A stretch of DNA of 50,607 nucleotides, taken from positions 1-50,607 of the IMG/VR virus record IMGVR_UViG_3300010400_000025; one strand, 5' to 3'. Numbering within the stretch: position 1 is the stretch's first letter; each line of letters opens with the position of its first letter. The DNA is from a virus. The notes under the pieces are model-generated. The model saw nothing but the letters and a program-made list of their open reading frames with translations, was not told where the DNA came from and searched no databases. This document shows positions 1-50,607 of the stretch, piece by piece. A program made the translations under genes and the position numbers.

Positions 1-1057
1 CGAAGCTGGCGGCGACGAAGCTGGTCGTGGCGATCTGCGCCGTGTTGGTGCCTGGCGGCGCCACGGGCGCCGTCGGCGTGCCGCTGAAGGCCGGACTGTC
101 CTTCGGCGCCAACAGCGCGTCGTTGGCCTTGACGAAGGCCGTGGTGGCGATCTGGATCGAATTGTCGCCGAGCGCAGGCGTCGGTGCCGTCGGAACGCCC
201 GTCAGCGCCGGGTTGTTGACCGGCGCGAAGAAACTCGAGTTCAGCCCGTCGAGCAGATCGGCGTCGAGGCCGGAGCCGACGCCATCGACGGTCTTGATCT
301 TGGTGAGCACATCGGCGGCGGTGTAGGCGGAAGCGGCCACAACGGGCTGCCAAGCGCCGTTGAGGCGCCCGTAGGACGTTCCGTTCGACGGCGCGTCGGG
401 TGTCATCGCGTTGGCGATGCCCTGCGCCCTGTCAGCCTCGGATTGGGCTCGATTCGCCTCCGTGGTGGCGGTCGCGGCGCTCGCCGAAGCGCTCGATGCG
501 CTGCCAGCGGCGGCTACTTTCGAGGAGTCGGCGGCGGTTGCCGACGCTGCGGCGGCATTTTTGGAGGTCGTGGCCGACGCGGCATCGGCTGCGGCACTCG
601 TTTCACTGGCCTTGGCGTTTGTTTCGCTGATTTTGGCCGCTGCCGCAGCATCGGTTGCCTCCTGGATGGGCGGATCGAAGTCGACGACTAGATTCCAGCA
701 TTGATTGGCCAGATCGGTCGCGAAAACGGTCGAAACGTGCTGCAAAATGCACTGGTAGAGCTTGTTGCCGTACCACACAGACTGCGGCGGCTTGTACTGG
801 ATGCCGGAAACCCACGGAGTGGGCGGCAGGACGCCGAGCGCCATGCCTGGATCGAGGCTCTCGGGCGTGACGATGCCGTTCTGGAGCTTGCCGTCGTCCC
901 TGCGAATGTCCGCCAGGGCGTCGATCGTGCCGTTCAGCGAGTTGGCGATGTTGTTGTTCTCGACGTCGACGCGGACGCCGGGAAGTGGCCGGGTCGGATT
1001 GGTGGTCTGGTAGCCAGCAAAGCTGAACGATGGCGTGTATTTCGTCGGGTTCGCCAT
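1..1057 (-). CDS. Tail fibre / receptor-binding protein, N-terminal part (continues at 50607)
   Basis: This is the first 352 codons of a protein of about 801 residues that runs off position 1 and resumes in frame at 50607. The ATG at 1057 lies 4 nt after the stop of the preceding gene. The N-terminus (MANPTKYTPSFSF) should anchor the fibre to the tail. Next comes an Ala/Ser/Thr-rich stretch at about residues 130-225, probably helical or coiled, then an LDGLN motif near residue 260 typical of fibre shafts. Repeats of the form PALTGxPTAPTxxxG..IATTAFV begin near residue 270 and continue across the junction. Such repeats are common in phage and prophage tail fibres. Host-receptor binding is inferred from the family. 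Confidence 0.85.
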   Translation of the reverse strand, partial: MANPTKYTPSFSFAGYQTTNPTRPLPGVRVDVENNNIANSLNGTIDALADIRRDDGKLQNGIVTPESLDPGMALGVLPPTPWVSGIQYKPPQSVWYGNKLYQCILQHVSTVFATDLANQCWNLVVDFDPPIQEATDAAAAAKISETNAKASETSAAADAASATTSKNAAAASATAADSSKVAAAGSASSASASAATATTEANRAQSEADRAQGIANAMTPDAPSNGTSYGRLNGAWQPVVAASAYTAADVLTKIKTVDGVGSGLDADLLDGLNSSFFAPVNNPALTGVPTAPTPALGDNSIQIATTAFVKANDALLAPKDSPAFSGTPTAPVAPPGTNTAQIATTSFVAASF

Positions 1058-1061
1058 GAGC

Positions 1062-1382
1062 TTACGGCACCGTGTTGTCGATGATGAGCCCGATCAATTC
1101 GAGCGAGGCGAGCAGGTTCTGCAACGCCGTTCCCGTGGAGATTTCGCCGGTCACCTCGATCGGCACGCCGGGTGGCGTGGGCGAGTCCGGCGCCGACGTC
1201 GGCAGCAGCACACCGTCGGCACGGAAGGCGACCTGGATGAACTCGATTGTTGCGGTGAGGCTGGCCGAGAGATTGGCGAGGTCGTTGTCGAGCGGCGTGC
1301 CGGGGAAGCTCTCAGTCCCTTGGAGGGACTGCTGATAGGCGGTGTAGTCGAATGAGATTTCCGGCAAGGGCGGATAGGCCAT
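1062..1382 (-). CDS. Small protein upstream of the tail fibre
   Basis: A 106-residue acidic protein starting MAYPPLPEISFDY. The ATG at 1382 has a good ribosome site (GGAGG, 7 nt upstream), which is why the longer frame from 1421 was not used. It is the first gene after the candidate promoter at 1406-1434 and ends 4 nt before the fibre gene, so the two are probably co-transcribed. A repetitive, Thr/Ser-rich and hydrophobic C-terminal half (TGTALQNLLASLELIG) suggests a structural or fibre-associated role. No family was recognised. It may be a virion adaptor, but that rests on position only. Confidence 0.75.
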   Translation of the reverse strand: MAYPPLPEISFDYTAYQQSLQGTESFPGTPLDNDLANLSASLTATIEFIQVAFRADGVLLPTSAPDSPTPPGVPIEVTGEISTGTALQNLLASLELIGLIIDNTVP

Positions 1383-1405
1383 GCGCAACCTCCGCGAGTT
1401 GAGCA

Positions 1406-1434
1406 GACATACGCCGGACATACATTTTCAGCAA
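1406..1434 (-). promoter_or_regulatory. Candidate minus-strand promoter with two GACATAC half sites
   Basis: On the minus strand TTGCTG (1434-1429) and TATGTC (1411-1406) are 17 bp apart. Read on the plus strand, two GACATAC copies start 11 bp apart (1406 and 1417), one helical turn, with the -10 inside one of them. The same half site forms the element at the other unit boundaries. It lies directly after the terminator at 1436-1463 and could drive the fibre and late genes. Confidence 0.5.
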
Positions 1435-1435
1435 G

Positions 1436-1463
1436 AAAAAACCCCGACGCTCGCGCCGGGGTT
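1436..1463 (-). terminator. Intrinsic terminator after the 1470-1706 gene
   Basis: On the minus strand a 7-bp stem (AACCCCG/CGGGGTT) with a GC-rich loop is followed by a run of six T. It begins 7 nt after the stop of the upstream gene. A short T-rich stretch on the other side may give weak activity on the plus strand too. Confidence 0.8.
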
Positions 1464-1469
1464 CCTTTT

Positions 1470-1706
1470 CTACTCAGCTGCCGCAGCAACTGGTGCCGGT
1501 TGGCGTGACGACCGCTTTGGCTTGGCCTGCTTAGCAGGCGGCTCGATCGGCGTGAAGTCCTTGATCGCCTTGGAGTAGCCGTCGATCCAGTGGCGTGCGC
1601 CCGCCGGGGTCGAGAAGCTCTTGAGCTTCCGGTTGTCAACGGTACGGACTTCGTATCGCGTTACCTTGACAGGCACAATCTTGACGCCACGATGTTTAAT
1701 CGTCAT
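1470..1706 (-). CDS. Small basic protein with its own promoter and terminator
   Basis: A 78-residue Lys/Arg-rich protein (MTIKHRGVKIVPVKVTRYEV) with an Ala/Pro-rich tail. The start has GGAGAA about 8 nt upstream. The middle (FSTPAGARHWIDGYSKAIKDF) looks like one small folded domain; the C-terminus (KPKRSSRQ) could bind nucleic acid. It is the only gene between the promoter at 1780-1808 and the terminator at 1436-1463, so it forms a single-gene transcription unit. This suggests separate control, for example expression in the prophage. No family recognised. Confidence 0.7.
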   Translation of the reverse strand: MTIKHRGVKIVPVKVTRYEVRTVDNRKLKSFSTPAGARHWIDGYSKAIKDFTPIEPPAKQAKPKRSSRQPAPVAAAAE

Positions 1707-1768
1707 AAGTCGTTCTCCACTCTTTTTAAGAACACTCGATGGTTACAGCCGTCGAGAGGCCGGAGCCC

Positions 1769-1814
1769 GGCCTGTTGCCATTATAGCACACATTGTGCAA
1801 TATTGCAACAGGCC
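1769..1814 (-). promoter_or_regulatory. Strong sigma70-type promoter inside nested palindromes
   Basis: On the minus strand TTGCAA (1808-1803) and a perfect TATAAT (1785-1780) are 17 bp apart. The spacer carries the palindrome GCACA-N3-TGTGC (1786-1798). The whole promoter is flanked by a perfect 10-bp inverted repeat (GGCCTGTTGC at 1769-1778, GCAACAGGCC at 1805-1814). This layout fits a repressor-controlled promoter, with the outer repeat either a second operator or an RNA hairpin. Confidence 0.7.
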
Positions 1815-1823
1815 GATTTCCGG

Positions 1824-2003
1824 CTATTTGTTCTTGGGGTGGACTTGACGCTCCATATGGTCGACCAGCCAAGGACGTATGTCCCTGCGGTCCCCGGCCC
1901 AGCCGAGCCCGCGCATGTTGGCGTCGTCGGGCTCCGGCGGCAGACACAGCTGTGGCTGGATCAGCCAGCGCCAAAAACGCCACAGGCGTTTTTGCACGCT
2001 CAT
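1824..2003 (-). CDS. Small Trp-rich hypothetical protein (59 aa)
   Basis: A 59-residue protein starting MSVQKRLWRFWRWLIQPQL; the N-terminus is amphipathic and basic, with four Trp in the first 20 residues, and may associate with membrane. The second half is polar (DDANMRGLGWAGDRRDIRPW). Its ATG overlaps the stop of the preceding membrane peptide as ATGA, so translation is probably coupled. No family recognised. It is the last gene of the 2457-1824 unit. Confidence 0.55.
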   Translation of the reverse strand: MSVQKRLWRFWRWLIQPQLCLPPEPDDANMRGLGWAGDRRDIRPWLVDHMERQVHPKNK

Positions 2004-2089
2004 CGCATCCACACGAACCAGATCGCCGGACCGACGATGATCAGCCCGACGAGCACGCCGAGCAGGAACGGCGCGATGTAGGGCCTCAC
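2000..2089 (-). CDS. 29-residue single-pass membrane peptide
   Basis: A GTG start at 2089 overlaps the stop of the preceding gene (GTGA), and its own stop overlaps the next ATG. The product is almost entirely one hydrophobic helix, FLLGVLVGLIIVGPAIWFVW, with a basic residue at each end. Size and shape fit phage micro-membrane proteins, such as holin-like or exclusion peptides, but function cannot be assigned. Coupled overlaps on both sides are the main support that it is real. Confidence 0.5.
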   Translation of the reverse strand: MRPYIAPFLLGVLVGLIIVGPAIWFVWMR

Positions 2090-2457
2090 GGCCTGGCACG
2101 CGAATGACGGCCAGGCTTCTTGAGCAGCTGCACCGCCTCTTCGTAGACCGTGAACTCGCTCGGCGGGAGATCGTCGGCCTCGGTCGGCCCGCCCCACGCT
2201 TCGCGGGGTTGCAGCACGCCGCTGTCATCAGCGGCATCGACGACGTCGATGTCGGCCTGCGGCGCCGGGGTTGCGGGGGGCGCAGTGGGCAGCGCCGCAG
2301 ACCGTGAAGGCTTTTCAACGTCGGCGGGCGATGCGGTCGGCCCGACGGCGTCGAGACGCGCCTTCAGTTCCCACCATTGCGGCAGCGAGGGGGCTTTGCC
2401 AGCAAGGGTGGAATCGAACGTGGCGAACCACGCTTTGAACTCTTCGAAGGTGAGCAT
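2086..2457 (-). CDS. Hypothetical protein, first gene of a small minus-strand unit
   Basis: A 123-residue protein starting MLTFEEFKAWFATFDSTLAG. Residues 1-40 look like a helical domain; 40-80 are Ala/Pro-rich linker; the C-terminus (EFTVYEEAVQLLKKPGRHS) is helical and basic. The ribosome site is weak, but frame and composition change sharply upstream of this ATG. It is the first gene leftward of the non-coding region 2461-3087 and is coupled to two tiny downstream genes. No family recognised. Confidence 0.6.
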   Translation of the reverse strand: MLTFEEFKAWFATFDSTLAGKAPSLPQWWELKARLDAVGPTASPADVEKPSRSAALPTAPPATPAPQADIDVVDAADDSGVLQPREAWGGPTEADDLPPSEFTVYEEAVQLLKKPGRHSRARP

Positions 2458-2489
2458 GACGTGATCACTGTACCACCACAGGGTGGCGC

Positions 2490-2537
2490 TGTCACGACAG
2501 ACGCGTGACATGCCAGTACTCTTGTATGGCATACAAG
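2490..2537. promoter_or_regulatory. Two operator-like palindromes upstream of the 2086-2457 gene
   Basis: TGTCACG (2490-2496) and CGTGACA (2504-2510) form an inverted repeat. CTTGTATG-G-CATACAAG (2521-2537) is a perfect 17-bp palindrome. Both contain pieces of the TGTGACATAC element found elsewhere in this genome. They sit 33-80 bp upstream of the leftward gene start. Confidence 0.5.
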
Positions 2538-2640
2538 GTTTTCGCGAAGCGAAATTTTGTACGCGCAGGGAGCTACCGCCACGCCTCGCGCGCCGGACTG
2601 CACGCCAGGGGGCGGGCCTGGGTGCGGACGCGCGCGCCGC

Positions 2641-2685
2641 GCACGCATTGCGTGCACAGCCGAAGGCTGTGCACGCAAGGCGTGC
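2641..2685. repeat. Long hairpin 1 (21-bp stem, one mismatch)
   Basis: Arms 2641-2661 and 2665-2685 pair at 20 of 21 positions around a GAA loop. The inner part, TGCACAGCC/GGCTGTGCA, is identical to the inner stem of hairpin 2 about 160 bp away. There is no T-tract, so it is not a classic terminator. Confidence 0.8.
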
Positions 2686-2800
2686 GCTATGCGAAGCGTA
2701 GAATCCTGAGCAGATTGTAAAACCATCCACGATATCAATGGCTTAGCGCTCGAGCCGGGTCCCGCTTGGGTCGGATCGCGCACACCTGGCGCGGGGACGC

Positions 2801-2841
2801 GCGCAGCGCCTGCACAGCCGGAGGCTGTGCAGGCGCTGCGC
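2801..2841. repeat. Long hairpin 2 (perfect 19-bp stem)
   Basis: Arms 2801-2819 and 2823-2841 are perfectly complementary around a GGA loop. It shares the inner stem TGCACAGCC/GGCTGTGCA with hairpin 1 but has different outer pairs, so the two are related, independently maintained structures. Confidence 0.85.
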
Positions 2842-3023
2842 GCTGCGCATGCCAAACCGAATCGATTCGGCGCCGCGCGGCGCCCGCTCGGCGCCGAGCC
2901 GGTCGGCGCGCCGATTCAAGCTGTTTTTGCTGCTATCATTTCGCTATGTATGCCGCAACGCTTGGCAGTTTTGCGCGATAAGCCTTTGATTTCATTGCGA
3001 AATAAAAATAATCAAAAAAGCGC

Positions 3024-3061
3024 TTGCATTTTGTCCTGAATTTCTATCCCTGTATGTCACA
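3024..3061 (+). promoter_or_regulatory. Promoter/operator region of the 3088-5934 operon
   Basis: The element TGTATGTCACA (3051-3061) lies 27 bp before the first ATG. Candidate -35/-10 pairs are TTGCAT (3024) with TATCCC (3045), 15 bp apart, or TTGTCC (3031) with TATGTC (3053), 16 bp apart. The second places the element over the -10, as at 30806. A further half site, GGACATAC, lies near 3076. Confidence 0.5.
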
Positions 3062-3087
3062 CAACAAACAACGAAGGACATACGGAA

Positions 3088-3858
3088 ATGACGACTCCCG
3101 AATTCAAATCGCCGACCATTCGCGCAGGCGGCAACGCTAAAACCATCAAGGGCGATAAGCGCGGCGATTATCAAACCGCGATCATGTATCTTGCGCCTGC
3201 CAGGATGGCAGGCGGCGCCAATATTTGCCCGATGGCGCAACTCGCGGGTTGCGATCCGACCCATGGTGGCGGCTGCCTAGTCAACGAAGGGCGCGCCCGT
3301 CTCATGTCGAGCATAAACATTGCGCGCATTGCCAAGACTCGCCGCTATCTCGACAACCGCGCGGCGTTTATCGCCGAGCTTGTCCGCGATCTAGAGCGTT
3401 TCGTCCGGCATACCGCACGCCATGGCGTGAAAGCAGCTGTGCGCCTTAACGGTACATCGGATATCCAATGGGAAGTAGCTCACCCGTGCGAACGCAATGG
3501 CAAGCGGTTTGCTTCGTTGTTCGAAGCTTTTCCCGAAGTCACGTTCTATGACTATACGAAGATTTACAAGCGCGCTTATCGCGCTTTGCCGAGCAACTAT
3601 TCGCTGACTCTGTCCTACAGCGAAGCAAACCAAGGCTATGCCGATGCGATCATGAAAGCGCATAGCGATACCGGGCTTAACGTGGCTGTCGTTTACCGCA
3701 CCAAAGCTTTGCGCAACGCCATGGTGATTAACGGCAATTTCCCGACCATCGATGGCGATCAAACCGACATGCGGTTTCTAGACCCGAAGGGAGTCATTGT
3801 TGGGCTCTATGCCAAGGGAACAAGCAAGCGCGACACAACCGGCTTTGTCATCGGCTAA
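3088..3858 (+). CDS. GP88-family (DUF7227-like) phage protein
   Basis: A 256-residue protein preceded by a modest GAAGGA site. It matches by memory the phage gene-product-88 family: an early YLAPARMAGGANICP segment, a Cys-containing CDPTHGGGCL stretch (about residues 55-64), the signature VRLNGTSDIQWE (about 118-129), FYDYTK (about 153-158), and an IDGDQTDMRFLDPKG...GLYAKG end. The family is widespread in phages; its biochemical function is unknown as far as I can say. It is the first gene of the plus-strand operon, directly behind an operator-like element, so it is probably expressed early or under repressor control. Confidence 0.8.
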   Translation: MTTPEFKSPTIRAGGNAKTIKGDKRGDYQTAIMYLAPARMAGGANICPMAQLAGCDPTHGGGCLVNEGRARLMSSINIARIAKTRRYLDNRAAFIAELVRDLERFVRHTARHGVKAAVRLNGTSDIQWEVAHPCERNGKRFASLFEAFPEVTFYDYTKIYKRAYRALPSNYSLTLSYSEANQGYADAIMKAHSDTGLNVAVVYRTKALRNAMVINGNFPTIDGDQTDMRFLDPKGVIVGLYAKGTSKRDTTGFVIG

Positions 3859-3918
3859 GCAGCGTTTCGGTTTGGCGCGGTGGCGCGCGCCTTTCCGAAG
3901 CTCTGGAAAGCTTCGTTA
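3859..3918 (+). repeat. Structured intergenic repeat, copy 1 of 3
   Basis: The layout is TTTCGG, an apical stem GGCGCG/CGCGCC, then CCGAAG closing the outer stem, then GAAGCT-CTGGAA-AGCTTC as a second hairpin. It lies between the 3088 and 3938 genes, directly before a GAAAGGAAATGCC ribosome site. Two further copies are at 4478 and 5521. Confidence 0.8.
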
Positions 3919-3937
3919 ACCCTTGAAAGGAAATGCC

Positions 3938-4474
3938 ATGATGTTTTTGAACCAAATTTGTGTTGTTCCCGCTGCATGGTCGACCGCTTGCGGTTTCGGC
4001 GATGCCGAGTTGCGCTTGCGCGTGATCTCAATTCGCAAGGCCAATGGCTGGACGTTCGCCAAAGTCGAGCACCCTAGCGGCTTCGGCGAGTGGATGGTTA
4101 ACGTTGAAATGCGTGACGCAACGTTGCTGACTGTCAACGTTGCCACAGCCGAAGATTTGGCCGCGCTGCGCAGCTACGCCATCGAATTCGGCCCTAAGTG
4201 GAAGGATAGCCTTGCGCTCGACTGGTACCACGCGCGCGCCCATGGCAAACGCGGCGCGATCCTGCACGGCGTGCGCAACAATTTCGGCCCGTCATGGCTT
4301 GACGCCTTCGAATTCGCCGACCCGATCGCCTGGCCGAACCTGCGCAAAGAAAAAACCCCCATGCTGCGCAACATGCGCGTGGCGCTGTCGCTGCACAGCT
4401 GGAACAATTCCGACGAGGAAAATATCCGCCTCGGCGCGGTCAAGCGCGAGCTTCACCGTCGCGGGACCTGGTAG
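3938..4474 (+). CDS. Hypothetical phage protein (178 aa)
   Basis: The ATG at 3938 follows GAAAGGAA; a TTG at 3923 in the same frame is less likely because the ribosome site lies inside it. The protein begins MMFLNQICVVPAAWSTACGFG. It has a beta-rich N-terminal half (LRLRVISIRKANGWTFAKV) and a Trp-rich middle (FGPKWKDSLALDWYHARAHGK). No family recognised. It is flanked on both sides by the structured repeat, so its mRNA segment could be processed or regulated separately from its neighbours. Confidence 0.75.
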   Translation: MMFLNQICVVPAAWSTACGFGDAELRLRVISIRKANGWTFAKVEHPSGFGEWMVNVEMRDATLLTVNVATAEDLAALRSYAIEFGPKWKDSLALDWYHARAHGKRGAILHGVRNNFGPSWLDAFEFADPIAWPNLRKEKTPMLRNMRVALSLHSWNNSDEENIRLGAVKRELHRRGTW

Positions 4475-4477
4475 CGC

Positions 4478-4540
4478 GCAGCGCTTCGGTTAGGGCGCGC
4501 CTCGGCGCGCCACTTCCGAAGCTCTGGAAAGCTTCGCAAC
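4478..4540 (+). repeat. Structured intergenic repeat, copy 2 of 3
   Basis: Same architecture as copy 1: CTTCGG, apical stem GGCGCG/CGCGCC with a different loop, CCGAAG, then the GAAGCT/AGCTTC hairpin. The 3' core TTCCGAAGCTCTGGAAAGCT is identical to the other copies while apical loops differ. Confidence 0.8.
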
Positions 4541-4556
4541 ACAAGGAAAAACGCCA

Positions 4557-4793
4557 ATGCTCACCACCATCGACTCCCGCGTGTGCGCCACGCTCGCCGA
4601 GCTACAAGAAACGCTCGACCATTTCGCTGCGCTCGCGCAGCGCCACCCGTCGACCGTCTACCTGGTCGAAGGCCTGACCCTGCAGCTGGTCGAAAAGACG
4701 CTGACCGACGGTTCCACCGTGTTTGACATCCGCCTCGGCGCTGCGCCCGACGCTGACACTTGCCCCGTGTGCGGCCTGGAGCACAGCGCATGA
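4557..4793 (+). CDS. Small protein with a C-terminal CPVCGLEH motif
   Basis: A 78-residue protein (MLTTIDSRVCATLAELQETL) behind AAGGAAAAA. A helical N-terminus (ATLAELQETLDHFAALAQRH) is followed by strands (VYLVEGLTLQLVEKTL) and a final CPVCGLEHSA. One CxxC plus His could form half a zinc site, possibly completed by a partner. The same CxxCGLEH pattern recurs in the zinc-ribbon protein at 23269. The stop overlaps the next ATG (ATGA). Function unknown. Confidence 0.7.
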   Translation: MLTTIDSRVCATLAELQETLDHFAALAQRHPSTVYLVEGLTLQLVEKTLTDGSTVFDIRLGAAPDADTCPVCGLEHSA

Positions 4794-5035
4794 GCACGCA
4801 AAAGCCGTTCGAAGTGCACGTCAAGCGCTACCGCGATCAACACGCCTGGACCGTGTCCGAGCACCGTTCGATCATGGCCGCGATGACGTCGCTGCGCTCC
4901 ACCATATCGGGCCGCAAGCACCGCCTGCGCGACCTAGAGCAGGCGCACATATGGTGCGCTCGCGACAACCGCAACTATTCACTGCACCGCGCCGCCGAGC
5001 TTCACGCCGAAGGCTATTTCGAGGGAATCAACTGA
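4790..5035 (+). CDS. Small basic hypothetical protein (81 aa)
   Basis: It starts at the ATG overlapping the previous stop (ATGA) and ends overlapping the next start (TGATG). The sequence MSTQKPFEVHVKRYRDQHAW leads into a helical segment rich in Arg and His (RSTISGRKHRLRDLEQ). It is probably a soluble, possibly nucleic-acid-binding protein. No family recognised. The tight coupling on both sides supports it as a real gene. Confidence 0.65.
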   Translation: MSTQKPFEVHVKRYRDQHAWTVSEHRSIMAAMTSLRSTISGRKHRLRDLEQAHIWCARDNRNYSLHRAAELHAEGYFEGIN

Positions 5036-5262
5036 TGAGCACCACACTGCAACCCGGCGACCGCGTGCGCTACGCTCGCGCCTTCCTGCGCAACGTCCAT
5101 TGCCGCGATCCGCAACGCCTCACGCGCCGCGCCACCGTCGTGGCGATCGAGCCCGAGCTTCGGCCCAGAGGGCCGCGCCCTGTGGTCGTGCAATGGGACG
5201 ACGCCGATGGCGCGCGCCGCGTGCTGTCCTGCAACCTGGAGCGATTGACAACCCACCTGTGA
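5035..5262 (+). CDS. Small SH3/KOW-like hypothetical protein (75 aa)
   Basis: MSTTLQPGDRVRYARAFLRN followed by strands (ATVVAIEPEL, PVVVQWDDADG) resembles small beta-barrel proteins such as SH3- or KOW-type modules seen in many phages. It is coupled to the gene before it by TGATG and ends 2 nt before the operator-like element at 5265. The fold call is inference from the GDRVR start and strand pattern; function is unknown. Confidence 0.65.
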   Translation: MSTTLQPGDRVRYARAFLRNVHCRDPQRLTRRATVVAIEPELRPRGPRPVVVQWDDADGARRVLSCNLERLTTHL

Positions 5263-5264
5263 AC

Positions 5265-5279
5265 GTGTGACATACACAC
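5265..5279 (+). promoter_or_regulatory. Palindromic TGTGACATAC element
   Basis: GTGTG-ACATA-CACAC is a perfect 5+5 inverted repeat, one of the two best copies of the recurring element. A TTGACA at 5245-5250 lies upstream. It precedes the gene at 5311, so an internal, repressor-controlled promoter is plausible. Confidence 0.65.
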
Positions 5280-5310
5280 CAACCGCAACGCTCTTGAAAG
5301 GAGCCCTCTC

Positions 5311-5520
5311 ATGTCCTGGAAGCCCGAAGTGTTCGTCGACCGCAAGTGGAACCGCAACGGCCTGGTGTTCGCCACCGAAGCCGAAGCCCGCGCCAACGCG
5401 AGCGATCTCATGGATCGCTGGTTTGCGGTCGACGACAGCCGCGCCGTCGAAGTCGACGAGCCCGTTACCCACACCTACACCGATCGCCGCCTGGCGGCGA
5501 TCGAGCGCGAACACGCCTAG
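5311..5520 (+). CDS. Conserved small phage protein (69 aa)
   Basis: A strong AAAGGAG site lies 8 nt before the ATG. The protein MSWKPEVFVDRKWNRNGLVF continues as ATEAEARANASDLMDRWF. This pattern, in which RKWNxNGLVFATEAEA is followed by a DEPV segment, is familiar from many proteobacterial phages, where it is an uncharacterised small protein. It is the first gene after the operator-like element at 5265. Function unknown. Confidence 0.75.
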   Translation: MSWKPEVFVDRKWNRNGLVFATEAEARANASDLMDRWFAVDDSRAVEVDEPVTHTYTDRRLAAIEREHA

Positions 5521-5578
5521 CAGCGTTTCGGTTTGGCGCCTTCGGGCGCCCTTCCGAAGCTCTGGAAAGCTTCTCAAC
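5521..5578 (+). repeat. Structured intergenic repeat, copy 3 of 3
   Basis: TTTCGG, an apical stem GGCGCC-TTCG-GGCGCC with a stable TTCG tetraloop, CCGAAG, then the GAAGCT/AGCTTC hairpin, followed by GAAAGGAAATGCC as in copy 1. The apical stem sequence differs from copies 1 and 2 while pairing is kept. Confidence 0.8.
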
Positions 5579-5596
5579 CCGCGAAAGGAAATGCCA

Positions 5597-5833
5597 ATGA
5601 CCGTTATCAACCAGCCTGCCCCCTACGCCGTCCTGATCAACGCAACCTACGGGCCGACCGGCGAAACCTCGACCACCCGCTTCGGCAACTACCCGAGCGA
5701 GCGGGAAGCCCTGGCCGCGATCCGCGACAACGAGGACTATTGCACCAAGCACCGCATCAACACCCACAAGCGCGCCTACCGGCTGTTCAAGGCCGAGTGG
5801 ACTGAGTTGTTCGTCGGCGAGGTGACCGCATGA
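5597..5833 (+). CDS. Hypothetical protein (78 aa)
   Basis: The ribosome site GAAAGGAA supports the ATG at 5597 (an in-frame ATG at 5591 is alternative). The upstream part of the open frame overlaps the structured repeat and is not coding. The protein MTVINQPAPYAVLINATYGP is small, with a strand-rich N-terminus and a helical, basic C-terminal half (TKHRINTHKRAYRLFKAEW). Its stop overlaps the next ATG. No family recognised. Confidence 0.7.
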   Translation: MTVINQPAPYAVLINATYGPTGETSTTRFGNYPSEREALAAIRDNEDYCTKHRINTHKRAYRLFKAEWTELFVGEVTA

Positions 5834-5934
5834 TGCTCGCACTAGGCGTGAGCGTGTTCGTCACGCTCGCGCTGATCCAACTACCCTTCGCGCTGCTGCG
5901 CGAAGTCGAGCGCCGAACGCGGCGCCGCAAATGA
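5830..5934 (+). CDS. 34-residue single-pass membrane peptide
   Basis: The ATG overlaps the previous stop (ATGA). The sequence MMLALGVSVFVTLALIQLPF forms one transmembrane helix, followed by a strongly basic tail (LREVERRTRRRK), predicting a cytoplasmic C-terminus. It is the last gene of the plus-strand operon, ending 2 nt before the terminator. Function unknown. Confidence 0.6.
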   Translation: MMLALGVSVFVTLALIQLPFALLREVERRTRRRK

Positions 5935-5936
5935 GA

Positions 5937-5956
5937 GGGGGCTTCGGCCCCCTTTT
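5937..5956 (+). terminator. Strong intrinsic terminator of the 3088-5934 operon
   Basis: GGGGGC-TTCG-GCCCCC with a stable tetraloop, followed by TTTTCTTTT. It starts 2 nt after the last stop codon. Confidence 0.9.
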
Positions 5957-5987
5957 CTTTTGCCTGCTGTCGGCGTCGTGTCTGACG

Positions 5988-6140
5988 CTGCCTCACCTTG
6001 GGCGGAAATAATTCGGTCGTTAGTGCCATTGGTCTGCCCCACCACACCATTGTACCCCCTTCGGGGGGATACAAGGTGAGGCAGGGCGCAGACCTTGCGC
6101 CTCGCCCCACCTTTGCCCCACCTTGGCAAGGTGGGGCAAA
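5988..6140. repeat. Nested inverted repeats between convergent genes
   Basis: CTGCCTCACCTTG (5988-6000) and CAAGGTGAGGCAG (6072-6084) are a perfect 13-bp inverted repeat. It encloses a CCCC-TTCG-type hairpin near 6055-6068. A second perfect 13-bp hairpin (6112-6124 with 6128-6140, loop GGC) ends 3 nt before the stop of the minus-strand primase gene. The region probably blocks read-through from both sides. Confidence 0.7.
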
Positions 6141-6143
6141 CCG

Positions 6144-8390
6144 CTAATCGAAGACGCTTTTCGCTCTGACATACCAGCGCTTGTTTCGCTTCTTGTCGAG
6201 CAGCTGCACACGCTCCAAGATGCCACTCTTGACCCACTGTCCGATCAGCCTCTTGACCTGTGCCTTGTCGTCCGGCTCGGCGAGATCGAGATTGAGCGCC
6301 ATGGCGACGACATTGCCCACCCAATCGTCGCGCGCCTGGGCGTCCTCGCGCCACGGCTCGGCGCCGAGCACCTGCAGCACTGATGGGACGTCAGCCTTGG
6401 CGCCGTCACCGGACCCCACCGACCACGCCACCACCACCGCCACATGATCGCCCTCGCGCCAACGCGAGCTACCATCCGCAGCGTCCACCACCCCATTGCC
6501 CAGGTCGACATTGTCGAGCTTCAGCCATTCGGTTTCATCATCCACCCACGGCGCCAGGTTCGACGCCGCGTCGGTCACCCTGAACAGCGACCGATAGGCG
6601 GTCGTCAGCCCCAGCTGCTTGCCCTCTTTCTTCGTCATCCGCGCCAGCGCCCGCACAGAGCGCATCTTGGCGACCAGCGCCGATGCGCCTCGGGCGGCAT
6701 CGACCGATGCGTCAGGATCGCTTCCCTGGCTCGCCTTGCGGGCATGGTGCACGAACTCGATGCCGACGCCTGCCTGATCCGCCACCCTGATCCATTCGGT
6801 CATCACCATGTCGATGCCCGAATTGTTGTTCTCGGATATCTCATGCGAGCTAACAAACGGATCGATCACCAGGACGTCGATGCGCCGCGCCTGAAGCTCG
6901 GCGACCAACGCCGATATCAGCGGGTGCAGCAGCTTGACGCCGTTCTTGTCCTCGATCGCGGTGACCAGGCGCAGCGATCGACCGCTGTCGAGGAACAGCC
7001 GGTCGCCGATATCGGCGGGCTCGATCTTATGGCGCAGCATCGCCGCCGTGATGCGCCGCTGAAGCTCCTCCAGCGGGTCTTCGCCGTTGATGTACCAGAC
7101 CCGCAGCGTGCCCTTGGGCCGCATATGCGGCAGCAACGTCCTGCCGGTTGTCATCGCCAGCACGTCGACCGTGGTCAGGCTGCTCTTGCCGACCTTGCTC
7201 GGGGCGACGGTCATCGACGCGAAGCGCCGCACGATGTGCGTGCCATACAGGAAATCGCGCGGCGGGGTGGCGTCCGACGGCACATGCTGCCACGGCGTGG
7301 CGGCAACCATGGGTCCTTGCGCCTCGTCGGGGCCGAAGATGGATTCATATTCCGGCTCGACCTCGACCTCGGGGCTCTCGACGAACCATTGCTCGGCAAA
7401 GCCGGTCCAGCCCGCCTTTTCCGCCTGGTGGTAGATGTAGTCCGCCCCTAGCTCCCGTGCGCTCTCGATCGACGCGAAGACCCGGTGCGCTTTCTCCGTC
7501 GGCGCCTCGATGCCAGCCTTGTCGGTGAACTCCTGGAAGAGTTCCAGGCCGTCGCTGTAGTCGACCGCGCCGCGCAATGCGATGGCGATGTTGCGCCATT
7601 GGTCGTAGCCGATCACCGCCGGGTCGTTCGGGATAGCCCGCATCGCCTCGGCGACGAGCCGTGGGTCACCACGGAGCTTCTCGGGGGCAACTACCTTGCC
7701 GTCGCCGGTCTGCGTCCTGGCAGCCTCCGGTAGCTCGCTGCGCAGCTGCACCAGGAACGCATTGCGCTGCTCGATCGTGATGATCGTGAGTTCCTCACGG
7801 GGCGGCATCCCATCGGGCCAGCTGTACGGCTGCCTGGTCTGCGGATGCACGCCGCACGCCACGAACCATTTCGCCTCGCCCGCCAGGCTCTCAACCAATC
7901 CTGGCGCGAGCTTGCGCTCGCCGACCACGACCAGCTTGTGCTCGTTGTCGCGGAAGCGGACCTGGTCGTACCGCATCTCGGGCGGGCAGTTGTACGGCAG
8001 CAGCACCTTGGGCGGGCGCCCGATCCGCCTCGGCGCGGGGCCGAGCATCTCATGCGCGAGCCCCATGATGTGGCTCACCCATTTCGGCGTCAGCGTGTCG
8101 ATGTCGATGCCGGTCATGCCGGTGCCGTTGCAGCTGAAGCCGACGCTGGCGCCCATGGCGTGCCATAGCTCGATCGTCTCTGGCGTGGCCGTGAAGTCCT
8201 TCGACGCCTTGCCGATCCAGTCGCCGTTGATCAGCACGCCGGGGCGTTTTCCCGCGTTGCTGATGCCGCCTTGCGGGGGCACCACGGGCAGGAGATTATG
8301 GTAGCCAAGGTCCCAGCATCGCTGAAAATGGTTGATACGTGCGTCATTCGCGTTATGCTTGGACACAGGGTTCATCCACCCTTTTTGCAT
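6144..8390 (-). CDS. Primase-helicase (prim-pol / PriCT / RepA-like ATPase)
   Basis: A 748-residue multidomain replication protein. Residues about 20-220 resemble the bifunctional primase-polymerase domain, including GIDIDT near residue 94. Residues about 235-320 (DPAVIGYDQWRNIAIALRGA) match a PriCT-type primase C-terminal domain. The C-terminal half is a RecA-like hexameric helicase with Walker A APSKVGKSS near 395 and Walker B VLVIDPF near 505, followed by a HHARK sensor-like segment. It should prime and unwind at the phage fork with the polymerase at 11118. It is the last gene of the leftward replication operon. The start could also be the ATG at 8375. Confidence 0.85.
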   Translation of the reverse strand: MQKGWMNPVSKHNANDARINHFQRCWDLGYHNLLPVVPPQGGISNAGKRPGVLINGDWIGKASKDFTATPETIELWHAMGASVGFSCNGTGMTGIDIDTLTPKWVSHIMGLAHEMLGPAPRRIGRPPKVLLPYNCPPEMRYDQVRFRDNEHKLVVVGERKLAPGLVESLAGEAKWFVACGVHPQTRQPYSWPDGMPPREELTIITIEQRNAFLVQLRSELPEAARTQTGDGKVVAPEKLRGDPRLVAEAMRAIPNDPAVIGYDQWRNIAIALRGAVDYSDGLELFQEFTDKAGIEAPTEKAHRVFASIESARELGADYIYHQAEKAGWTGFAEQWFVESPEVEVEPEYESIFGPDEAQGPMVAATPWQHVPSDATPPRDFLYGTHIVRRFASMTVAPSKVGKSSLTTVDVLAMTTGRTLLPHMRPKGTLRVWYINGEDPLEELQRRITAAMLRHKIEPADIGDRLFLDSGRSLRLVTAIEDKNGVKLLHPLISALVAELQARRIDVLVIDPFVSSHEISENNNSGIDMVMTEWIRVADQAGVGIEFVHHARKASQGSDPDASVDAARGASALVAKMRSVRALARMTKKEGKQLGLTTAYRSLFRVTDAASNLAPWVDDETEWLKLDNVDLGNGVVDAADGSSRWREGDHVAVVVAWSVGSGDGAKADVPSVLQVLGAEPWREDAQARDDWVGNVVAMALNLDLAEPDDKAQVKRLIGQWVKSGILERVQLLDKKRNKRWYVRAKSVFD

Positions 8391-8398
8391 TGGCCTTG

Positions 8399-8442
8399 GG
8401 GACCGGACGGCGGCAGCCGCGCCGGTCCCTTTTCTTTTTCTG
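8399..8442 (+). terminator. Terminator-like hairpin facing the plus strand, before the primase gene
   Basis: GGGACCGG (8399-8406) pairs with CCGGTCCC (8422-8429), followed on the plus strand by TTTTCTTTTT. The surrounding genes are on the minus strand, so this would stop antisense transcripts; on the minus strand it is only a leader hairpin. Confidence 0.6.
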
Positions 8443-8471
8443 GCTAACGATAGTCCCGAGCGTCCGGCGTG

Positions 8472-8897
8472 TCATCCGCCATTGTGAACAACGGAATCGT
8501 CGAGCGCCTCCAGCAGCATGAGCGCGCTGCCGTACAGCGCCCGCGCCCGGTGCTCGGCCTGCCAGTAGTGGTCCGGCAGCACCACCTTGTCCTTGATCGC
8601 GTCGGCCAGCGTTCTGTCGCGCGCGGCACGCGCCTTTTCCCAGGCTTCGCGGTAGCGATCGACACGGGCTCGCACCGCGCCGATCGCCGCCTCGCGCAGC
8701 GGCACGCCGGGGGCATAGGGCAGCGTGCCGTCGACAAGCTCGTCGGCGTGCTTCTTGTTGACGGCGCGCTTCTCGCCATACTCCGGCGGCTCATGCCACG
8801 GGATCGTCCCGGCTGCCTTGTTGGCTTCATATTCGGCGAGATCGATCAGCGGTGGCGACGGAGTCGCCTTGTCGTCCATGCTCGGGGTCTTGGTCAT
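8472..8897 (-). CDS. Hypothetical protein (141 aa)
   Basis: MTKTPSMDDKATPSPPLIDL is a disordered start. It continues into EYEANKAAGTIPWHEPPEYG and a helical, charged C-terminal half (REAWEKARAARDRTLADAIK). The start overlaps the previous stop as ATGA. It lies directly upstream of the primase-helicase in the replication operon and may be an accessory factor, but no family was recognised. Confidence 0.65.
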   Translation of the reverse strand: MTKTPSMDDKATPSPPLIDLAEYEANKAAGTIPWHEPPEYGEKRAVNKKHADELVDGTLPYAPGVPLREAAIGAVRARVDRYREAWEKARAARDRTLADAIKDKVVLPDHYWQAEHRARALYGSALMLLEALDDSVVHNGG

Positions 8898-9220
8898 GCT
8901 GCGGTCAGCCTATGCTCGTATATGTGGCGGTTCGACGGGATGGCGCGCATTGCGCTGAGCGTGCGCGCTACCTTTTTGAACGACACCAGGTCGCAGTCGC
9001 TGGTGCCGTGGTCGAGCATCATATGCAAGATCGCCCGCAGCTTGATCTCGACGTCGAAGCACACGCTGGTCTTGATCAGCGCCTCCATGTCGTCGATCAA
9101 CTCATTCAGCTGGTCGCTGAATGGCCCTTGCCGCCACAGCACGGCGAGGTCTTCCAGGAATCTTTCGTACAGGTCGATCTCCTCGATGCAGCGCTTCGCG
9201 CGTTCTCTCTCATCCATCAC
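8894..9220 (-). CDS. Hypothetical helical protein (108 aa)
   Basis: GTG at 9220 overlaps the previous stop (GTGA); ATG at 9217 is an alternative. The protein (MMDERERAKRCIEEIDLYER) is mostly charged helices; the segment SDQLNELIDDMEALIKTSVC may mediate oligomerisation. It is coupled on both sides within the replication operon. Function unknown. Confidence 0.65.
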   Translation of the reverse strand: MMDERERAKRCIEEIDLYERFLEDLAVLWRQGPFSDQLNELIDDMEALIKTSVCFDVEIKLRAILHMMLDHGTSDCDLVSFKKVARTLSAMRAIPSNRHIYEHRLTAA

Positions 9221-9534
9221 GCCGTTCCTTTCATTTCCGGCTGGCCTTCAAACCTGGCGATCATCTCCTTCATCAGCGTGACGATGTCGGCGCGGCTGGC
9301 GCCGTTGCTGATGTAGTTGCAGCGCCCGTCGAAATTTTCGAACGGAAACACCATCAGCACGAAGCCGGTCGGCCTCGCCGAGCCGCGCTTGTCGCCGTTC
9401 AGGAACTCGTCGAGCGTGCGGGCAATCGCCTCCATCTGCGCATAGTGCTTGGCCTCGATCGGCGCATCGCCGAGCCGATCGCCGGGGCCGAGCTTCTCGT
9501 AGGCTGCTTGCGCGCGCCGCTTTGCCTCACCCAT
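9217..9534 (-). CDS. Phage MGEAKRR-type small protein (105 aa)
   Basis: The ATG at 9534 is preferred because MGEAKRRAQAAYEK is a familiar start of small proteins in proteobacteria and phages. The C-terminal half (TGFVLMVFPFENFDGRCNYI) forms strands and ends with a helix (DIVTLMKEMIARFEG). It overlaps the upstream gene by 8 nt and the downstream one by a GTGA/TGATG junction. Function unknown. Confidence 0.7.
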   Translation of the reverse strand: MGEAKRRAQAAYEKLGPGDRLGDAPIEAKHYAQMEAIARTLDEFLNGDKRGSARPTGFVLMVFPFENFDGRCNYISNGASRADIVTLMKEMIARFEGQPEMKGTA

Positions 9535-9841
9535 GGCGCAGCCTCTCGATCGCCTGCAGCTTGGTCTTCTCCTCGGCGATCGTGCGCTGGTGGTCGCTCT
9601 CCAGCTTGCGCAACGCCTCGGCGCCTTCGTGGGCGATTTCGGCAAGCTTCCTGCCGAAATCGTTCTTCATCTCGACACGCTTGCGTTCGTGCTCGGCCTC
9701 GATGTCGATGATGCGGCGGCGCTGCTCGTTGTAGACGCTCGGCGCGCGGCGCAGGAAATCGTCGACGCCGGAGCGCAGCGACGTCGTCGGTAGCTGGCCC
9801 TCGTTCGAGAAGCCGTGGTCGGCTGCGTGGTGGATCGTCAT
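9527..9841 (-). CDS. Coiled-coil hypothetical protein (104 aa)
   Basis: A strong GGAGGAGAACC site precedes the ATG. Residues about 40-100 (IIDIEAEHERKRVEMKNDFG onward) form a continuous charged heptad-like helix, so a coiled coil is likely. It is the first gene of a four-gene coupled block leading to the primase-helicase. No family recognised. Confidence 0.7.
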   Translation of the reverse strand: MTIHHAADHGFSNEGQLPTTSLRSGVDDFLRRAPSVYNEQRRRIIDIEAEHERKRVEMKNDFGRKLAEIAHEGAEALRKLESDHQRTIAEEKTKLQAIERLRHG

Positions 9842-9963
9842 GGTTCTCCTCCATCATGGGTTACCGGGGAATCAGCAGTCCTTACCCCCGGCCCGGTACA
9901 GGCACTGTCGAGCCTGCCCTTTTGATCCTTCTATCGCCCTCGGGCGAAGTGCTGCGGAAACTC

Positions 9964-10431
9964 TCATGCAAAGACATCATGCTCGTTGTCGATGATCGCG
10001 CTCGGCAATGACGCCAGCGCCTTGGCGGCGATCTCGCGCTGCTTCTCCAGCTGCTGGCGCATCTCGTCGACCAAGGAGCCAAGCTCGCCTGCGGTAAGCT
10101 CGGTCGGCGGCTTGTCGGCGGCGGCGTCGGTGATGGCGATATTGGCCAGCTTGGCAAGCTCGGCAGCGGCGCGCACGCGGGCGTCGACCTTGTAGGTCTT
10201 GGTGCCAGCGACCTCGGCCAACACGTTGACCGAGAGAGCCCCGGCGCGCTCGAATAGAAAGCGCTGCGTCTCGGCCCTGGTGGCTTCCTGCACTGCCGGA
10301 TTGCCTTTCAAATGATTGCCCGCATTGATGGGGTCCGCGTACCCCGCCTTCCAGGCAGCATAATGCGGATCGCCGGTCTGCGCATGTGCTTTGGCGAAGC
10401 GCTGCTGCATATGTGTGAGCCTCGGCAGCAT
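9964..10431 (-). CDS. Possible terminase small subunit
   Basis: A 155-residue protein whose N-terminus reads QQRFAKAHAQTGDPHYAAWK then AGYADPINAGNHLKGNPAVQ. This resembles the Terminase_2 helix-turn-helix pattern (a helix, an AxxAGY segment, then L-xx-NP-V). The C-terminal half is helical (SLVDEMRQQLEKQREIAAKA), as in small-terminase oligomerisation regions. The small subunit normally binds the packaging site and recruits the large subunit. Here it lies in the replication operon, far from the large subunit at 46116, which is unusual. It could instead be another HTH protein. Confidence 0.55.
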   Translation of the reverse strand: MLPRLTHMQQRFAKAHAQTGDPHYAAWKAGYADPINAGNHLKGNPAVQEATRAETQRFLFERAGALSVNVLAEVAGTKTYKVDARVRAAAELAKLANIAITDAAADKPPTELTAGELGSLVDEMRQQLEKQREIAAKALASLPSAIIDNEHDVFA

Positions 10432-10598
10432 CAGTCGAAGATTCCCTTTGGCGGCAGCGGCGGGAACGCCAGGGCGAACGCCGCCTCGGCGGTGTCGGCC
10501 TGGAACGTGTAGACCTGGCCCTGGGCGTGAATCTCCAGCGTCACGGCCTCGCCTGGCACGATGCAGTAGAGCGCCACGCCGAGCCCGCCCTGCCTCAC
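10431..10598 (-). CDS. Small hypothetical protein (55 aa)
   Basis: GTG at 10598 overlaps the previous stop (GTGA), and the stop overlaps the next ATG (TGATG). The sequence VRQGGLGVALYCIVPGEAVT is strand-rich, with a C-terminal PPLPPKGIFD. Its codon pattern matches the region better than the longer upstream frame, which is out of phase with the genes it crosses. Function unknown. Confidence 0.55.
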   Translation of the reverse strand: MRQGGLGVALYCIVPGEAVTLEIHAQGQVYTFQADTAEAAFALAFPPLPPKGIFD

Positions 10599-10837
10599 AG
10601 CTTCGAAGTCGGGGACGGCGGGATGATCTGGAACAGCGCCAGTATCTCTGCCGGGGTCCACGGCGGTGGCTCCGTTCGCAGCGGCAGATACTTCACCGGG
10701 ACCCGGTTGTCCGTCACTGAAATCAAGCCTAGTCCCGGCACTTGAATCCACGTCGGGTGCCGGTCCGTCGGGAAAAAGCGAAGCACCGAATAGCCTGCCT
10801 TTCGCAACCACCCGATTGCTTCGGCCAGCGGGATCAC
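10595..10837 (-). CDS. Small hypothetical protein (80 aa)
   Basis: GTG start at 10837 within GTGA. It reads VIPLAEAIGWLRKAGYSVLR then FFPTDRHPTWIQVPGLGLIS, a compact alpha/beta start, and ends with PPPWTPAEILALFQIIPPSP. It is the second gene behind the operator-like site at 11093. No family recognised. The start choice rests on coupling to the preceding gene. Confidence 0.55.
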   Translation of the reverse strand: MIPLAEAIGWLRKAGYSVLRFFPTDRHPTWIQVPGLGLISVTDNRVPVKYLPLRTEPPPWTPAEILALFQIIPPSPTSKL

Positions 10838-11067
10838 GCGAAGATGTCCTGGGCATGGGTCTTGTCCTTCTTTTTCGTCGCGCCTTTCTTCCACTTCGGC
10901 GCCGGAGGTTCCCCGGCGAAGTGGTCGGTGAGCACGCCGATGACCACATCGGTCGCCGATATCCCGCTCTTGGTCGCCGCCATCCAAATTTGGTTTTTCA
11001 ACGGCGTCGGCACACGGATCGACATGCGCTCCGTGCGCTCGTCATCGTACTTGGGTTTGAACGTCAC
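10834..11067 (-). CDS. Ribbon-helix-helix-like DNA-binding protein (77 aa)
   Basis: A GTG start at 11067 has GGAG 8 nt upstream. Residues 14-50 (RMSIRVPTPLKNQIWMAATK, then SGISATDVVIGVLTDHF) match the strand-helix-helix pattern of Arc/MetJ-type repressors. The C-terminus is Lys-rich (KWKKGATKKKDK). Such proteins bind DNA as dimers through the paired strands. It sits right after the operator-like site 11093-11104, which suggests a regulatory role or autoregulation. Confidence 0.6.
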   Translation of the reverse strand: MTFKPKYDDERTERMSIRVPTPLKNQIWMAATKSGISATDVVIGVLTDHFAGEPPAPKWKKGATKKKDKTHAQDIFA

Positions 11068-11092
11068 CTTGGTTGCTCCGTTATGTGTCTTA

Positions 11093-11104
11093 CGTATGTC
11101 ACAA
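11093..11104 (-). promoter_or_regulatory. TGTGACATAC element before the RHH-like gene
   Basis: On the minus strand it reads TTGTGACATACG. A TTGAAG 17 bp upstream of CATACG gives a weak promoter reading. It lies in the 50-bp gap between the polymerase stop and the start at 11067, so an internal promoter here is plausible. Confidence 0.5.
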
Positions 11105-11117
11105 CAGGCGGTTTGCT

Positions 11118-13373
11118 TCAATCTTTCCGGTAGCGTTTTGCCTGGTATCCACCCGCCGTCAGCGGCAGGCCTTCGGCCCACGGCGGCAGCTGGCAGATCA
11201 GCCGCGCGAATTCTTCCGCCGAGCCGAAACCTCTCGGCACTTCCGTGATGATTTCGTCGTACACGGTGCCGATCACCGGGTAATTGGCGCGCTCGGCATG
11301 CAGCATGCCGTTGACCAGAATGTCGCGTGCGACAGCCTGGGTGTTGTTCTCGCACAGCAAGCCTCCATATAGGCCGAATCTGACGAATTGCTTGGTCTTG
11401 CCGTCGACGCCCAAGGCGGTCGCCTTGGGAAAGCTCTGGCGCTCGATCCTGGCCTTGCCGACCATCTCCAGCTTCTCGGCCAAGCTGGCTTCCATGACCT
11501 CGGGCTCGGCCCACACGCCGTCGACCAGTCGACGAGCGTAGACCTGGGCGCGCAGCCTCGGGTTGGCATAGGCAAGACAGCGGCCCGACGGCAGCATGCA
11601 GAACAGGTAGCCGTGCATGACGCGGTACTGGACGCCAGCCACGCTGGCGATCAGCCCAGGCTGCTTGATGACCGTGCGGACCGCCTCTTCCAGGTCCCAC
11701 CACGATTGCTTGATCGCCGAATTCGACGCCCGCCAGGCCCGCTTGATCAACTCGCAGGCCAGCCACGCCTCTTCGCTCAGCACCAGCGTGGTCTTCTCCT
11801 TGCGGCTGCAGCAAGCGTCATAGCGCTTCTCGGCGGCGGCGAGGTCGAGCAGATCGGCGCGTTCCATGACCGGGCCGTAGAGCGCGTCGAGATCGACGCC
11901 GTAGTTGCGCGCCATGGAAGCGAACGCCCCGACGCCGCCGCCAAAGCCGAGCGCAAGCTCGGCGACCTTCCCGACGCTCTGGCGCAGGGGATGCTTGGGT
12001 CCGATCTCATCTACACTACGGCCAACAATTTGCGCCGCCGTGCGGCGATACATGTCGGGCAGCGCCGGATCGGCGATGATTTCGAACATCGCCTGCAGCT
12101 TCCAGTTCTCGCCCGCCAGCCAGGCGACCACCGCGCCCTCGATGCCGGAATAATCGGCGACCACCAGCTTCTTCCCCGGCGCCGCCCAGATGAACCCGCG
12201 CACGGCGTCCGAGAGGAGGTGCATGGGGTTGCCAAGCTCGGGGCCGTAGAACAACTCCAGCATGCGCGGATCGGCGGATCGGATCGCCTTGAACAGCAGC
12301 GCCGGATTGGTGTGCAGCTTCGCCGCTTCGAAGCTCTTCCTCGGCCTTGGCAGATTGGCAAAGTTGACGCCGGTAGATTGAAATCTACCAGTGCTGGCGA
12401 CATGGTAGATGAACGCCCCGCGCACCCGGTCGTCGGTGAGCGAAGCGCGGCGCAGCATCGCCTCGATCTTCGACACCGACGTCTTGCCTGCGGAAAGCCG
12501 CAGCTGGATCGCCTGTTTCACATGAAACGGCGTGTTGACGTTGTCGAGCGCCTCCTTGAGGTCGGCTTTGTTGGCCGAGTTGATCGGCACGCCCTGCGCG
12601 TTGATCCAGTGGAACAGCGCCGCCGCCTGGGTGCAGGCAGTGACGACACCGCCGGTCGCGGTGCTCATCGCCGCGTCGAAGATGCCCTTGGACTTCTCGG
12701 CCAACACCAGGGCTGCCCTGGCGGACCGCACGTCGATGCGCAGGCCGCGCCGGTTGATCACCAGGCTAAGCCGGTAAATCTCCTCCTCGGCATCGCTGAG
12801 CGGCAGCATGCGGCGCTCGGCGGCTTCCTCGGTGAGCACGTCCTTCACGCAGTATTCGCGGAATTCCTGGTAGGCGCGCGGGAAGTCGCGCGGATCGTTG
12901 AAGGTCTCGAACTTGTTCGGGATCGAGAACAGCTTGATCAGGTCCTTGCCGCGCTTGTCCTTCTGGGTGTCGAGGTTGAGCGCCTTGCCCAAATTCTCCA
13001 GGTCGCGCGGCAGCGCTAACGCGCTCGCCATCGCTGCCGTGCAGCGGTATTTCTTCGGCGCCAGCCAGCCTCGATGTTTCGCCAGCCATTCGAACGCCAG
13101 CATCTCGAATTCGGCATTGTGGGCGACCAGCACGGCGCCGTCGGCGATAGCCTCGCGCATGTCGTCCGGCTGCGGCCAGTCGCGATCCCACAGCTGAAGC
13201 TCGCCGCCGCCGATGCGATACGCCATCATCAGCACTTCAGCCGACGGATGCTCCCAGTAGCGATAGGCGCCGTAGTCGAAGATATCGAGTTCGCAGCGCG
13301 ATTCCACGTCGGCGTGGATCATCAGCGCGATCTCGTCGATCGCCGGTTGTAGCAGGGCGGCGCGGGTGATCAT
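11118..13373 (-). CDS. Family A DNA polymerase with 3'-5' exonuclease
   Basis: A 751-residue replicative polymerase. Exonuclease motifs: DVES (residues 22-25), AHNAEFE (84-90), and YCVKDV near 175. Polymerase motif A is VVADYSGIEGAVVAW near 415, motif B RQSVGKVAELALGFGGG near 480, and motif C VYDEI near 705, where Tyr replaces the usual His of HDE. No 5'-3' exonuclease domain is present, as is usual for phage enzymes. The ATG at 13373 overlaps the previous stop (ATGA), so the longer frame to 13466 was rejected. It should copy the phage genome together with the primase-helicase. Confidence 0.93.
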   Translation of the reverse strand: MITRAALLQPAIDEIALMIHADVESRCELDIFDYGAYRYWEHPSAEVLMMAYRIGGGELQLWDRDWPQPDDMREAIADGAVLVAHNAEFEMLAFEWLAKHRGWLAPKKYRCTAAMASALALPRDLENLGKALNLDTQKDKRGKDLIKLFSIPNKFETFNDPRDFPRAYQEFREYCVKDVLTEEAAERRMLPLSDAEEEIYRLSLVINRRGLRIDVRSARAALVLAEKSKGIFDAAMSTATGGVVTACTQAAALFHWINAQGVPINSANKADLKEALDNVNTPFHVKQAIQLRLSAGKTSVSKIEAMLRRASLTDDRVRGAFIYHVASTGRFQSTGVNFANLPRPRKSFEAAKLHTNPALLFKAIRSADPRMLELFYGPELGNPMHLLSDAVRGFIWAAPGKKLVVADYSGIEGAVVAWLAGENWKLQAMFEIIADPALPDMYRRTAAQIVGRSVDEIGPKHPLRQSVGKVAELALGFGGGVGAFASMARNYGVDLDALYGPVMERADLLDLAAAEKRYDACCSRKEKTTLVLSEEAWLACELIKRAWRASNSAIKQSWWDLEEAVRTVIKQPGLIASVAGVQYRVMHGYLFCMLPSGRCLAYANPRLRAQVYARRLVDGVWAEPEVMEASLAEKLEMVGKARIERQSFPKATALGVDGKTKQFVRFGLYGGLLCENNTQAVARDILVNGMLHAERANYPVIGTVYDEIITEVPRGFGSAEEFARLICQLPPWAEGLPLTAGGYQAKRYRKD

Positions 13374-13567
13374 GCGGGCGGCTCGCCGTCGTCGATGCAT
13401 ATCTGTCCGAGCGGGTAGACATGCAGCGTACGTTCGAACCCAGGCTCGATAGCTTCGACCACGCAATGCGGATAGCCGTCGAGGCTGTCGAACAGCACGA
13501 TGACGCGCCCGCAGAAATTGGCTCCTTTGCGCGTCCTGACGAGATCGCCGATTTCAAATTCGCTCAT
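13370..13567 (-). CDS. Small conserved phage protein (65 aa)
   Basis: MSEFEIGDLVRTRKGANFCG followed by strands (RVIVLFDSLDGYPHCVVEAI) suggests a small beta-barrel fold; a similar GDLV start is seen in the small protein at 5035. It overlaps both neighbours by ATGA, between the methyltransferase and the polymerase. It may be a replication accessory, but no family function is known to me. Confidence 0.65.
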   Translation of the reverse strand: MSEFEIGDLVRTRKGANFCGRVIVLFDSLDGYPHCVVEAIEPGFERTLHVYPLGQICIDDGEPPA

Positions 13568-14115
13568 GCGAAGATGTCCTCCGCTGGCTTGGGCAGCAGC
13601 CGGGTGACGACCGGCACCGCGCCCCACACCCACCAGGTGCAATTCATCGTTGGCGAGCCGCCGCCGGTCCAGTCGAGACGCCACGTCAGCATAAGCTCCT
13701 GGCGGGGCGGGAAGGCCTCGTACAGCGCGATCCGCGAAGCGGCGTGCCAGTAGTCGGACTTGAGCAGCATCGCCACCAGGCGGCTTCCTGGCACGGCCTT
13801 GCGGATGAATTGCGCGGCCAGCGCGAATGGCGGGTTGGTGATGACGTAGGGGGTCGCCGGTCCGGTTTTCAGGAAGTCGACGCCGGAGATGCCGTGGCCG
13901 CGATCGACGAGATCGGTGGCGAACACCGGGAAGCCGTGCCGAGCCAAAACTCGAGCAATAGCACCGTCGCCACAGGCCGGTTCGTGGATGCGCTCATTGT
14001 CGTCGAGATAGCGGTCGATCGCCCTTATCAGCGCCACCGTCGCCGATTCCGGCGTGCGGTAGAAACCGTCGGGGTGCCGGTTCGCGGCACGCGAACGCTC
14101 GACGCCAGGGATCAC
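13564..14115 (-). CDS. DNA methyltransferase-like protein (NPPF type)
   Basis: A 183-residue protein with GTG at 14115 coupled to the preceding stop (GTGA). Residues 17-35 (GFYRTPESATVALIRAI) precede the SAM-binding motif EPACGDG (45-51). The catalytic motif VITNPPF is at residues 91-97. NPPF is typical of amino-methyltransferases acting on adenine N6 or cytosine N4. No partner endonuclease is nearby, so a solitary enzyme protecting phage DNA or adjusting regulation is the likely role. No clear target-recognition domain is visible. Confidence 0.7.
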   Translation of the reverse strand: MIPGVERSRAANRHPDGFYRTPESATVALIRAIDRYLDDNERIHEPACGDGAIARVLARHGFPVFATDLVDRGHGISGVDFLKTGPATPYVITNPPFALAAQFIRKAVPGSRLVAMLLKSDYWHAASRIALYEAFPPRQELMLTWRLDWTGGGSPTMNCTWWVWGAVPVVTRLLPKPAEDIFA

Positions 14116-14264
14116 TGCGGGCGCTCCCACAGCTGGTTGAGCGCCGTGCAGATCATCTCGGCGACATTGACGTCGTTGCATGATGCGATCGGCACGACGT
14201 TGTTCCACTGCCGGTCGAAGATCAGGTAGCTGCTTTCGCGGTGCTCGAAATAGAAGCGGCTCAT
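14112..14264 (-). CDS. 50-residue hypothetical protein
   Basis: MSRFYFEHRESSYLIFDRQW continues as NNVVPIASCNDVNVAEMICT and ends NQLWERPQ. It is coupled at both ends (ATGA before, GTGA after), which supports it as a real gene. A strand-strand-helix pattern is plausible. Similar short proteins beginning with a WY-rich strand occur in phage replication operons. Function unknown. Confidence 0.6.
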   Translation of the reverse strand: MSRFYFEHRESSYLIFDRQWNNVVPIASCNDVNVAEMICTALNQLWERPQ

Positions 14265-14878
14265 GCGAACACATCCGCCTTCGGCGGCTGCTTGCGGGTG
14301 ACCTCCCGGCCCTTGAGGCCGCGCAGATAGTCGGACGACTTGAGTTCGATGCGCTGGTAGGCGTTGGCCACGCAGCGGACCTGGAACAGGCAGTCGTCAA
14401 GCGCGCTGTGCGGCGCACTATCCCGCTCCATTTCGCGAACGTCGAGCAGGGTAAGATCGTAGAGCGTGCGGGTGTCCCGCACGTTCCAGTAGCTCCACGG
14501 CACGCCGTCGAGCCCGACGGCCTCGCAGGCTGCCTGCCACAGCACCGGATCGAAGCTCGCGCCGTGCGCCCACAGCCGGGTGCGATCCGCCGGTCCCTTC
14601 GACCGGAACCACTCGTAGAATTCCTTCACGACGGCGCGCAGGACGTGCTGGTCCTTTTTCAGGATCGCCTGCACCTCGGCGGGCTGTTGCAGCCACCAGT
14701 CGCGGGTCTTGGGGTCGATCGTCAGGCCGACGACCTCGCAGCTGCGCGGCTCGATGTTGCGGTAGAACGTGTCGCCGGTCCTGCCGTCGATCTCGAATTC
14801 GACGGCGCCGATCGAGCGGATCACGCAGCCGGGGCGGACCCCGAACGTCTCCAAGTCGAGCATGACATGGTGCATCAC
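14261..14878 (-). CDS. DEDD-type 3'-5' exonuclease
   Basis: A 205-residue protein with ExoI HVMLDLETFG (residues 4-13), ExoII-like WAHGASFD in the middle, and ExoIII HSALDDCLFQ near residue 155. The H-x3-D spacing makes it DEDDh-like. The sequence resembles the phage DexA/DUF5051-type nucleases. It probably trims ssDNA or RNA ends in recombination or host-nucleic-acid turnover. The start may be GTG 14878 or ATG 14875; both are coupled to the previous stop. A separate exonuclease domain exists in the polymerase. Confidence 0.85.
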   Translation of the reverse strand: MMHHVMLDLETFGVRPGCVIRSIGAVEFEIDGRTGDTFYRNIEPRSCEVVGLTIDPKTRDWWLQQPAEVQAILKKDQHVLRAVVKEFYEWFRSKGPADRTRLWAHGASFDPVLWQAACEAVGLDGVPWSYWNVRDTRTLYDLTLLDVREMERDSAPHSALDDCLFQVRCVANAYQRIELKSSDYLRGLKGREVTRKQPPKADVFA

Positions 14879-15120
14879 CGCACCTCCATGATGAAGCGGA
14901 CGGCCATGGCGGCGACCTGGACCGCCTCTTGGCGGGCCTTCTCGACATTGTCGGCCTTGACCTCGTCCCAGAGTTCGTCGACCTCCTCCAACAGCACCGC
15001 GTAGCCTTCATGCGGGGAGTGGAAATGCACGTCGCCGTGTTTGCCGATGGCGTCGAAGACTTCCTGCTGAATGAGGTCCAGGACTGTTTGGTACTGAAGG
15101 ACGCGCGGAATCTCCCTCAT
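14875..15120 (-). CDS. MazG-like nucleotide pyrophosphohydrolase
   Basis: An 81-residue, all-helical protein starting MREIPRVLQYQTVLDLIQQE. LLEEVDELWDEV (EExxE...) and the later EAVQVAAMAVRF helix fit the metal-binding pattern of MazG/dUTPase-superfamily NTP pyrophosphohydrolases in a short form. Such phage proteins may hydrolyse NTPs, including alarmone precursors or dUTP. ATG at 15120 is preferred because it overlaps the stop of the previous gene. Confidence 0.7.
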   Translation of the reverse strand: MREIPRVLQYQTVLDLIQQEVFDAIGKHGDVHFHSPHEGYAVLLEEVDELWDEVKADNVEKARQEAVQVAAMAVRFIMEVR

Positions 15121-15695
15121 TGCGGCAGCCTCGCGCCGAGCACCTCGCGCTCGATGTCGGTGAGGTCCCAGACGCCGCACACCAGCCACAGATCGGCGCT
15201 GCCGATCCGCCGCAGCAGCATCGGGTCCTTCGGGTAGACCTGGCTCCACTCGGCTTCGTAGAGGATGTGGTAATTCTCCTTGCCGCGCTTCGGTCGGATG
15301 TCCGGCGGGACATGCGGAACGTGCGACGTGTAGGTGCGCAGCAGCCGCCCGTTGAGGCCGGGGAACGTCGCATCGGGAAAGTCGAAATAGCGGTTCTTGG
15401 CCGTCTTGCCATTGACCCAGCTGGTGGTCGCCATGCGGAAGACCTGGTACTGGTGGCTGAACCAGCAGGTTCGGGCGTCAGCGCGGGCGATGGCGAGCTT
15501 CGGCAGCCCGTCCTCGCCCACCCCTGCCGCCGCGATCGACGCCAGCGCACGAATAACCACCTTGCCCTTGGCAATCGCATCGAAGACCCGGCGAATCTCC
15601 TGGTCGACGGGCGGTGAGTAATTCGCGTGGGTCTTGTACTTCTTCCACATCTCCAGGGCCTTGCTCCGGTCCATCTCGATGGTCTGAACGTCCAT
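15117..15695 (-). CDS. Conserved phage hypothetical protein (192 aa)
   Basis: A strong GGAGGATCACC site precedes MDVQTIEMDRSKALEMWKKY. A helical N-terminal region (HANYSPPVDQEIRRVFDAIA) is followed by a strand-rich, aromatic C-terminal half (ARTCWFSHQYQVFRMATTSW). The pattern looks familiar from phage replication modules, but I cannot name a function. It starts a coupled block running to the polymerase. Confidence 0.7.
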   Translation of the reverse strand: MDVQTIEMDRSKALEMWKKYKTHANYSPPVDQEIRRVFDAIAKGKVVIRALASIAAAGVGEDGLPKLAIARADARTCWFSHQYQVFRMATTSWVNGKTAKNRYFDFPDATFPGLNGRLLRTYTSHVPHVPPDIRPKRGKENYHILYEAEWSQVYPKDPMLLRRIGSADLWLVCGVWDLTDIEREVLGARLPQ

Positions 15696-15749
15696 GGTGA
15701 TCCTCCATCATCCAACGGAAAAACGATCCGATTGTCGGGAAGCGCGACC

Positions 15750-16040
15750 TCACCCGAACACGTCCGGCATGCCGAGCGCTTCGGCGTAAATGCGGTTGAT
15801 CTCGGCCTCGGCCTTCGCCTTGGCGGGGTCGAGGCGGGCTTTCACCACGGCTTTGACGGCCTTGGTGTCGAGGCCTTTTTCCTTGGCCTCCTTCAGCAGT
15901 TCTTTCTGATCTTCGCTGATCGCGCGCTTATCTGCATCGAGCGCCTCGTAGCGTTCGACGACGTTGCTCAGTAATTTGACAGCGACGGCGCGCTCATTGT
16001 CACCACCGCCGACGTCAGGTTGCTTACGTGCTGCTGGCAT
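15750..16040 (-). CDS. GapR-like (DUF2312) DNA-binding protein
   Basis: A 96-residue protein. Residues 25-96 (VVERYEALDADKRAISEDQK, then ELLKEAKEKGLDTKAVKAVV, ending YAEALGM) closely follow the DUF2312/GapR pattern, including the KGLDTKAVKAVVK core. GapR in Caulobacter binds overtwisted AT-rich DNA and stimulates topoisomerases. The phage copy may relieve torsion during replication or act on host chromosome topology. The ATG at 16040 has GGAG 8 nt upstream and overlaps the previous stop (TGATG); ATG 16064 is an alternative. The family is typical of Alphaproteobacteria. Confidence 0.8.
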   Translation of the reverse strand: MPAARKQPDVGGGDNERAVAVKLLSNVVERYEALDADKRAISEDQKELLKEAKEKGLDTKAVKAVVKARLDPAKAKAEAEINRIYAEALGMPDVFG

Positions 16041-16381
16041 CACCGTTTCTCCGTTCGTCGCCATCTGCGTTTCTTGCTCGCATGGCTGGGTACGCTTTTC
16101 GGACTGTCGAGATCGAGCGGTTCGAACCAGCCTCGGTTCGCCCATTGGGAGAAAAGCGCGCCGAACACTTCGGGGGTGTGCGGCTCGCCGATTTCCGTCT
16201 CAATCAAGAGCCGCAAATCTTCACCCATGCCGATCCAGTCGGCTGGTAGATCGCGCGCCAGGCTGGTCGCTGAACGTTTCCAGACCGCGCTCTCGCTATC
16301 GAGCGTTCGCTTCATCCCTTCGTCGCGGGCAAACGCCGCGACGACAGGATCAAAGACCAGGCGGGGTCCGTTTTTCAGCAT
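16040..16381 (-). CDS. Hypothetical protein (113 aa)
   Basis: MLKNGPRLVFDPVVAAFARD continues with helical segments (KRSATSLARDLPADWIGMGE) and TPEVFGALFSQWANRGWFEP, ending in a very basic tail (SKKRRWRRTEKR). It is coupled at both ends by TGATG, between the ssDNA-binding and GapR-like genes. The basic tail suggests DNA contact. No family recognised. Confidence 0.65.
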   Translation of the reverse strand: MLKNGPRLVFDPVVAAFARDEGMKRTLDSESAVWKRSATSLARDLPADWIGMGEDLRLLIETEIGEPHTPEVFGALFSQWANRGWFEPLDLDSPKSVPSHASKKRRWRRTEKR

Positions 16382-17004
16382 CAGCCGAACAGGCTGCTGG
16401 CGCCGCCCGCCTTGCGGGTTTCGACGATGTCCTCGTCGCCCTCGACGTGCTCGTACCACTTGTCGATATCGAGCGGGCTGACGCCGCCGATCGATTCGCC
16501 GTCGCGGGTCTTCTGGAACATGCGGATGCCGAAGCTTACGCCGTCGCCGGAGCTTGGATGGTTCCATGCCCAGCAGTTGATCACGCCGAAGCCGTAGCAG
16601 CCGGAATAGACCTCCTCCTGCGTGGCCTGCATCTGCTTGGAATTCCACAGCACGACGGGCTTGCGGTCCTCGTTGGCGTTGCAGCGGATGAAGAATAGGC
16701 CGGGGCCGAAGCCGGGGTGCAATTCGCCATCCTGCTTGGAGCGCGCCTCCTTGCCGTCGCCCGCCAGCAGCGGGTTCTTGATGCCGCCCGCCTTGGCGCG
16801 GACCAGGCCTTTCTCGCCCCACTGCTCGACGATGATCTCGGCGATCACCTTCTCCAGCTGCGGGCGCCACTTGTTCTCGAAAATCAAGGTGCAGGAGAAT
16901 TTCTTCGGGGCGCCCTCGGCAGCCGAGCGCGGCTTGAACAGCCCCTGGCTGAACGCCAGGCGGCAGGGCGGGGATTTGAAGTCGTCAGAACGAGCCATAG
17001 CCAT
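16381..17004 (-). CDS. DUF2815-family single-stranded DNA-binding protein
   Basis: A 207-residue protein with the DUF2815 layout: CRLAFSQGLFKPRSAAEGAP and KKFSCTLIFE at the start, IKNPLLAGDGKEA in the middle, then GCYGFGVINCWAWNHPSSGD. DUF2815 proteins are ssDNA-binding proteins of phage replication modules and commonly travel with a DUF2800 nuclease and a family A polymerase, exactly as here. It should coat ssDNA at the fork or during recombination. It starts 3 nt after the DUF2800 stop. Confidence 0.85.
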   Translation of the reverse strand: MAMARSDDFKSPPCRLAFSQGLFKPRSAAEGAPKKFSCTLIFENKWRPQLEKVIAEIIVEQWGEKGLVRAKAGGIKNPLLAGDGKEARSKQDGELHPGFGPGLFFIRCNANEDRKPVVLWNSKQMQATQEEVYSGCYGFGVINCWAWNHPSSGDGVSFGIRMFQKTRDGESIGGVSPLDIDKWYEHVEGDEDIVETRKAGGASSLFG

Positions 17005-17007
17005 TGA

Positions 17008-18300
17008 TCAGTTCTCCTTTTCACTGGGCTCAAAAAAGCGGTCGACGAGATTGCCGACGGCGGGACGGTTGGTCTTGTCGGAGCGCACCAGGTTCTGGCC
17101 GCTGACGTGCATGTGCCAAAGCGGCGTCAGCTTCTTCTTGGCAGCCGCCGGGATCAGCTTCTCGACCTGGGCGGGTGACATCAGCTTGCGGACGTAGAGC
17201 TTGGAAATGTCGATGTTGACGGCCTTGCCGATCTCGAAAGCCATGTCGGATTCACTGTCGCTGACCCACTTTCGCGTGCCGCGCTTGTCGACCAGCTGGT
17301 AGTTCGGGATGCTGCCGCCGCTCTCGACGAATTGCTGGGCGTAGCTGCGCCTGGCGTTCATCCAATTCTGCAGCGTGTCCATCATGTCGAGATCGCGGGC
17401 GAGCGCCTCCGGCGAGGTGTCGAGCACGCTGTTGTTCGGCGTCAATTCGCCCGTGTCGGGGTTCTCGTCGAACCACTTGTCGACGATGCTGCGGGCGTCG
17501 TTGGCGAGCGCCGGACAGACCCCTTCGGCAGGGCAGAATTGGCATTTTCCCGGTTTCAGGAAATTGTCGCGCCAATCGTCGAGCAGCACCTGGTTGCCCT
17601 GCGCCTTGGCGAACTCGTCGAGCGCCTCGTCGGCCCGGTGCATGCCCTTGAGAAGCTCGGTCGCCCACTCCAGTAGCTCGATGACGTGGAACGTCTCGGA
17701 GCGGATCACGCCGTCCTTGTGCTCGGCGCGCGGCTGCACGATCGTCGTCTTGACGCGCTCGGCGCCCAGGCCGGGATGCGCGAGCACGGCGCCGAGCGCG
17801 TAGGATCGCGTCTGGGCGTTCTCGGCGGCATCGACGATGACGCCCTTGCCGCCCTTGAGATCGACGATTTCGAGCAGTTTTTCCTTCGGCAGATAGGCAA
17901 TGAAATCGCCGGTCCCGCCGCTGTCGAACGGCGGGTTGAGCTTGGCCAGCGACAGCTGCTCTTCGATCCAGAATTGCGCGCCCTTGGCGATCAACCCACG
18001 GCAATAATCGACATAGGTCTGGGCGCACTGCGCCATCTCTTCGTCGACCGTGAAGGTGAAGCGACCGCACACCTGTTTTTCGCCGAGAAAGTCGCTGGCA
18101 TTGAGCTTGAGCCCCGCCGAACCCAGGCACATCTCGGCGATCTGGTGGGCGCACGTTCCCCAGGCAGCCGCTTCGCGCTCGATGCGGGCCGTATGCGGCA
18201 GCGACAGCGACAGCGCCAGACTGCCGGGGCAGTACAGGTGCCGCGCCGTCGCAGACGCCGCCCACGTCGCGTGAGCCCGCACGCTGTGCGAGGTGCTCAC
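17008..18300 (-). CDS. DUF2800 / PD-(D/E)XK nuclease
   Basis: A 430-residue protein. Residues 10-40 (WAASATARHLYCPGSLALSL) and the GTCAHQIAEMCL segment are typical DUF2800. The nuclease core GDFIAYLPKEKLLEIVDLKG supplies Asp and E-x-D-x-K-like residues near 150. The segment CQFCPAEGVCPA near 265 gives clustered Cys that, with Cys24, could bind an iron-sulfur cluster as in Cas4/AddB-like nucleases. It is probably the recombination exonuclease working with the DUF2815 protein. GTG at 18300 is coupled to the previous stop (GTGA). Confidence 0.85.
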   Translation of the reverse strand: MSTSHSVRAHATWAASATARHLYCPGSLALSLSLPHTARIEREAAAWGTCAHQIAEMCLGSAGLKLNASDFLGEKQVCGRFTFTVDEEMAQCAQTYVDYCRGLIAKGAQFWIEEQLSLAKLNPPFDSGGTGDFIAYLPKEKLLEIVDLKGGKGVIVDAAENAQTRSYALGAVLAHPGLGAERVKTTIVQPRAEHKDGVIRSETFHVIELLEWATELLKGMHRADEALDEFAKAQGNQVLLDDWRDNFLKPGKCQFCPAEGVCPALANDARSIVDKWFDENPDTGELTPNNSVLDTSPEALARDLDMMDTLQNWMNARRSYAQQFVESGGSIPNYQLVDKRGTRKWVSDSESDMAFEIGKAVNIDISKLYVRKLMSPAQVEKLIPAAAKKKLTPLWHMHVSGQNLVRSDKTNRPAVGNLVDRFFEPSEKEN

Positions 18301-18800
18301 AGGTCGATCCGCTTGCGCTTGAACGGGTTCTTGCTGGACATGTCCTTGATGTCCGCAATGACCTGGTCGTGCATGCCGGGAGGGATGTCGCTGACCTTGG
18401 CTACCGAGCCGTCGGTGAAGCGCAGCTTGTACATGGCCAGCACGTCGGGGATCGTGAAGTCCATGCCGTATTTGTCGACGTAGTGCTTGTTGAGCGCATC
18501 GCGGACCCGGTCGCGGGCTGCCTCGATGTCCTCGGCCTGCGTCTCGTCGGCGACCTCGGCCTGCGTCTCGGCGTCGGCGGCAGCCGCGTCCTGCTCGGGG
18601 CGCTCCTCGGTCGTCTTCTTCGGGCGTCCTTTGCCGCGCTTCGGCGCCGCCGCGACCTCTTCGGTCGCGGCGCCGTTGCCGACGGATTCCGGCTCGGCGA
18701 TCTGCTCGACCTTGGGGCCGATCGGCATGGTCAGGAACCCGACCATCTGGTCGCGCAATTCGGCTGCGTCATTGCCGGTAACGATGATCTGGATGGGCAT
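18297..18800 (-). CDS. Acidic/basic hypothetical protein (167 aa)
   Basis: The ATG at 18800 has GGAGA 9 nt upstream. The N-terminal domain is MPIQIIVTGNDAAELRDQMV; the middle is disordered with an AT-hook-like KRGKGRPKKTTEE near residue 60 and a run of acidic repeats (AETQAEVADETQAEDIEAA). The C-terminal domain (DALNKHYVDKYGMDFTIPDV) looks folded. The position between helicase and nuclease suggests a recombination accessory, and the GRPKK motif could contact AT-rich DNA. No family assigned. Confidence 0.65.
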   Translation of the reverse strand: MPIQIIVTGNDAAELRDQMVGFLTMPIGPKVEQIAEPESVGNGAATEEVAAAPKRGKGRPKKTTEERPEQDAAAADAETQAEVADETQAEDIEAARDRVRDALNKHYVDKYGMDFTIPDVLAMYKLRFTDGSVAKVSDIPPGMHDQVIADIKDMSSKNPFKRKRIDL

Positions 18801-18804
18801 TGTG

Positions 18805-20178
18805 TCAGTCTCCATTGTGAACACTCAAGACATTGCGAATTGCCGTCCACAGGACCAACAGGCGCCCCTGCACGGCTTCGTCGATCGAGTGCGCCAAGGC
18901 GCACACTTTCACGAAGGCTTGCCGTTTCTGGTTGATGTTGGTGATGCGCAGCGACATCTGCCGCATCTGGCGTGGCACGAATGTCGTCTCGGCGAACCAC
19001 AGGGTCGACGCGGCGCTGAGATCGATCGCCTCGCCCGCCGCCTCGATCTGGGCGAGGAAAACCTGGGTGCCGCCATCCATGAATTTTTCGAGGTTCAACT
19101 GGCGCTGCCTCGGCAGCGTCGAGCCGTCGATCCCGGTGACCGAGATGCCGCAATTGACGAGCCCGTCGAGCAACGCTCGACCGACGTCCTTGTGCCAGTA
19201 GGCGATCACCAGCTTGTCGAGCCCGCTGTCGAATTCGTCGGCTGCCGCCGCGACGATCGCCGGGGCCTTGATGGTGCCGGTCAACCGGCGCAGCGGTCCG
19301 AGATGCATGTCGAGCGCATCGGTGTCGCCCGCGTCGGCGGCGGCGAGGATCACCGCCTGGTCGAGGTCCTTCTCGATCTCGCGGCGCTGTTTTTCCGAGA
19401 TCAGCAGCGGCATGATTTCGAAGATCGGCGGGCGGATGCCGACCGATTCCTGCGTACGCCGCAGCATCCAGCCGCCGATGCGCTCGCGAAGCTCCTGCTC
19501 GTTGCGCCCGCCGACCACCACCGGAATCTTGTTCCAGGCGCTGATCTGCTTCATGCGGACGATGCAGTAGCGGTACATGAAATCGTCTTCCTGCCTGACG
19601 TCCGGCCAGCCCCTGGCGCGGTTGGCCATGAGCTTCTCCGGCGTCAGCGCCCGCAGCATCGGGTAGGCGTCGAACGGGCTATGCGGCAGCGGCGTGCCGG
19701 TCAGGCACCACAGCCGATCGCCGCGTATCGACAGCGAACGCAGCTGGTCGAGATCGCGACCGCCGCCGACCAGCTTGCCGTACAGCGACTGCGTGCGCTT
19801 GGCGCTGAAGCGCTTGGCGGCGTGGCTTTCGTCGGCGATGATGACGTCCCAGCGGTAGCCGATCAGGTTGCCGAGCTTGGCCGGGGCTTGCAGCAGCGAC
19901 CAGGCGACGATGATGACGTCGGCCTTCGGGACGCCACCGCCGATGTAGATCGCGGCGCGGCGCTCGGGCGACCAGTCGCGGAACGCCTTCTCCCAGACGG
20001 CACGGCCAGAGGCCGTGGTGATGACGAGAATGGTGTTGGCGTGGATGCGGTCGGCGGCGAGGATCGCGGCGCCGGTCTTGCCCACCCTGGGCTCATCGGC
20101 GAGCAGCCCGCTTGCGCCGATTTCCGACAGGAATGTCGCACCAGTCAGCTGGTGCGCAAATGGCGTCATCTGTGACAT
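18805..20178 (-). CDS. SNF2/SF2-type helicase
   Basis: A 457-residue protein with SF2 motifs: motif I LLADEPRVGKT (25-35), motif II IIADESH (113-119), motif III CLTGTPLPHSP (158-168), and a C-terminal RQMRQMSLRITN near 405 in place of the usual QxxGRxxR. DEPRVGKT replaces the common DEMGLGKT. The compact length matches phage SNF2-like helicases encoded beside RusA and DUF2800 genes. It is likely to remodel DNA during replication or recombination. Confidence 0.85.
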   Translation of the reverse strand: MSQMTPFAHQLTGATFLSEIGASGLLADEPRVGKTGAAILAADRIHANTILVITTASGRAVWEKAFRDWSPERRAAIYIGGGVPKADVIIVAWSLLQAPAKLGNLIGYRWDVIIADESHAAKRFSAKRTQSLYGKLVGGGRDLDQLRSLSIRGDRLWCLTGTPLPHSPFDAYPMLRALTPEKLMANRARGWPDVRQEDDFMYRYCIVRMKQISAWNKIPVVVGGRNEQELRERIGGWMLRRTQESVGIRPPIFEIMPLLISEKQRREIEKDLDQAVILAAADAGDTDALDMHLGPLRRLTGTIKAPAIVAAAADEFDSGLDKLVIAYWHKDVGRALLDGLVNCGISVTGIDGSTLPRQRQLNLEKFMDGGTQVFLAQIEAAGEAIDLSAASTLWFAETTFVPRQMRQMSLRITNINQKRQAFVKVCALAHSIDEAVQGRLLVLWTAIRNVLSVHNGD

Positions 20179-20257
20179 CTTCAGCCAAAAAAGCGCAAAT
20201 TGAGCGAATTGTGCCTATCGTGTCCTTGGGACATTGTGAACACGTCAGACACAGCAG

Positions 20258-20680
20258 TCAAGCGAAAACGCTCGTGGCGATCTCCTCGATCGTAATGATC
20301 AGCGCGGGCGCTTCGTGATACAACTTGCGGGCTTTCAATTCACAGATTTGAGCGTCGTCGTGCCAGCAAACGAGGTTGAGGGCATCAATAAATTTCGAGA
20401 CGTTGTCGACGTCCGGCTTTTTCGTCGGGAGGATGACGCCGGACAGTGCTTGCGCCTTCCACTTCTTTGATTTCGACTGCGGCACTTCCATGCGGATTTC
20501 GATTCCGACGCGCAGCGGGCCGCTCAAAAGCGGACGCCCAGCCATTTCGTGCTGGGCTTCGTGCGCCAGGCGTGCCTCGTAATGGATAGTCTTTTGCGGG
20601 GTGAATGGCCTTTGGCCTTCTTGGGTAAAACGCACCCTTTGCTTGCCAAGGGCGCGTCCTGCCACAACTATCGTGATCAT
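20258..20680 (-). CDS. RusA-like Holliday junction resolvase
   Basis: A 140-residue protein of RusA size. The ATG at 20680 overlaps the previous stop (ATGA). Key acidic residues lie in KKPDVDNVSKFIDAL (Asp90 and Asp92) and WHDDAQI (Asp108/109), matching the RusA catalytic carboxylates and the K-P-D-x-D-N signature. RusA dimers cut four-way junctions, which phages use to resolve replication and recombination intermediates before packaging. It is the second gene of the leftward operon. Confidence 0.88.
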   Translation of the reverse strand: MITIVVAGRALGKQRVRFTQEGQRPFTPQKTIHYEARLAHEAQHEMAGRPLLSGPLRVGIEIRMEVPQSKSKKWKAQALSGVILPTKKPDVDNVSKFIDALNLVCWHDDAQICELKARKLYHEAPALIITIEEIATSVFA

Positions 20681-20868
20681 TTTTGCAGCGCATATGCCAT
20701 GCCGATGAGGCACGTCACTGTGTCGACATCTTCTGGGACGGTTAACTCCAGCATTAGATGGCAAAAATTCCTGACCAATAGTTCTTCAGTGGGTCGATCT
20801 GCTTCCGCGACCGCTTCGATAAGGCGATCGATTTCCTTGGCAAAATTGGCGTTTCCATTCTGGGTCAT
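20677..20868 (-). CDS. Small first gene of the replication operon (63 aa)
   Basis: The ATG at 20868 has GAGGAG about 9 nt upstream, better than upstream ATGs in the same frame. MTQNGNANFAKEIDRLIEAV is followed by AEADRPTEELLVRNFCHLML; the protein is entirely helical and acidic. As the promoter-proximal gene next to the repressor region it could be a regulator or adaptor. No family recognised. Confidence 0.6.
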   Translation of the reverse strand: MTQNGNANFAKEIDRLIEAVAEADRPTEELLVRNFCHLMLELTVPEDVDTVTCLIGMAYALQK

Positions 20869-20938
20869 CAGGGACCTCTCCTCAAGCGTCTGTAAATCCG
20901 TGCCCCCGCTCTTGCTAAATGTTGTCCTTCGCATCACA

Positions 20939-20956
20939 CTGCGTATGTCACCGCAG
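20939..20956 (-). promoter_or_regulatory. Operator-like element for the leftward replication operon
   Basis: CTGCG-N8-CGCAG encloses TATGTCAC; on the minus strand it contains GGTGACATACGCAG. A CTTAAC 17 bp upstream of CATACG gives a weak promoter reading. It is 71 bp upstream of the first gene (20868), back to back with the site at 21061. Confidence 0.55.
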
Positions 20957-21033
20957 GGTCCGCAGTTAAGAGACTAAGCTCAATTTTCTTCGCTGGCAAA
21001 GGGCAAAATATGTGTGTGTCCTACAAAAATGTC

Positions 21034-21075
21034 TTGACACCCGTCTGTTGAACCCCTTAGCTGTGACATACACAG
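21034..21075 (+). promoter_or_regulatory. Promoter and operator of the repressor/integrase operon
   Basis: TTGACA (21034-21039) and TTAGCT (21057-21062) are 17 bp apart. The palindrome CTGTG-ACATA-CACAG (21061-21075) overlaps the end of the -10 and the expected start site. This is the classic position for an autoregulatory repressor operator. Confidence 0.75.
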
Positions 21076-21124
21076 TCGAGACATCGAGTCTCGCTTACTC
21101 ACAAAGGAAACCCGAGAACCCAAT

Positions 21125-21583
21125 ATGGCTCGCACCCAAAAGCATCACATCATGTCTGACGCCCCCAACAATGCGGTAACGGCAGACGCACCCAGGCACC
21201 TGACTAAGCAGGAATTTGGTCGGCGCCTCAATCAACTTATGTTGAAGAAAGGCATGCATCACGCCGAGCTTGCTCGACGCGCCGATCTCCCCCGCAACAA
21301 CATCTCGACGTACATCAACGGTCGGTCCTATCCGACCGAGCAGAGCCTGGCGAAGCTCGCCAAGGCGCTCGGCACCACCTCGGACGAGCTTCTCCCGAAC
21401 AGGGCGGAAATGGCGATCCGTGGGGAGAGCCAGCCGGACCTTTCCATGAAGTCCAGTGTGGCCGATCCAGGCAAGGCATGGCTGGTCGTCAACCGGCTCG
21501 TCTCGACGAGGCTCGCCGCCGAGATCATGGTGCTGCTTGAGAAAGAGCGACTATCAGAATCCGCCCCCAACGGCGCAAAATAA
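21125..21583 (+). CDS. XRE-family HTH repressor (candidate lysogeny repressor)
   Basis: A 152-residue protein with one Cro/CI-type helix-turn-helix at residues 28-92: FGRRLNQLMLKKGMHHAELA, RRADLPRNNISTYINGRSYP, then SLAKLAKALGTTSDELLP. The N-terminal 25 residues look disordered, so ATG 21152 is an alternative start. The C-terminal 60 residues end in a helix likely to dimerise; no LexA-type peptidase motif is seen. It lies behind a strong promoter overlapped by a palindromic operator and just before the integrase. It is the best candidate to bind the TGTG-N5-CACA sites across the genome. Confidence 0.85.
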   Translation: MARTQKHHIMSDAPNNAVTADAPRHLTKQEFGRRLNQLMLKKGMHHAELARRADLPRNNISTYINGRSYPTEQSLAKLAKALGTTSDELLPNRAEMAIRGESQPDLSMKSSVADPGKAWLVVNRLVSTRLAAEIMVLLEKERLSESAPNGAK

Positions 21584-21602
21584 GAAAAAAGGACCTGAAA
21601 AA

Positions 21603-22811
21603 ATGACCATCTCCTACAAGATCGATCTCGACCGCGAAAACGACAGCGGCATCTACTACGTGCACTGGCGCGCGAACGTCAAAGGCAAGCTACGCAACAA
21701 GCGCGCCAGCCTGAAGACGCGCGTCTTTGAGGAAACCGACGCGGCGCTCAAGCAGTTCCTCATCAAGAAGGGCGAGACGGTCGACACCGTCGCCCAAAGC
21801 GGCGTCGTCTACACGATCGCCGACCTCTGGCCGCTCTATCTGGAGAAGCTCAAGGCGGGCCGCACCCTTGAGCGCGCCGAAAGTGTCTGGGAGCATTGCA
21901 TGCGCGGTCACTTCGGCCATCTGACGGTGCCGGAAGTCACCAACCTGGTCGTCCAGGATTACATCCAGAAGCGCACGTCCGGCAGGCTCACCTGTCCCGG
22001 CAGGGGCGGGCGCAAGACCGGCAGGGCGGTGAAGGGGCCGACGGTGCGCAACGAGATCGTGCTCTTGACCGCCTGCATGAACTATAGCTCGCAGCGCAAA
22101 TACCTGAACGAGCTTTTCGCGCCGACGCTGATCAAGGGTTTTAAGCTGCCCGACGCTTCGAAGCCGCGTGATCGCGTGCTGACCGACGACGAGATGGACC
22201 GGCTGCTGGACGCCGCCGTCGCCCGCTCGCAGGCCGAAGGCAAGCTCTCGCGCATCGAGCTTTTCATCCGCCTGGCCTACCAGACGGCGGGCCGCGAGAA
22301 GGCGGTGCGCACCCTGACGTTCGATCCCAAGCGCATCGATTTCGAGCAGAACTTCATCAACCTCGACGACGGTCATCGCCTGAAGAAGGACAAGAAGCGG
22401 GCCGTCATCTACATGGACGCCACGCTGGCGGCGGTGCTGCGGCGGGCGCTGGCCGAGAGCGACCAATCGGTGCCGCTGGAAAAGCGCTACGTGCTCGGCC
22501 ATCCCGGCCAGATATGGCCGACCTTCCAGCGCGTCGTGCATGAGGCTGGCCTGACGCCGGAAGGCTGGGTGCTGCCTGCCCGGTCGAAGACGCCGCTGAC
22601 CACCGGCATCAGCCCGCACACGCTGCGCCACACGGCGGCGACCAACATGCTCAAGGACGGCGTCCCGGTGTCGCACGTCGCCGAGTTCCTCGGTGACACG
22701 ATCGCCACCGTCGAGCGCAACTACAAGCACTTGCTATCGGGTCACCTGAAGGCGGCGGCTGCGGTGCTGGCGCCTAAACTGCGCGTCGTCAGGGATCGGG
22801 ACGCGGCGTGA
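21603..22811 (+). CDS. Tyrosine-family integrase
   Basis: A 402-residue site-specific recombinase; ATG at 21603 follows AAGGACC. An N-terminal arm-binding-like region is followed by a SAM-like core-binding domain (about 75-165) and the catalytic domain (190-380). Active-site residues: Arg231 in TAGREKA, a Lys in the 261-266 cluster, HTLRH at 339-343, and Tyr374 in ERNYKHL. The usual second His/Trp of LGH is Asp365 (LGDT). It should insert the phage circle into the host chromosome. Placement directly after the repressor suggests shared transcription in lysogeny. Confidence 0.92.
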   Translation: MTISYKIDLDRENDSGIYYVHWRANVKGKLRNKRASLKTRVFEETDAALKQFLIKKGETVDTVAQSGVVYTIADLWPLYLEKLKAGRTLERAESVWEHCMRGHFGHLTVPEVTNLVVQDYIQKRTSGRLTCPGRGGRKTGRAVKGPTVRNEIVLLTACMNYSSQRKYLNELFAPTLIKGFKLPDASKPRDRVLTDDEMDRLLDAAVARSQAEGKLSRIELFIRLAYQTAGREKAVRTLTFDPKRIDFEQNFINLDDGHRLKKDKKRAVIYMDATLAAVLRRALAESDQSVPLEKRYVLGHPGQIWPTFQRVVHEAGLTPEGWVLPARSKTPLTTGISPHTLRHTAATNMLKDGVPVSHVAEFLGDTIATVERNYKHLLSGHLKAAAAVLAPKLRVVRDRDAA

Positions 22812-22889
22812 GGCGGCGCAGCGACATGATGTTTGAGCGCGCGTTCCTGCGCGCGCTCGCCAACCACCCTCCAGTCGAAAGAGAAAAAC

Positions 22890-23087
22890 GTGAAAGCGGT
22901 CTACCAGATCATGAAGTCTCAAACCAAGCTGGAGGTCGGCGCACAAGCCGACCTCTCAGCCGACAAGCTGCGCACGCTGATGAAGGAGGTCGCTGCCGAT
23001 CTCTTCGAAACGTCGCAGGATTTGTCGGTGCTCTGGGGCGAGCTAGGCGGCGTGATGAAGAAGTTCGAAAAGGGGATCAAGAAGTGA
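22890..23087 (+). CDS. Small Lys-rich helical protein (65 aa)
   Basis: GTG at 22890 with a weak AAAGAG site; ATG 22911 is an alternative. VKAVYQIMKSQTKLEVGAQA is followed by a helical segment (LRTLMKEVAADLFETSQDLS). It lies about 80 nt after the integrase, beyond a GC-rich hairpin near 22833-22857, and couples to the next gene by GTGA. No family recognised. Confidence 0.55.
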   Translation: MKAVYQIMKSQTKLEVGAQADLSADKLRTLMKEVAADLFETSQDLSVLWGELGGVMKKFEKGIKK

Positions 23088-23269
23088 TCCCCAGAGGCGC
23101 CCAGACGCTCGAATTGATCAGCGGCATCATCTACTGGTCGCTGGACAATTGGGAGACGGTCCACCGGCTCTCACCAGGGTGCAAGCAGTCACGCATCGTG
23201 CGTGACAAGTTTCAGGCAGACCAGGTCCGGCACCTGGTCGTGTGCCAGTCATCGGCGGGGCCTGGCTGA
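23084..23269 (+). CDS. Small hypothetical protein (61 aa)
   Basis: GTG start within the previous stop (GTGA). VIPRGAQTLELISGIIYWSL is followed by basic segments (SPGCKQSRIVRDKFQADQVR). It couples to the next gene by TGATG. The overlap on both sides is the main support; function unknown. Confidence 0.5.
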   Translation: MIPRGAQTLELISGIIYWSLDNWETVHRLSPGCKQSRIVRDKFQADQVRHLVVCQSSAGPG

Positions 23270-23487
23270 TGCTCGATCGATCGCTGTGGAGCGCGAAACT
23301 GACTGACGAAGTGCTGGAAGAGGCGCGCCATCGGCGCGCCTTTTCGCTTGACGATCCCGGCTTCTGCCTGATTTGCGGGCTTGAGCACGGAGGTGTAGAG
23401 CCGGATGCGCGCGGCTATACGTGCGAAAGTTGCGGGGCGCATGAAGTCTACGGAATAGAGGAACTGATAATGGAAATTTCACTATGA
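23269..23487 (+). CDS. Zinc-ribbon protein (72 aa)
   Basis: Two CxxC pairs, CLICGLEH and CESCGAHEVYG, about 20 residues apart, form a clear zinc ribbon after a 35-residue helical N-terminus (MLDRSLWSAKLTDEVLEEAR). Similar small zinc-ribbon proteins are frequent in phage accessory operons; functions are unknown. The CxxCGLEH end also appears in the protein at 4557. Start couples by TGATG, stop by ATGA. Confidence 0.7.
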   Translation: MLDRSLWSAKLTDEVLEEARHRRAFSLDDPGFCLICGLEHGGVEPDARGYTCESCGAHEVYGIEELIMEISL

Positions 23488-23786
23488 CGATCGCGAGGAG
23501 AGCATTCATCGAGACACCAGCGGAAGAGCGTGGCAGGCTCGCTTCCGATCGTGTCGGCGAATACCACTATGACGAGTTGGGCGACTACGTTTCGTTGACC
23601 GCCAGCTTGTTGCGGCAATCGCACATGAAGTACAACCACGTCGCCAAGGCGACCGGCATGAGCGGCACCACCGCTTCGAACCTGGCGAGCGGAAAAACCA
23701 GATATCCTAGGTTCACGACGATCGCCGGAATACTCGGCGCCATGGGCTACGAAACGGTCATCAGAGCAGGAAAGAAAAGGCCATGA
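23484..23786 (+). CDS. HTH protein, possible second regulator (100 aa)
   Basis: Residues 48-85 (MKYNHVAKATGMSGTTASNL, then ASGKTRYPRFTTIAGILGAM) show an XRE-type helix-turn-helix. The upstream segment EYHYDELGDYVSLTASLLRQ is helical. Size and order, downstream of a main repressor, fit a Cro-like or auxiliary regulator. It may bind the TGTGACATAC element or a different one. Coupled to both neighbours by ATGA. Confidence 0.7.
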   Translation: MTIARRAFIETPAEERGRLASDRVGEYHYDELGDYVSLTASLLRQSHMKYNHVAKATGMSGTTASNLASGKTRYPRFTTIAGILGAMGYETVIRAGKKRP

Positions 23787-24334
23787 AGGACATACAGGCT
23801 ACATTGAAGCGCATCGACGAGCAGATCACCGGGCATCACCAGACGATCGCTCGGGTGCGGGTGGAGATCGCCAAATTGCAGGAGGCGCGGCTGACCCTGA
23901 TGGGGCTCGCGGAGGAGGATATCGCGGCTGCTGGCTACGCCAGGGAAGAGCGCCAGGGCGTCATCAACGGATCGCACGCCAAGCCGATGCTGATCGTGCG
24001 CAAGGTCGGCACGGGCGACGAGAACGGCAGCGCCAGCAAAGCCGCCAAGAACGGCGTGCCGGTCAACAAGAGCGGCAACCGGCGCGGCATGGATCAGCCG
24101 CGCGGCAAGAAGCCGAGAGGCTCCGGCAGCCATGGCAAATACAAGACCGCCCTGGTCAACATATTGAAGGGCGGCGCCGAATTGAGCATCGAAGCTATGA
24201 TCGCTCGGCTCGGCGAGGGGCCGAAGCACGGCAAGGATCGCCAGCCGATCTACCAGGCGCTCTACGAGCTAAAGCGCGACAAGGTTCTGCACAGCCCGAG
24301 CGGGCCGGGGAGCTACCAGATAGGAGCGTCGTGA
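23783..24334 (+). CDS. Coiled-coil plus winged-helix-like protein (183 aa)
   Basis: Residues 1-45 (MKDIQATLKRIDEQITGHHQ onward) form a coiled coil. Residues 75-120 are a disordered, basic, Gly-rich linker (NRRGMDQPRGKKPRGSGSHG). The C-terminus (YKTALVNILKGGAELSIEAM, then GKDRQPIYQALYELKRDKVL) resembles a winged-helix DNA-binding domain. DNA binding is inferred. Function otherwise unknown. Coupled by ATGA before and GTGA after. Confidence 0.65.
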   Translation: MKDIQATLKRIDEQITGHHQTIARVRVEIAKLQEARLTLMGLAEEDIAAAGYAREERQGVINGSHAKPMLIVRKVGTGDENGSASKAAKNGVPVNKSGNRRGMDQPRGKKPRGSGSHGKYKTALVNILKGGAELSIEAMIARLGEGPKHGKDRQPIYQALYELKRDKVLHSPSGPGSYQIGAS

Positions 24335-24747
24335 GCTTCGACCTCGGCCACTACATCCTCGACGACGAGCGTCAGCCCGTGGAGTGCGGGCTGATGCGGT
24401 GGGCAAGGTGGATGCAGGATGAGCAGCGCTCGAAAGGAATCGTCGGCTCGACCAAGACGGAGCTTTACCGGGTGTCGACGGTGTTCCTCGGCCTCGACCA
24501 CGGCTGGGGACGCGGCCCCCCGGTTCTTTTCGAGACGATGGTTTTCGACAAGCAGCGCTCGATCGTCGAATGGCATGACGTGTTGGTGTCGATCCACAAG
24601 TCGGTCGACGAGGACGATTTCTTCCACCGCTACTCGACGTGGGATGAAGCCGAAGCGGGGCATAAGACGCTGGTCAGGCGCATCCGCAGAGCGGAAGCCG
24701 CAGCCAAGAAGATGGTGAAGCATGGCACTGGATTTGACGAGCCGTGA
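24331..24747 (+). CDS. Conserved phage hypothetical protein (138 aa)
   Basis: GTG start within GTGA. The core TVFLGLDHGWGRGPPVLFET and MVFDKQRSIVEWHDVLVSIH is a pattern I associate with an uncharacterised protein common in proteobacterial phages. The C-terminus is helical and basic (AGHKTLVRRIRRAEAAAKKM). It overlaps the next gene by 26 nt. Function unknown. Confidence 0.7.
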   Translation: MSFDLGHYILDDERQPVECGLMRWARWMQDEQRSKGIVGSTKTELYRVSTVFLGLDHGWGRGPPVLFETMVFDKQRSIVEWHDVLVSIHKSVDEDDFFHRYSTWDEAEAGHKTLVRRIRRAEAAAKKMVKHGTGFDEP

Positions 24748-25054
24748 GGCACTCGCTTTTGGCGATTTTATGCGCTCCAACGGCTACTGGTTCGTGGTGC
24801 CGCTCGATGACGAGCACTACGCGTGTCTGTGCCAATTCGCCTACACATGCGCGATCCTAAAGGGTCGCTGGTTCGACAAGGCGGGCTACGATGATCGCTG
24901 GTGCTTCCACGATGCGGAAGCAGCCACGCGCGGCATGATCGACTGGTTCCTGGCCGATCCCCGGCCCGACGAGCCGACCGGCTGGCATCGGCATCCGCGC
25001 AGCGGACGTCGGCGCCCTGATGGCGATCCGGCCAAGGAGTATGTCAACCCATGA
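24722..25054 (+). CDS. Hypothetical aromatic-rich protein (110 aa)
   Basis: MALDLTSREALAFGDFMRSN and YWFVVPLDDEHYACLCQFAY are followed by RWCFHDAEAATRGMIDWFL. The C-terminal 30 residues are Pro/Arg-rich and disordered. The ATG lies inside the end of the previous gene; the stop overlaps the next ATG. No family recognised. Confidence 0.65.
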   Translation: MALDLTSREALAFGDFMRSNGYWFVVPLDDEHYACLCQFAYTCAILKGRWFDKAGYDDRWCFHDAEAATRGMIDWFLADPRPDEPTGWHRHPRSGRRRPDGDPAKEYVNP

Positions 25055-25182
25055 CCTGGGGCCTGAATTGGTGGACGTTCCTGGTCTGGGTGGTCGGCTG
25101 GATGCTGCTCTTCCTGCTGCTGCCGCCGCGCTATGACCCGGCGATCCGTCTCAAGGAATGGCTGCAAAGAAGGCACAGATGA
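25051..25182 (+). CDS. 43-residue membrane peptide
   Basis: MTWGLNWWTFLVWVVGWMLL followed by FLLLPPRY is one Trp-rich transmembrane helix; the remainder (LKEWLQRRHR) is basic and cytoplasmic. ATGA coupling on both sides. Possibly a membrane effector or exclusion peptide; no family assigned. Confidence 0.6.
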   Translation: MTWGLNWWTFLVWVVGWMLLFLLLPPRYDPAIRLKEWLQRRHR

Positions 25183-25298
25183 AGCACCAGCCGCCGCCGC
25201 TCCACCCTCCAGCTGTAGGATTGGTGATGCTCGCCCTAATCCTCAGTCACGGCGTCGTCTTCACCTGGGGCGTGCTGATCGGAGCCTGGGTTTGGTGA
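25179..25298 (+). CDS. 39-residue membrane peptide
   Basis: A Pro-rich start (MKHQPPPLHPPAVG) is followed by a hydrophobic helix, LVMLALILSHGVVFTWGVLI. It couples by ATGA to the previous and GTGA to the next gene. It forms a pair with the membrane peptide directly before it. Function unknown. Confidence 0.55.
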   Translation: MKHQPPPLHPPAVGLVMLALILSHGVVFTWGVLIGAWVW

Positions 25299-25570
25299 GC
25301 GAGCAATTCGACATCCGCTGGATCGATCGCGGCAGACCGCCGAAGGTCGCGCCCAACCAGGCGTTCCCCGATGGCGTCGACATCGATCTGACGCTGGGGC
25401 GGGACGGACCGTCCTGCACGGTGGCGCTGCCGTACCCGACCGGCAAGACGAACATCGGCGCCTGGCTGATCGTTTGCCGGATGTGCCGCCTGCGCGTCGG
25501 CATCACGGCAGCCTCGCGGCCCGACGATCCGCGCTCGGTCAAGCTGGCCTGCAAGATTCACTGGAGTTGA
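25295..25570 (+). CDS. Conserved phage protein with CRMC motif (91 aa)
   Basis: GTG start in GTGA. The core CTVALPYPTGKTNIGAWLIV then CRMCRLRVGITAASRPDDPR is familiar from many phage genomes, where it is an uncharacterised small protein. Cys-x2-Cys plus the later Cys (LACKIHW) may bind zinc. Strand-rich. Function unknown. Confidence 0.72.
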   Translation: MSEQFDIRWIDRGRPPKVAPNQAFPDGVDIDLTLGRDGPSCTVALPYPTGKTNIGAWLIVCRMCRLRVGITAASRPDDPRSVKLACKIHWS

Positions 25571-25575
25571 ATGGA

Positions 25576-25806
25576 ATGCTTCTCACGGAACGTGGCCGCA
25601 CGGCGGCGCTGGAGGGCCTGGCAGAGCGTCGGGCGGTCAACCGGGACCGACCACGCATCGACAATGCGAGCCTCCCTGCGGGCGCCCCTATGGTCTATTA
25701 CTGCATCGGCTGCGGCGCCGACATCGTCGTCCCCGAAGATTGGCTGACCAAGCCGGACTGCTGCCCACAATGCGCAGCGATGGTGAAGCTGGGATGGCTG
25801 GAATGA
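25576..25806 (+). CDS. Zinc-ribbon protein (76 aa)
   Basis: GGAG 9 nt upstream supports ATG 25576. The C-terminal half, YYCIGCGADIVVPEDWLTKP then DCCPQCAAMVKLG, is a clear CxxC...CPxC zinc ribbon. The N-terminal half is basic and helical (LLTERGRTAALEGLAERRAV). It couples to the next gene by ATGA. Role unknown. Confidence 0.65.
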   Translation: MLLTERGRTAALEGLAERRAVNRDRPRIDNASLPAGAPMVYYCIGCGADIVVPEDWLTKPDCCPQCAAMVKLGWLE

Positions 25807-26444
25807 TCCCGATCCCGGCGCGCATGCAAAAACTCGATCGCGATCGGCGCGGCCTGCCGGTGCCGGTCATCGTGCTGCGCAACGACGACGGCACGCCGCT
25901 GTTCGCTGCTAATGACGGCCAGGCGGTGCAGAAGATCATCGCCCAGGATCGCTGCGAGGTGTGCGGCGAAAAACTGCTGCGCGGGCGCTGGTTCGTCGGC
26001 GGGCACCTGTCGGCGTTCGCCGAGCACGGGCGCTTCCTCGATCCGCCCATGCACGACGAGTGCGCCCACTACGCGCTGCAAGTCTGCCCGTACATGGCGG
26101 CGCCGAGCTACGGTCGCCTGGTCGGCAAAACCGCGCTGGCGCGCAGCGACCGCAAGGATATCATCCAGCTTGACGATCCGACCGCCGCGAACACCAGGCC
26201 GCCGTTCTTCGTGGCGGTGATGGTGGTCGGGCAAGTGGTGTCGACCGAGCGTGTGCTGCCCGGTGTCGACGTCGAGATGAGCCGCCTGTTCCACCCCAAA
26301 CCGGGCAGCGTGCGCCGCGTCGAAATCTGGCTGCAAGGACGCCAAATCGTCGGCGCTGCGCTAAAAGAACTCAAGGAATTCATCGGCGCCAGCCTGGCGT
26401 CGATCGACGAGAAACCCCGAGCCGATCTGTGGGCATTGCTATGA
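25803..26444 (+). CDS. Conserved phage protein with Cys/His motifs (213 aa)
   Basis: MIPIPARMQKLDRDRRGLPV is followed by a CEVCGEKLLRGRWFVGGHLS segment and PPMHDECAHYALQVCPYMAA. The ordered Cys-x2-Cys, His and Cys residues suggest one or two metal sites. This arrangement recurs in an uncharacterised family of phage and prophage proteins of similar length. The C-terminal third is strand-helix (RRVEIWLQGRQIVGAALKEL). ATGA coupling on both sides. Confidence 0.75.
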   Translation: MIPIPARMQKLDRDRRGLPVPVIVLRNDDGTPLFAANDGQAVQKIIAQDRCEVCGEKLLRGRWFVGGHLSAFAEHGRFLDPPMHDECAHYALQVCPYMAAPSYGRLVGKTALARSDRKDIIQLDDPTAANTRPPFFVAVMVVGQVVSTERVLPGVDVEMSRLFHPKPGSVRRVEIWLQGRQIVGAALKELKEFIGASLASIDEKPRADLWALL

Positions 26445-26815
26445 TCACGATCCCCGTCGTCGAAGTGCCGATCGTCGATTCCGACGGCGGCGTGGCACCG
26501 TTCACGCTGACTTTTTACGGCGTCCCTTTCGACGAGTTCATGGTCACGCCTGGCGGGGGAAACCGCGTCTACGAGGCGCTGCGCAGGCGTGGTTTTCACG
26601 GCTATGGCGCCTCGCCGTTTTTCATCAGGAGGAAGCGATTTGACCACATTCGAGGAGTTGCGCGCGCTGCTCCCGCAGCAGCTGAAGGTGGACCATCTGG
26701 GGCCGCTGACGATCCCGCTGCACGCCCTCCACGCGATGGGCCTCCGCTACGGCGAGGACCAATTCGCGCAAAAGGGTGGCTGTATCGCAACCTTTCTGAT
26801 CGCGATCAAAACTGA
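26441..26815 (+). CDS. Small protein with a long overlap into the next gene
   Basis: Residues 1-65 (MITIPVVEVPIVDSDGGVAP onward) look like a normal folded protein with several strands. The frame then stays open over the start of the next gene for 176 nt. There it becomes Arg/Ala/Pro-rich, as expected of an out-of-frame reading. Either the tail is a real overlap or the true stop was lost by mutation. Start at 26441 is coupled by ATGA. No family recognised. Confidence 0.55.
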   Translation: MITIPVVEVPIVDSDGGVAPFTLTFYGVPFDEFMVTPGGGNRVYEALRRRGFHGYGASPFFIRRKRFDHIRGVARAAPAAAEGGPSGAADDPAARPPRDGPPLRRGPIRAKGWLYRNLSDRDQN

Positions 26816-27197
26816 CATCTTCTGGTTGCAATCGGAGTTCGGCGACTGGCAGCACCGGGCGCTGGTCTACAGGTTCATCAACCGCCTCCTGAAGGCCTCC
26901 GATGCGCATGCCTACACCTTCCTGTCGGAAGCCTGGACGAGCAGCTGCGGCATCGACGAAGACCCTTCCGATGACGATTTCGTGCTGCCCGCCGACCGCC
27001 CCGAAAGCGAGCGCGACGAGATACTGATGGTGTCGAGCTTCGACAAAAAGGGCGCCTCGTTCTTCTCGAAATACCTGATCACGGCAGCGCGGCGACCGGG
27101 CAAGCTGGCCTGGCTGGGGCCGCGTGTCGACGAGAGCGCCGACGATCTCGGCGCCATTGAGGGGATGGCGTTCGACCTGTTCAGGAGAGGAGGCTGA
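26640..27197 (+). CDS. Hypothetical protein with TTG start (185 aa)
   Basis: An excellent AGGAGG site lies 7 nt before a TTG (26640), which therefore decides the start; an upstream ATG at 26589 has no such site. The protein opens LTTFEELRALLPQQLKVDHL and is a mixed alpha/beta soluble protein; the segment LVYRFINRLLKASDAHAYTF is helical and the C-terminus (DLGAIEGMAFDLFRRGG) acidic. No family recognised. It shares its first 176 nt with the previous frame. Confidence 0.7.
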   Translation: MTTFEELRALLPQQLKVDHLGPLTIPLHALHAMGLRYGEDQFAQKGGCIATFLIAIKTDIFWLQSEFGDWQHRALVYRFINRLLKASDAHAYTFLSEAWTSSCGIDEDPSDDDFVLPADRPESERDEILMVSSFDKKGASFFSKYLITAARRPGKLAWLGPRVDESADDLGAIEGMAFDLFRRGG

Positions 27198-27198
27198 A

Positions 27199-27468
27199 AT
27201 GGAACAGCTGAGCGAAGACGAGCTTGACATCATCAGCCTGGGACGCTGCCCGAAATGCCGCAACAGAGGTTTCGTGGTCGGCCCGCAAGGTGCGCAGTCG
27301 ACCAACATCGAGTGCGCCAGCGAGGACTGCCGCCAGCGCTTCAACGTCGCCTTCTACGGCGGCAGGGCGATGATGGGGCAGACGCTGCCGGTCGGCCCGC
27401 TGTGGCCGAACGATCCGAGCCTGTGGGACGATGCGCGATCTGATCTGGATATGCCGGGACGGGCGTAG
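27199..27468 (+). CDS. Zinc-ribbon protein (89 aa)
   Basis: MEQLSEDELDIISLGRCPKC begins with an acidic helix. CPKCRNRGFVVG and the later CASEDCRQRFNVAFYGG provide four Cys in zinc-ribbon spacing with a following aromatic strand. The C-terminus is Trp/Pro-rich. The next small gene starts inside its last 38 nt. Function unknown; it is one of several zinc ribbons in this operon. Confidence 0.65.
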   Translation: MEQLSEDELDIISLGRCPKCRNRGFVVGPQGAQSTNIECASEDCRQRFNVAFYGGRAMMGQTLPVGPLWPNDPSLWDDARSDLDMPGRA

Positions 27469-27610
27469 GCTGCGTGTCGCCGAGATGAGCGACAGCCACC
27501 TGAAGAACGCCATCCGCATGATCCTGCAGCGGCGTGGCTGGCGGGTCGAATTCCTGCCGCGCCTGATCCTCGAATTGGAGATCAGGGAGATGGGGCTCAG
27601 GCTCAAATGA
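27431..27610 (+). CDS. Conserved small phage protein (59 aa)
   Basis: MRDLIWICRDGRRLRVAEMS, then DSHLKNAIRMILQRRGWRVE and a helix with alternating Leu/Ile/Glu. The pattern (W-x-DGR-x-L-x-x-x-x-M-xxSHLxNAI) recurs in short uncharacterised proteins of many proteobacterial phages. The stop overlaps the next ATG (ATGA). It overlaps the preceding zinc-ribbon gene by 38 nt. Confidence 0.65.
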   Translation: MRDLIWICRDGRRLRVAEMSDSHLKNAIRMILQRRGWRVEFLPRLILELEIREMGLRLK

Positions 27611-27888
27611 ACACGATCTGCCCGTTCTGCCAAAAATGGTGCACCGACGCCGAGAGCTTCGACGATCCGACCGCAAGGCCGGTCGACGGCGACTATTCGA
27701 TCTGCATCGGCTGCGGCGAGTGGGGGGTGTTTGAGGGGTCGGCTGCTGGCGGCTTGCGCAAGCCGACCGACGCGGAATACGGTGAGATCGTGGCCACTCC
27801 CGAGATGACCAGGATGCGCCATGCCTGGGTGGCGATGAAGCGCGCCGAGCGGCGGCAAAACCGGCGGCAAAAGCGGAGGCGGAAATGA
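27607..27888 (+). CDS. Zinc-ribbon protein with basic tail (93 aa)
   Basis: CPFCQKWC near the start and CIGCGEWGVFEG near residue 36 form a two-half zinc ribbon. The middle (TDAEYGEIVATPEMTRMRHA) is helical, and the end is very basic (KRAERRQNRRQKRRRK), suggesting nucleic-acid binding. It is the last confident gene of the plus-strand operon before the repeat region. Confidence 0.65.
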   Translation: MNTICPFCQKWCTDAESFDDPTARPVDGDYSICIGCGEWGVFEGSAAGGLRKPTDAEYGEIVATPEMTRMRHAWVAMKRAERRQNRRQKRRRK

Positions 27889-27902
27889 TGTTGTATGATG
27901 GG

Positions 27903-28190
27903 CTAAAAACTTGGGTCGGACTTGGGTCTTTTGTCCGACTTGGGTCGCACTTGGGTCGCGTTTTTATGGCTTTTGTCCTATCATACGTGACATACAACAG
28001 GCCTCAAAGGCTTGGAATAGGTGGATTTGTGCGTATGACGCAGGTTGTTCACGGTAGACAACAGAATCTTCATGCGATTCCCCGCTCCAATGAGAACATC
28101 CGCTTAACCTCCTGAAATCGCTGATTGATTTTGTTCACAGCCGACTTGGGTTCTGAAAACTTGGGTTTTTCCTGGGTTTTTTGGACCCGA
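27903..28190 (+). repeat. ACTTGGGTC direct-repeat (iteron-like) cluster
   Basis: ACTTGGGTC occurs at 27909, 27920, 27938 and 27949 (steps of 11, 18 and 11 bp). ACTTGGGTT follows at 28144 and 28159, CCTGGGTT at 28171, then two GGACCCGA copies at about 28183 and 28194 in a related inverted sense. The region has no convincing gene. Arrangement by helical turns suggests protein binding, for example an origin, an integrase arm-site array or a partition-type site. Confidence 0.75.
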
Positions 28191-28214
28191 AAAGGACCCG
28201 ATCGGTTCTCGTTC

Positions 28215-28249
28215 TGTGTCATACGCAGGAATAATTGTGGCATACGCAG
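28215..28249. promoter_or_regulatory. Pair of TGTGNCATACGCAG sites, 21 bp apart
   Basis: TGTGTCATACGCAG (28215-28228) and TGTGGCATACGCAG (28236-28249) differ at one base and are spaced by two helical turns, an arrangement suited to cooperative binding. They match the element at the operon promoters, but no gene start lies directly downstream. Confidence 0.6.
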
Positions 28250-28308
28250 CGTTTAAATGCATAAGTTTTCCGGCGGCGGTTTTTGGCATTTTTTCGCTGC
28301 CGTTTTTG

Positions 28309-28340
28309 GGGCCGGTCTTTCCAGAGATCGGCCCTTTTTT
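28309..28340 (+). terminator. Intrinsic terminator of the plus-strand operon
   Basis: GGGCCGGTC (28309-28317) pairs with GATCGGCCC (28326-28334; one G-T wobble), followed by TTTTTT. It ends at the stop codon of the convergent endolysin gene. Confidence 0.8.
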
Positions 28341-29107
28341 CACGACGCTGCCACGACCAACTCGCCGTTGATCTCGATCACCACCTCGACGTTGTCAGGC
28401 AACTCGATGTTGACGTGGACGATCGCCGGTTTCGGCATGGGCTCGGGCTCGGGCTCGGGTTCGGGCTCGGGTACTAGTTCCGGCACCCAGGCGTCGGTCA
28501 GCGCCGCCAGGAACTTGCCGTGGTAGCCTTTGATGAGGTTGCCGATCGACACGCCGTTCGACCACGACGGCACCTTCTTCTTGTCGCCGTTGATGATCTC
28601 GCGCGCCTCGTAGGCGTCATCGACGTGGTCGTTGAAATAGCGCGCCAGGGTCTGCCGCTTGCCATCGCTGGAGGCGCGATACCAGCCTTCGAACATGCCG
28701 ATGTACATGGCGTCAGCCGAGATCGCCGGATCGAGCGCACGCTCGGCGTGCCACTCCAGATCGTTCTTACCGATCAGGCCGAGCTTCTTCGTGGCCTTGG
28801 CGTAGTTCTCGCGCCAGGTCATCTGCACGTCGCCGCGCCCGTAGTAGGTCTGGCCGGTTTCGGGATCAGGCACGCCGTAGGCCATGCCCTTGCCCTTGCC
28901 GTACTCCTCGATCGGCCACATCGTCGAAGACGTCTCATGCATCGAGGTGGCGAGCGGATAGGCCAGCCACCTGAGATCAAGGTCGGCGTATTTCGCCTCC
29001 CAGACATCGAGCTTGAAGTTCAGACCGTCGACTTGCTGCTGAGTGAGCTTGCCGCCGAACAGCGAGGCGCGGACGCTGTCGAAGAAAACCTCGCGATTGA
29101 AGCTCAT
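28340..29107 (-). CDS. Endolysin, GH19-like glycoside hydrolase
   Basis: A 255-residue lysozyme-like enzyme. SMHETSSTMWPIEEYGKGKG (55-74) with Glu58 and the signature YYGRGDVQMTWRENY (88-102) fit glycoside hydrolase family 19 endolysins, which cut peptidoglycan glycan strands. A PE-repeat linker (VPEPEPEPEPEPMPKP near 215-230), encoded by a GGGCTC tandem repeat, leads to a C-terminal strand-rich segment (VHVNIELPDNVEVVIEINGE) that could bind the wall. No signal peptide is seen, so release needs a holin. It is the last gene of the late operon. Confidence 0.88.
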   Translation of the reverse strand: MSFNREVFFDSVRASLFGGKLTQQQVDGLNFKLDVWEAKYADLDLRWLAYPLATSMHETSSTMWPIEEYGKGKGMAYGVPDPETGQTYYGRGDVQMTWRENYAKATKKLGLIGKNDLEWHAERALDPAISADAMYIGMFEGWYRASSDGKRQTLARYFNDHVDDAYEAREIINGDKKKVPSWSNGVSIGNLIKGYHGKFLAALTDAWVPELVPEPEPEPEPEPMPKPAIVHVNIELPDNVEVVIEINGELVVAAS

Positions 29108-29583
29108 TGGAACAGCGCTCTGAGATCGACCGGGAATCGCGTCCGCCTTGGCACCGCCTCCGGCACGACCGGAGGTTGCACGCCCCAGTAGTCTGGAAAT
29201 TCCGGCAGCGGCGGTTGCGCCACCGCTTGCGGCGGCTGCTCGCCGAAATATTGCGGGAACTGTGGCGGCACGAACACCGGCTCCGGCGGCTGCTCGCCGA
29301 AATATTTCGGGAACTCCGGCGGGACGAATAGACTCTCGATGGTGGGCCTCGGCTGGGGCGTCGGCACCGCTGCCGTTTCCGCAGGCGCCGGTTCGCCCGC
29401 TGCCGCCGTTGCCGCCGCTGCCTGCGCCTGGCGCTGCAACGCGGTGCTGGAGCCACGGCCAGCAGCGATGTTGGCCGAGCGCACCGCCTGGTCACGTCTT
29501 GCCCCTTCGGTGTCACCGCCAGGATTGTAACGAGCCATCTCGCGCTGCAGCAGTGCTGCAAAATCTTCGGGCGATACGGGCAT
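29104..29583 (-). CDS. Proline-rich repeat protein, virion or lysis module (159 aa)
   Basis: GGAGA precedes the ATG. The N-terminal third is helical (MPVSPEDFAALLQREMARYN), then an Ala/Pro linker. The C-terminal half has three repeats of the form PPxFPxYFGEQPP (about residues 87-140), the last degenerate (PEFPDYWGVQPP). Such repeats usually mediate protein binding. It lies between the transglycosylase and the endolysin and overlaps the endolysin start (ATGA). Possibly a minor virion protein; no family known. Confidence 0.65.
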   Translation of the reverse strand: MPVSPEDFAALLQREMARYNPGGDTEGARRDQAVRSANIAAGRGSSTALQRQAQAAAATAAAGEPAPAETAAVPTPQPRPTIESLFVPPEFPKYFGEQPPEPVFVPPQFPQYFGEQPPQAVAQPPLPEFPDYWGVQPPVVPEAVPRRTRFPVDLRALFQ

Positions 29584-29592
29584 GACGATCTC

Positions 29593-30150
29593 CTATCCGT
29601 AGAGGCTGCTCAGCCCAGCTTGCTGGAACATCGCACGGCGCCGATCGGCGTCGGCCTCGCGCTCTTTCTCACGCCGCTCTTCGGCCTTCTTCAGGAAGCC
29701 AAGGCCGATCGTGTTGATATCAGGGTTGAATGGCGACACCGGCACCTCGTTGGCGCCGATCAGGTCGCCGAACATCTGCGGCGCTGCTGTCGGCTGGGCG
29801 CTCATCATCGCACCCGTCGCTGACGTCGGGACCGCGAAGCTCTCAGCGTTCTGGGCGAGATTCTCGCCAAGGGTGCGTGAAGGATCGACTGGCCTGCCAG
29901 TCGCCTTCATCATCGCGATCGTGCTCGGGTCCCACCGCGCGAGCGGGATTTTCGAGGCGATGTCGGCCTGCTGCTCGTAGGTCGCGTTGAGCGGGTTGGG
30001 GGCATAGTTCCGACCGCCGAAGTCATCCCAGGTCCCCTCGGTGATCTGGAAGTAGCCCTGCGCCTGGCCAGACGACGTGCCTTGCGTAGTGTTGGCGATG
30101 TTGCGCCCGCCGCTTTCATTTCTGAGCAGAGCTTGAAGAAGCGTGGTCAT
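29593..30150 (-). CDS. Virion-associated lytic transglycosylase-like protein
   Basis: A 185-residue protein. Residues 1-60 contain the SLT-like features: LLRNESGGRNIAN with catalytic-type Glu12, then SGQAQGYFQITEGTWDDFGG. Transglycosylases in podovirus particles cut peptidoglycan during DNA ejection. The C-terminal 38 residues (GLGFLKKAEERREKEREADA then DRRRAMFQQAGLSSLYG) closely resemble the tail of the neighbouring hydrolase at 30147, although the catalytic domains differ. The domain is short, so it may be a fragment-type enzyme. ATG overlaps the previous stop (ATGA). Confidence 0.75.
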   Translation of the reverse strand: MTTLLQALLRNESGGRNIANTTQGTSSGQAQGYFQITEGTWDDFGGRNYAPNPLNATYEQQADIASKIPLARWDPSTIAMMKATGRPVDPSRTLGENLAQNAESFAVPTSATGAMMSAQPTAAPQMFGDLIGANEVPVSPFNPDINTIGLGFLKKAEERREKEREADADRRRAMFQQAGLSSLYG

Positions 30151-30794
30151 GTGTAGAGCCCCGCCAGGCCCAGCGGCGAGAACAGCGCCTCGCGCCGCTT
30201 GCGCTCATCCTCGGCCTCCCGATCGCGCCGCTCCTGCGCTCGCTGCAGGAACCCGAAGCCAGCTGCCGCCAGCGGATCGCTGATCGGCACGGAGGCCACG
30301 CTGGTAGGCGCCACCACGTCACCGAGCGCAGGCTGGAATGGAGGAGACCCTCCAGCCTGCGTCGGCGCCGTGCCGCGACCGGCGTTATACGCCGCCGCGA
30401 AGGTGGGGTCGGCGGTCGCTGCCGACTTGTTCGGTCCCCAGAACGCCGGATTGCCGCCGCCGACGTGGATGCCCCAATCGTAGTGGCCGATGCCAGGGAA
30501 AACCGGCGCCGCCGCCGTAATGTACTTTGCGTATAGCTCCTTGTTGGCATTCGGCAGCAGCTGCTGGCCGTCGCGCGAGAACACGATGTCGGCGGTGTGA
30601 CCGAACCCGCTAGCGTCCACGTCATGGCGATGTGAGCCGGTCCGATGCGGACCACTAGCGGGCTGGGCGCCTGAGACAATGTCGAGGCTGAGCGTCGGAT
30701 CGATGCCTTGCAGGATCGCGTACATGCGATCGAGATCGGCCTGCGCCACGGGCAGGCTGCGGACTTTTCCAGCGGTGAGGTTGCGGATCGGCAT
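30147..30794 (-). CDS. M15-peptidase-like peptidoglycan hydrolase
   Basis: A 215-residue protein. The segment HRTGSHRHDVDASGFGHTAD (50-69) and HYDWGIHVGG (104-113) supply His and Asp residues in an order like zinc D,D-carboxypeptidases (M15). It may cleave peptide cross-links. The C-terminal tail (GFGFLQRAQERRDREAEDER then KRREALFSPLGLAGLYT) matches that of the transglycosylase at 29593. ATG 30794 is chosen over GTG 30815 because the latter lies in the divergent promoter. The family call is by pattern only. Confidence 0.65.
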   Translation of the reverse strand: MPIRNLTAGKVRSLPVAQADLDRMYAILQGIDPTLSLDIVSGAQPASGPHRTGSHRHDVDASGFGHTADIVFSRDGQQLLPNANKELYAKYITAAAPVFPGIGHYDWGIHVGGGNPAFWGPNKSAATADPTFAAAYNAGRGTAPTQAGGSPPFQPALGDVVAPTSVASVPISDPLAAAGFGFLQRAQERRDREAEDERKRREALFSPLGLAGLYT

Positions 30795-30816
30795 CGATAT
30801 CTCTATGTATGTCACA
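30781..30816 (+). promoter_or_regulatory. Plus-strand promoter with overlapping TGTATGTCACA element
   Basis: TTGCGG (30781-30786) and TATGTA (30804-30809) are 17 bp apart; TGTATGTCACA (30806-30816) overlaps the -10 and expected start. A GGAG site and ATG 30835 follow, giving a leader of about 18 nt. The operator placement matches 21061. Confidence 0.7.
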
Positions 30817-30834
30817 CGTCCTTGGAGAAATTAA

Positions 30835-31101
30835 ATGATCGTCGTCCCGATTTCCTTTAGTCTGTTCGCCGCACTCGCGGTTGGGTTCGCCCTGCTCTGC
30901 GGCTTCCTGTGGCTGGTCAACCTACCCGCCGCGCTCGGGCGCAGCATGGCGCGCAAGAGGAACCAAGGGTGGCGCGAAGCCGACGCCCGCAAAGTTACCG
31001 CAGCCATGATGAAGCCGGTCATCGGACGGGCTCCTGATCAGGGTTGCCGTACAGCAGATTCAGCCCCTGCAAGCCGGTCCGAGCAATCGCCTCGGGGATG
31101 A
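30835..31101 (+). CDS. Lone plus-strand membrane protein in the late block (moron candidate)
   Basis: GGAGAAATTAA precedes ATG. Residues 1-30 (MIVVPISFSLFAALAVGFAL then LCGFLWLVNLPAAL) form one strong transmembrane helix; a basic cytoplasmic segment follows (GRSMARKRNQGWREADARKV). The last 27 codons overlap the end of the convergent minus-strand gene. It is the only plus-strand gene in the late region and has its own operator-controlled promoter. This is typical of lysogenic-conversion genes, such as superinfection exclusion, but no family is recognised. Confidence 0.65.
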   Translation: MIVVPISFSLFAALAVGFALLCGFLWLVNLPAALGRSMARKRNQGWREADARKVTAAMMKPVIGRAPDQGCRTADSAPASRSEQSPRG

Positions 31102-33277
31102 CCGTAGTGGGGCCGCGCGCCACCATCTGCTGCATCCGCTCTACCGAATTCGGATCGGTGAATAGCTCGGCCAACGCGCCGATCTGACGACGCTTGGCAA
31201 GGCGATTGCCCCAGTCGCTGACCTTGCTGAACCAGTTGGCACCGCCGGTCATCGCCAGCTGCGCCGCGCTGATCTTCGGGTCCACCAATTCATCGCTGAG
31301 CGACTTGTTGAACTCGGTCGCCGAACCGACCGGGCGGCGCCGCCCGGTCGTCCGCATGGCGTCCAGCACATTGGTGACCAGCGGGATCGTGCCAGCGCCG
31401 ATCTGCGGCAACGCGCCCAGAATGGAATTCAGCACCTCACCCTTCTCAGGCGTGCCTGCCACCCTGTTGTAGAACTTGGCGCCGCCAAAGCTCCGGTCCT
31501 GCTGTTGCGTCGGCGCCATCGACGTGCCGAAGCGATCCTCCCACATGTTGCGAAACAGCTGCGGGATGGTCTGCGGATCGACGCGCTGCCCGGTCGGATC
31601 GGCGGTGCGCAAGGCAGTGACAGCCGTTGCGATCTCGGGCGCCACGCCAGGCAGCGGATTGGTCGGCCAGATCGCCTCGCCAGCGGCGCGCGTGTCGCCA
31701 CCTGATTGCGCCACCTTGCCGACTGGTCCCTTGACGATCGGATCGACGATGTCCCTGGTGTTCGCCGCGAACTCGTCCTGGGCGGCGGCAAACGAATTGC
31801 TGTTGCGCCGCATCAGCTGGTTGATCTGATCCAGGTATCTGGTCAGGCTGGCGCCAGCCTCGCCTTCATACGCCGCACGGTTCGGATCGGTTGACGTGCC
31901 GATCGTGTCCTGGGTGTCGCGCATGTATTTGCGAACCCGGTCGAGGTTCTCGATGTCGAGCGCAAACTGCTCCGGCACGGCAGGCGTGCCAGCCGACATC
32001 AGCGGCTGTCCGTTGGGTCCGAGTATCCCGGTCGGCGCTGGCGGCACGGCAGGCTGCGCTGGCGCGGTCACCAGCCGCCGACGAAGCTCGCCCAGTGAAT
32101 GCGCCTTGATGCCTGTCGTGTCGGCGGCGATCTCGGCGTCGATCGCATCGACGATCCGCCGCACGTCGGCCTCCGGCATCAGCTGCGGATTGGCCGCTGC
32201 ATAGTCCGGCGCCGACGCCGCCGTCCGTTGCTCCATGGCGTTGCCTTTTGCCAGTGTCGCGGCTTCCGCCGCCTCGGCGCCGAGCGTCGTCGGACGCGGT
32301 GAAGGCGGAATGTTCATGCTGTCGAGGATCAGCTGGTTGGCTTCTTCGAATTGCCCTGGACGCGCCGCCATGAACGGTCCCATGACCCTGCCGCCGTGGA
32401 TGACGTCGCCTTCGACATAACGCTGCACATTGGTCAGCGGCGAGCCGCCGCCGGTCACGTCCGAAATGATCTCCGGCCCGGTGGCGCGGATCGGCGTATC
32501 TCGAATATTGCTCGACCGGGTCAGCGCCGCGTTCCATTCATCGGGCGTCATGTTGCGCGTCGAGCGCCGGACAATGCTTTCGAGCGGATTGCCAAGACCT
32601 CTGGAGAGCGCTCCGGTGGCGGCGCCAGCACCAGCGCCGACAATGCGCGCGAGCGTCTCATATGGCGTGCCTTCGGTGGCGGCGCCGAGCGCCTCGGAGC
32701 CGATCGCCGGAAGCGCGACGTTGCTGACCAGGTCGGCGCCGTAGCTCGTCGCCCGCTCGAATGGCAACGCTAGCCTGGTGGCTTTGGACGGCCAGCCGCC
32801 AAGCATGAATCCGCCGCCGGTTTCCAACGCCTGGCCGATGTCGGTCTGAGGCTGGAAAATGTTCTGGCGCACGCCCCTGCTGAGATCAGCGGCTGACTTC
32901 AGATATTGCTCCTGCTCGGCCAGCCGCTGGTTCTGCTGCTCAATGGTGCGCCCAGCACCTGGCTGCCCCAGGATCAATTCGCGGAAATTGTCCTCCAGCG
33001 TGTTGGCCAGCCATTGGCTGCCCTTGCCGATCGCATACGGCGTCGAGGCAGCCGCATTGGCCAGACCGCTGAATGGCGAGAAAAGCCACTCGCCGAGATC
33101 GGCTTGCGCAGCCTCCTTGTTCATCCGCGCGAATTCTTCCGGCGTGTCAACTGGGTTGACACCGGCAGGCTGCACGCCTCCCGGCACGCCGCTCGCGCTG
33201 CGCACATCCTCCGGCGCTATCTGCTTCTTCGGAAATTGGACCCCGCCACCCTTTTTCTTGAATTCGACGGCAGCCAT
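31019..33277 (-). CDS. Large internal virion / ejection protein (752 aa)
   Basis: A large, Ala/Gly/Pro-rich protein: an N-terminal basic segment (MAAVEFKKKGGGVQFPKKQI), a GAGAATGALSRGLGNP glycine-rich stretch near 215-230, and long helical regions (NQLMRRNSNSFAAAQDEFAA). It lies in the cluster after the tail genes where podoviruses encode proteins ejected with DNA. Overlaps the next gene start (33277). No catalytic motif was seen. The ejection role is inferred from position, size and composition. Confidence 0.65.
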   Translation of the reverse strand: MAAVEFKKKGGGVQFPKKQIAPEDVRSASGVPGGVQPAGVNPVDTPEEFARMNKEAAQADLGEWLFSPFSGLANAAASTPYAIGKGSQWLANTLEDNFRELILGQPGAGRTIEQQNQRLAEQEQYLKSAADLSRGVRQNIFQPQTDIGQALETGGGFMLGGWPSKATRLALPFERATSYGADLVSNVALPAIGSEALGAATEGTPYETLARIVGAGAGAATGALSRGLGNPLESIVRRSTRNMTPDEWNAALTRSSNIRDTPIRATGPEIISDVTGGGSPLTNVQRYVEGDVIHGGRVMGPFMAARPGQFEEANQLILDSMNIPPSPRPTTLGAEAAEAATLAKGNAMEQRTAASAPDYAAANPQLMPEADVRRIVDAIDAEIAADTTGIKAHSLGELRRRLVTAPAQPAVPPAPTGILGPNGQPLMSAGTPAVPEQFALDIENLDRVRKYMRDTQDTIGTSTDPNRAAYEGEAGASLTRYLDQINQLMRRNSNSFAAAQDEFAANTRDIVDPIVKGPVGKVAQSGGDTRAAGEAIWPTNPLPGVAPEIATAVTALRTADPTGQRVDPQTIPQLFRNMWEDRFGTSMAPTQQQDRSFGGAKFYNRVAGTPEKGEVLNSILGALPQIGAGTIPLVTNVLDAMRTTGRRRPVGSATEFNKSLSDELVDPKISAAQLAMTGGANWFSKVSDWGNRLAKRRQIGALAELFTDPNSVERMQQMVARGPTTVIPEAIARTGLQGLNLLYGNPDQEPVR

Positions 33278-34971
33278 CAGTCAAGCTCCCCCGGCTTCAG
33301 GACGATACCGTTCTGCTGGAGCAAGTCGGTCGCTTCCTGCTTCGTGTAATCGCCGCTGGCAATCGCCGCCTTGGCGTTGGCGATCGACGCAGCCCGATCT
33401 TCAGGAGACATGGCCTCCGCAGGCGCTGCCGTGGCCGCTGGAGCGTTCGCAGCGGGTGCGGCGGCTGCCGGAGCCGCCACGGCTGGAGACGCTGTAGCGG
33501 GCGCTGGCGTGGCCGCTGGAGGAGTTTGCGCGGTCGCCGGGGCGGTTGATGCCGCCGGAGCCGCCGTCGCGCCCTTGGCCGCAGCACCGGCAATTCTGCG
33601 GATCGCATTTTGCGACGTCTCGAAAGCGTTGCGCTTGATCGCCTTGGTGTCGGGATTGTCGCTCGGCAGCGGGATCATCGCGATCAGCTTGCGCGCATAC
33701 TCGCCCTCGGTGACCGCCTGGCCAGACCGGACCATCAATTCATAGGGCAGCGCCTGCTGCATGGCGGCAAAGAACGTCTGCCCCTCGTTGGTCAGCAGCG
33801 AGTTCATGTACGGCAGCGCGCCAGACATCAGGAAGCTGTCAGCCGTCGCCATCTTATTGATCACCTGGAAAGCGGCGATATCGCCCGTCGTCGGCGTCTT
33901 GCCAGTGTCGAATGCGTCGAGGATGATCTTAGTCGGCTTCTCCATCATCTCCTCGGCGAAACCCGCCTTGGTCTGGAAATCGGTCGGCGGCTTGCCGCCT
34001 GCGGCGCCAGCGCCCTGGCGGATACCGGCGACCGTGCCGTCGGGGTTGAAATCGACGGCGAATTGGTTGCCGCCGCTGCCCTTGCTAACGACGCCCTCGG
34101 CGGGCTTGCTCGGGTCGTTCTGATCGTAGATGCGACCGTCGGAGCCGATATAGCCGACGAAGCTCCGTTCGCCGCCCTTGGCGTCGACAGCGTGGTAGGT
34201 GTCGACGCCCTTGATGTCGACCACCGACTCCTGCTTCGAACGATCGGGCAGCTGCGAGAAGGTGAGGCCTTTCTCTTCCGTTTCCGACAGCACCGGCTTG
34301 AGCCCAGCCGCCTCGAAGCGATTGCTCAGCACCGGATTCCCGGCAGCATCGACCGTCGGGGTCACCTCGGTGCCGAGCAGTGCCTGCTTGATGACATCCG
34401 TGTCGCTGATGCCGGTCGTGTCGCCCCTGGCCAGCCGGTTCAGGTAGTCGGCCTTCGCCTCGTCCCAGGTCTGCGGCTTCGGCGTGCCATGCATCTCCGG
34501 GATCGCCTGCGTGCCGCCGAACGGCGCCAGCACTTCAGCCGGGATCGCCGGTTGCGTTTCGCCGACCCCGATATTACCGTAGCCCTCGGTGATGATCTTG
34601 ACGAGATTGTCCGACTTGTTCGCCGCCTCGCGCTGAAGGTTGTCGGCAATGTTGTTCGATCGCGACGTCGCCGCCTGCGTGTCATAGCCGTAGCGCGCCG
34701 TCGCAGCGGTCGTGTCGACAGCCTTGTAGCTCTGCGTCGGATCGTAGAGATCGGAGAATACACCCGCCCGATCGAGCAACTCGGGATCGGCGTCTGGTCG
34801 CTGCATGTAGTCCCAGATCGCCTGGCGCTGGTTCGTCTCCAAATCCTTGGCCCGCGCCGCCGCGTAGCCGGATTCATCGGAGCCGGACGGCGGGCCGAAC
34901 AGATCGGACAGGTTTGCCGCCGCCTGCGCCATCGCCGGGTCATTGTAGTAGCGGTTGCCCTTGATCGCCAT
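33277..34971 (-). CDS. Internal virion / ejection protein (564 aa)
   Basis: MAIKGNRYYNDPAMAQAAAN opens an Ala-rich, mostly helical protein. Residues about 475-530 are a low-complexity Ala/Pro/Thr run (APAASTAPATAQTPPAATPA). The C-terminus (GDYTKQEATDLLQQNGIVLK) looks like a small folded domain. Position between the MCDP-type protein and the 752-residue protein fits podovirus internal core or ejection proteins. No enzyme motif seen. Confidence 0.65.
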   Translation of the reverse strand: MAIKGNRYYNDPAMAQAAANLSDLFGPPSGSDESGYAAARAKDLETNQRQAIWDYMQRPDADPELLDRAGVFSDLYDPTQSYKAVDTTAATARYGYDTQAATSRSNNIADNLQREAANKSDNLVKIITEGYGNIGVGETQPAIPAEVLAPFGGTQAIPEMHGTPKPQTWDEAKADYLNRLARGDTTGISDTDVIKQALLGTEVTPTVDAAGNPVLSNRFEAAGLKPVLSETEEKGLTFSQLPDRSKQESVVDIKGVDTYHAVDAKGGERSFVGYIGSDGRIYDQNDPSKPAEGVVSKGSGGNQFAVDFNPDGTVAGIRQGAGAAGGKPPTDFQTKAGFAEEMMEKPTKIILDAFDTGKTPTTGDIAAFQVINKMATADSFLMSGALPYMNSLLTNEGQTFFAAMQQALPYELMVRSGQAVTEGEYARKLIAMIPLPSDNPDTKAIKRNAFETSQNAIRRIAGAAAKGATAAPAASTAPATAQTPPAATPAPATASPAVAAPAAAAPAANAPAATAAPAEAMSPEDRAASIANAKAAIASGDYTKQEATDLLQQNGIVLKPGELD

Positions 34972-35720
34972 CAGCGTCCAACGCCCCCATAGAGGTCAAG
35001 AATGCTGCTCGACCGCAGCTTCGGGATCGGCACGTTCGTTGTCAGGTTTCCAGGCGCGCCCCACGGGCCAAAATCGCCACCGCCGAGCGTTACCGGGTTG
35101 GTGCCGCCCTTGAGCGGATTCCAGTCGCCTTGCAGGCCCTTGCCGAGCGCCAGCTGCCCGCCGAAATTCAAGATGTCGCCGAACGCCTTCAGCTGGTCGC
35201 CCTTGTGGCTGGCGGCGTCGAGCTCGAACGGCACGACGTCGGCGCTGCCCTTCTTGAAGCCGCCGATCTGGCCGATCGTGCCAGCGTCACGCGCCTGCAA
35301 GCGGCTGACGCCGCCGAGATAGTCGCCGAACGAACGAAGACTGCCGAGCGCCTTGGCCTGCTGGCCGGTAAATTTCGCGGCTTCGCCCTTCTGCTTCGCC
35401 GTTTCCTGCTGGGTGATGACCGAATCCGACTGCGGAGCCAACTCCGTCGGCGCCCCGGTGGCATCAGTTGCGGGCAATGGCTCGGCGAAGTAATCGCCAA
35501 GCTCGGTGCCGCGCTTTTCCATGTCGGCGCCGAACCCCTTGTAGCGATCCTGCGATGTGGTGTTGAGCGCTTGCGCCTCGGTGTCCAGCTTGGCCTGCCG
35601 CTCACGCTCGGCCTGCATGGCTTGCGAACGCGCCTTGGCGACCTTGTTATTGGCCATAGTGTTCATCACCGTCGATCCGGCGGTGAGCGCCATTCCGGCA
35701 ATGGTGAGGGGGTCACACAT
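34971..35720 (-). CDS. Internal virion protein, MCDP type (249 aa)
   Basis: MCDPLTIAGMALTAGSTVMN is a signature start of podovirus internal virion proteins (T7 gp14-like in position). The hydrophobic N-terminus is followed by a helical region (KARSQAMQAERERQAKLDTE) and a Gly-rich C-terminal half ending in LDLYGGVGR. In T7-like phages such proteins leave the particle with the DNA and help form the channel. It shares a base at each junction with its neighbours. Confidence 0.75.
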   Translation of the reverse strand: MCDPLTIAGMALTAGSTVMNTMANNKVAKARSQAMQAERERQAKLDTEAQALNTTSQDRYKGFGADMEKRGTELGDYFAEPLPATDATGAPTELAPQSDSVITQQETAKQKGEAAKFTGQQAKALGSLRSFGDYLGGVSRLQARDAGTIGQIGGFKKGSADVVPFELDAASHKGDQLKAFGDILNFGGQLALGKGLQGDWNPLKGGTNPVTLGGGDFGPWGAPGNLTTNVPIPKLRSSSILDLYGGVGR

Positions 35721-36640
35721 CAGGACACACTGACCCGGCCAGGGGCAAAGAGCCCGGTGTCATACTTGGCGTAGTTCTTCCGCGATGCCGCTTCGGCGCG
35801 CTCCAGCGCCGCCTGCGTGCCAAGCGTCGAGGTGAAGTCGGCGAACAGCTGCGACAGTGGAGAGAACGGCTCGGGTCGCGACAGCGCCCCCGCACGGGCA
35901 ATCGCACCCCTGGCGGCTCCCTCGGCGTCACCCGTGACATTCAGCGTCTTGATGAGATCACTGCGCGCATCCTCGACCGCCGTGCGCGCCTCGTTCTCGT
36001 AGCCGAGCGCCTTGTCGGCGACGGCCTGCTTGTTGGTGTCGTACAGCGAACTCAGATCGGCGGTCTGCGTGGCAGCCGCCGACGACGCCTGGTTGCCGCC
36101 GCGATCGAGCGCGTAGAGCAGCTGCTTCTGAGCGTCCTGATACTGCTTCTGCACCTGTGGCATGGCATAGTCGGTGTAGGACTTGCGCCGGTTGGCGAAG
36201 AAGTCGCCGCCGAATGCCCCGGTGTCCTTCTGCACGCCGCTGAACAGACCGCCCTTGAGCGCCTCGATGAATTGCTGCTGGGGATCGCCGTAAGCCGTAC
36301 CCGGCGTCGTCACCGTCTGGTTTTCGAAGCGCGTGCCGCCGCCTGTGCCGCGCGAAGAGCCGCCGCCTGTATTTGGCACTGCCACCCGCTGCGTCGTCGT
36401 GGTCCCCGGCGCCGTGCCGGTCTTTGGCGTCCACACGGCGCCGCTCGACGTGTAGTACTTTCGCGTCGGGTCGTAGCCCCCGGTGACAGCGCCAACCCCC
36501 TTGGCGCCGCCGCCCTCGAAAATCGAATTAATCCGCTGGGTGCCAGCACGGATACGCGCCTGGCGATCCGCCTCGTCCTTGCGAACGCGCTCGGCTTCTC
36601 TGCTGGCTTCCTTGCCGCTGTCCCCGAATAGAAAGCTCAT
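35720..36640 (-). CDS. Virion protein upstream of the ejection proteins (306 aa)
   Basis: ATG 36640 has GGAG 8 nt upstream. MSFLFGDSGKEASREAERVR is followed by a Gly/Thr-rich linker (GTAPGTTTTQRVAVPNTGGG), then helices with Gln/Ala-rich heptads (QVQKQYQDAQKQLLYALDRG). Likely part of the internal core or tail, by position. No family recognised. Confidence 0.65.
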   Translation of the reverse strand: MSFLFGDSGKEASREAERVRKDEADRQARIRAGTQRINSIFEGGGAKGVGAVTGGYDPTRKYYTSSGAVWTPKTGTAPGTTTTQRVAVPNTGGGSSRGTGGGTRFENQTVTTPGTAYGDPQQQFIEALKGGLFSGVQKDTGAFGGDFFANRRKSYTDYAMPQVQKQYQDAQKQLLYALDRGGNQASSAAATQTADLSSLYDTNKQAVADKALGYENEARTAVEDARSDLIKTLNVTGDAEGAARGAIARAGALSRPEPFSPLSQLFADFTSTLGTQAALERAEAASRKNYAKYDTGLFAPGRVSVS

Positions 36641-36644
36641 GGCG

Positions 36645-37103
36645 TTACTCCGGCACAAGCCGGAGGGACATGGCGTTGCCTACGATCCTGAAGCCAAAGT
36701 GCTCCAGGAACCGGCTTGTCCGCTCCGGTTGGAATGAAATGGCAGTGCCACCGACGATCTCACTAGCGCCCAGGCCTTTAGCCCACTGGATCAAATGCTT
36801 GGTGAGAAGCACGGCTGCCCGAGTTCCGCGATTTTCCGGCGAGACGTAGATTACGCGCTGAAACACTCGCAGTCCACGCCGATATTCGTAGCCGTTGACC
36901 GTCGCCCAGATGAGGCCGATCGGCTTGTCGTCACCGTTGGCGGCGACGAAGATCGTCGGGTTGGCGGCGCTCAGATAGTTGGCGAATTGCTCGCGCACGA
37001 CCCTGCCATCGAAGATGGTGTCGGCCTTGGTGTCTTCGACCTGGTGCTTCACCATCTCGACCACGATGTCGATGTCCTCCGGCATGGCGAGCCTGACATG
37101 CAT
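36645..37103 (-). CDS. GNAT-like acetyltransferase, virion module (152 aa)
   Basis: The order VRLAMPEDIDIVVEMVKHQV, IFVAANGDDKPIGLIWATVN, YVSPENRGTRAAVLLTKHL, then FLEHFGFR is the typical GNAT layout: strand beta4, the CoA-binding RGxxxA-like loop (RGTRAA), and the conserved final GF. Substrate unknown. It sits beside a second GNAT-like protein between tail and ejection genes. Such proteins in podovirus structural clusters may be virion parts rather than soluble enzymes. ATG overlaps the previous stop (TGATG). Confidence 0.75.
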   Translation of the reverse strand: MHVRLAMPEDIDIVVEMVKHQVEDTKADTIFDGRVVREQFANYLSAANPTIFVAANGDDKPIGLIWATVNGYEYRRGLRVFQRVIYVSPENRGTRAAVLLTKHLIQWAKGLGASEIVGGTAISFQPERTSRFLEHFGFRIVGNAMSLRLVPE

Positions 37104-37573
37104 CACTCCACCCACACGAAACGCACGAAATTCTCACCATGCTTGCCGTAGCCGGAGAGCCTCTCGCTGGCGCGGAACCCGAGCATCTCGACGAAGCGGA
37201 TCGCCGCCTCGTAGCTCTCCATCACTACGCACTCGATGCGGAACGACTGCTCGGCGTAGGTCGGGAGCAAAAGCCGCTTGATGACGCGCGCAATCGGCAG
37301 CGCTACCGCAGGAAAACGGTCGGTGGCGAAAAACCCCGCCGAGATGGTGTCCGGCTCGACCCTAACCATCGCCCCGAAAGCCACGGCGGTGTCGCCATCG
37401 TAGGCGGCGAACGTGTCGTCCCGGTCGGCGTAGCGGGCAATGAGATCACCAACGAGCGTTTCGCGGGAATCGGCGTACTGGTTGATCGCCGTGAACTCGG
37501 CAACGTCTTCCTCCCGCAGATTGGCGACGACCTCGCGCAGCGCTTCGTTGGTGCCTTCCTCAACGTGTACCAT
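37103..37573 (-). CDS. Second GNAT-like protein (156 aa)
   Basis: MVHVEEGTNEALREVVANLR is followed by DGDTAVAFGAMVRVEPDTIS and SYEAAIRFVEMLGFRASERL. The AIRFVEMLGFR end is GNAT-like, but the CoA loop (ALPIARVIKRLLLPTYAEQS) lacks a clear QxxGxG/A, so activity is uncertain. It is probably a divergent paralogue of the neighbour at 36645. Overlaps the end of the tail-nozzle gene by 14 nt. Confidence 0.65.
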   Translation of the reverse strand: MVHVEEGTNEALREVVANLREEDVAEFTAINQYADSRETLVGDLIARYADRDDTFAAYDGDTAVAFGAMVRVEPDTISAGFFATDRFPAVALPIARVIKRLLLPTYAEQSFRIECVVMESYEAAIRFVEMLGFRASERLSGYGKHGENFVRFVWVE

Positions 37574-39722
37574 CGTCGGTCCCGCTGTCGGCATCGTAGT
37601 GGATCAGCGCGTTGCTGATCTTGGCCGCTTCCGCCGATCTTGACTTGAAAGTCAACGACGCATGCGTCGACTGGCCGTTGAACGTCAGCCGGTTGTGCGG
37701 CGTCGTCGTCTCGTCGATCGTGCCGAGCACCTCGGCCTTGTCCTGCGCATTGACGTCCATCGACACGCTGACGTCCCAGACGCCGCGCACGGCGGCATCC
37801 CAGCCGTTGAAGCTCTTCTCCTTGGCGGGCTTGTCGCCATCGAGGAACGGCGTCTGCATAGTCGCCTGGATGCTATCGTAGGCCAGCGCCGCGCCTTCGC
37901 CGCCATAGCAGTAGATCGTGTCGCCGGAGCGCACGTAGACACGTCGGCGGAACACGATGCATTCGTCGATGTTGAAGACCTTGTCCTCGGGATTGCCGAT
38001 CGCGTTGACGCCAGGGACCGACGGAATGTAGTTCGACCAGGCGCTGACCTTGGCGCCGGAAAAATAGCTGAACACGAAGATCAGATTGCCCATGGTCAGC
38101 CAGAAGCGGCCTTCGCTGGGCTCGATCACGCCGAACACCTTCAGCCGCTGGATCGACGTCATGGTCTGCAATTTCTTGATGACGAGCGCGTCGACCAGCA
38201 CCCCGACGTCGGCGGTCGACGCGCTGTTCGACGAGTCGCGGGCGCGCACCGAGCGGATGCCGCTCTCGTCGAGATAGTAGATATCGTTGTCGCCGAATTG
38301 GCAGACGCTGTGCGGGCTGCGAGTGCCGGTGTTGCGCAGCACCTGGGCCTGCTTGTTCAGAGCCGGATCGGGATCGGTGTATTCCACGATGATGTTCGAA
38401 TAGGCGAACAGCGCCAGGTAGTTCTGGTACTTAGCGAACGCCATCAATTCCTCGGCGCCCGACACCTCGGCGGACATGTCGACGAAACCGGCGCCGACAT
38501 TGGCGGTTGAAACCCGCCATTTGGTCGGATCGTCGCGCATCGAGAAGTACATTGTCGGGCCGGAAAGCGCGTACATCTTGGTGCCGTGCGTGCCGACGAA
38601 ATCACCGGGCAGATAAGGCAAATTGACCGGCGCCGTGGTGTCCGGCGGTGGGTCCTTGCCTCCGGCAAAAACTCGAGACGCGGTCGTCAGATTGGTCGTG
38701 AAGCCATTGGTGTACGCCGCGATCAGCGCCCTGCCATTGGTCGACGCGCCAGGCAGATTGGGCATCACCGAAACGGTATCGGCGCCGTCCCAGACCGCAT
38801 GATAGTCGCGCACCCCGACAAAGCCGTTGATCGCAGCAACGACCGCCTTCGCCGTCTCCGAATTGCTGATCCGCCATTCGGTCTTAGCCATGAGATCGTA
38901 GCTGTCGACCGACAGATCGATCGTCGAGACGACGTGGTTGACGCCACCGGCCATGTTTTGCGGCGCGTTGGTGGCGACGTTACCCGCCGTGGTGACCTGG
39001 ATGAGCTTGCCGTTGATCGCCGTGCCGTAGGTGACCGCGACGACGGTGACCTCGTCGTTCTTCGCCGAAGCGACATAGTTCGGGTTCGACACCCAGCGAT
39101 TGATCTCCTGCGCGACACCGGCTGCGGTGGTTATGTTGCTGCCGGTGTGCGGTATCTCCTTCTGGGTGATTTTCACCCCGTTGATGTAGACCCCGGTGAC
39201 CTTGTTGCTGACCGCGCGCGTGCCGCCCGTGATCTTGAATTTGCCGACCGCCTGCTTGGCCGCGATGTTGCTGCCGCCCGTGACCTTGAACGTCACCTTG
39301 GAGCAGCCATAGTCCCAGTCGGAGACGTTGACGCCGTTGTAGTAGTGGTAGGTGTCGCCGTCGGTGAATGTCGCGCTGACGTAGACCTTGCCCTTGTAGA
39401 GCGCATATGAATTGATCATCGCCAGCTTGCCGGTCGGCACGAACGGATGCACCAGCTGCTGATACTGAATCGCCGCGTCCAGACCGGCTGGCCGCGTCGT
39501 GTCGCCCCACACCAGCAGGCCGCTCGCGGTGTTGCCAAGGCCGATCGTCTTGCCGACCGTCGGCAGATCGGCCTTCTTGATGAAAGCCGCGCGCTTCTCG
39601 AATTCGCCGCCGCGATTGATGTGCCCGTTGAGTGCCTGCAGCAGCACGCCACCAGGCGTCGTCTCGGGCATCCGGCGGGAGTCCAGACCGCCCGTGAATT
39701 CCTTGATCCAGATCGTTCCCAT
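37560..39722 (-). CDS. Tail tubular protein B-like / tail nozzle (720 aa)
   Basis: MGTIWIKEFTGGLDSRRMPE is typical of podovirus tail-tube B/stabilisation proteins. Residues about 10-60 (PGGVLLQALNGHINRGGEFE) precede a beta-rich repeat region with SVMPNLPGAS and DTIYCYGGEG segments that may form propeller-like blades. It follows the tail-tubular-A-like gene directly, as in T7-like and related phages. It forms the lower tail channel through which DNA leaves. Confidence 0.8.
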   Translation of the reverse strand: MGTIWIKEFTGGLDSRRMPETTPGGVLLQALNGHINRGGEFEKRAAFIKKADLPTVGKTIGLGNTASGLLVWGDTTRPAGLDAAIQYQQLVHPFVPTGKLAMINSYALYKGKVYVSATFTDGDTYHYYNGVNVSDWDYGCSKVTFKVTGGSNIAAKQAVGKFKITGGTRAVSNKVTGVYINGVKITQKEIPHTGSNITTAAGVAQEINRWVSNPNYVASAKNDEVTVVAVTYGTAINGKLIQVTTAGNVATNAPQNMAGGVNHVVSTIDLSVDSYDLMAKTEWRISNSETAKAVVAAINGFVGVRDYHAVWDGADTVSVMPNLPGASTNGRALIAAYTNGFTTNLTTASRVFAGGKDPPPDTTAPVNLPYLPGDFVGTHGTKMYALSGPTMYFSMRDDPTKWRVSTANVGAGFVDMSAEVSGAEELMAFAKYQNYLALFAYSNIIVEYTDPDPALNKQAQVLRNTGTRSPHSVCQFGDNDIYYLDESGIRSVRARDSSNSASTADVGVLVDALVIKKLQTMTSIQRLKVFGVIEPSEGRFWLTMGNLIFVFSYFSGAKVSAWSNYIPSVPGVNAIGNPEDKVFNIDECIVFRRRVYVRSGDTIYCYGGEGAALAYDSIQATMQTPFLDGDKPAKEKSFNGWDAAVRGVWDVSVSMDVNAQDKAEVLGTIDETTTPHNRLTFNGQSTHASLTFKSRSAEAAKISNALIHYDADSGTDDGTR

Positions 39723-40444
39723 CAGTTCTCGTAGATGATCGGCGGCTTGTACCGGGTGATGAATTCGCGCGGCGCGGGCAGCGCCGGACCGATGCCGAAC
39801 ATGCGGAAGCGCTTGCGCGGCGTCAGACCGCCGCGCTGGCGCCGGTAAATCTGGTTGGCCTGGTCGAGCTTCACCTGGGCGTCCTTGGCGCCCTGCGCGG
39901 CCAGTAGCTCGGCGGCGCCGAACATCACCAGCAGATTGTCGTCGAGATCAGCGCGATCGGCGTCCTTGACGAACGGCTTGAGGTTGCGAATGCCGGTGAA
40001 TTTGAGCATGCCCTGCATCGTCGTCTTGTCGCCGTTCATGTCGGCGATCGGCCAGATTTCGATGTCCTCGTCTTCGTGGATTTGCCAGCGCATCACCGGC
40101 CAGGCACGCTCGTTGAGATCGCTGTTGTAGGCCGAGTAATGCTCGCCGAAGATGCCAGGAAGCAGCGGACGCCAGCCACCGCTATCGAACACCTCGATCT
40201 TCTCGATGTTGTCGATGTGGATGTCGTTGGGCGTGGCGTAGTAGCGCTGCGAGATCGAGCACGGCTTCAGCCGCTGCACGCGCAGATGCGGCCATGTGAA
40301 GTCGTCCCACAACCGCTCCTGGATGCGCTGGAGCATGTTGACATGGGCGTCACGAACCTGGCGGTTGTGCGCCGGATTCATCGACAGGCGGGCTTCGGCC
40401 CGCAGCATGTCGAGAACGCGAAGCAGAGTGGTGTGACGCGCCAC
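39722..40444 (-). CDS. Tail tubular protein A-like connector (240 aa)
   Basis: MARHTTLLRVLDMLRAEARL begins a helical domain; HVNMLQRIQERLWDDFTWPH and RYYATPNDIHIDNIEKIEVF match the gp11-type pattern of an N-terminal helical bundle followed by a beta domain. It bridges portal and tail nozzle. The position directly before the nozzle gene agrees. Confidence 0.78.
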   Translation of the reverse strand: MARHTTLLRVLDMLRAEARLSMNPAHNRQVRDAHVNMLQRIQERLWDDFTWPHLRVQRLKPCSISQRYYATPNDIHIDNIEKIEVFDSGGWRPLLPGIFGEHYSAYNSDLNERAWPVMRWQIHEDEDIEIWPIADMNGDKTTMQGMLKFTGIRNLKPFVKDADRADLDDNLLVMFGAAELLAAQGAKDAQVKLDQANQIYRRQRGGLTPRKRFRMFGIGPALPAPREFITRYKPPIIYEN

Positions 40445-40453
40445 GGCGAGCCC

Positions 40454-40930
40454 TCACTTGAACAGCGATTTGACCGGCTTCCTGGCTGGCTTCGCTTTCG
40501 GTTTGGTTTTCGGCTTCGGCGGTGCTTTGACGACCTCGTCGGCTTCGTCGACCTCGTCGTCTTCGACCTCGTCGGGCTCGGACGCCGCCTGTGCCTTCTT
40601 CGGCTTGACACGCCCGGTCGCCTTGAAAAAGCTTTCGTCGATCTCCAACTCGTCGAAGCCTTCGTAGACGCGCGCGGCGGCACCAGGGAAGAGAACCTCA
40701 ACCGCCGACATCTCACGCGAACCGGGTGGCTTCCCGTAGATTTCGAGCAATCGACTACGTTCTTCGCGACTGGTACGCTCGATCTCCTCGTCGAGAGGCT
40801 GGATATCGAACACCGAAGCGTTGCCGTGAATCTCGCGCAAGACGGCGACCTCGGCGGGCGTCACGCCGAATTTCGGGATTGTCTGCCCCAGGTTGCCGCC
40901 GAGCGCGAGCATGATGTTGGCTTGTTGCAT
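40454..40930 (-). CDS. Head protein with charged C-terminal tail (158 aa)
   Basis: ATG 40930 follows GAGGAGGCGTC. MQQANIMLALGGNLGQTIPK then FGVTPAEVAVLREIHGNASV forms a folded start, similar to small head-completion or capsid-region proteins in podoviruses. The end is an acidic stretch (EPDEVEDDEVDEADEVV) then a basic Pro/Lys run (KPKTKPKAKPARKPVKSLF). Possibly a decoration or head-assembly protein. Family uncertain. Confidence 0.65.
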   Translation of the reverse strand: MQQANIMLALGGNLGQTIPKFGVTPAEVAVLREIHGNASVFDIQPLDEEIERTSREERSRLLEIYGKPPGSREMSAVEVLFPGAAARVYEGFDELEIDESFFKATGRVKPKKAQAASEPDEVEDDEVDEADEVVKAPPKPKTKPKAKPARKPVKSLFK

Positions 40931-40940
40931 TGACGCCTCC

Positions 40941-41624
40941 TCACGGCGTGAAGGTGAAGGGAAGCGTTCCCGACACCTTGGCGCCTGTCTGCACGCCGAC
41001 CGGAACCTCCGCTGGCGAGGCAAACATCGACGGCTTGACGCCAGTCGTGACCTCACCGCTCGACACGAAAGTCGTTAGCTCCGGCAGGTTGTTGAACAAG
41101 ATGGTCGTGTCGACGGTGAAGCCCTCACCCTGAACACTTAGCGTCAGATCAGCGCTGCCGACTTGAGCACTGCTGGGTTGAAGCGCCGTGACCACCGGGA
41201 TGGGCGCAGGCGGTCTGATCGCGGCGATGATTTCGTTGACCTTGGCGACGGTGGTCACCAGATCGGCGTCATCTGCCAGCGGCGCGATGGCAAGCAACGA
41301 TTCGCCGACGGTCTTGCGCGGCATCTGGAACAGCAGCGTGGAGCCCGCCTTCCACGGCAAGGCCTTCTTGTTGGTCGCGACGACCTTGTCGGGCTGGTAA
41401 TCGAAAGTGACGAAATTCGAGCCCTTATAAAAATTGCTGTTGTTGACGATGACGATGTTTCCGCCGATCGACGCTTGCTTCACGCCGATGAAATCGTCCT
41501 GTCCCATGTTGACCGGATACGGCACGTCGACCGTGCCGTCGGTCGGCACATCCGCGTCGATCGTGATGGCGCTGACCCCAAAATTCTGCGGCAACCCCAT
41601 GCCAGCGGTCAAACCATTTGACAT
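40941..41624 (-). CDS. Head decoration / fibre protein with Ig-like domain (227 aa)
   Basis: GGAGA 9 nt upstream. The N-terminal half is strand-rich (ITIDADVPTDGTVDVPYPVN; MGQDDFIGVKQASIGGNIVI). Residues about 145-227 (VVTALQPSSAQVGSADLTLS then VQGEGFTVDTTILFNNLPEL) are a clear IPT/TIG immunoglobulin-like domain, common on capsid and tail surfaces for carbohydrate binding. Position next to the capsid gene suggests a decoration protein. Confidence 0.75.
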   Translation of the reverse strand: MSNGLTAGMGLPQNFGVSAITIDADVPTDGTVDVPYPVNMGQDDFIGVKQASIGGNIVIVNNSNFYKGSNFVTFDYQPDKVVATNKKALPWKAGSTLLFQMPRKTVGESLLAIAPLADDADLVTTVAKVNEIIAAIRPPAPIPVVTALQPSSAQVGSADLTLSVQGEGFTVDTTILFNNLPELTTFVSSGEVTTGVKPSMFASPAEVPVGVQTGAKVSGTLPFTFTP

Positions 41625-41681
41625 CAGAAAATCTCCGACTGTTCGTTCTACGTTTCCGATTCGTCCGTTCGTGAACTGTTT

Positions 41682-41708
41682 GGGACAGAGCCAGAACGGC
41701 TCTGCCCC
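41682..41708 (-). terminator. Hairpin just after the capsid gene
   Basis: GGGACAGAGCC (41682-41692) pairs with GGCTCTGCCCC (41698-41708) with one A/C mismatch and a 5-nt loop. No T-run follows on the minus strand, so it is more likely an mRNA-stabilising or partial-termination structure. Confidence 0.5.
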
Positions 41709-41718
41709 AAATATTCAA

Positions 41719-42807
41719 TCAGGTGATGTCATACACGCCAGAAGTATTCAGCTGCTTGGCGACCATGACGCCAGTCATCGACAGGCCATTGTACATGGTC
41801 ATCCTGTCGTAAGGCCTGGCAGGATTGTGCTTTTTCATCCTTTGGCCATCCATATACAATAACCGGAGGCCGGTCCGGCTCATGTCGATCGCGTAGCAGC
41901 GCTTCGACAGGCCGAGATCGTCCATGGTCGGGTCCCACTGAAGCTGGATGCCATCGTGCTTGGGGTCGGGCATCGAGCCATCGGCATTGCCCACGCTCCA
42001 GCCGGTCTGGGTGTACCAGCCATTGGCGCGAAGCTCGGCCTTGTAGGCGTCAATGAACGCCGAGCCGCAGAAATACTGGATGCTGGTGGAGCCGTTCTTG
42101 TACTTGTTGAGCAACCGCACCTCCTTGTCCATGAAGGCGATCAGCACGCCACCGCCGGTCGAAGCCGACGTGATCGCGCCCTGCCCACCGGCAGCGCCGT
42201 AGGCGGCGGTCGCCGCGCGGTTCTGCCACCAGGTATTCGCCGTGCGGCTGAGATTGCCGGTCGAGCCGACATTCGGCACGTCGAGGATGATCGAGCGGAT
42301 GCCCGCCAGCGCCTTGGTGTCGGTCGCGCCGTCGGCGTGGATCAGCCGGTCGAGGCTGAACGCATAGTCGGCGCCGAGCTTCTCGTTCTTCTCATCGAGC
42401 AGATTCGCCAGCGCCTGCGCCTCGCGGCCAGACATCTCGCGGGTGGTCTGATCGGTGCCGTCCTCGACGACGTCGATGCCGTCGATCTTCAGTTCGGTCT
42501 GGGTGACCACCATGCCGATGAAATGCTCTTTCCACGGCCACTGCGTGCGCTGGGTGCCGACCGGGTTGTAGTAGGTCAGCTGATCGTCACCCGTGTAGCC
42601 CTTGAGCGTGCCGCCGCCGTAGCCGGAAGCGACCGCGAAATTGACGTTGACGTTGCCGCCGACGAACTTGCCAGCCTTGGCGTTGAACGCCTCCAGCATC
42701 GGCTTGTTCGCGATGTCCTGTTTCCAGACTTTCCCCTTGTCGATGTAGGTTTCGAGACTTGATGCGTTGATGTTGGCGATTTCGCCAGCTGTGAAGGCCA
42801 TGGCCAT
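41719..42807 (-). CDS. Major capsid protein
   Basis: A 362-residue protein with a strong GGAGGTGA site. MAMAFTAGEIANINASSLET opens the helical N-arm; VVTQTELKIDGIDVV and LLDEKNEKLGADYAFSLDRL fit the spine helix region of HK97-fold capsids; STSIQYFCGSAFIDAYKAEL and IQLQWDPTMDDLGLSKRCYA match the late domain seen in podovirus capsids of this size. Follows the scaffold gene by 12 nt. Multiple copies form the icosahedral shell. Confidence 0.9.
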   Translation of the reverse strand: MAMAFTAGEIANINASSLETYIDKGKVWKQDIANKPMLEAFNAKAGKFVGGNVNVNFAVASGYGGGTLKGYTGDDQLTYYNPVGTQRTQWPWKEHFIGMVVTQTELKIDGIDVVEDGTDQTTREMSGREAQALANLLDEKNEKLGADYAFSLDRLIHADGATDTKALAGIRSIILDVPNVGSTGNLSRTANTWWQNRAATAAYGAAGGQGAITSASTGGGVLIAFMDKEVRLLNKYKNGSTSIQYFCGSAFIDAYKAELRANGWYTQTGWSVGNADGSMPDPKHDGIQLQWDPTMDDLGLSKRCYAIDMSRTGLRLLYMDGQRMKKHNPARPYDRMTMYNGLSMTGVMVAKQLNTSGVYDIT

Positions 42808-42819
42808 TCACCTCCAAAC

Positions 42820-43824
42820 TTACTGCACGTTCCGCTTCGCAAGCTCGGCTTGGATGATCTCCATCGTGTTCTTCGGAGCGGGACGGGCATCGCTTGACCC
42901 TGTTTGGAAGCCATTGACCGGGGTGATCGATCGGCGCGCCGTGGCGGCAGGAGCTTGCCTGAAGCCCTTGTTGACGTTCTCGTAGGCGCGGCGCAGCTGG
43001 TCCTGCACGCCTTGCGGCGCGGCAGGGATGCCTTCCTGGCGTTGCAGCCAGAGCACCTCTTTCCCGATAGCTTCCAGTTTGGCGTCGAAGTTCGGATCGC
43101 GGGCGCGACGATCGCGTTCCCAAGCCGTTGCGGCGTCCCGGCGCAGACTAACCTGCGCCATCTGCTCGCGGCGTTCGGCCTGCTGCTGGTCGAACGATCG
43201 CTGGACCGTCACCGACTGGGTGGCGGCGCGGGCTCGGGAGACTTCCAGAGCCGCTTCCGGCGTCATCTTCTGCTGCTGGATCAGCGCCCTGAGATCGTCA
43301 GGGAGCACTTCACCGGCAGCGACCAACAGCTTGCGAACGGCGGGCTCGATGCGCTTCCAGGCTTCTACCGGATTGACCTTCATCAACCCGCCGATCGTGA
43401 GTAGCTCGGCGGCTTCCTCGGGCGCCAGCCCGTTGCTGTCGATGAAGTTCTGGACGTTCTGGTAGCGGACAGCGTCGACCTTGAAGGTGTTGCGCTGGCG
43501 CAGGATTTCCTGGAATCGCGGGTGCTTGTTGAACGGGACGTCGGAGAAGTTCTCGTCGTCCGGTTCCTTGGGTCTGCGATCACGCGCTTGCGTGGTCGGT
43601 TCTTCGACTGTGGCTGACGAGGCCTCGGGTGCCGCTTTTCGCTTGGCGACGACGTCCTTGACAATCTCGTATGGATCGTCGTCGGGAACCCGGTTGCTGA
43701 CGTCTTTCCCAGTGGACGAGGCTGGGGTTGCGGGCTGCTCGGAACCTTGCGGCTCGCCCGCATCGTCCGATACCGTCGTTACCGGCGGCATCTCTTCGAT
43801 TTCGTGTTCCACTTCAGGTGGCAT
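42820..43824 (-). CDS. Scaffolding protein (334 aa)
   Basis: Highly charged and mostly helical or disordered: an acidic N-terminus (MPPEVEHEIEEMPPVTTVSD), a Lys/Arg-rich middle (REQMAQVSLRRDAATAWERD), and a C-terminal NTMEIIQAELAKRNV helix likely to contact the capsid. Location between portal and capsid, size and composition match podovirus scaffolds. It should leave the procapsid after assembly. No protease gene is seen nearby. Confidence 0.82.
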   Translation of the reverse strand: MPPEVEHEIEEMPPVTTVSDDAGEPQGSEQPATPASSTGKDVSNRVPDDDPYEIVKDVVAKRKAAPEASSATVEEPTTQARDRRPKEPDDENFSDVPFNKHPRFQEILRQRNTFKVDAVRYQNVQNFIDSNGLAPEEAAELLTIGGLMKVNPVEAWKRIEPAVRKLLVAAGEVLPDDLRALIQQQKMTPEAALEVSRARAATQSVTVQRSFDQQQAERREQMAQVSLRRDAATAWERDRRARDPNFDAKLEAIGKEVLWLQRQEGIPAAPQGVQDQLRRAYENVNKGFRQAPAATARRSITPVNGFQTGSSDARPAPKNTMEIIQAELAKRNVQ

Positions 43825-43857
43825 CTGCGTTTCGTACTCTCGTTTGTCCTACGTCAC

Positions 43858-43873
43858 AAGACATTGTGAACAC
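43858..43873 (-). promoter_or_regulatory. GTGTTCACAATGTC motif before the scaffold gene
   Basis: On the minus strand GAGTGTTCACAATGTC lies about 35 bp upstream of the scaffold start. Closely similar copies lie at 20231-20244 before the helicase gene and at 18813-18824 before the 18297-18800 gene. No good -10/-35 pair was seen. It may be a regulator site. Confidence 0.35.
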
Positions 43874-43874
43874 T

Positions 43875-46106
43875 CTAGACCTGGTTAGAGCCGAAGGCGG
43901 GCTCGCTTCCCGGCTGTGTGGTCGCTGGTGGCGCCGGTCCGTTGGCCGCGCCTTCGGCCCCTTGATCGGCAGGCGCCTCGGTGCCGTCGCCGCCAGGGGG
44001 TGGCAGCTGTTGCTGCGGTCCGCCCGTGCCACCCATGCGGTTCTGCGTCACGATCGACGGCATGCCTGCCGATAGCGCCTCGGTGAGATCGATGCGATCG
44101 TCGAGACGCTTCACCGCTTCCTTTGCGAGCCAGTAGGGAGTGATACCGGGTATCTGCATCAGCAGCGGCGCCAATTCCTTGAAATTCTGCACTTCGACGG
44201 CCTGGTTCGGCTTGCCCGAGCTTCCCGCCTCGACCTCCAGGTAAAGCTCGGCGCTGATCTCGGCGAGCGTCAGCTGCGGCCACAGCGCGCCGGGTCCGAC
44301 AACCTCCTTGACCTTTTCCTCGGACATCTCCTTGAGCAGGATTTGACCGCTAGAGCGGGCGATCACGGTGAGGAAGGAATCGAGGTCGTCGATCGCCGCC
44401 TGGTCGTCGGAATTCGTCGAGTTCGCGGCAATCGCGCTCTCAGTCGCCGTGGCCTGCGCGGTGGCGCCGAATTGCGCTTCGCTGGAGCCGACTACCAGCT
44501 GTATGTCAGTGAAGGTCTGACCCGTCTCGTAGAGGTTTGGGTCTACCCCAGGAACCGGCACGGCCTGCAGGATTTTGGCGATGTCGGCCTGATCGGGCAA
44601 GTTGATGCCGATCGCGTCGAACGCCACTTGGGTCTTCAGGCTGTTGACGTCCTCTTCTTCGAAGACCCCATTAGGATAGACCCAGCGCGGGCGCGCCGCC
44701 TGCCGGTGCTCGCGCTGCCCCTGGCGGGCGCCGTTGTAGTCCTGCTGCTGGCTCCACATCAGGCGGACGTCGCTCGGCGGGAACAGCGAACTCTCGCTCT
44801 CGACCGCATTGAACGTGAGGCAGTAGACCGGCCAGAAGTCTTCCACGAAAACGTCGGGCTTTTCGGCCTTGCGCAGGAAACAATCGTGGCCGTCAGCCAC
44901 GTAGTAGACCAGACCGGACAGCTTATCGTATTGTTTCCACACGCAAACGAGCCCGGTGCCTTTGCTCTCGACGACCGAGTCAGCCTCGTCGTCATCACGC
45001 ACGTAGTTCGGTGAATCGACTTTCTCGCTGCTGATGCCGGTCGGCGAATAGCCGGTGTAATTCTTCTCCAGATCGACGCCGAACACTTCTTGGACCTGAT
45101 CAGCCGTGTACATGTATTCGAGCGTGATGTGCCGCGCTCCGATGAAGCCGACAAGCTCGCGGCAGAGCTTGTCGGGGATCACCCGCGTGGCCTGCGGATA
45201 GTCGAAGATCAGACCCTCGCGCAGCACGATCTCGGGCTCGTTCTGCAAGCTCTCGATCGACAGCTGAAGCTCGGTGATCTCGGGATCGTCGGGGTCGACC
45301 GGGTTCTCGGGGTCCTGAACGCGCTCGGTCAGGTGCTGCAAATGGTCGAGACGCGCGCGGGCGTCGGCCAGCTTCTCGGTCATGCCTGGGCGAGGTCCCA
45401 TCTCGCGCTGGAAGCCGATCTCGACATAGCCGACGCCCGTCGTGCAGGCGCGTCTAACCATCATTTTCATGCCGGTTTTGAAGTCGACGGGTTTTTGCTC
45501 GCGCATGGCCTGCGCGTAGAGAAGCTCCAGCGTTTTGCCGATCTTGTCGATCTGCTGGCGGCGCTGCATGCCCTGCTGGTAGTCGGCGATGATCGACTGA
45601 GCCTGGGTGAAGGCCTGCATCATCTCCGGCGTCGGCTCTTCCATGACCGGCTCGCCGGTCACCGGATCGGGTGTCGGCTGCGCCTGGGCCAACATTTGTT
45701 GGGCCATCTGGATGGTCTGCATCGCCATCATGAAGCTCTGCGGATTCTCGTCCCAAACCATGAAATCCATGGTTTCACGGCGCCGCGCCACGGCCTTCGG
45801 ATTCTTGGCGTAGAGGCTGGCGGTCTTGCGCTTGACGTGGCGACCGGCGAGGTTGGCGACGTAGTTTCCCTCGGTCCAATCAGGCATGCGGCCCGTGCGC
45901 GCGACGAACATATCCTCGCGCATCGCCTTGAACGCCTTGGCGTGAAATTCCTTGTCGCTCTTGATCGATTTCTGGATTTTCTTGACCAGCGCTTTTTCGG
46001 ATTCAGTGACGTTTTTGTACTTGTCGTCATTGGCTGGCGCGACAGGTCCCGGCGCCGCCGCGACATCGTCGTCTTCCATCACCGTGTTCGGCATGTATTC
46101 AGCCAT
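43875..46106 (-). CDS. Portal protein
   Basis: A 743-residue protein placed between the large terminase and the scaffold. MAEYMPNTVMEDDDVAAAPG is followed by a helical region; AGRHVKRKTASLYAKNPKAV near residue 80 and QVQEVFGVDLEKNYTGYSPT in the middle are portal-like. A long C-terminal helical and Pro/Gly-rich tail (GPQQQLPPPGGDGTEAPADQ) is present, as in podovirus portals with barrel extensions. It forms the DNA entry and exit ring. The GTG at 46115 is an alternative start. Confidence 0.88.
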   Translation of the reverse strand: MAEYMPNTVMEDDDVAAAPGPVAPANDDKYKNVTESEKALVKKIQKSIKSDKEFHAKAFKAMREDMFVARTGRMPDWTEGNYVANLAGRHVKRKTASLYAKNPKAVARRRETMDFMVWDENPQSFMMAMQTIQMAQQMLAQAQPTPDPVTGEPVMEEPTPEMMQAFTQAQSIIADYQQGMQRRQQIDKIGKTLELLYAQAMREQKPVDFKTGMKMMVRRACTTGVGYVEIGFQREMGPRPGMTEKLADARARLDHLQHLTERVQDPENPVDPDDPEITELQLSIESLQNEPEIVLREGLIFDYPQATRVIPDKLCRELVGFIGARHITLEYMYTADQVQEVFGVDLEKNYTGYSPTGISSEKVDSPNYVRDDDEADSVVESKGTGLVCVWKQYDKLSGLVYYVADGHDCFLRKAEKPDVFVEDFWPVYCLTFNAVESESSLFPPSDVRLMWSQQQDYNGARQGQREHRQAARPRWVYPNGVFEEEDVNSLKTQVAFDAIGINLPDQADIAKILQAVPVPGVDPNLYETGQTFTDIQLVVGSSEAQFGATAQATATESAIAANSTNSDDQAAIDDLDSFLTVIARSSGQILLKEMSEEKVKEVVGPGALWPQLTLAEISAELYLEVEAGSSGKPNQAVEVQNFKELAPLLMQIPGITPYWLAKEAVKRLDDRIDLTEALSAGMPSIVTQNRMGGTGGPQQQLPPPGGDGTEAPADQGAEGAANGPAPPATTQPGSEPAFGSNQV

Positions 46107-46115
46107 TGAGTACAC

Positions 46116-47777
46116 TCAAAACAGACGTGCAGCTGCTGCCGTCCGCTTCTCCTTCATCCATTTGTCGTTTTGCTGCAAGAACGCCAGGCTGCCGGGGACC
46201 GGCTCGGTCTTCGGCTTGGTGCTGCGCTGCGGGCCGTACTGTCGCGTCAGCCCGGTGCCGATCAGCGACAGCGCATCGACGAAGTCGTCATGCGTGCCAT
46301 TCGGAAACGCCAGCATCTGCTCGATCGCCTTGGCGGTCCACCCAGCCCACGCCGGAAGATGCAGCTTGCCCATGTTGGCCCGCGCCACGATCGACTGCGC
46401 ACGCTGCTGCTTGTCGGATGCCGACGGCACCTCGACGATGTTGAGGTAGTGGCCTGTCTCGGCGATGCGCTTGCGCAGGAACGGCCCGATCGACTTGCCG
46501 ATATGATCCTTTTCAGCCCACCACACGAGCGGTCGCGTCGGGCCGGTGACCATGGTGAGGATCGCCTCGACGACGCGGTCGGTCGGCACTTTTTGCCAGA
46601 AGCATTCGGTCAGCCAAATGTCCTCCTGCTGATCAACGCCGACCTTGAGCAGCACCGTGAAGTCATTGCGCTGCTTCAGGCCGACCGCATGGTCGCTGGC
46701 ACAGTAGTAGCGAAGCTCCTTGGGGAGGTCCGCCGGGTTGTACAGGTGGATGTTCTCACGCTGGAACAGGATGCCCGCGTCGAGCGTCGGCTTGCCCTGG
46801 TAGAGCGCTTCGAAATTCAGCGGCCCCATCAGGGCGCGCTGCTCCTCCAGGAAGTCGAGATCGAAATTATCAGGCCCGTCGGGCCACAGCGCCTCGCCAG
46901 GCGCGCGCCCGAGCGTGTCGTTCTCCTCCGCTATGGCGGGCAACTCGATGATCTTGATGCGGCTGGCGAGCCTCTCGTTAAAGTACGGATTCTCGTCGGT
47001 GTTGCTGTTGGTCAGGCGCCCGATCGGGTCGTCGGTATGCCACCGGGTGAAGGTCATGATGACCAGCTTGAGGCCACGGCGGCGGGTCATGGCGACCTTG
47101 GTGAACCAGTTCCACGCCTGATCGCGGATCGCCTGGCTCTGCGCCTCCTTGTCGTCCTTGATCAGGTCGTCGCAGATCAGCAGATGGGCGCCGCGCCCGG
47201 TGAGCGCGCCACCGCGACCGACGAACGACAGCAACCCGCCTTTTTCGGTCTGGAGACGATCCTTGGCGGTGCCGCCGCGCCGCAGCTTGAAGCCGGGGAA
47301 CACCTGGTGGTGCTGCGGCGAATTCATGATGGCGCGGACGTCGGCGCCGAAGTCCATGGCGAATTCGTCGGAATAGGTGCTGACGACGATATCGTGGTCA
47401 GGATGCCTGCCAGCGTACCACGCTGGCAGGCGCCTGCTGACCAACTCCGATTTGCCGTGCCTCGGCGCCGTCACCAGGATGAGGAACGGTATATTACCCC
47501 GCTCCACTTCTTCAAGAGCCCTGGCGATCTTGCGGTGATGCTTGGCGTCCTTGTAGCGGCTGCGGGTGACGTCGCTGACGTCCTCGGGATCGGGCATCGT
47601 GAAGTGGATGTATTTGAGCAGATCGTCCCGCGCCTCGATCGCCACCTTCTGGCGCGATGCCACCTTGAGGCCGCGCTCGGCCTCCTGCTCGGCGCGCTTG
47701 GCGTTCAGGTAGCGGGCACGCGCGGCGTGCCGGTTCTCCTGAAGCCGTTTGTAGGTGGGCGGGACGTCGTACCTCAT
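46116..47777 (-). CDS. terL: Terminase large subunit
   Basis: A 553-residue packaging motor. The ATG at 47777 overlaps the previous stop (ATGA), which rules out the longer frame to 47996. ATPase: Walker A VTAPRHGKSE (102-111), Walker B LLICDD (199-204), coupling-type TFTRWH near 240. Nuclease domain: CASDHAVGLKQ near 360 with a catalytic Asp, and HDDFVDALSL near 500. Basic N-terminus (RLQENRHAARARYLNAKRAE). It cuts and translocates DNA into the procapsid, together with a small subunit that is not adjacent (see 9964). Confidence 0.93.
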   Translation of the reverse strand: MRYDVPPTYKRLQENRHAARARYLNAKRAEQEAERGLKVASRQKVAIEARDDLLKYIHFTMPDPEDVSDVTRSRYKDAKHHRKIARALEEVERGNIPFLILVTAPRHGKSELVSRRLPAWYAGRHPDHDIVVSTYSDEFAMDFGADVRAIMNSPQHHQVFPGFKLRRGGTAKDRLQTEKGGLLSFVGRGGALTGRGAHLLICDDLIKDDKEAQSQAIRDQAWNWFTKVAMTRRRGLKLVIMTFTRWHTDDPIGRLTNSNTDENPYFNERLASRIKIIELPAIAEENDTLGRAPGEALWPDGPDNFDLDFLEEQRALMGPLNFEALYQGKPTLDAGILFQRENIHLYNPADLPKELRYYCASDHAVGLKQRNDFTVLLKVGVDQQEDIWLTECFWQKVPTDRVVEAILTMVTGPTRPLVWWAEKDHIGKSIGPFLRKRIAETGHYLNIVEVPSASDKQQRAQSIVARANMGKLHLPAWAGWTAKAIEQMLAFPNGTHDDFVDALSLIGTGLTRQYGPQRSTKPKTEPVPGSLAFLQQNDKWMKEKRTAAAARLF

Positions 47778-47980
47778 TGCGCAACTGTTGAGTTGAAATA
47801 CCGCACGATGATCGGTTGCAACAGGCCGCTGACGTAGCCGAACAGCAGGCCGAGCAGCTTGGCGATGGTCGGGCTCTCGACATCCACGAAGCCGAACAGG
47901 ACGACCGCGATCAGCCCGAAAAACCCCACCACGATTAGGATCGCGATGATGCTGCGCGTGATGGCGTCGTGGGTCGTCAT
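47774..47980 (-). CDS. Two-helix membrane protein, holin candidate (68 aa)
   Basis: MTTHDAITRSIIAILIVVGF then FGLIAVVLFGFVDVESPTIA gives a first strong helix; KLLGLLFGYVSGLLQPIIV gives a second. Small size, two helices and position next to other lysis-type membrane genes fit a class II holin. Overlaps the neighbouring gene (ATGA) and the terminase start. The holin role is inferred. Confidence 0.6.
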   Translation of the reverse strand: MTTHDAITRSIIAILIVVGFFGLIAVVLFGFVDVESPTIAKLLGLLFGYVSGLLQPIIVRYFNSTVAQ

Positions 47981-48207
47981 TTGCCAGCCTGCGCACGCAG
48001 CGCCGCAGCGATCAGCGGGCCGTCCTGGCCTTGCGGCGGCGGCACAAAATCGGTGCCGTTGTAGGTGAACCCAGCGGCGCAATACTTATCCTCGGCGAGC
48101 ACCATGGTGTGGCCTGCGGGCGGTATCCAGTAATCGTTCGTGCCGTCCCAATCGACGACGTCGGCGACGAATTGACCCGCCGTGTTGACCATCGCGTAAG
48201 CCGCCAT
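47977..48207 (-). CDS. Small tail-fibre-module protein (76 aa)
   Basis: MAAYAMVNTAGQFVADVVDW continues DGTNDYWIPPAGHTMVLAED. The VVDWDG...W-x-PP-x-G pattern recurs in short proteins near tail fibres of proteobacterial phages. A strand-rich fold is expected. Function unknown. Confidence 0.6.
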   Translation of the reverse strand: MAAYAMVNTAGQFVADVVDWDGTNDYWIPPAGHTMVLAEDKYCAAGFTYNGTDFVPPPQGQDGPLIAAALRAQAGK

Positions 48208-48209
48208 AT

Positions 48210-48476
48210 TCAGTCTCCGGCCAGGTTCAGCATTTCCATGACATGCTGATGCACGCGCTGCCGTTCGGCTGCGGCAGCGACTTTGGGAAAGCCGACGCCC
48301 ATGCCGAGCGCATTGAGCAGGATGATCACGACCAGCACGATGGCCACGCACAGCGTCAGCACGCGCACGATGCGCGCCAGCGGCTCCGGCGTGCCAAGCT
48401 CGCCAACCGCCCAGTAGACCAGTGCTGCGCCGCCGCAGACGCACAGGATGTAGATCGCGGCATAGAGCATCGGCAT
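48210..48476 (-). CDS. Two-helix membrane protein, second holin-like candidate (88 aa)
   Basis: AGGAGG precedes ATG. MPMLYAAIYILCVCGGAALV and LTLCVAIVLVVIILLNALGM are two transmembrane helices, with a charged C-terminal tail (AAAERQRVHQHVMEMLNLAG). Could be a holin or antiholin paired with the gene at 47774. No family recognised. Confidence 0.6.
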   Translation of the reverse strand: MPMLYAAIYILCVCGGAALVYWAVGELGTPEPLARIVRVLTLCVAIVLVVIILLNALGMGVGFPKVAAAAERQRVHQHVMEMLNLAGD

Positions 48477-48484
48477 GGTGCCTC

Positions 48485-48688
48485 CTATTTCTTCTCGACG
48501 TGCGGAAAACAGCGTTCGATCATCGCCATCTCGCGTACCGCCCGACGTTCGTTCTGCCTGTCATTCACGAAGTACAAAACTCCCAATGTCGCTGCCTGCA
48601 ACAGCACCAGGACGAGCAGACCGGGTGAGCCCTTCAGCGCGTCGATCGTGCTGCCAGCTACCTTCCCGGCTTGCTCCGGTATGCTCAT
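48485..48688 (-). CDS. Single-pass membrane protein, spanin/holin-like (67 aa)
   Basis: MSIPEQAGKVAGSTIDALKG is followed by a hydrophobic helix (SPGLLVLVLLQAATLGVLYF) and a charged, helical end (VNDRQNERRAVREMAMIERC). One helix plus a charged coil resembles an inner-membrane spanin or small lysis regulator, but no lipoprotein partner was found. Overlaps the preceding gene (ATGA). Confidence 0.55.
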   Translation of the reverse strand: MSIPEQAGKVAGSTIDALKGSPGLLVLVLLQAATLGVLYFVNDRQNERRAVREMAMIERCFPHVEKK

Positions 48689-49008
48689 GGCAGCGCAACA
48701 AAGCTGTTCGCCCTGGCGTCCCAGATGCCGCCCAGGGCGAATTCAATATCGGCATCCGGCACGGCTGCGCCGCCCTCGGTTTCAAGCGTCTCGGCGATCG
48801 TCGGATTGCTCGCAGCAACATGTTGCGCGAGCAGCAACGCGGCGTCGTCGCCCGTGAAGATGCGAGCGCAGTAGGCGATGCGGTTGGCGTGGTTCGGCGT
48901 GCTTTCGGCCTCGGTAGCGACGTTCTGCGCGACCTTGAGCGCGATGAAGCTCACCCTGGTGTAGAACGTCGGGTCCGACGCGGCGTTGATGATGTCGGTG
49001 GTAGCCAT
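48685..49008 (-). CDS. Fibre-module hypothetical protein (107 aa)
   Basis: MATTDIINAASDPTFYTRVS with helical segments (FIALKVAQNVATEAESTPNH) looks folded and Ala-rich. Starts with TGATG coupling behind the gene at 49008. The position between fibre and terminase suggests a minor tail or head protein. No family recognised. Confidence 0.6.
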   Translation of the reverse strand: MATTDIINAASDPTFYTRVSFIALKVAQNVATEAESTPNHANRIAYCARIFTGDDAALLLAQHVAASNPTIAETLETEGGAAVPDADIEFALGGIWDARANSFVALP

Positions 49009-49259
49009 CAGTGGCCTCCTGCGAGAACGTTTTCGACCGTCGGCCCGCCGAACAGGCTGTCCGGCGCGGCGAGTATCTGCTGGTTGGTCGGATCGGCGGG
49101 CGCGATGGTGCCGCCTTCGGCGATGTAGCGCAGCCAATCGCCCTGCGTGCAGGCGTCGTTGAGCCACCAGATCGTGTCATCATCGCCCACGGCGCGGATC
49201 AGCTGCTCGGGCGGCGGCATGTCATTGACGACGTATTGGGCGGACACGAAATTGGGCAT
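49008..49259 (-). CDS. Small protein after the tail fibre (83 aa)
   Basis: The fibre stop and this ATG overlap (TGATG), with GGGAGG upstream. MPNFVSAQYVVNDMPPPEQL is followed by VGDDDTIWWLNDACTQGDWL. Position and size match fibre-assembly or fibre-cap proteins, but no named family was recognised. Confidence 0.6.
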   Translation of the reverse strand: MPNFVSAQYVVNDMPPPEQLIRAVGDDDTIWWLNDACTQGDWLRYIAEGGTIAPADPTNQQILAAPDSLFGGPTVENVLAGGH

Positions 49260-50607
49260 CACATCCTCCCGTTGACCGTGACGGTCGAACCAAATCTGGC
49301 AAAATTGGTTGTGGCGGGGGTCGTCAGCGACGTGCGAACTTCCGACACATAGCAGCCATCAGAACCCAGGCTCAAAGTGCCGACAGTTGCTGAAAATGCG
49401 TTGGCAGCAAAATAGTTAGCACCGCTCAGAATTGGATTAGGTCTTGGCGCCACTGGCAAATACGCTGCGTACAGATAAGCGGTGCTTGCTTGAACGAAGC
49501 CGTAGAATGCCCCCCACGTCTGCTGCCAGTAGCGCTGACACTTGGCGAGTTCAGTACTGTATTCCGGTATCTCAAAACGCGGCGGCAAGCCGGTGTTGAG
49601 TGGATCAAGGTACAAGCCGACATCGAACAGTTCATAGACAGCACCGGCTGCTGCAAGACCGTTGGTCAAACCCGCCAGTGAGAATGAGTTGGTCGCTAGC
49701 CAAGTATTACCCGATGCCGCCTGAAAGTTGGCCCCGCTTCCAACTGAGATCGTGACGTACATGCCACGCACTTCAGTGGTATCCCACACGCCAGTAGTGT
49801 CGCCGGGGACCACGAACACTTGTTCCGTGTCGGTGTTTGCCTGCCCCGCGCTGATGGTGAATGGCACAACGTAACAGCGGTTAGCCGGACCGTTGCGGAG
49901 CGATGCTGCATAGGTACCTGCTGGTCCCTTGAAACCAAAACGAAGGATGACTTGCCGTGCACCCGCTGCACCCCAACCGAAGTCCGCGATCTGTTTCCCT
50001 TCGATGGCTTGCAGCCACTGTTGGTACTCGTTAGCGGCAAGCGCTGCGTCGGCAGTGCCAACAGTGAGGCGTATACGGTCGGCTGATTTGTTCGGCGTCC
50101 GCAATTGCACACGCTGCGCTGACTGGGTGCCGCCTGAGATCGTTGCAGTCAGCCACTGGTCTGCGGCGTAGTACGACAACGAAGCCACTGGACCGCCTAG
50201 TGTGTCGCCCCATTCCTGGCTGACCTGCATGGCAGGATTGACAATCCTGTTGCGCGCCTGGGCGGTCGGCACAGCGCCAGCCGCCGCCAGCGCCGCCGTC
50301 ACGAAGGCCGTCGTCGCCACGCTGGTGTCGTTGTCGCCACCTGCCGGAGTTGGCGCCTGCGGGTTGCCCGTGAAAACCGGGCTGGCAAGATCAGCCTTGA
50401 GCGCGAGAGCGGGGGTGAAGGAGTTGAGGACGGTTTCGATCTCGCCCAACGTGTCAAAGCCAGGCGAAGCAGTGCCCTTGAGCAGGTTGATCGCAGTCTG
50501 GACGAAAGCAGTGGTGGCAATCGCAGTGCCGTTGTTGCCCGCTGCGAGCGTCGGCGCCGTCGGGTTCCCGGTCAATGCCGGGGAGGCCAGCGGCGCGAAT
50601 GTCGCCG
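49259..50607 (-). CDS. Tail fibre / receptor-binding protein, C-terminal part
   Basis: Continuation of the gene that starts at 1057. Residues about 353-801 carry further PALTGNPTAPT...IATTAFV repeats (the IATTAFV/VATTAFV units), then a NLLKGTASPGFDTLGEIETV shaft-like segment. The receptor-binding-type C-terminus follows: Gln/Trp-rich (ALPAMQVSQEWGDTLGG-like start near residue 490) and ending in LTTPATTNFARFGSTVTVNG. The C-terminal half resembles phage tail-fibre tip domains. Together with 1-1057 it forms one protein of about 801 residues. Confidence 0.85.
   Translation of the reverse strand, partial: ATFAPLASPALTGNPTAPTLAAGNNGTAIATTAFVQTAINLLKGTASPGFDTLGEIETVLNSFTPALALKADLASPVFTGNPQAPTPAGGDNDTSVATTAFVTAALAAAGAVPTAQARNRIVNPAMQVSQEWGDTLGGPVASLSYYAADQWLTATISGGTQSAQRVQLRTPNKSADRIRLTVGTADAALAANEYQQWLQAIEGKQIADFGWGAAGARQVILRFGFKGPAGTYAASLRNGPANRCYVVPFTISAGQANTDTEQVFVVPGDTTGVWDTTEVRGMYVTISVGSGANFQAASGNTWLATNSFSLAGLTNGLAAAGAVYELFDVGLYLDPLNTGLPPRFEIPEYSTELAKCQRYWQQTWGAFYGFVQASTAYLYAAYLPVAPRPNPILSGANYFAANAFSATVGTLSLGSDGCYVSEVRTSLTTPATTNFARFGSTVTVNGRM

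What the first reader, a model, noticed from the sequence alone, without database searches (positions are those of the whole stretch)
3859..5579. Three copies of a structured intergenic element in one operon
Three gene junctions carry the same 55-60-nt layout: outer TTTCGG/CCGAAG stem, a GC apical stem, then a GAAGCT/AGCTTC hairpin followed by the ribosome site. The 3' core is nearly identical while the apical stems differ but still pair (GGCGCG/CGCGCC twice, GGCGCC/GGCGCC once), a compensating pattern that supports RNA structure. It could be an RNase processing site, an mRNA stabiliser or a protein-binding element setting the dose of each gene.
Basis: partly seen in the sequence, partly recalled or inferred. 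Interest (0 to 1): 0.75.

Follow-up and report, generated by a model that had tools for sequence, protein, structure and literature searches.

The report
Two-state RNA hairpins between phage genes
The three repeated stretches between genes of this phage belong to an RNA element not listed in Rfam, found here in otherwise unrelated phages up to 17 times in one 35-kb contig, that can fold in two mutually exclusive ways and probably separates neighbouring genes on a shared messenger RNA.

Summary
The three copies are real (3860-3914, 4479-4535, 5521-5573), each between a stop codon and the next ribosome site. One correction: the "outer stem" and the "3' hairpin" share the strand GAAGC, so only one can form at a time, a long hairpin H1 or a short hairpin H2. 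The same element occurs in other IMG/VR phages that share no protein with the window except terminase: marine contigs with 1-3 copies and larger contigs with up to 17. A covariance model of H1 built without window sequence finds the three window copies (E 0.001-0.008). Of 55 hits to an H1-only model, 53 carry H2 just downstream, including compensatory triples (GUUCA/UGAGC/GCUCA, GUUUC/GAAAC/GUUUC). A sequence-agnostic scan of carriers gave 68 hits, 1 in reversed control. Computed folding makes H2 rare in intact RNA (median probability 0.001) and near-certain once the 5' strand is cut off or covered. Favoured mechanism: RNase III-type cleavage in H1, after which H2 caps the new 5' end and the apical hairpin caps the upstream 3' end. 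Main rival: a switch that senses the ribosome at the upstream stop codon. No Rfam match; no experiment.

The parts
3088..3858 (+). GP88-family gene (PF17338), first gene of the operon; its stop codon TAA 3856-3858 precedes copy 1
   Evidence: Pfam GP88 E 1.9e-42
3860..3905 (+). Copy 1, long hairpin H1: CAG 3860-3862, GUUUCGG 3864-3870, UUU, apical GGCGCG 3874-3879 / CGCGCC 3886-3891, UUU, CCGAAGC 3895-3901, CUG 3903-3905
   Evidence: fold; R1 hit 3864-3901 E 0.0054
3897..3914 (+). Copy 1, alternative hairpin H2: GAAGCU 3897-3902 / AGCUUC 3909-3914, loop CUGGAA; shares GAAGC with H1
   Evidence: sequence; H2 conserved in relatives
3927..3940 (+). SD AAGGA and start codon ATG 3938-3940 of the next gene (3938-4474)
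   Evidence: sequence
4479..4526 (+). Copy 2, H1: CAG 4479-4481, GCUUCGG 4483-4489, apical GGCGCGC 4494-4500 / GCGCGCC 4505-4511, CCGAAGC 4516-4522, CUG 4524-4526; upstream stop TAG 4472-4474
   Evidence: fold; R1 hit 4483-4522 E 0.0079
4518..4535 (+). Copy 2, H2: GAAGCU 4518-4523 / AGCUUC 4530-4535
   Evidence: sequence
4543..4559 (+). SD AAGGA and start codon ATG 4557-4559 of the next gene (4557-4793)
   Evidence: sequence
5521..5564 (+). Copy 3, H1: CAG 5521-5523, GUUUCGG 5525-5531, apical GGCGCC 5535-5540, loop UUCG, GGCGCC 5545-5550, CCGAAGC 5554-5560, CUG 5562-5564; upstream stop TAG 5518-5520
   Evidence: fold; R1 hit 5525-5560 E 0.0012
5556..5573 (+). Copy 3, H2: GAAGCU 5556-5561 / AGCUUC 5568-5573
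   Evidence: sequence
5585..5599 (+). SD AAGGA and start codon ATG 5597-5599 of the next gene (5597-5833)
   Evidence: sequence
5933..5956 (+). Intrinsic terminator at the end of the operon; the three copies therefore probably lie on one transcript

Best explanation
Each copy is a two-state RNA module that fills the gap between the stop codon of one gene and the Shine-Dalgarno site of the next. In intact RNA the long hairpin H1 forms: a base helix, an internal loop and an apical hairpin, about 20-26 positions per arm. H2, which ends 3-6 nt before the SD in most copies (7-12 nt in the window), uses the 3' base strand of H1 and can form only when the 5' base strand is removed or covered. Shown by computation: both helices are kept by compensatory change, and the exchange is clean. 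Inferred: a host double-strand RNase (RNase III type) cuts H1 at the internal loop, as in T7 early mRNA. The freed GAAGC then folds into H2, which gives the downstream mRNA a hairpin about 3 nt from its new 5' end, while the apical hairpin stays at the 3' end of the upstream mRNA. One long transcript is thus divided into separately capped gene units. My confidence is about 0.95 in the two-state structure and 0.45 in this mechanism; the score below is for the mechanism.
For: H1: covariation score 0.524 against 0.167 in shuffles in 22 multi-copy elements, 11 of 17 pairs changed on both sides; the outer stem, not used for selection, 0.364 against 0.170; window plus marine copies 0.340 against 0.131. 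H2: 53 of 55 H1-only hits have the exact complement of the H1 3' base strand just downstream, with compensatory triples; L187 has AAUUC/GAAUC/GAUUC. Sequence-agnostic scan: 68 hits against 1 in reversed control. Folding: median H2 probability 0.001 intact, 0.999 after a cut at the internal loop. H1 has the size and the internal loop (3x3, or 4x3 in the multi-copy type) of the T7 R1.1 RNase III site, a 60-nt RNA with a 4/5-nt internal loop (PMC6121014). No RNase III gene and no common protein other than terminase was found in the carriers, which fits a host enzyme.
Against: No cleavage or transcript-end data exist. The fixed register of the upstream stop codon is explained better by the ribosome rival. 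In L163 only 2 of 4 copies have H2. S. meliloti RNase III prefers longer dsRNA than the E. coli enzyme (PMC6121014), and the host here is unknown.
Confidence: 0.45

Rival explanations
1. Ribosome-termination sensor. A ribosome stopped at the upstream stop codon covers the H1 5' base strand up to the foot of the apical hairpin, frees GAAGC and lets H2 form; H1 returns when the upstream gene is not translated. The choice sets initiation at the downstream gene, or protects the junction from cutting.
For: The first base of the upstream stop codon lies -2 to -12 nt from the H1 base strand in 65 of 72 copies, 43 of them at -4 or -5, so a stopped ribosome would reach about the foot of the apical stem (footprint size from general knowledge). 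Masking the 5' strand gives H2 with median probability 0.997.
Against: H2 does not pair with the SD, so its effect on initiation is not obvious. The register could simply reflect compact packing after the stop codon. In the window the stop codon is farther away (-7, -8, -11).
Confidence: 0.27
2. Binding site for a protein (translational operator, antitermination factor or sequence-specific RNase) that reads the conserved base GUUUC/GAAGC.
For: The base sequence GUUUC/GAAGC is conserved far more than the apical stems.
Against: The base does change, as compensated triples. No common phage protein except terminase between the window and five records searched whole or nearly whole; GP88 is absent from the other carriers. 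A host protein is not excluded.
Confidence: 0.13
3. DNA-level element: recombination cassette that shuffles genes (like PeSLs of T4-type phages) or a hairpin promoter for an N4-type virion RNA polymerase.
For: H2 resembles in outline the stem-loop promoters of N4 (PMC4496689); the element recurs as a module in unrelated phages.
Against: N4 promoters need a 3-nt loop; H2 loops are 4-8 nt. No N4 virion RNA polymerase found in carriers, although that search had no positive control. G-U pairs and two competing helices point to RNA. No sigma-70 promoter-like site in the window region.
Confidence: 0.06
4. Recently duplicated intergenic sequence without function.
For: The 28-nt 3' cores of the window copies are 86-100% identical.
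Against: Conservation in unrelated phages with compensatory changes in both helices.
Confidence: 0.02

Closest known systems
RNase III sites of phage T7 early mRNA (R1.1 and others)
   Same: Irregular hairpin of about 20 bp with an internal loop, at junctions of phage genes (PMC6121014; T7 junctions folded)
   Different: T7 1-7500 has no H1/H2 triple and is not matched by R2 or R3; cleavage of the present element is not shown
SAS/ESAS repeats of Cluster K mycobacteriophages
   Same: Many copies per genome just upstream of start codons of non-structural genes; ESAS contain inverted repeats (PMC3203893)
   Different: SAS is a fixed 13-bp sequence GGGATAGGAGCCC at the start site and ESAS 17-bp repeats; no shared-strand alternative hairpin is described there
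PeSLs of T4-type phages
   Same: Repeated intergenic stem-loops in phage genomes (cited in PMC4503421)
   Different: PeSLs are promoter-terminator motifs; the present copies have no promoter-like site and no U tract
5'-terminal stem-loops that stabilise mRNA (ompA, papA)
   Same: Under the best explanation H2 would act the same way (references listed in PMC3997798)
   Different: Those hairpins are present from the start of transcription; H2 would appear only after cleavage

Membership tests
The two-state element family defined here | H1: base helix GUUUC/GAAGC or a compensated equivalent, internal loop, apical hairpin | tested here: met
   R1, built without window sequence, hits the three copies at E 0.0012-0.0079
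The two-state element family defined here | H2 strand exactly complementary to the H1 3' base strand, then SD and start codon | tested here: met
   all three window copies; 53 of 55 elsewhere
RNase III processing signals of T7 type | Hairpin of about two helical turns with an internal loop at a gene junction | tested here: met
   arm lengths mostly 20-26 positions; 4/5 internal loop of R1.1
RNase III processing signals of T7 type | Cut by RNase III in vivo at the internal loop | not testable with these tools
   no RNA data
RNase III processing signals of T7 type | T7 sites themselves match the element models or the triple scan | tested here: not met
   no hit with R2 or R3 and 0 in the scan of T7 1-7500
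SAS/ESAS (Cluster K mycobacteriophages) | 13-bp SAS GGGATAGGAGCCC at the start site | tested here: not met
   absent from the three junction sequences
N4 virion RNA polymerase promoter hairpin | 3-nt hairpin loop | tested here: not met
   loops of 4-8 nt in 74 copies; requirement from PMC4496689
Intrinsic terminator | GC-rich hairpin followed directly by a U run | tested here: not met
   scan finds none at the three copies on the + strand
Any Rfam 15 family | Match at or above gathering score | tested here: not met
   no element match; loose search of the region gives only chance-level hits

The most novel reading that the evidence does not exclude
A general device of phage mRNA architecture: at many junctions of an operon, cleavage and/or the terminating ribosome flips one shared strand from H1 to H2, so that each gene's message is processed and capped by a self-contained RNA module that works in unrelated phages with host factors only. 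A variant with a roughly 100-nt insert of conserved sequence may carry a sensing domain.
Probability: 0.3. Interest if true: 0.86.

Novelty: new variant of a known kind. Interest (0 to 1): 0.74.

Why it matters
It is a compact RNA element with strong covariation, repeated at many gene junctions of phages that share almost no proteins, and absent from Rfam 15. How phages give the genes of one long operon separate levels and lifetimes is little known outside models such as T7 and T4. The element makes this directly testable with a small reporter construct, and if the two-state model holds it would be a useful insulator between genes of synthetic operons.

Tried and rejected
Rfam at a loose threshold: only chance-level hits. 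Exact core in genome and viral collections: none. blastn of element or operon in INPHARED phages and of one copy in PLSDB: nothing convincing. Hairpins after the GP88 gene in rhizobial phages (L001-L005, L082) looked like relatives at first: same position and length, but a conserved GUCCUCCAGC loop, no H2, and no hit with R1 or R3, so they are not counted. GP88 as cognate protein: not found in the other carriers. T7-type RNA polymerase: none found, but the control did not ring either. Seven triple-scan hits in L001-L082 are AT-rich or promoter-like sequence or lack the motif.

Full report
What is in the window. The window is a whole IMG/VR virus record of 50,607 bases with integrase, DNA polymerase, primase/helicase-like, gp2.5-like ssDNA-binding and terminase genes, so it is a phage, apparently temperate. 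A + strand operon of eight mostly small genes (3088-5934) starts with a GP88-family gene and ends at an intrinsic terminator at 5933-5956. Three of its junctions carry the element.

Anatomy. In each copy the RNA can form H1, CAG.G(U/C)UUCGG - UUN - GC-rich apical hairpin - NUU - CCGAAGC.CUG, or H2, GAAGCU-CUGGAA-AGCUUC. Both use GAAGC, so they exclude each other.

Relatives. A pattern with the H1 base found four viral contigs of the same design, two of them with two exact copies. Further patterns and a structural scan gave more copies in these and in L140, L172, L183, L187 and L163. A scan for H2 plus SD only, without asking for H1, led to phages with many copies. Whole-record searches with the H1-only model R2 then gave 17 copies in a 35-kb contig, 14-15 in 93.6 kb, 11 in 64.8 kb, 10 in 57.7 kb and 6 in 20.8 kb (reverse-strand echoes left out). 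Apart from terminase and one marginal 62-residue match, window proteins match nothing in five of these records searched whole or nearly whole and in part of a sixth, and nothing in the marine contigs.

Is the window a member? R1 was built from ten sequences, none from the window, without the 3' strand of H2. In the window it finds the three copies at E 0.0012, 0.0054 and 0.0079; the only other hit is the reverse strand of copy 2 at 0.68. R3, built from window, marine and L187 copies, finds the multi-copy elements at E down to 5e-7. R2, built from multi-copy phages only, does not find the window copies, so the window lies closer to the marine type. E-values of these models are rough.

Covariation of H1. 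In 22 multi-copy elements aligned without gaps, 96% of cells pair and 11 of 17 pairs change on both sides, more than in any shuffle. The apical stem and part of the base were used in choosing these rows; the outer stem was not, and it covaries too. Its 3' strand lies in the loop of H2, so H1 really extends over H2. Window plus marine copies and L187 score 0.340 against 0.131.

Covariation of H2. Of 55 H1-only hits, 53 have the exact complement of the 3' base strand just downstream, where roughly 1% would be expected by chance (my estimate, about 12 positions in 1024), and all 55 are followed by SD and start. When GAAGC changes, the partners change with it: UGAGC with GCUCA, GAAAC with GUUUC, GAAGU with ACUUC, GGAGC with GCUCC, AGAUG with CAUCU, GAGCA with UGCUC, GAAUC with GAUUC. 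The sequence-agnostic scan for such triples gives 68 hits in carriers and 1 in reversed sequence; 0 in T7 1-7500 and in N4 1-50000, 0 (2 reversed) in 877 kb of bacterial contigs, and 7 AT-rich or motif-free hits in 684 kb of GP88 relatives. Copies within a phage are related, so hit numbers are not independent events; the distinct triples are the safer measure.

Two-state behaviour. Over 74 copies the H1 state is on average 3.6 kcal/mol better than the H2 state with the apical stem kept. H1 has a U at the second base position, pairing with G, in 64 of 74 copies, where H2 has C-G. Median H2 probability is 0.001 intact, 0.999 after a cut at the internal loop and 0.997 with the 5' strand masked. 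The upstream stop codon starts -2 to -12 nt from the H1 base strand in 65 of 72 copies; H2 ends 3-6 nt before the SD in 54 of 72.

Mechanism. A conserved H2 that hardly forms in intact RNA must act when the 5' strand is gone or covered. Cleavage of H1 does the first, a terminating ribosome the second. I prefer cleavage because H1 has the size and internal loop of T7 R1.1, a site between T7 genes 1.0 and 1.1 that RNase III cuts in vivo (PMC6121014), and because H2 would then lie about 3 nt from the new 5' end, where stem-loops are known to protect mRNA (references listed in PMC3997798). The stop-codon register speaks for the ribosome model. Both may be true together. Nothing here is experimental.

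Known kinds. No Rfam family matches the element. The nearest kinds are T7 RNase III sites, which lack H2, and the SAS/ESAS repeats of Cluster K mycobacteriophages, which also mark many gene starts but are defined by fixed sequence. I call it a new variant of a known kind, intergenic hairpins of phage mRNA, with a strand-sharing design that I have not seen described. The literature search covered open-licence papers only, so an earlier description elsewhere cannot be excluded.

Limits. All carriers are metagenomic or uncharacterised viral records; no isolate carrier was found. Pattern searches favour GAAGC/GCTTC types, so spread and diversity are underestimated. Hosts are unknown.

Noticed in passing
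window 2639-2687 and 2798-2843: Two long near-perfect hairpins (23 and 21 bp arms) with related cores TGCACAGCC(G/g)AAGGCTGTGCA-type, in the sequence upstream of the operon; role unknown.
   Followed up: no
L001-L005 and L082, just after the GP88 gene: A single hairpin of about 20 bp with conserved loop GUCCUCCAGC, containing the anti-SD-like UCCUCC, while the stem changes with compensation (GGCG to AGUG). Possible loop-SD pseudoknot; a different element, no H2.
   Followed up: partly
L323 13660-13830, L350 and L333 (reverse strand, near 881 and 4216): In three multi-copy phages one copy has its H1 base opened by a larger insert with conserved stretches (UGUCCCUGUAAG, CGUAGGGGAUCGGCUGGAG, UUGACCUACCUCUA), like a folded domain inside the element; no Rfam match.
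   Followed up: partly
L020, L034, L039 (reverse strand, near 2618, 7483, 2564): TTGACA-like box, then a palindromic hairpin, then a TATA-like box: looks like a promoter with an operator inside, in GP88-carrying viral contigs.
   Followed up: no
L163 reverse strand near 280, 536, 1073 and 1860: A carrier with four H1 copies of type UUCUUCG...CGAAGCAAUC, of which only two have the H2 strand; perhaps an early or reduced form of the element.
   Followed up: partly
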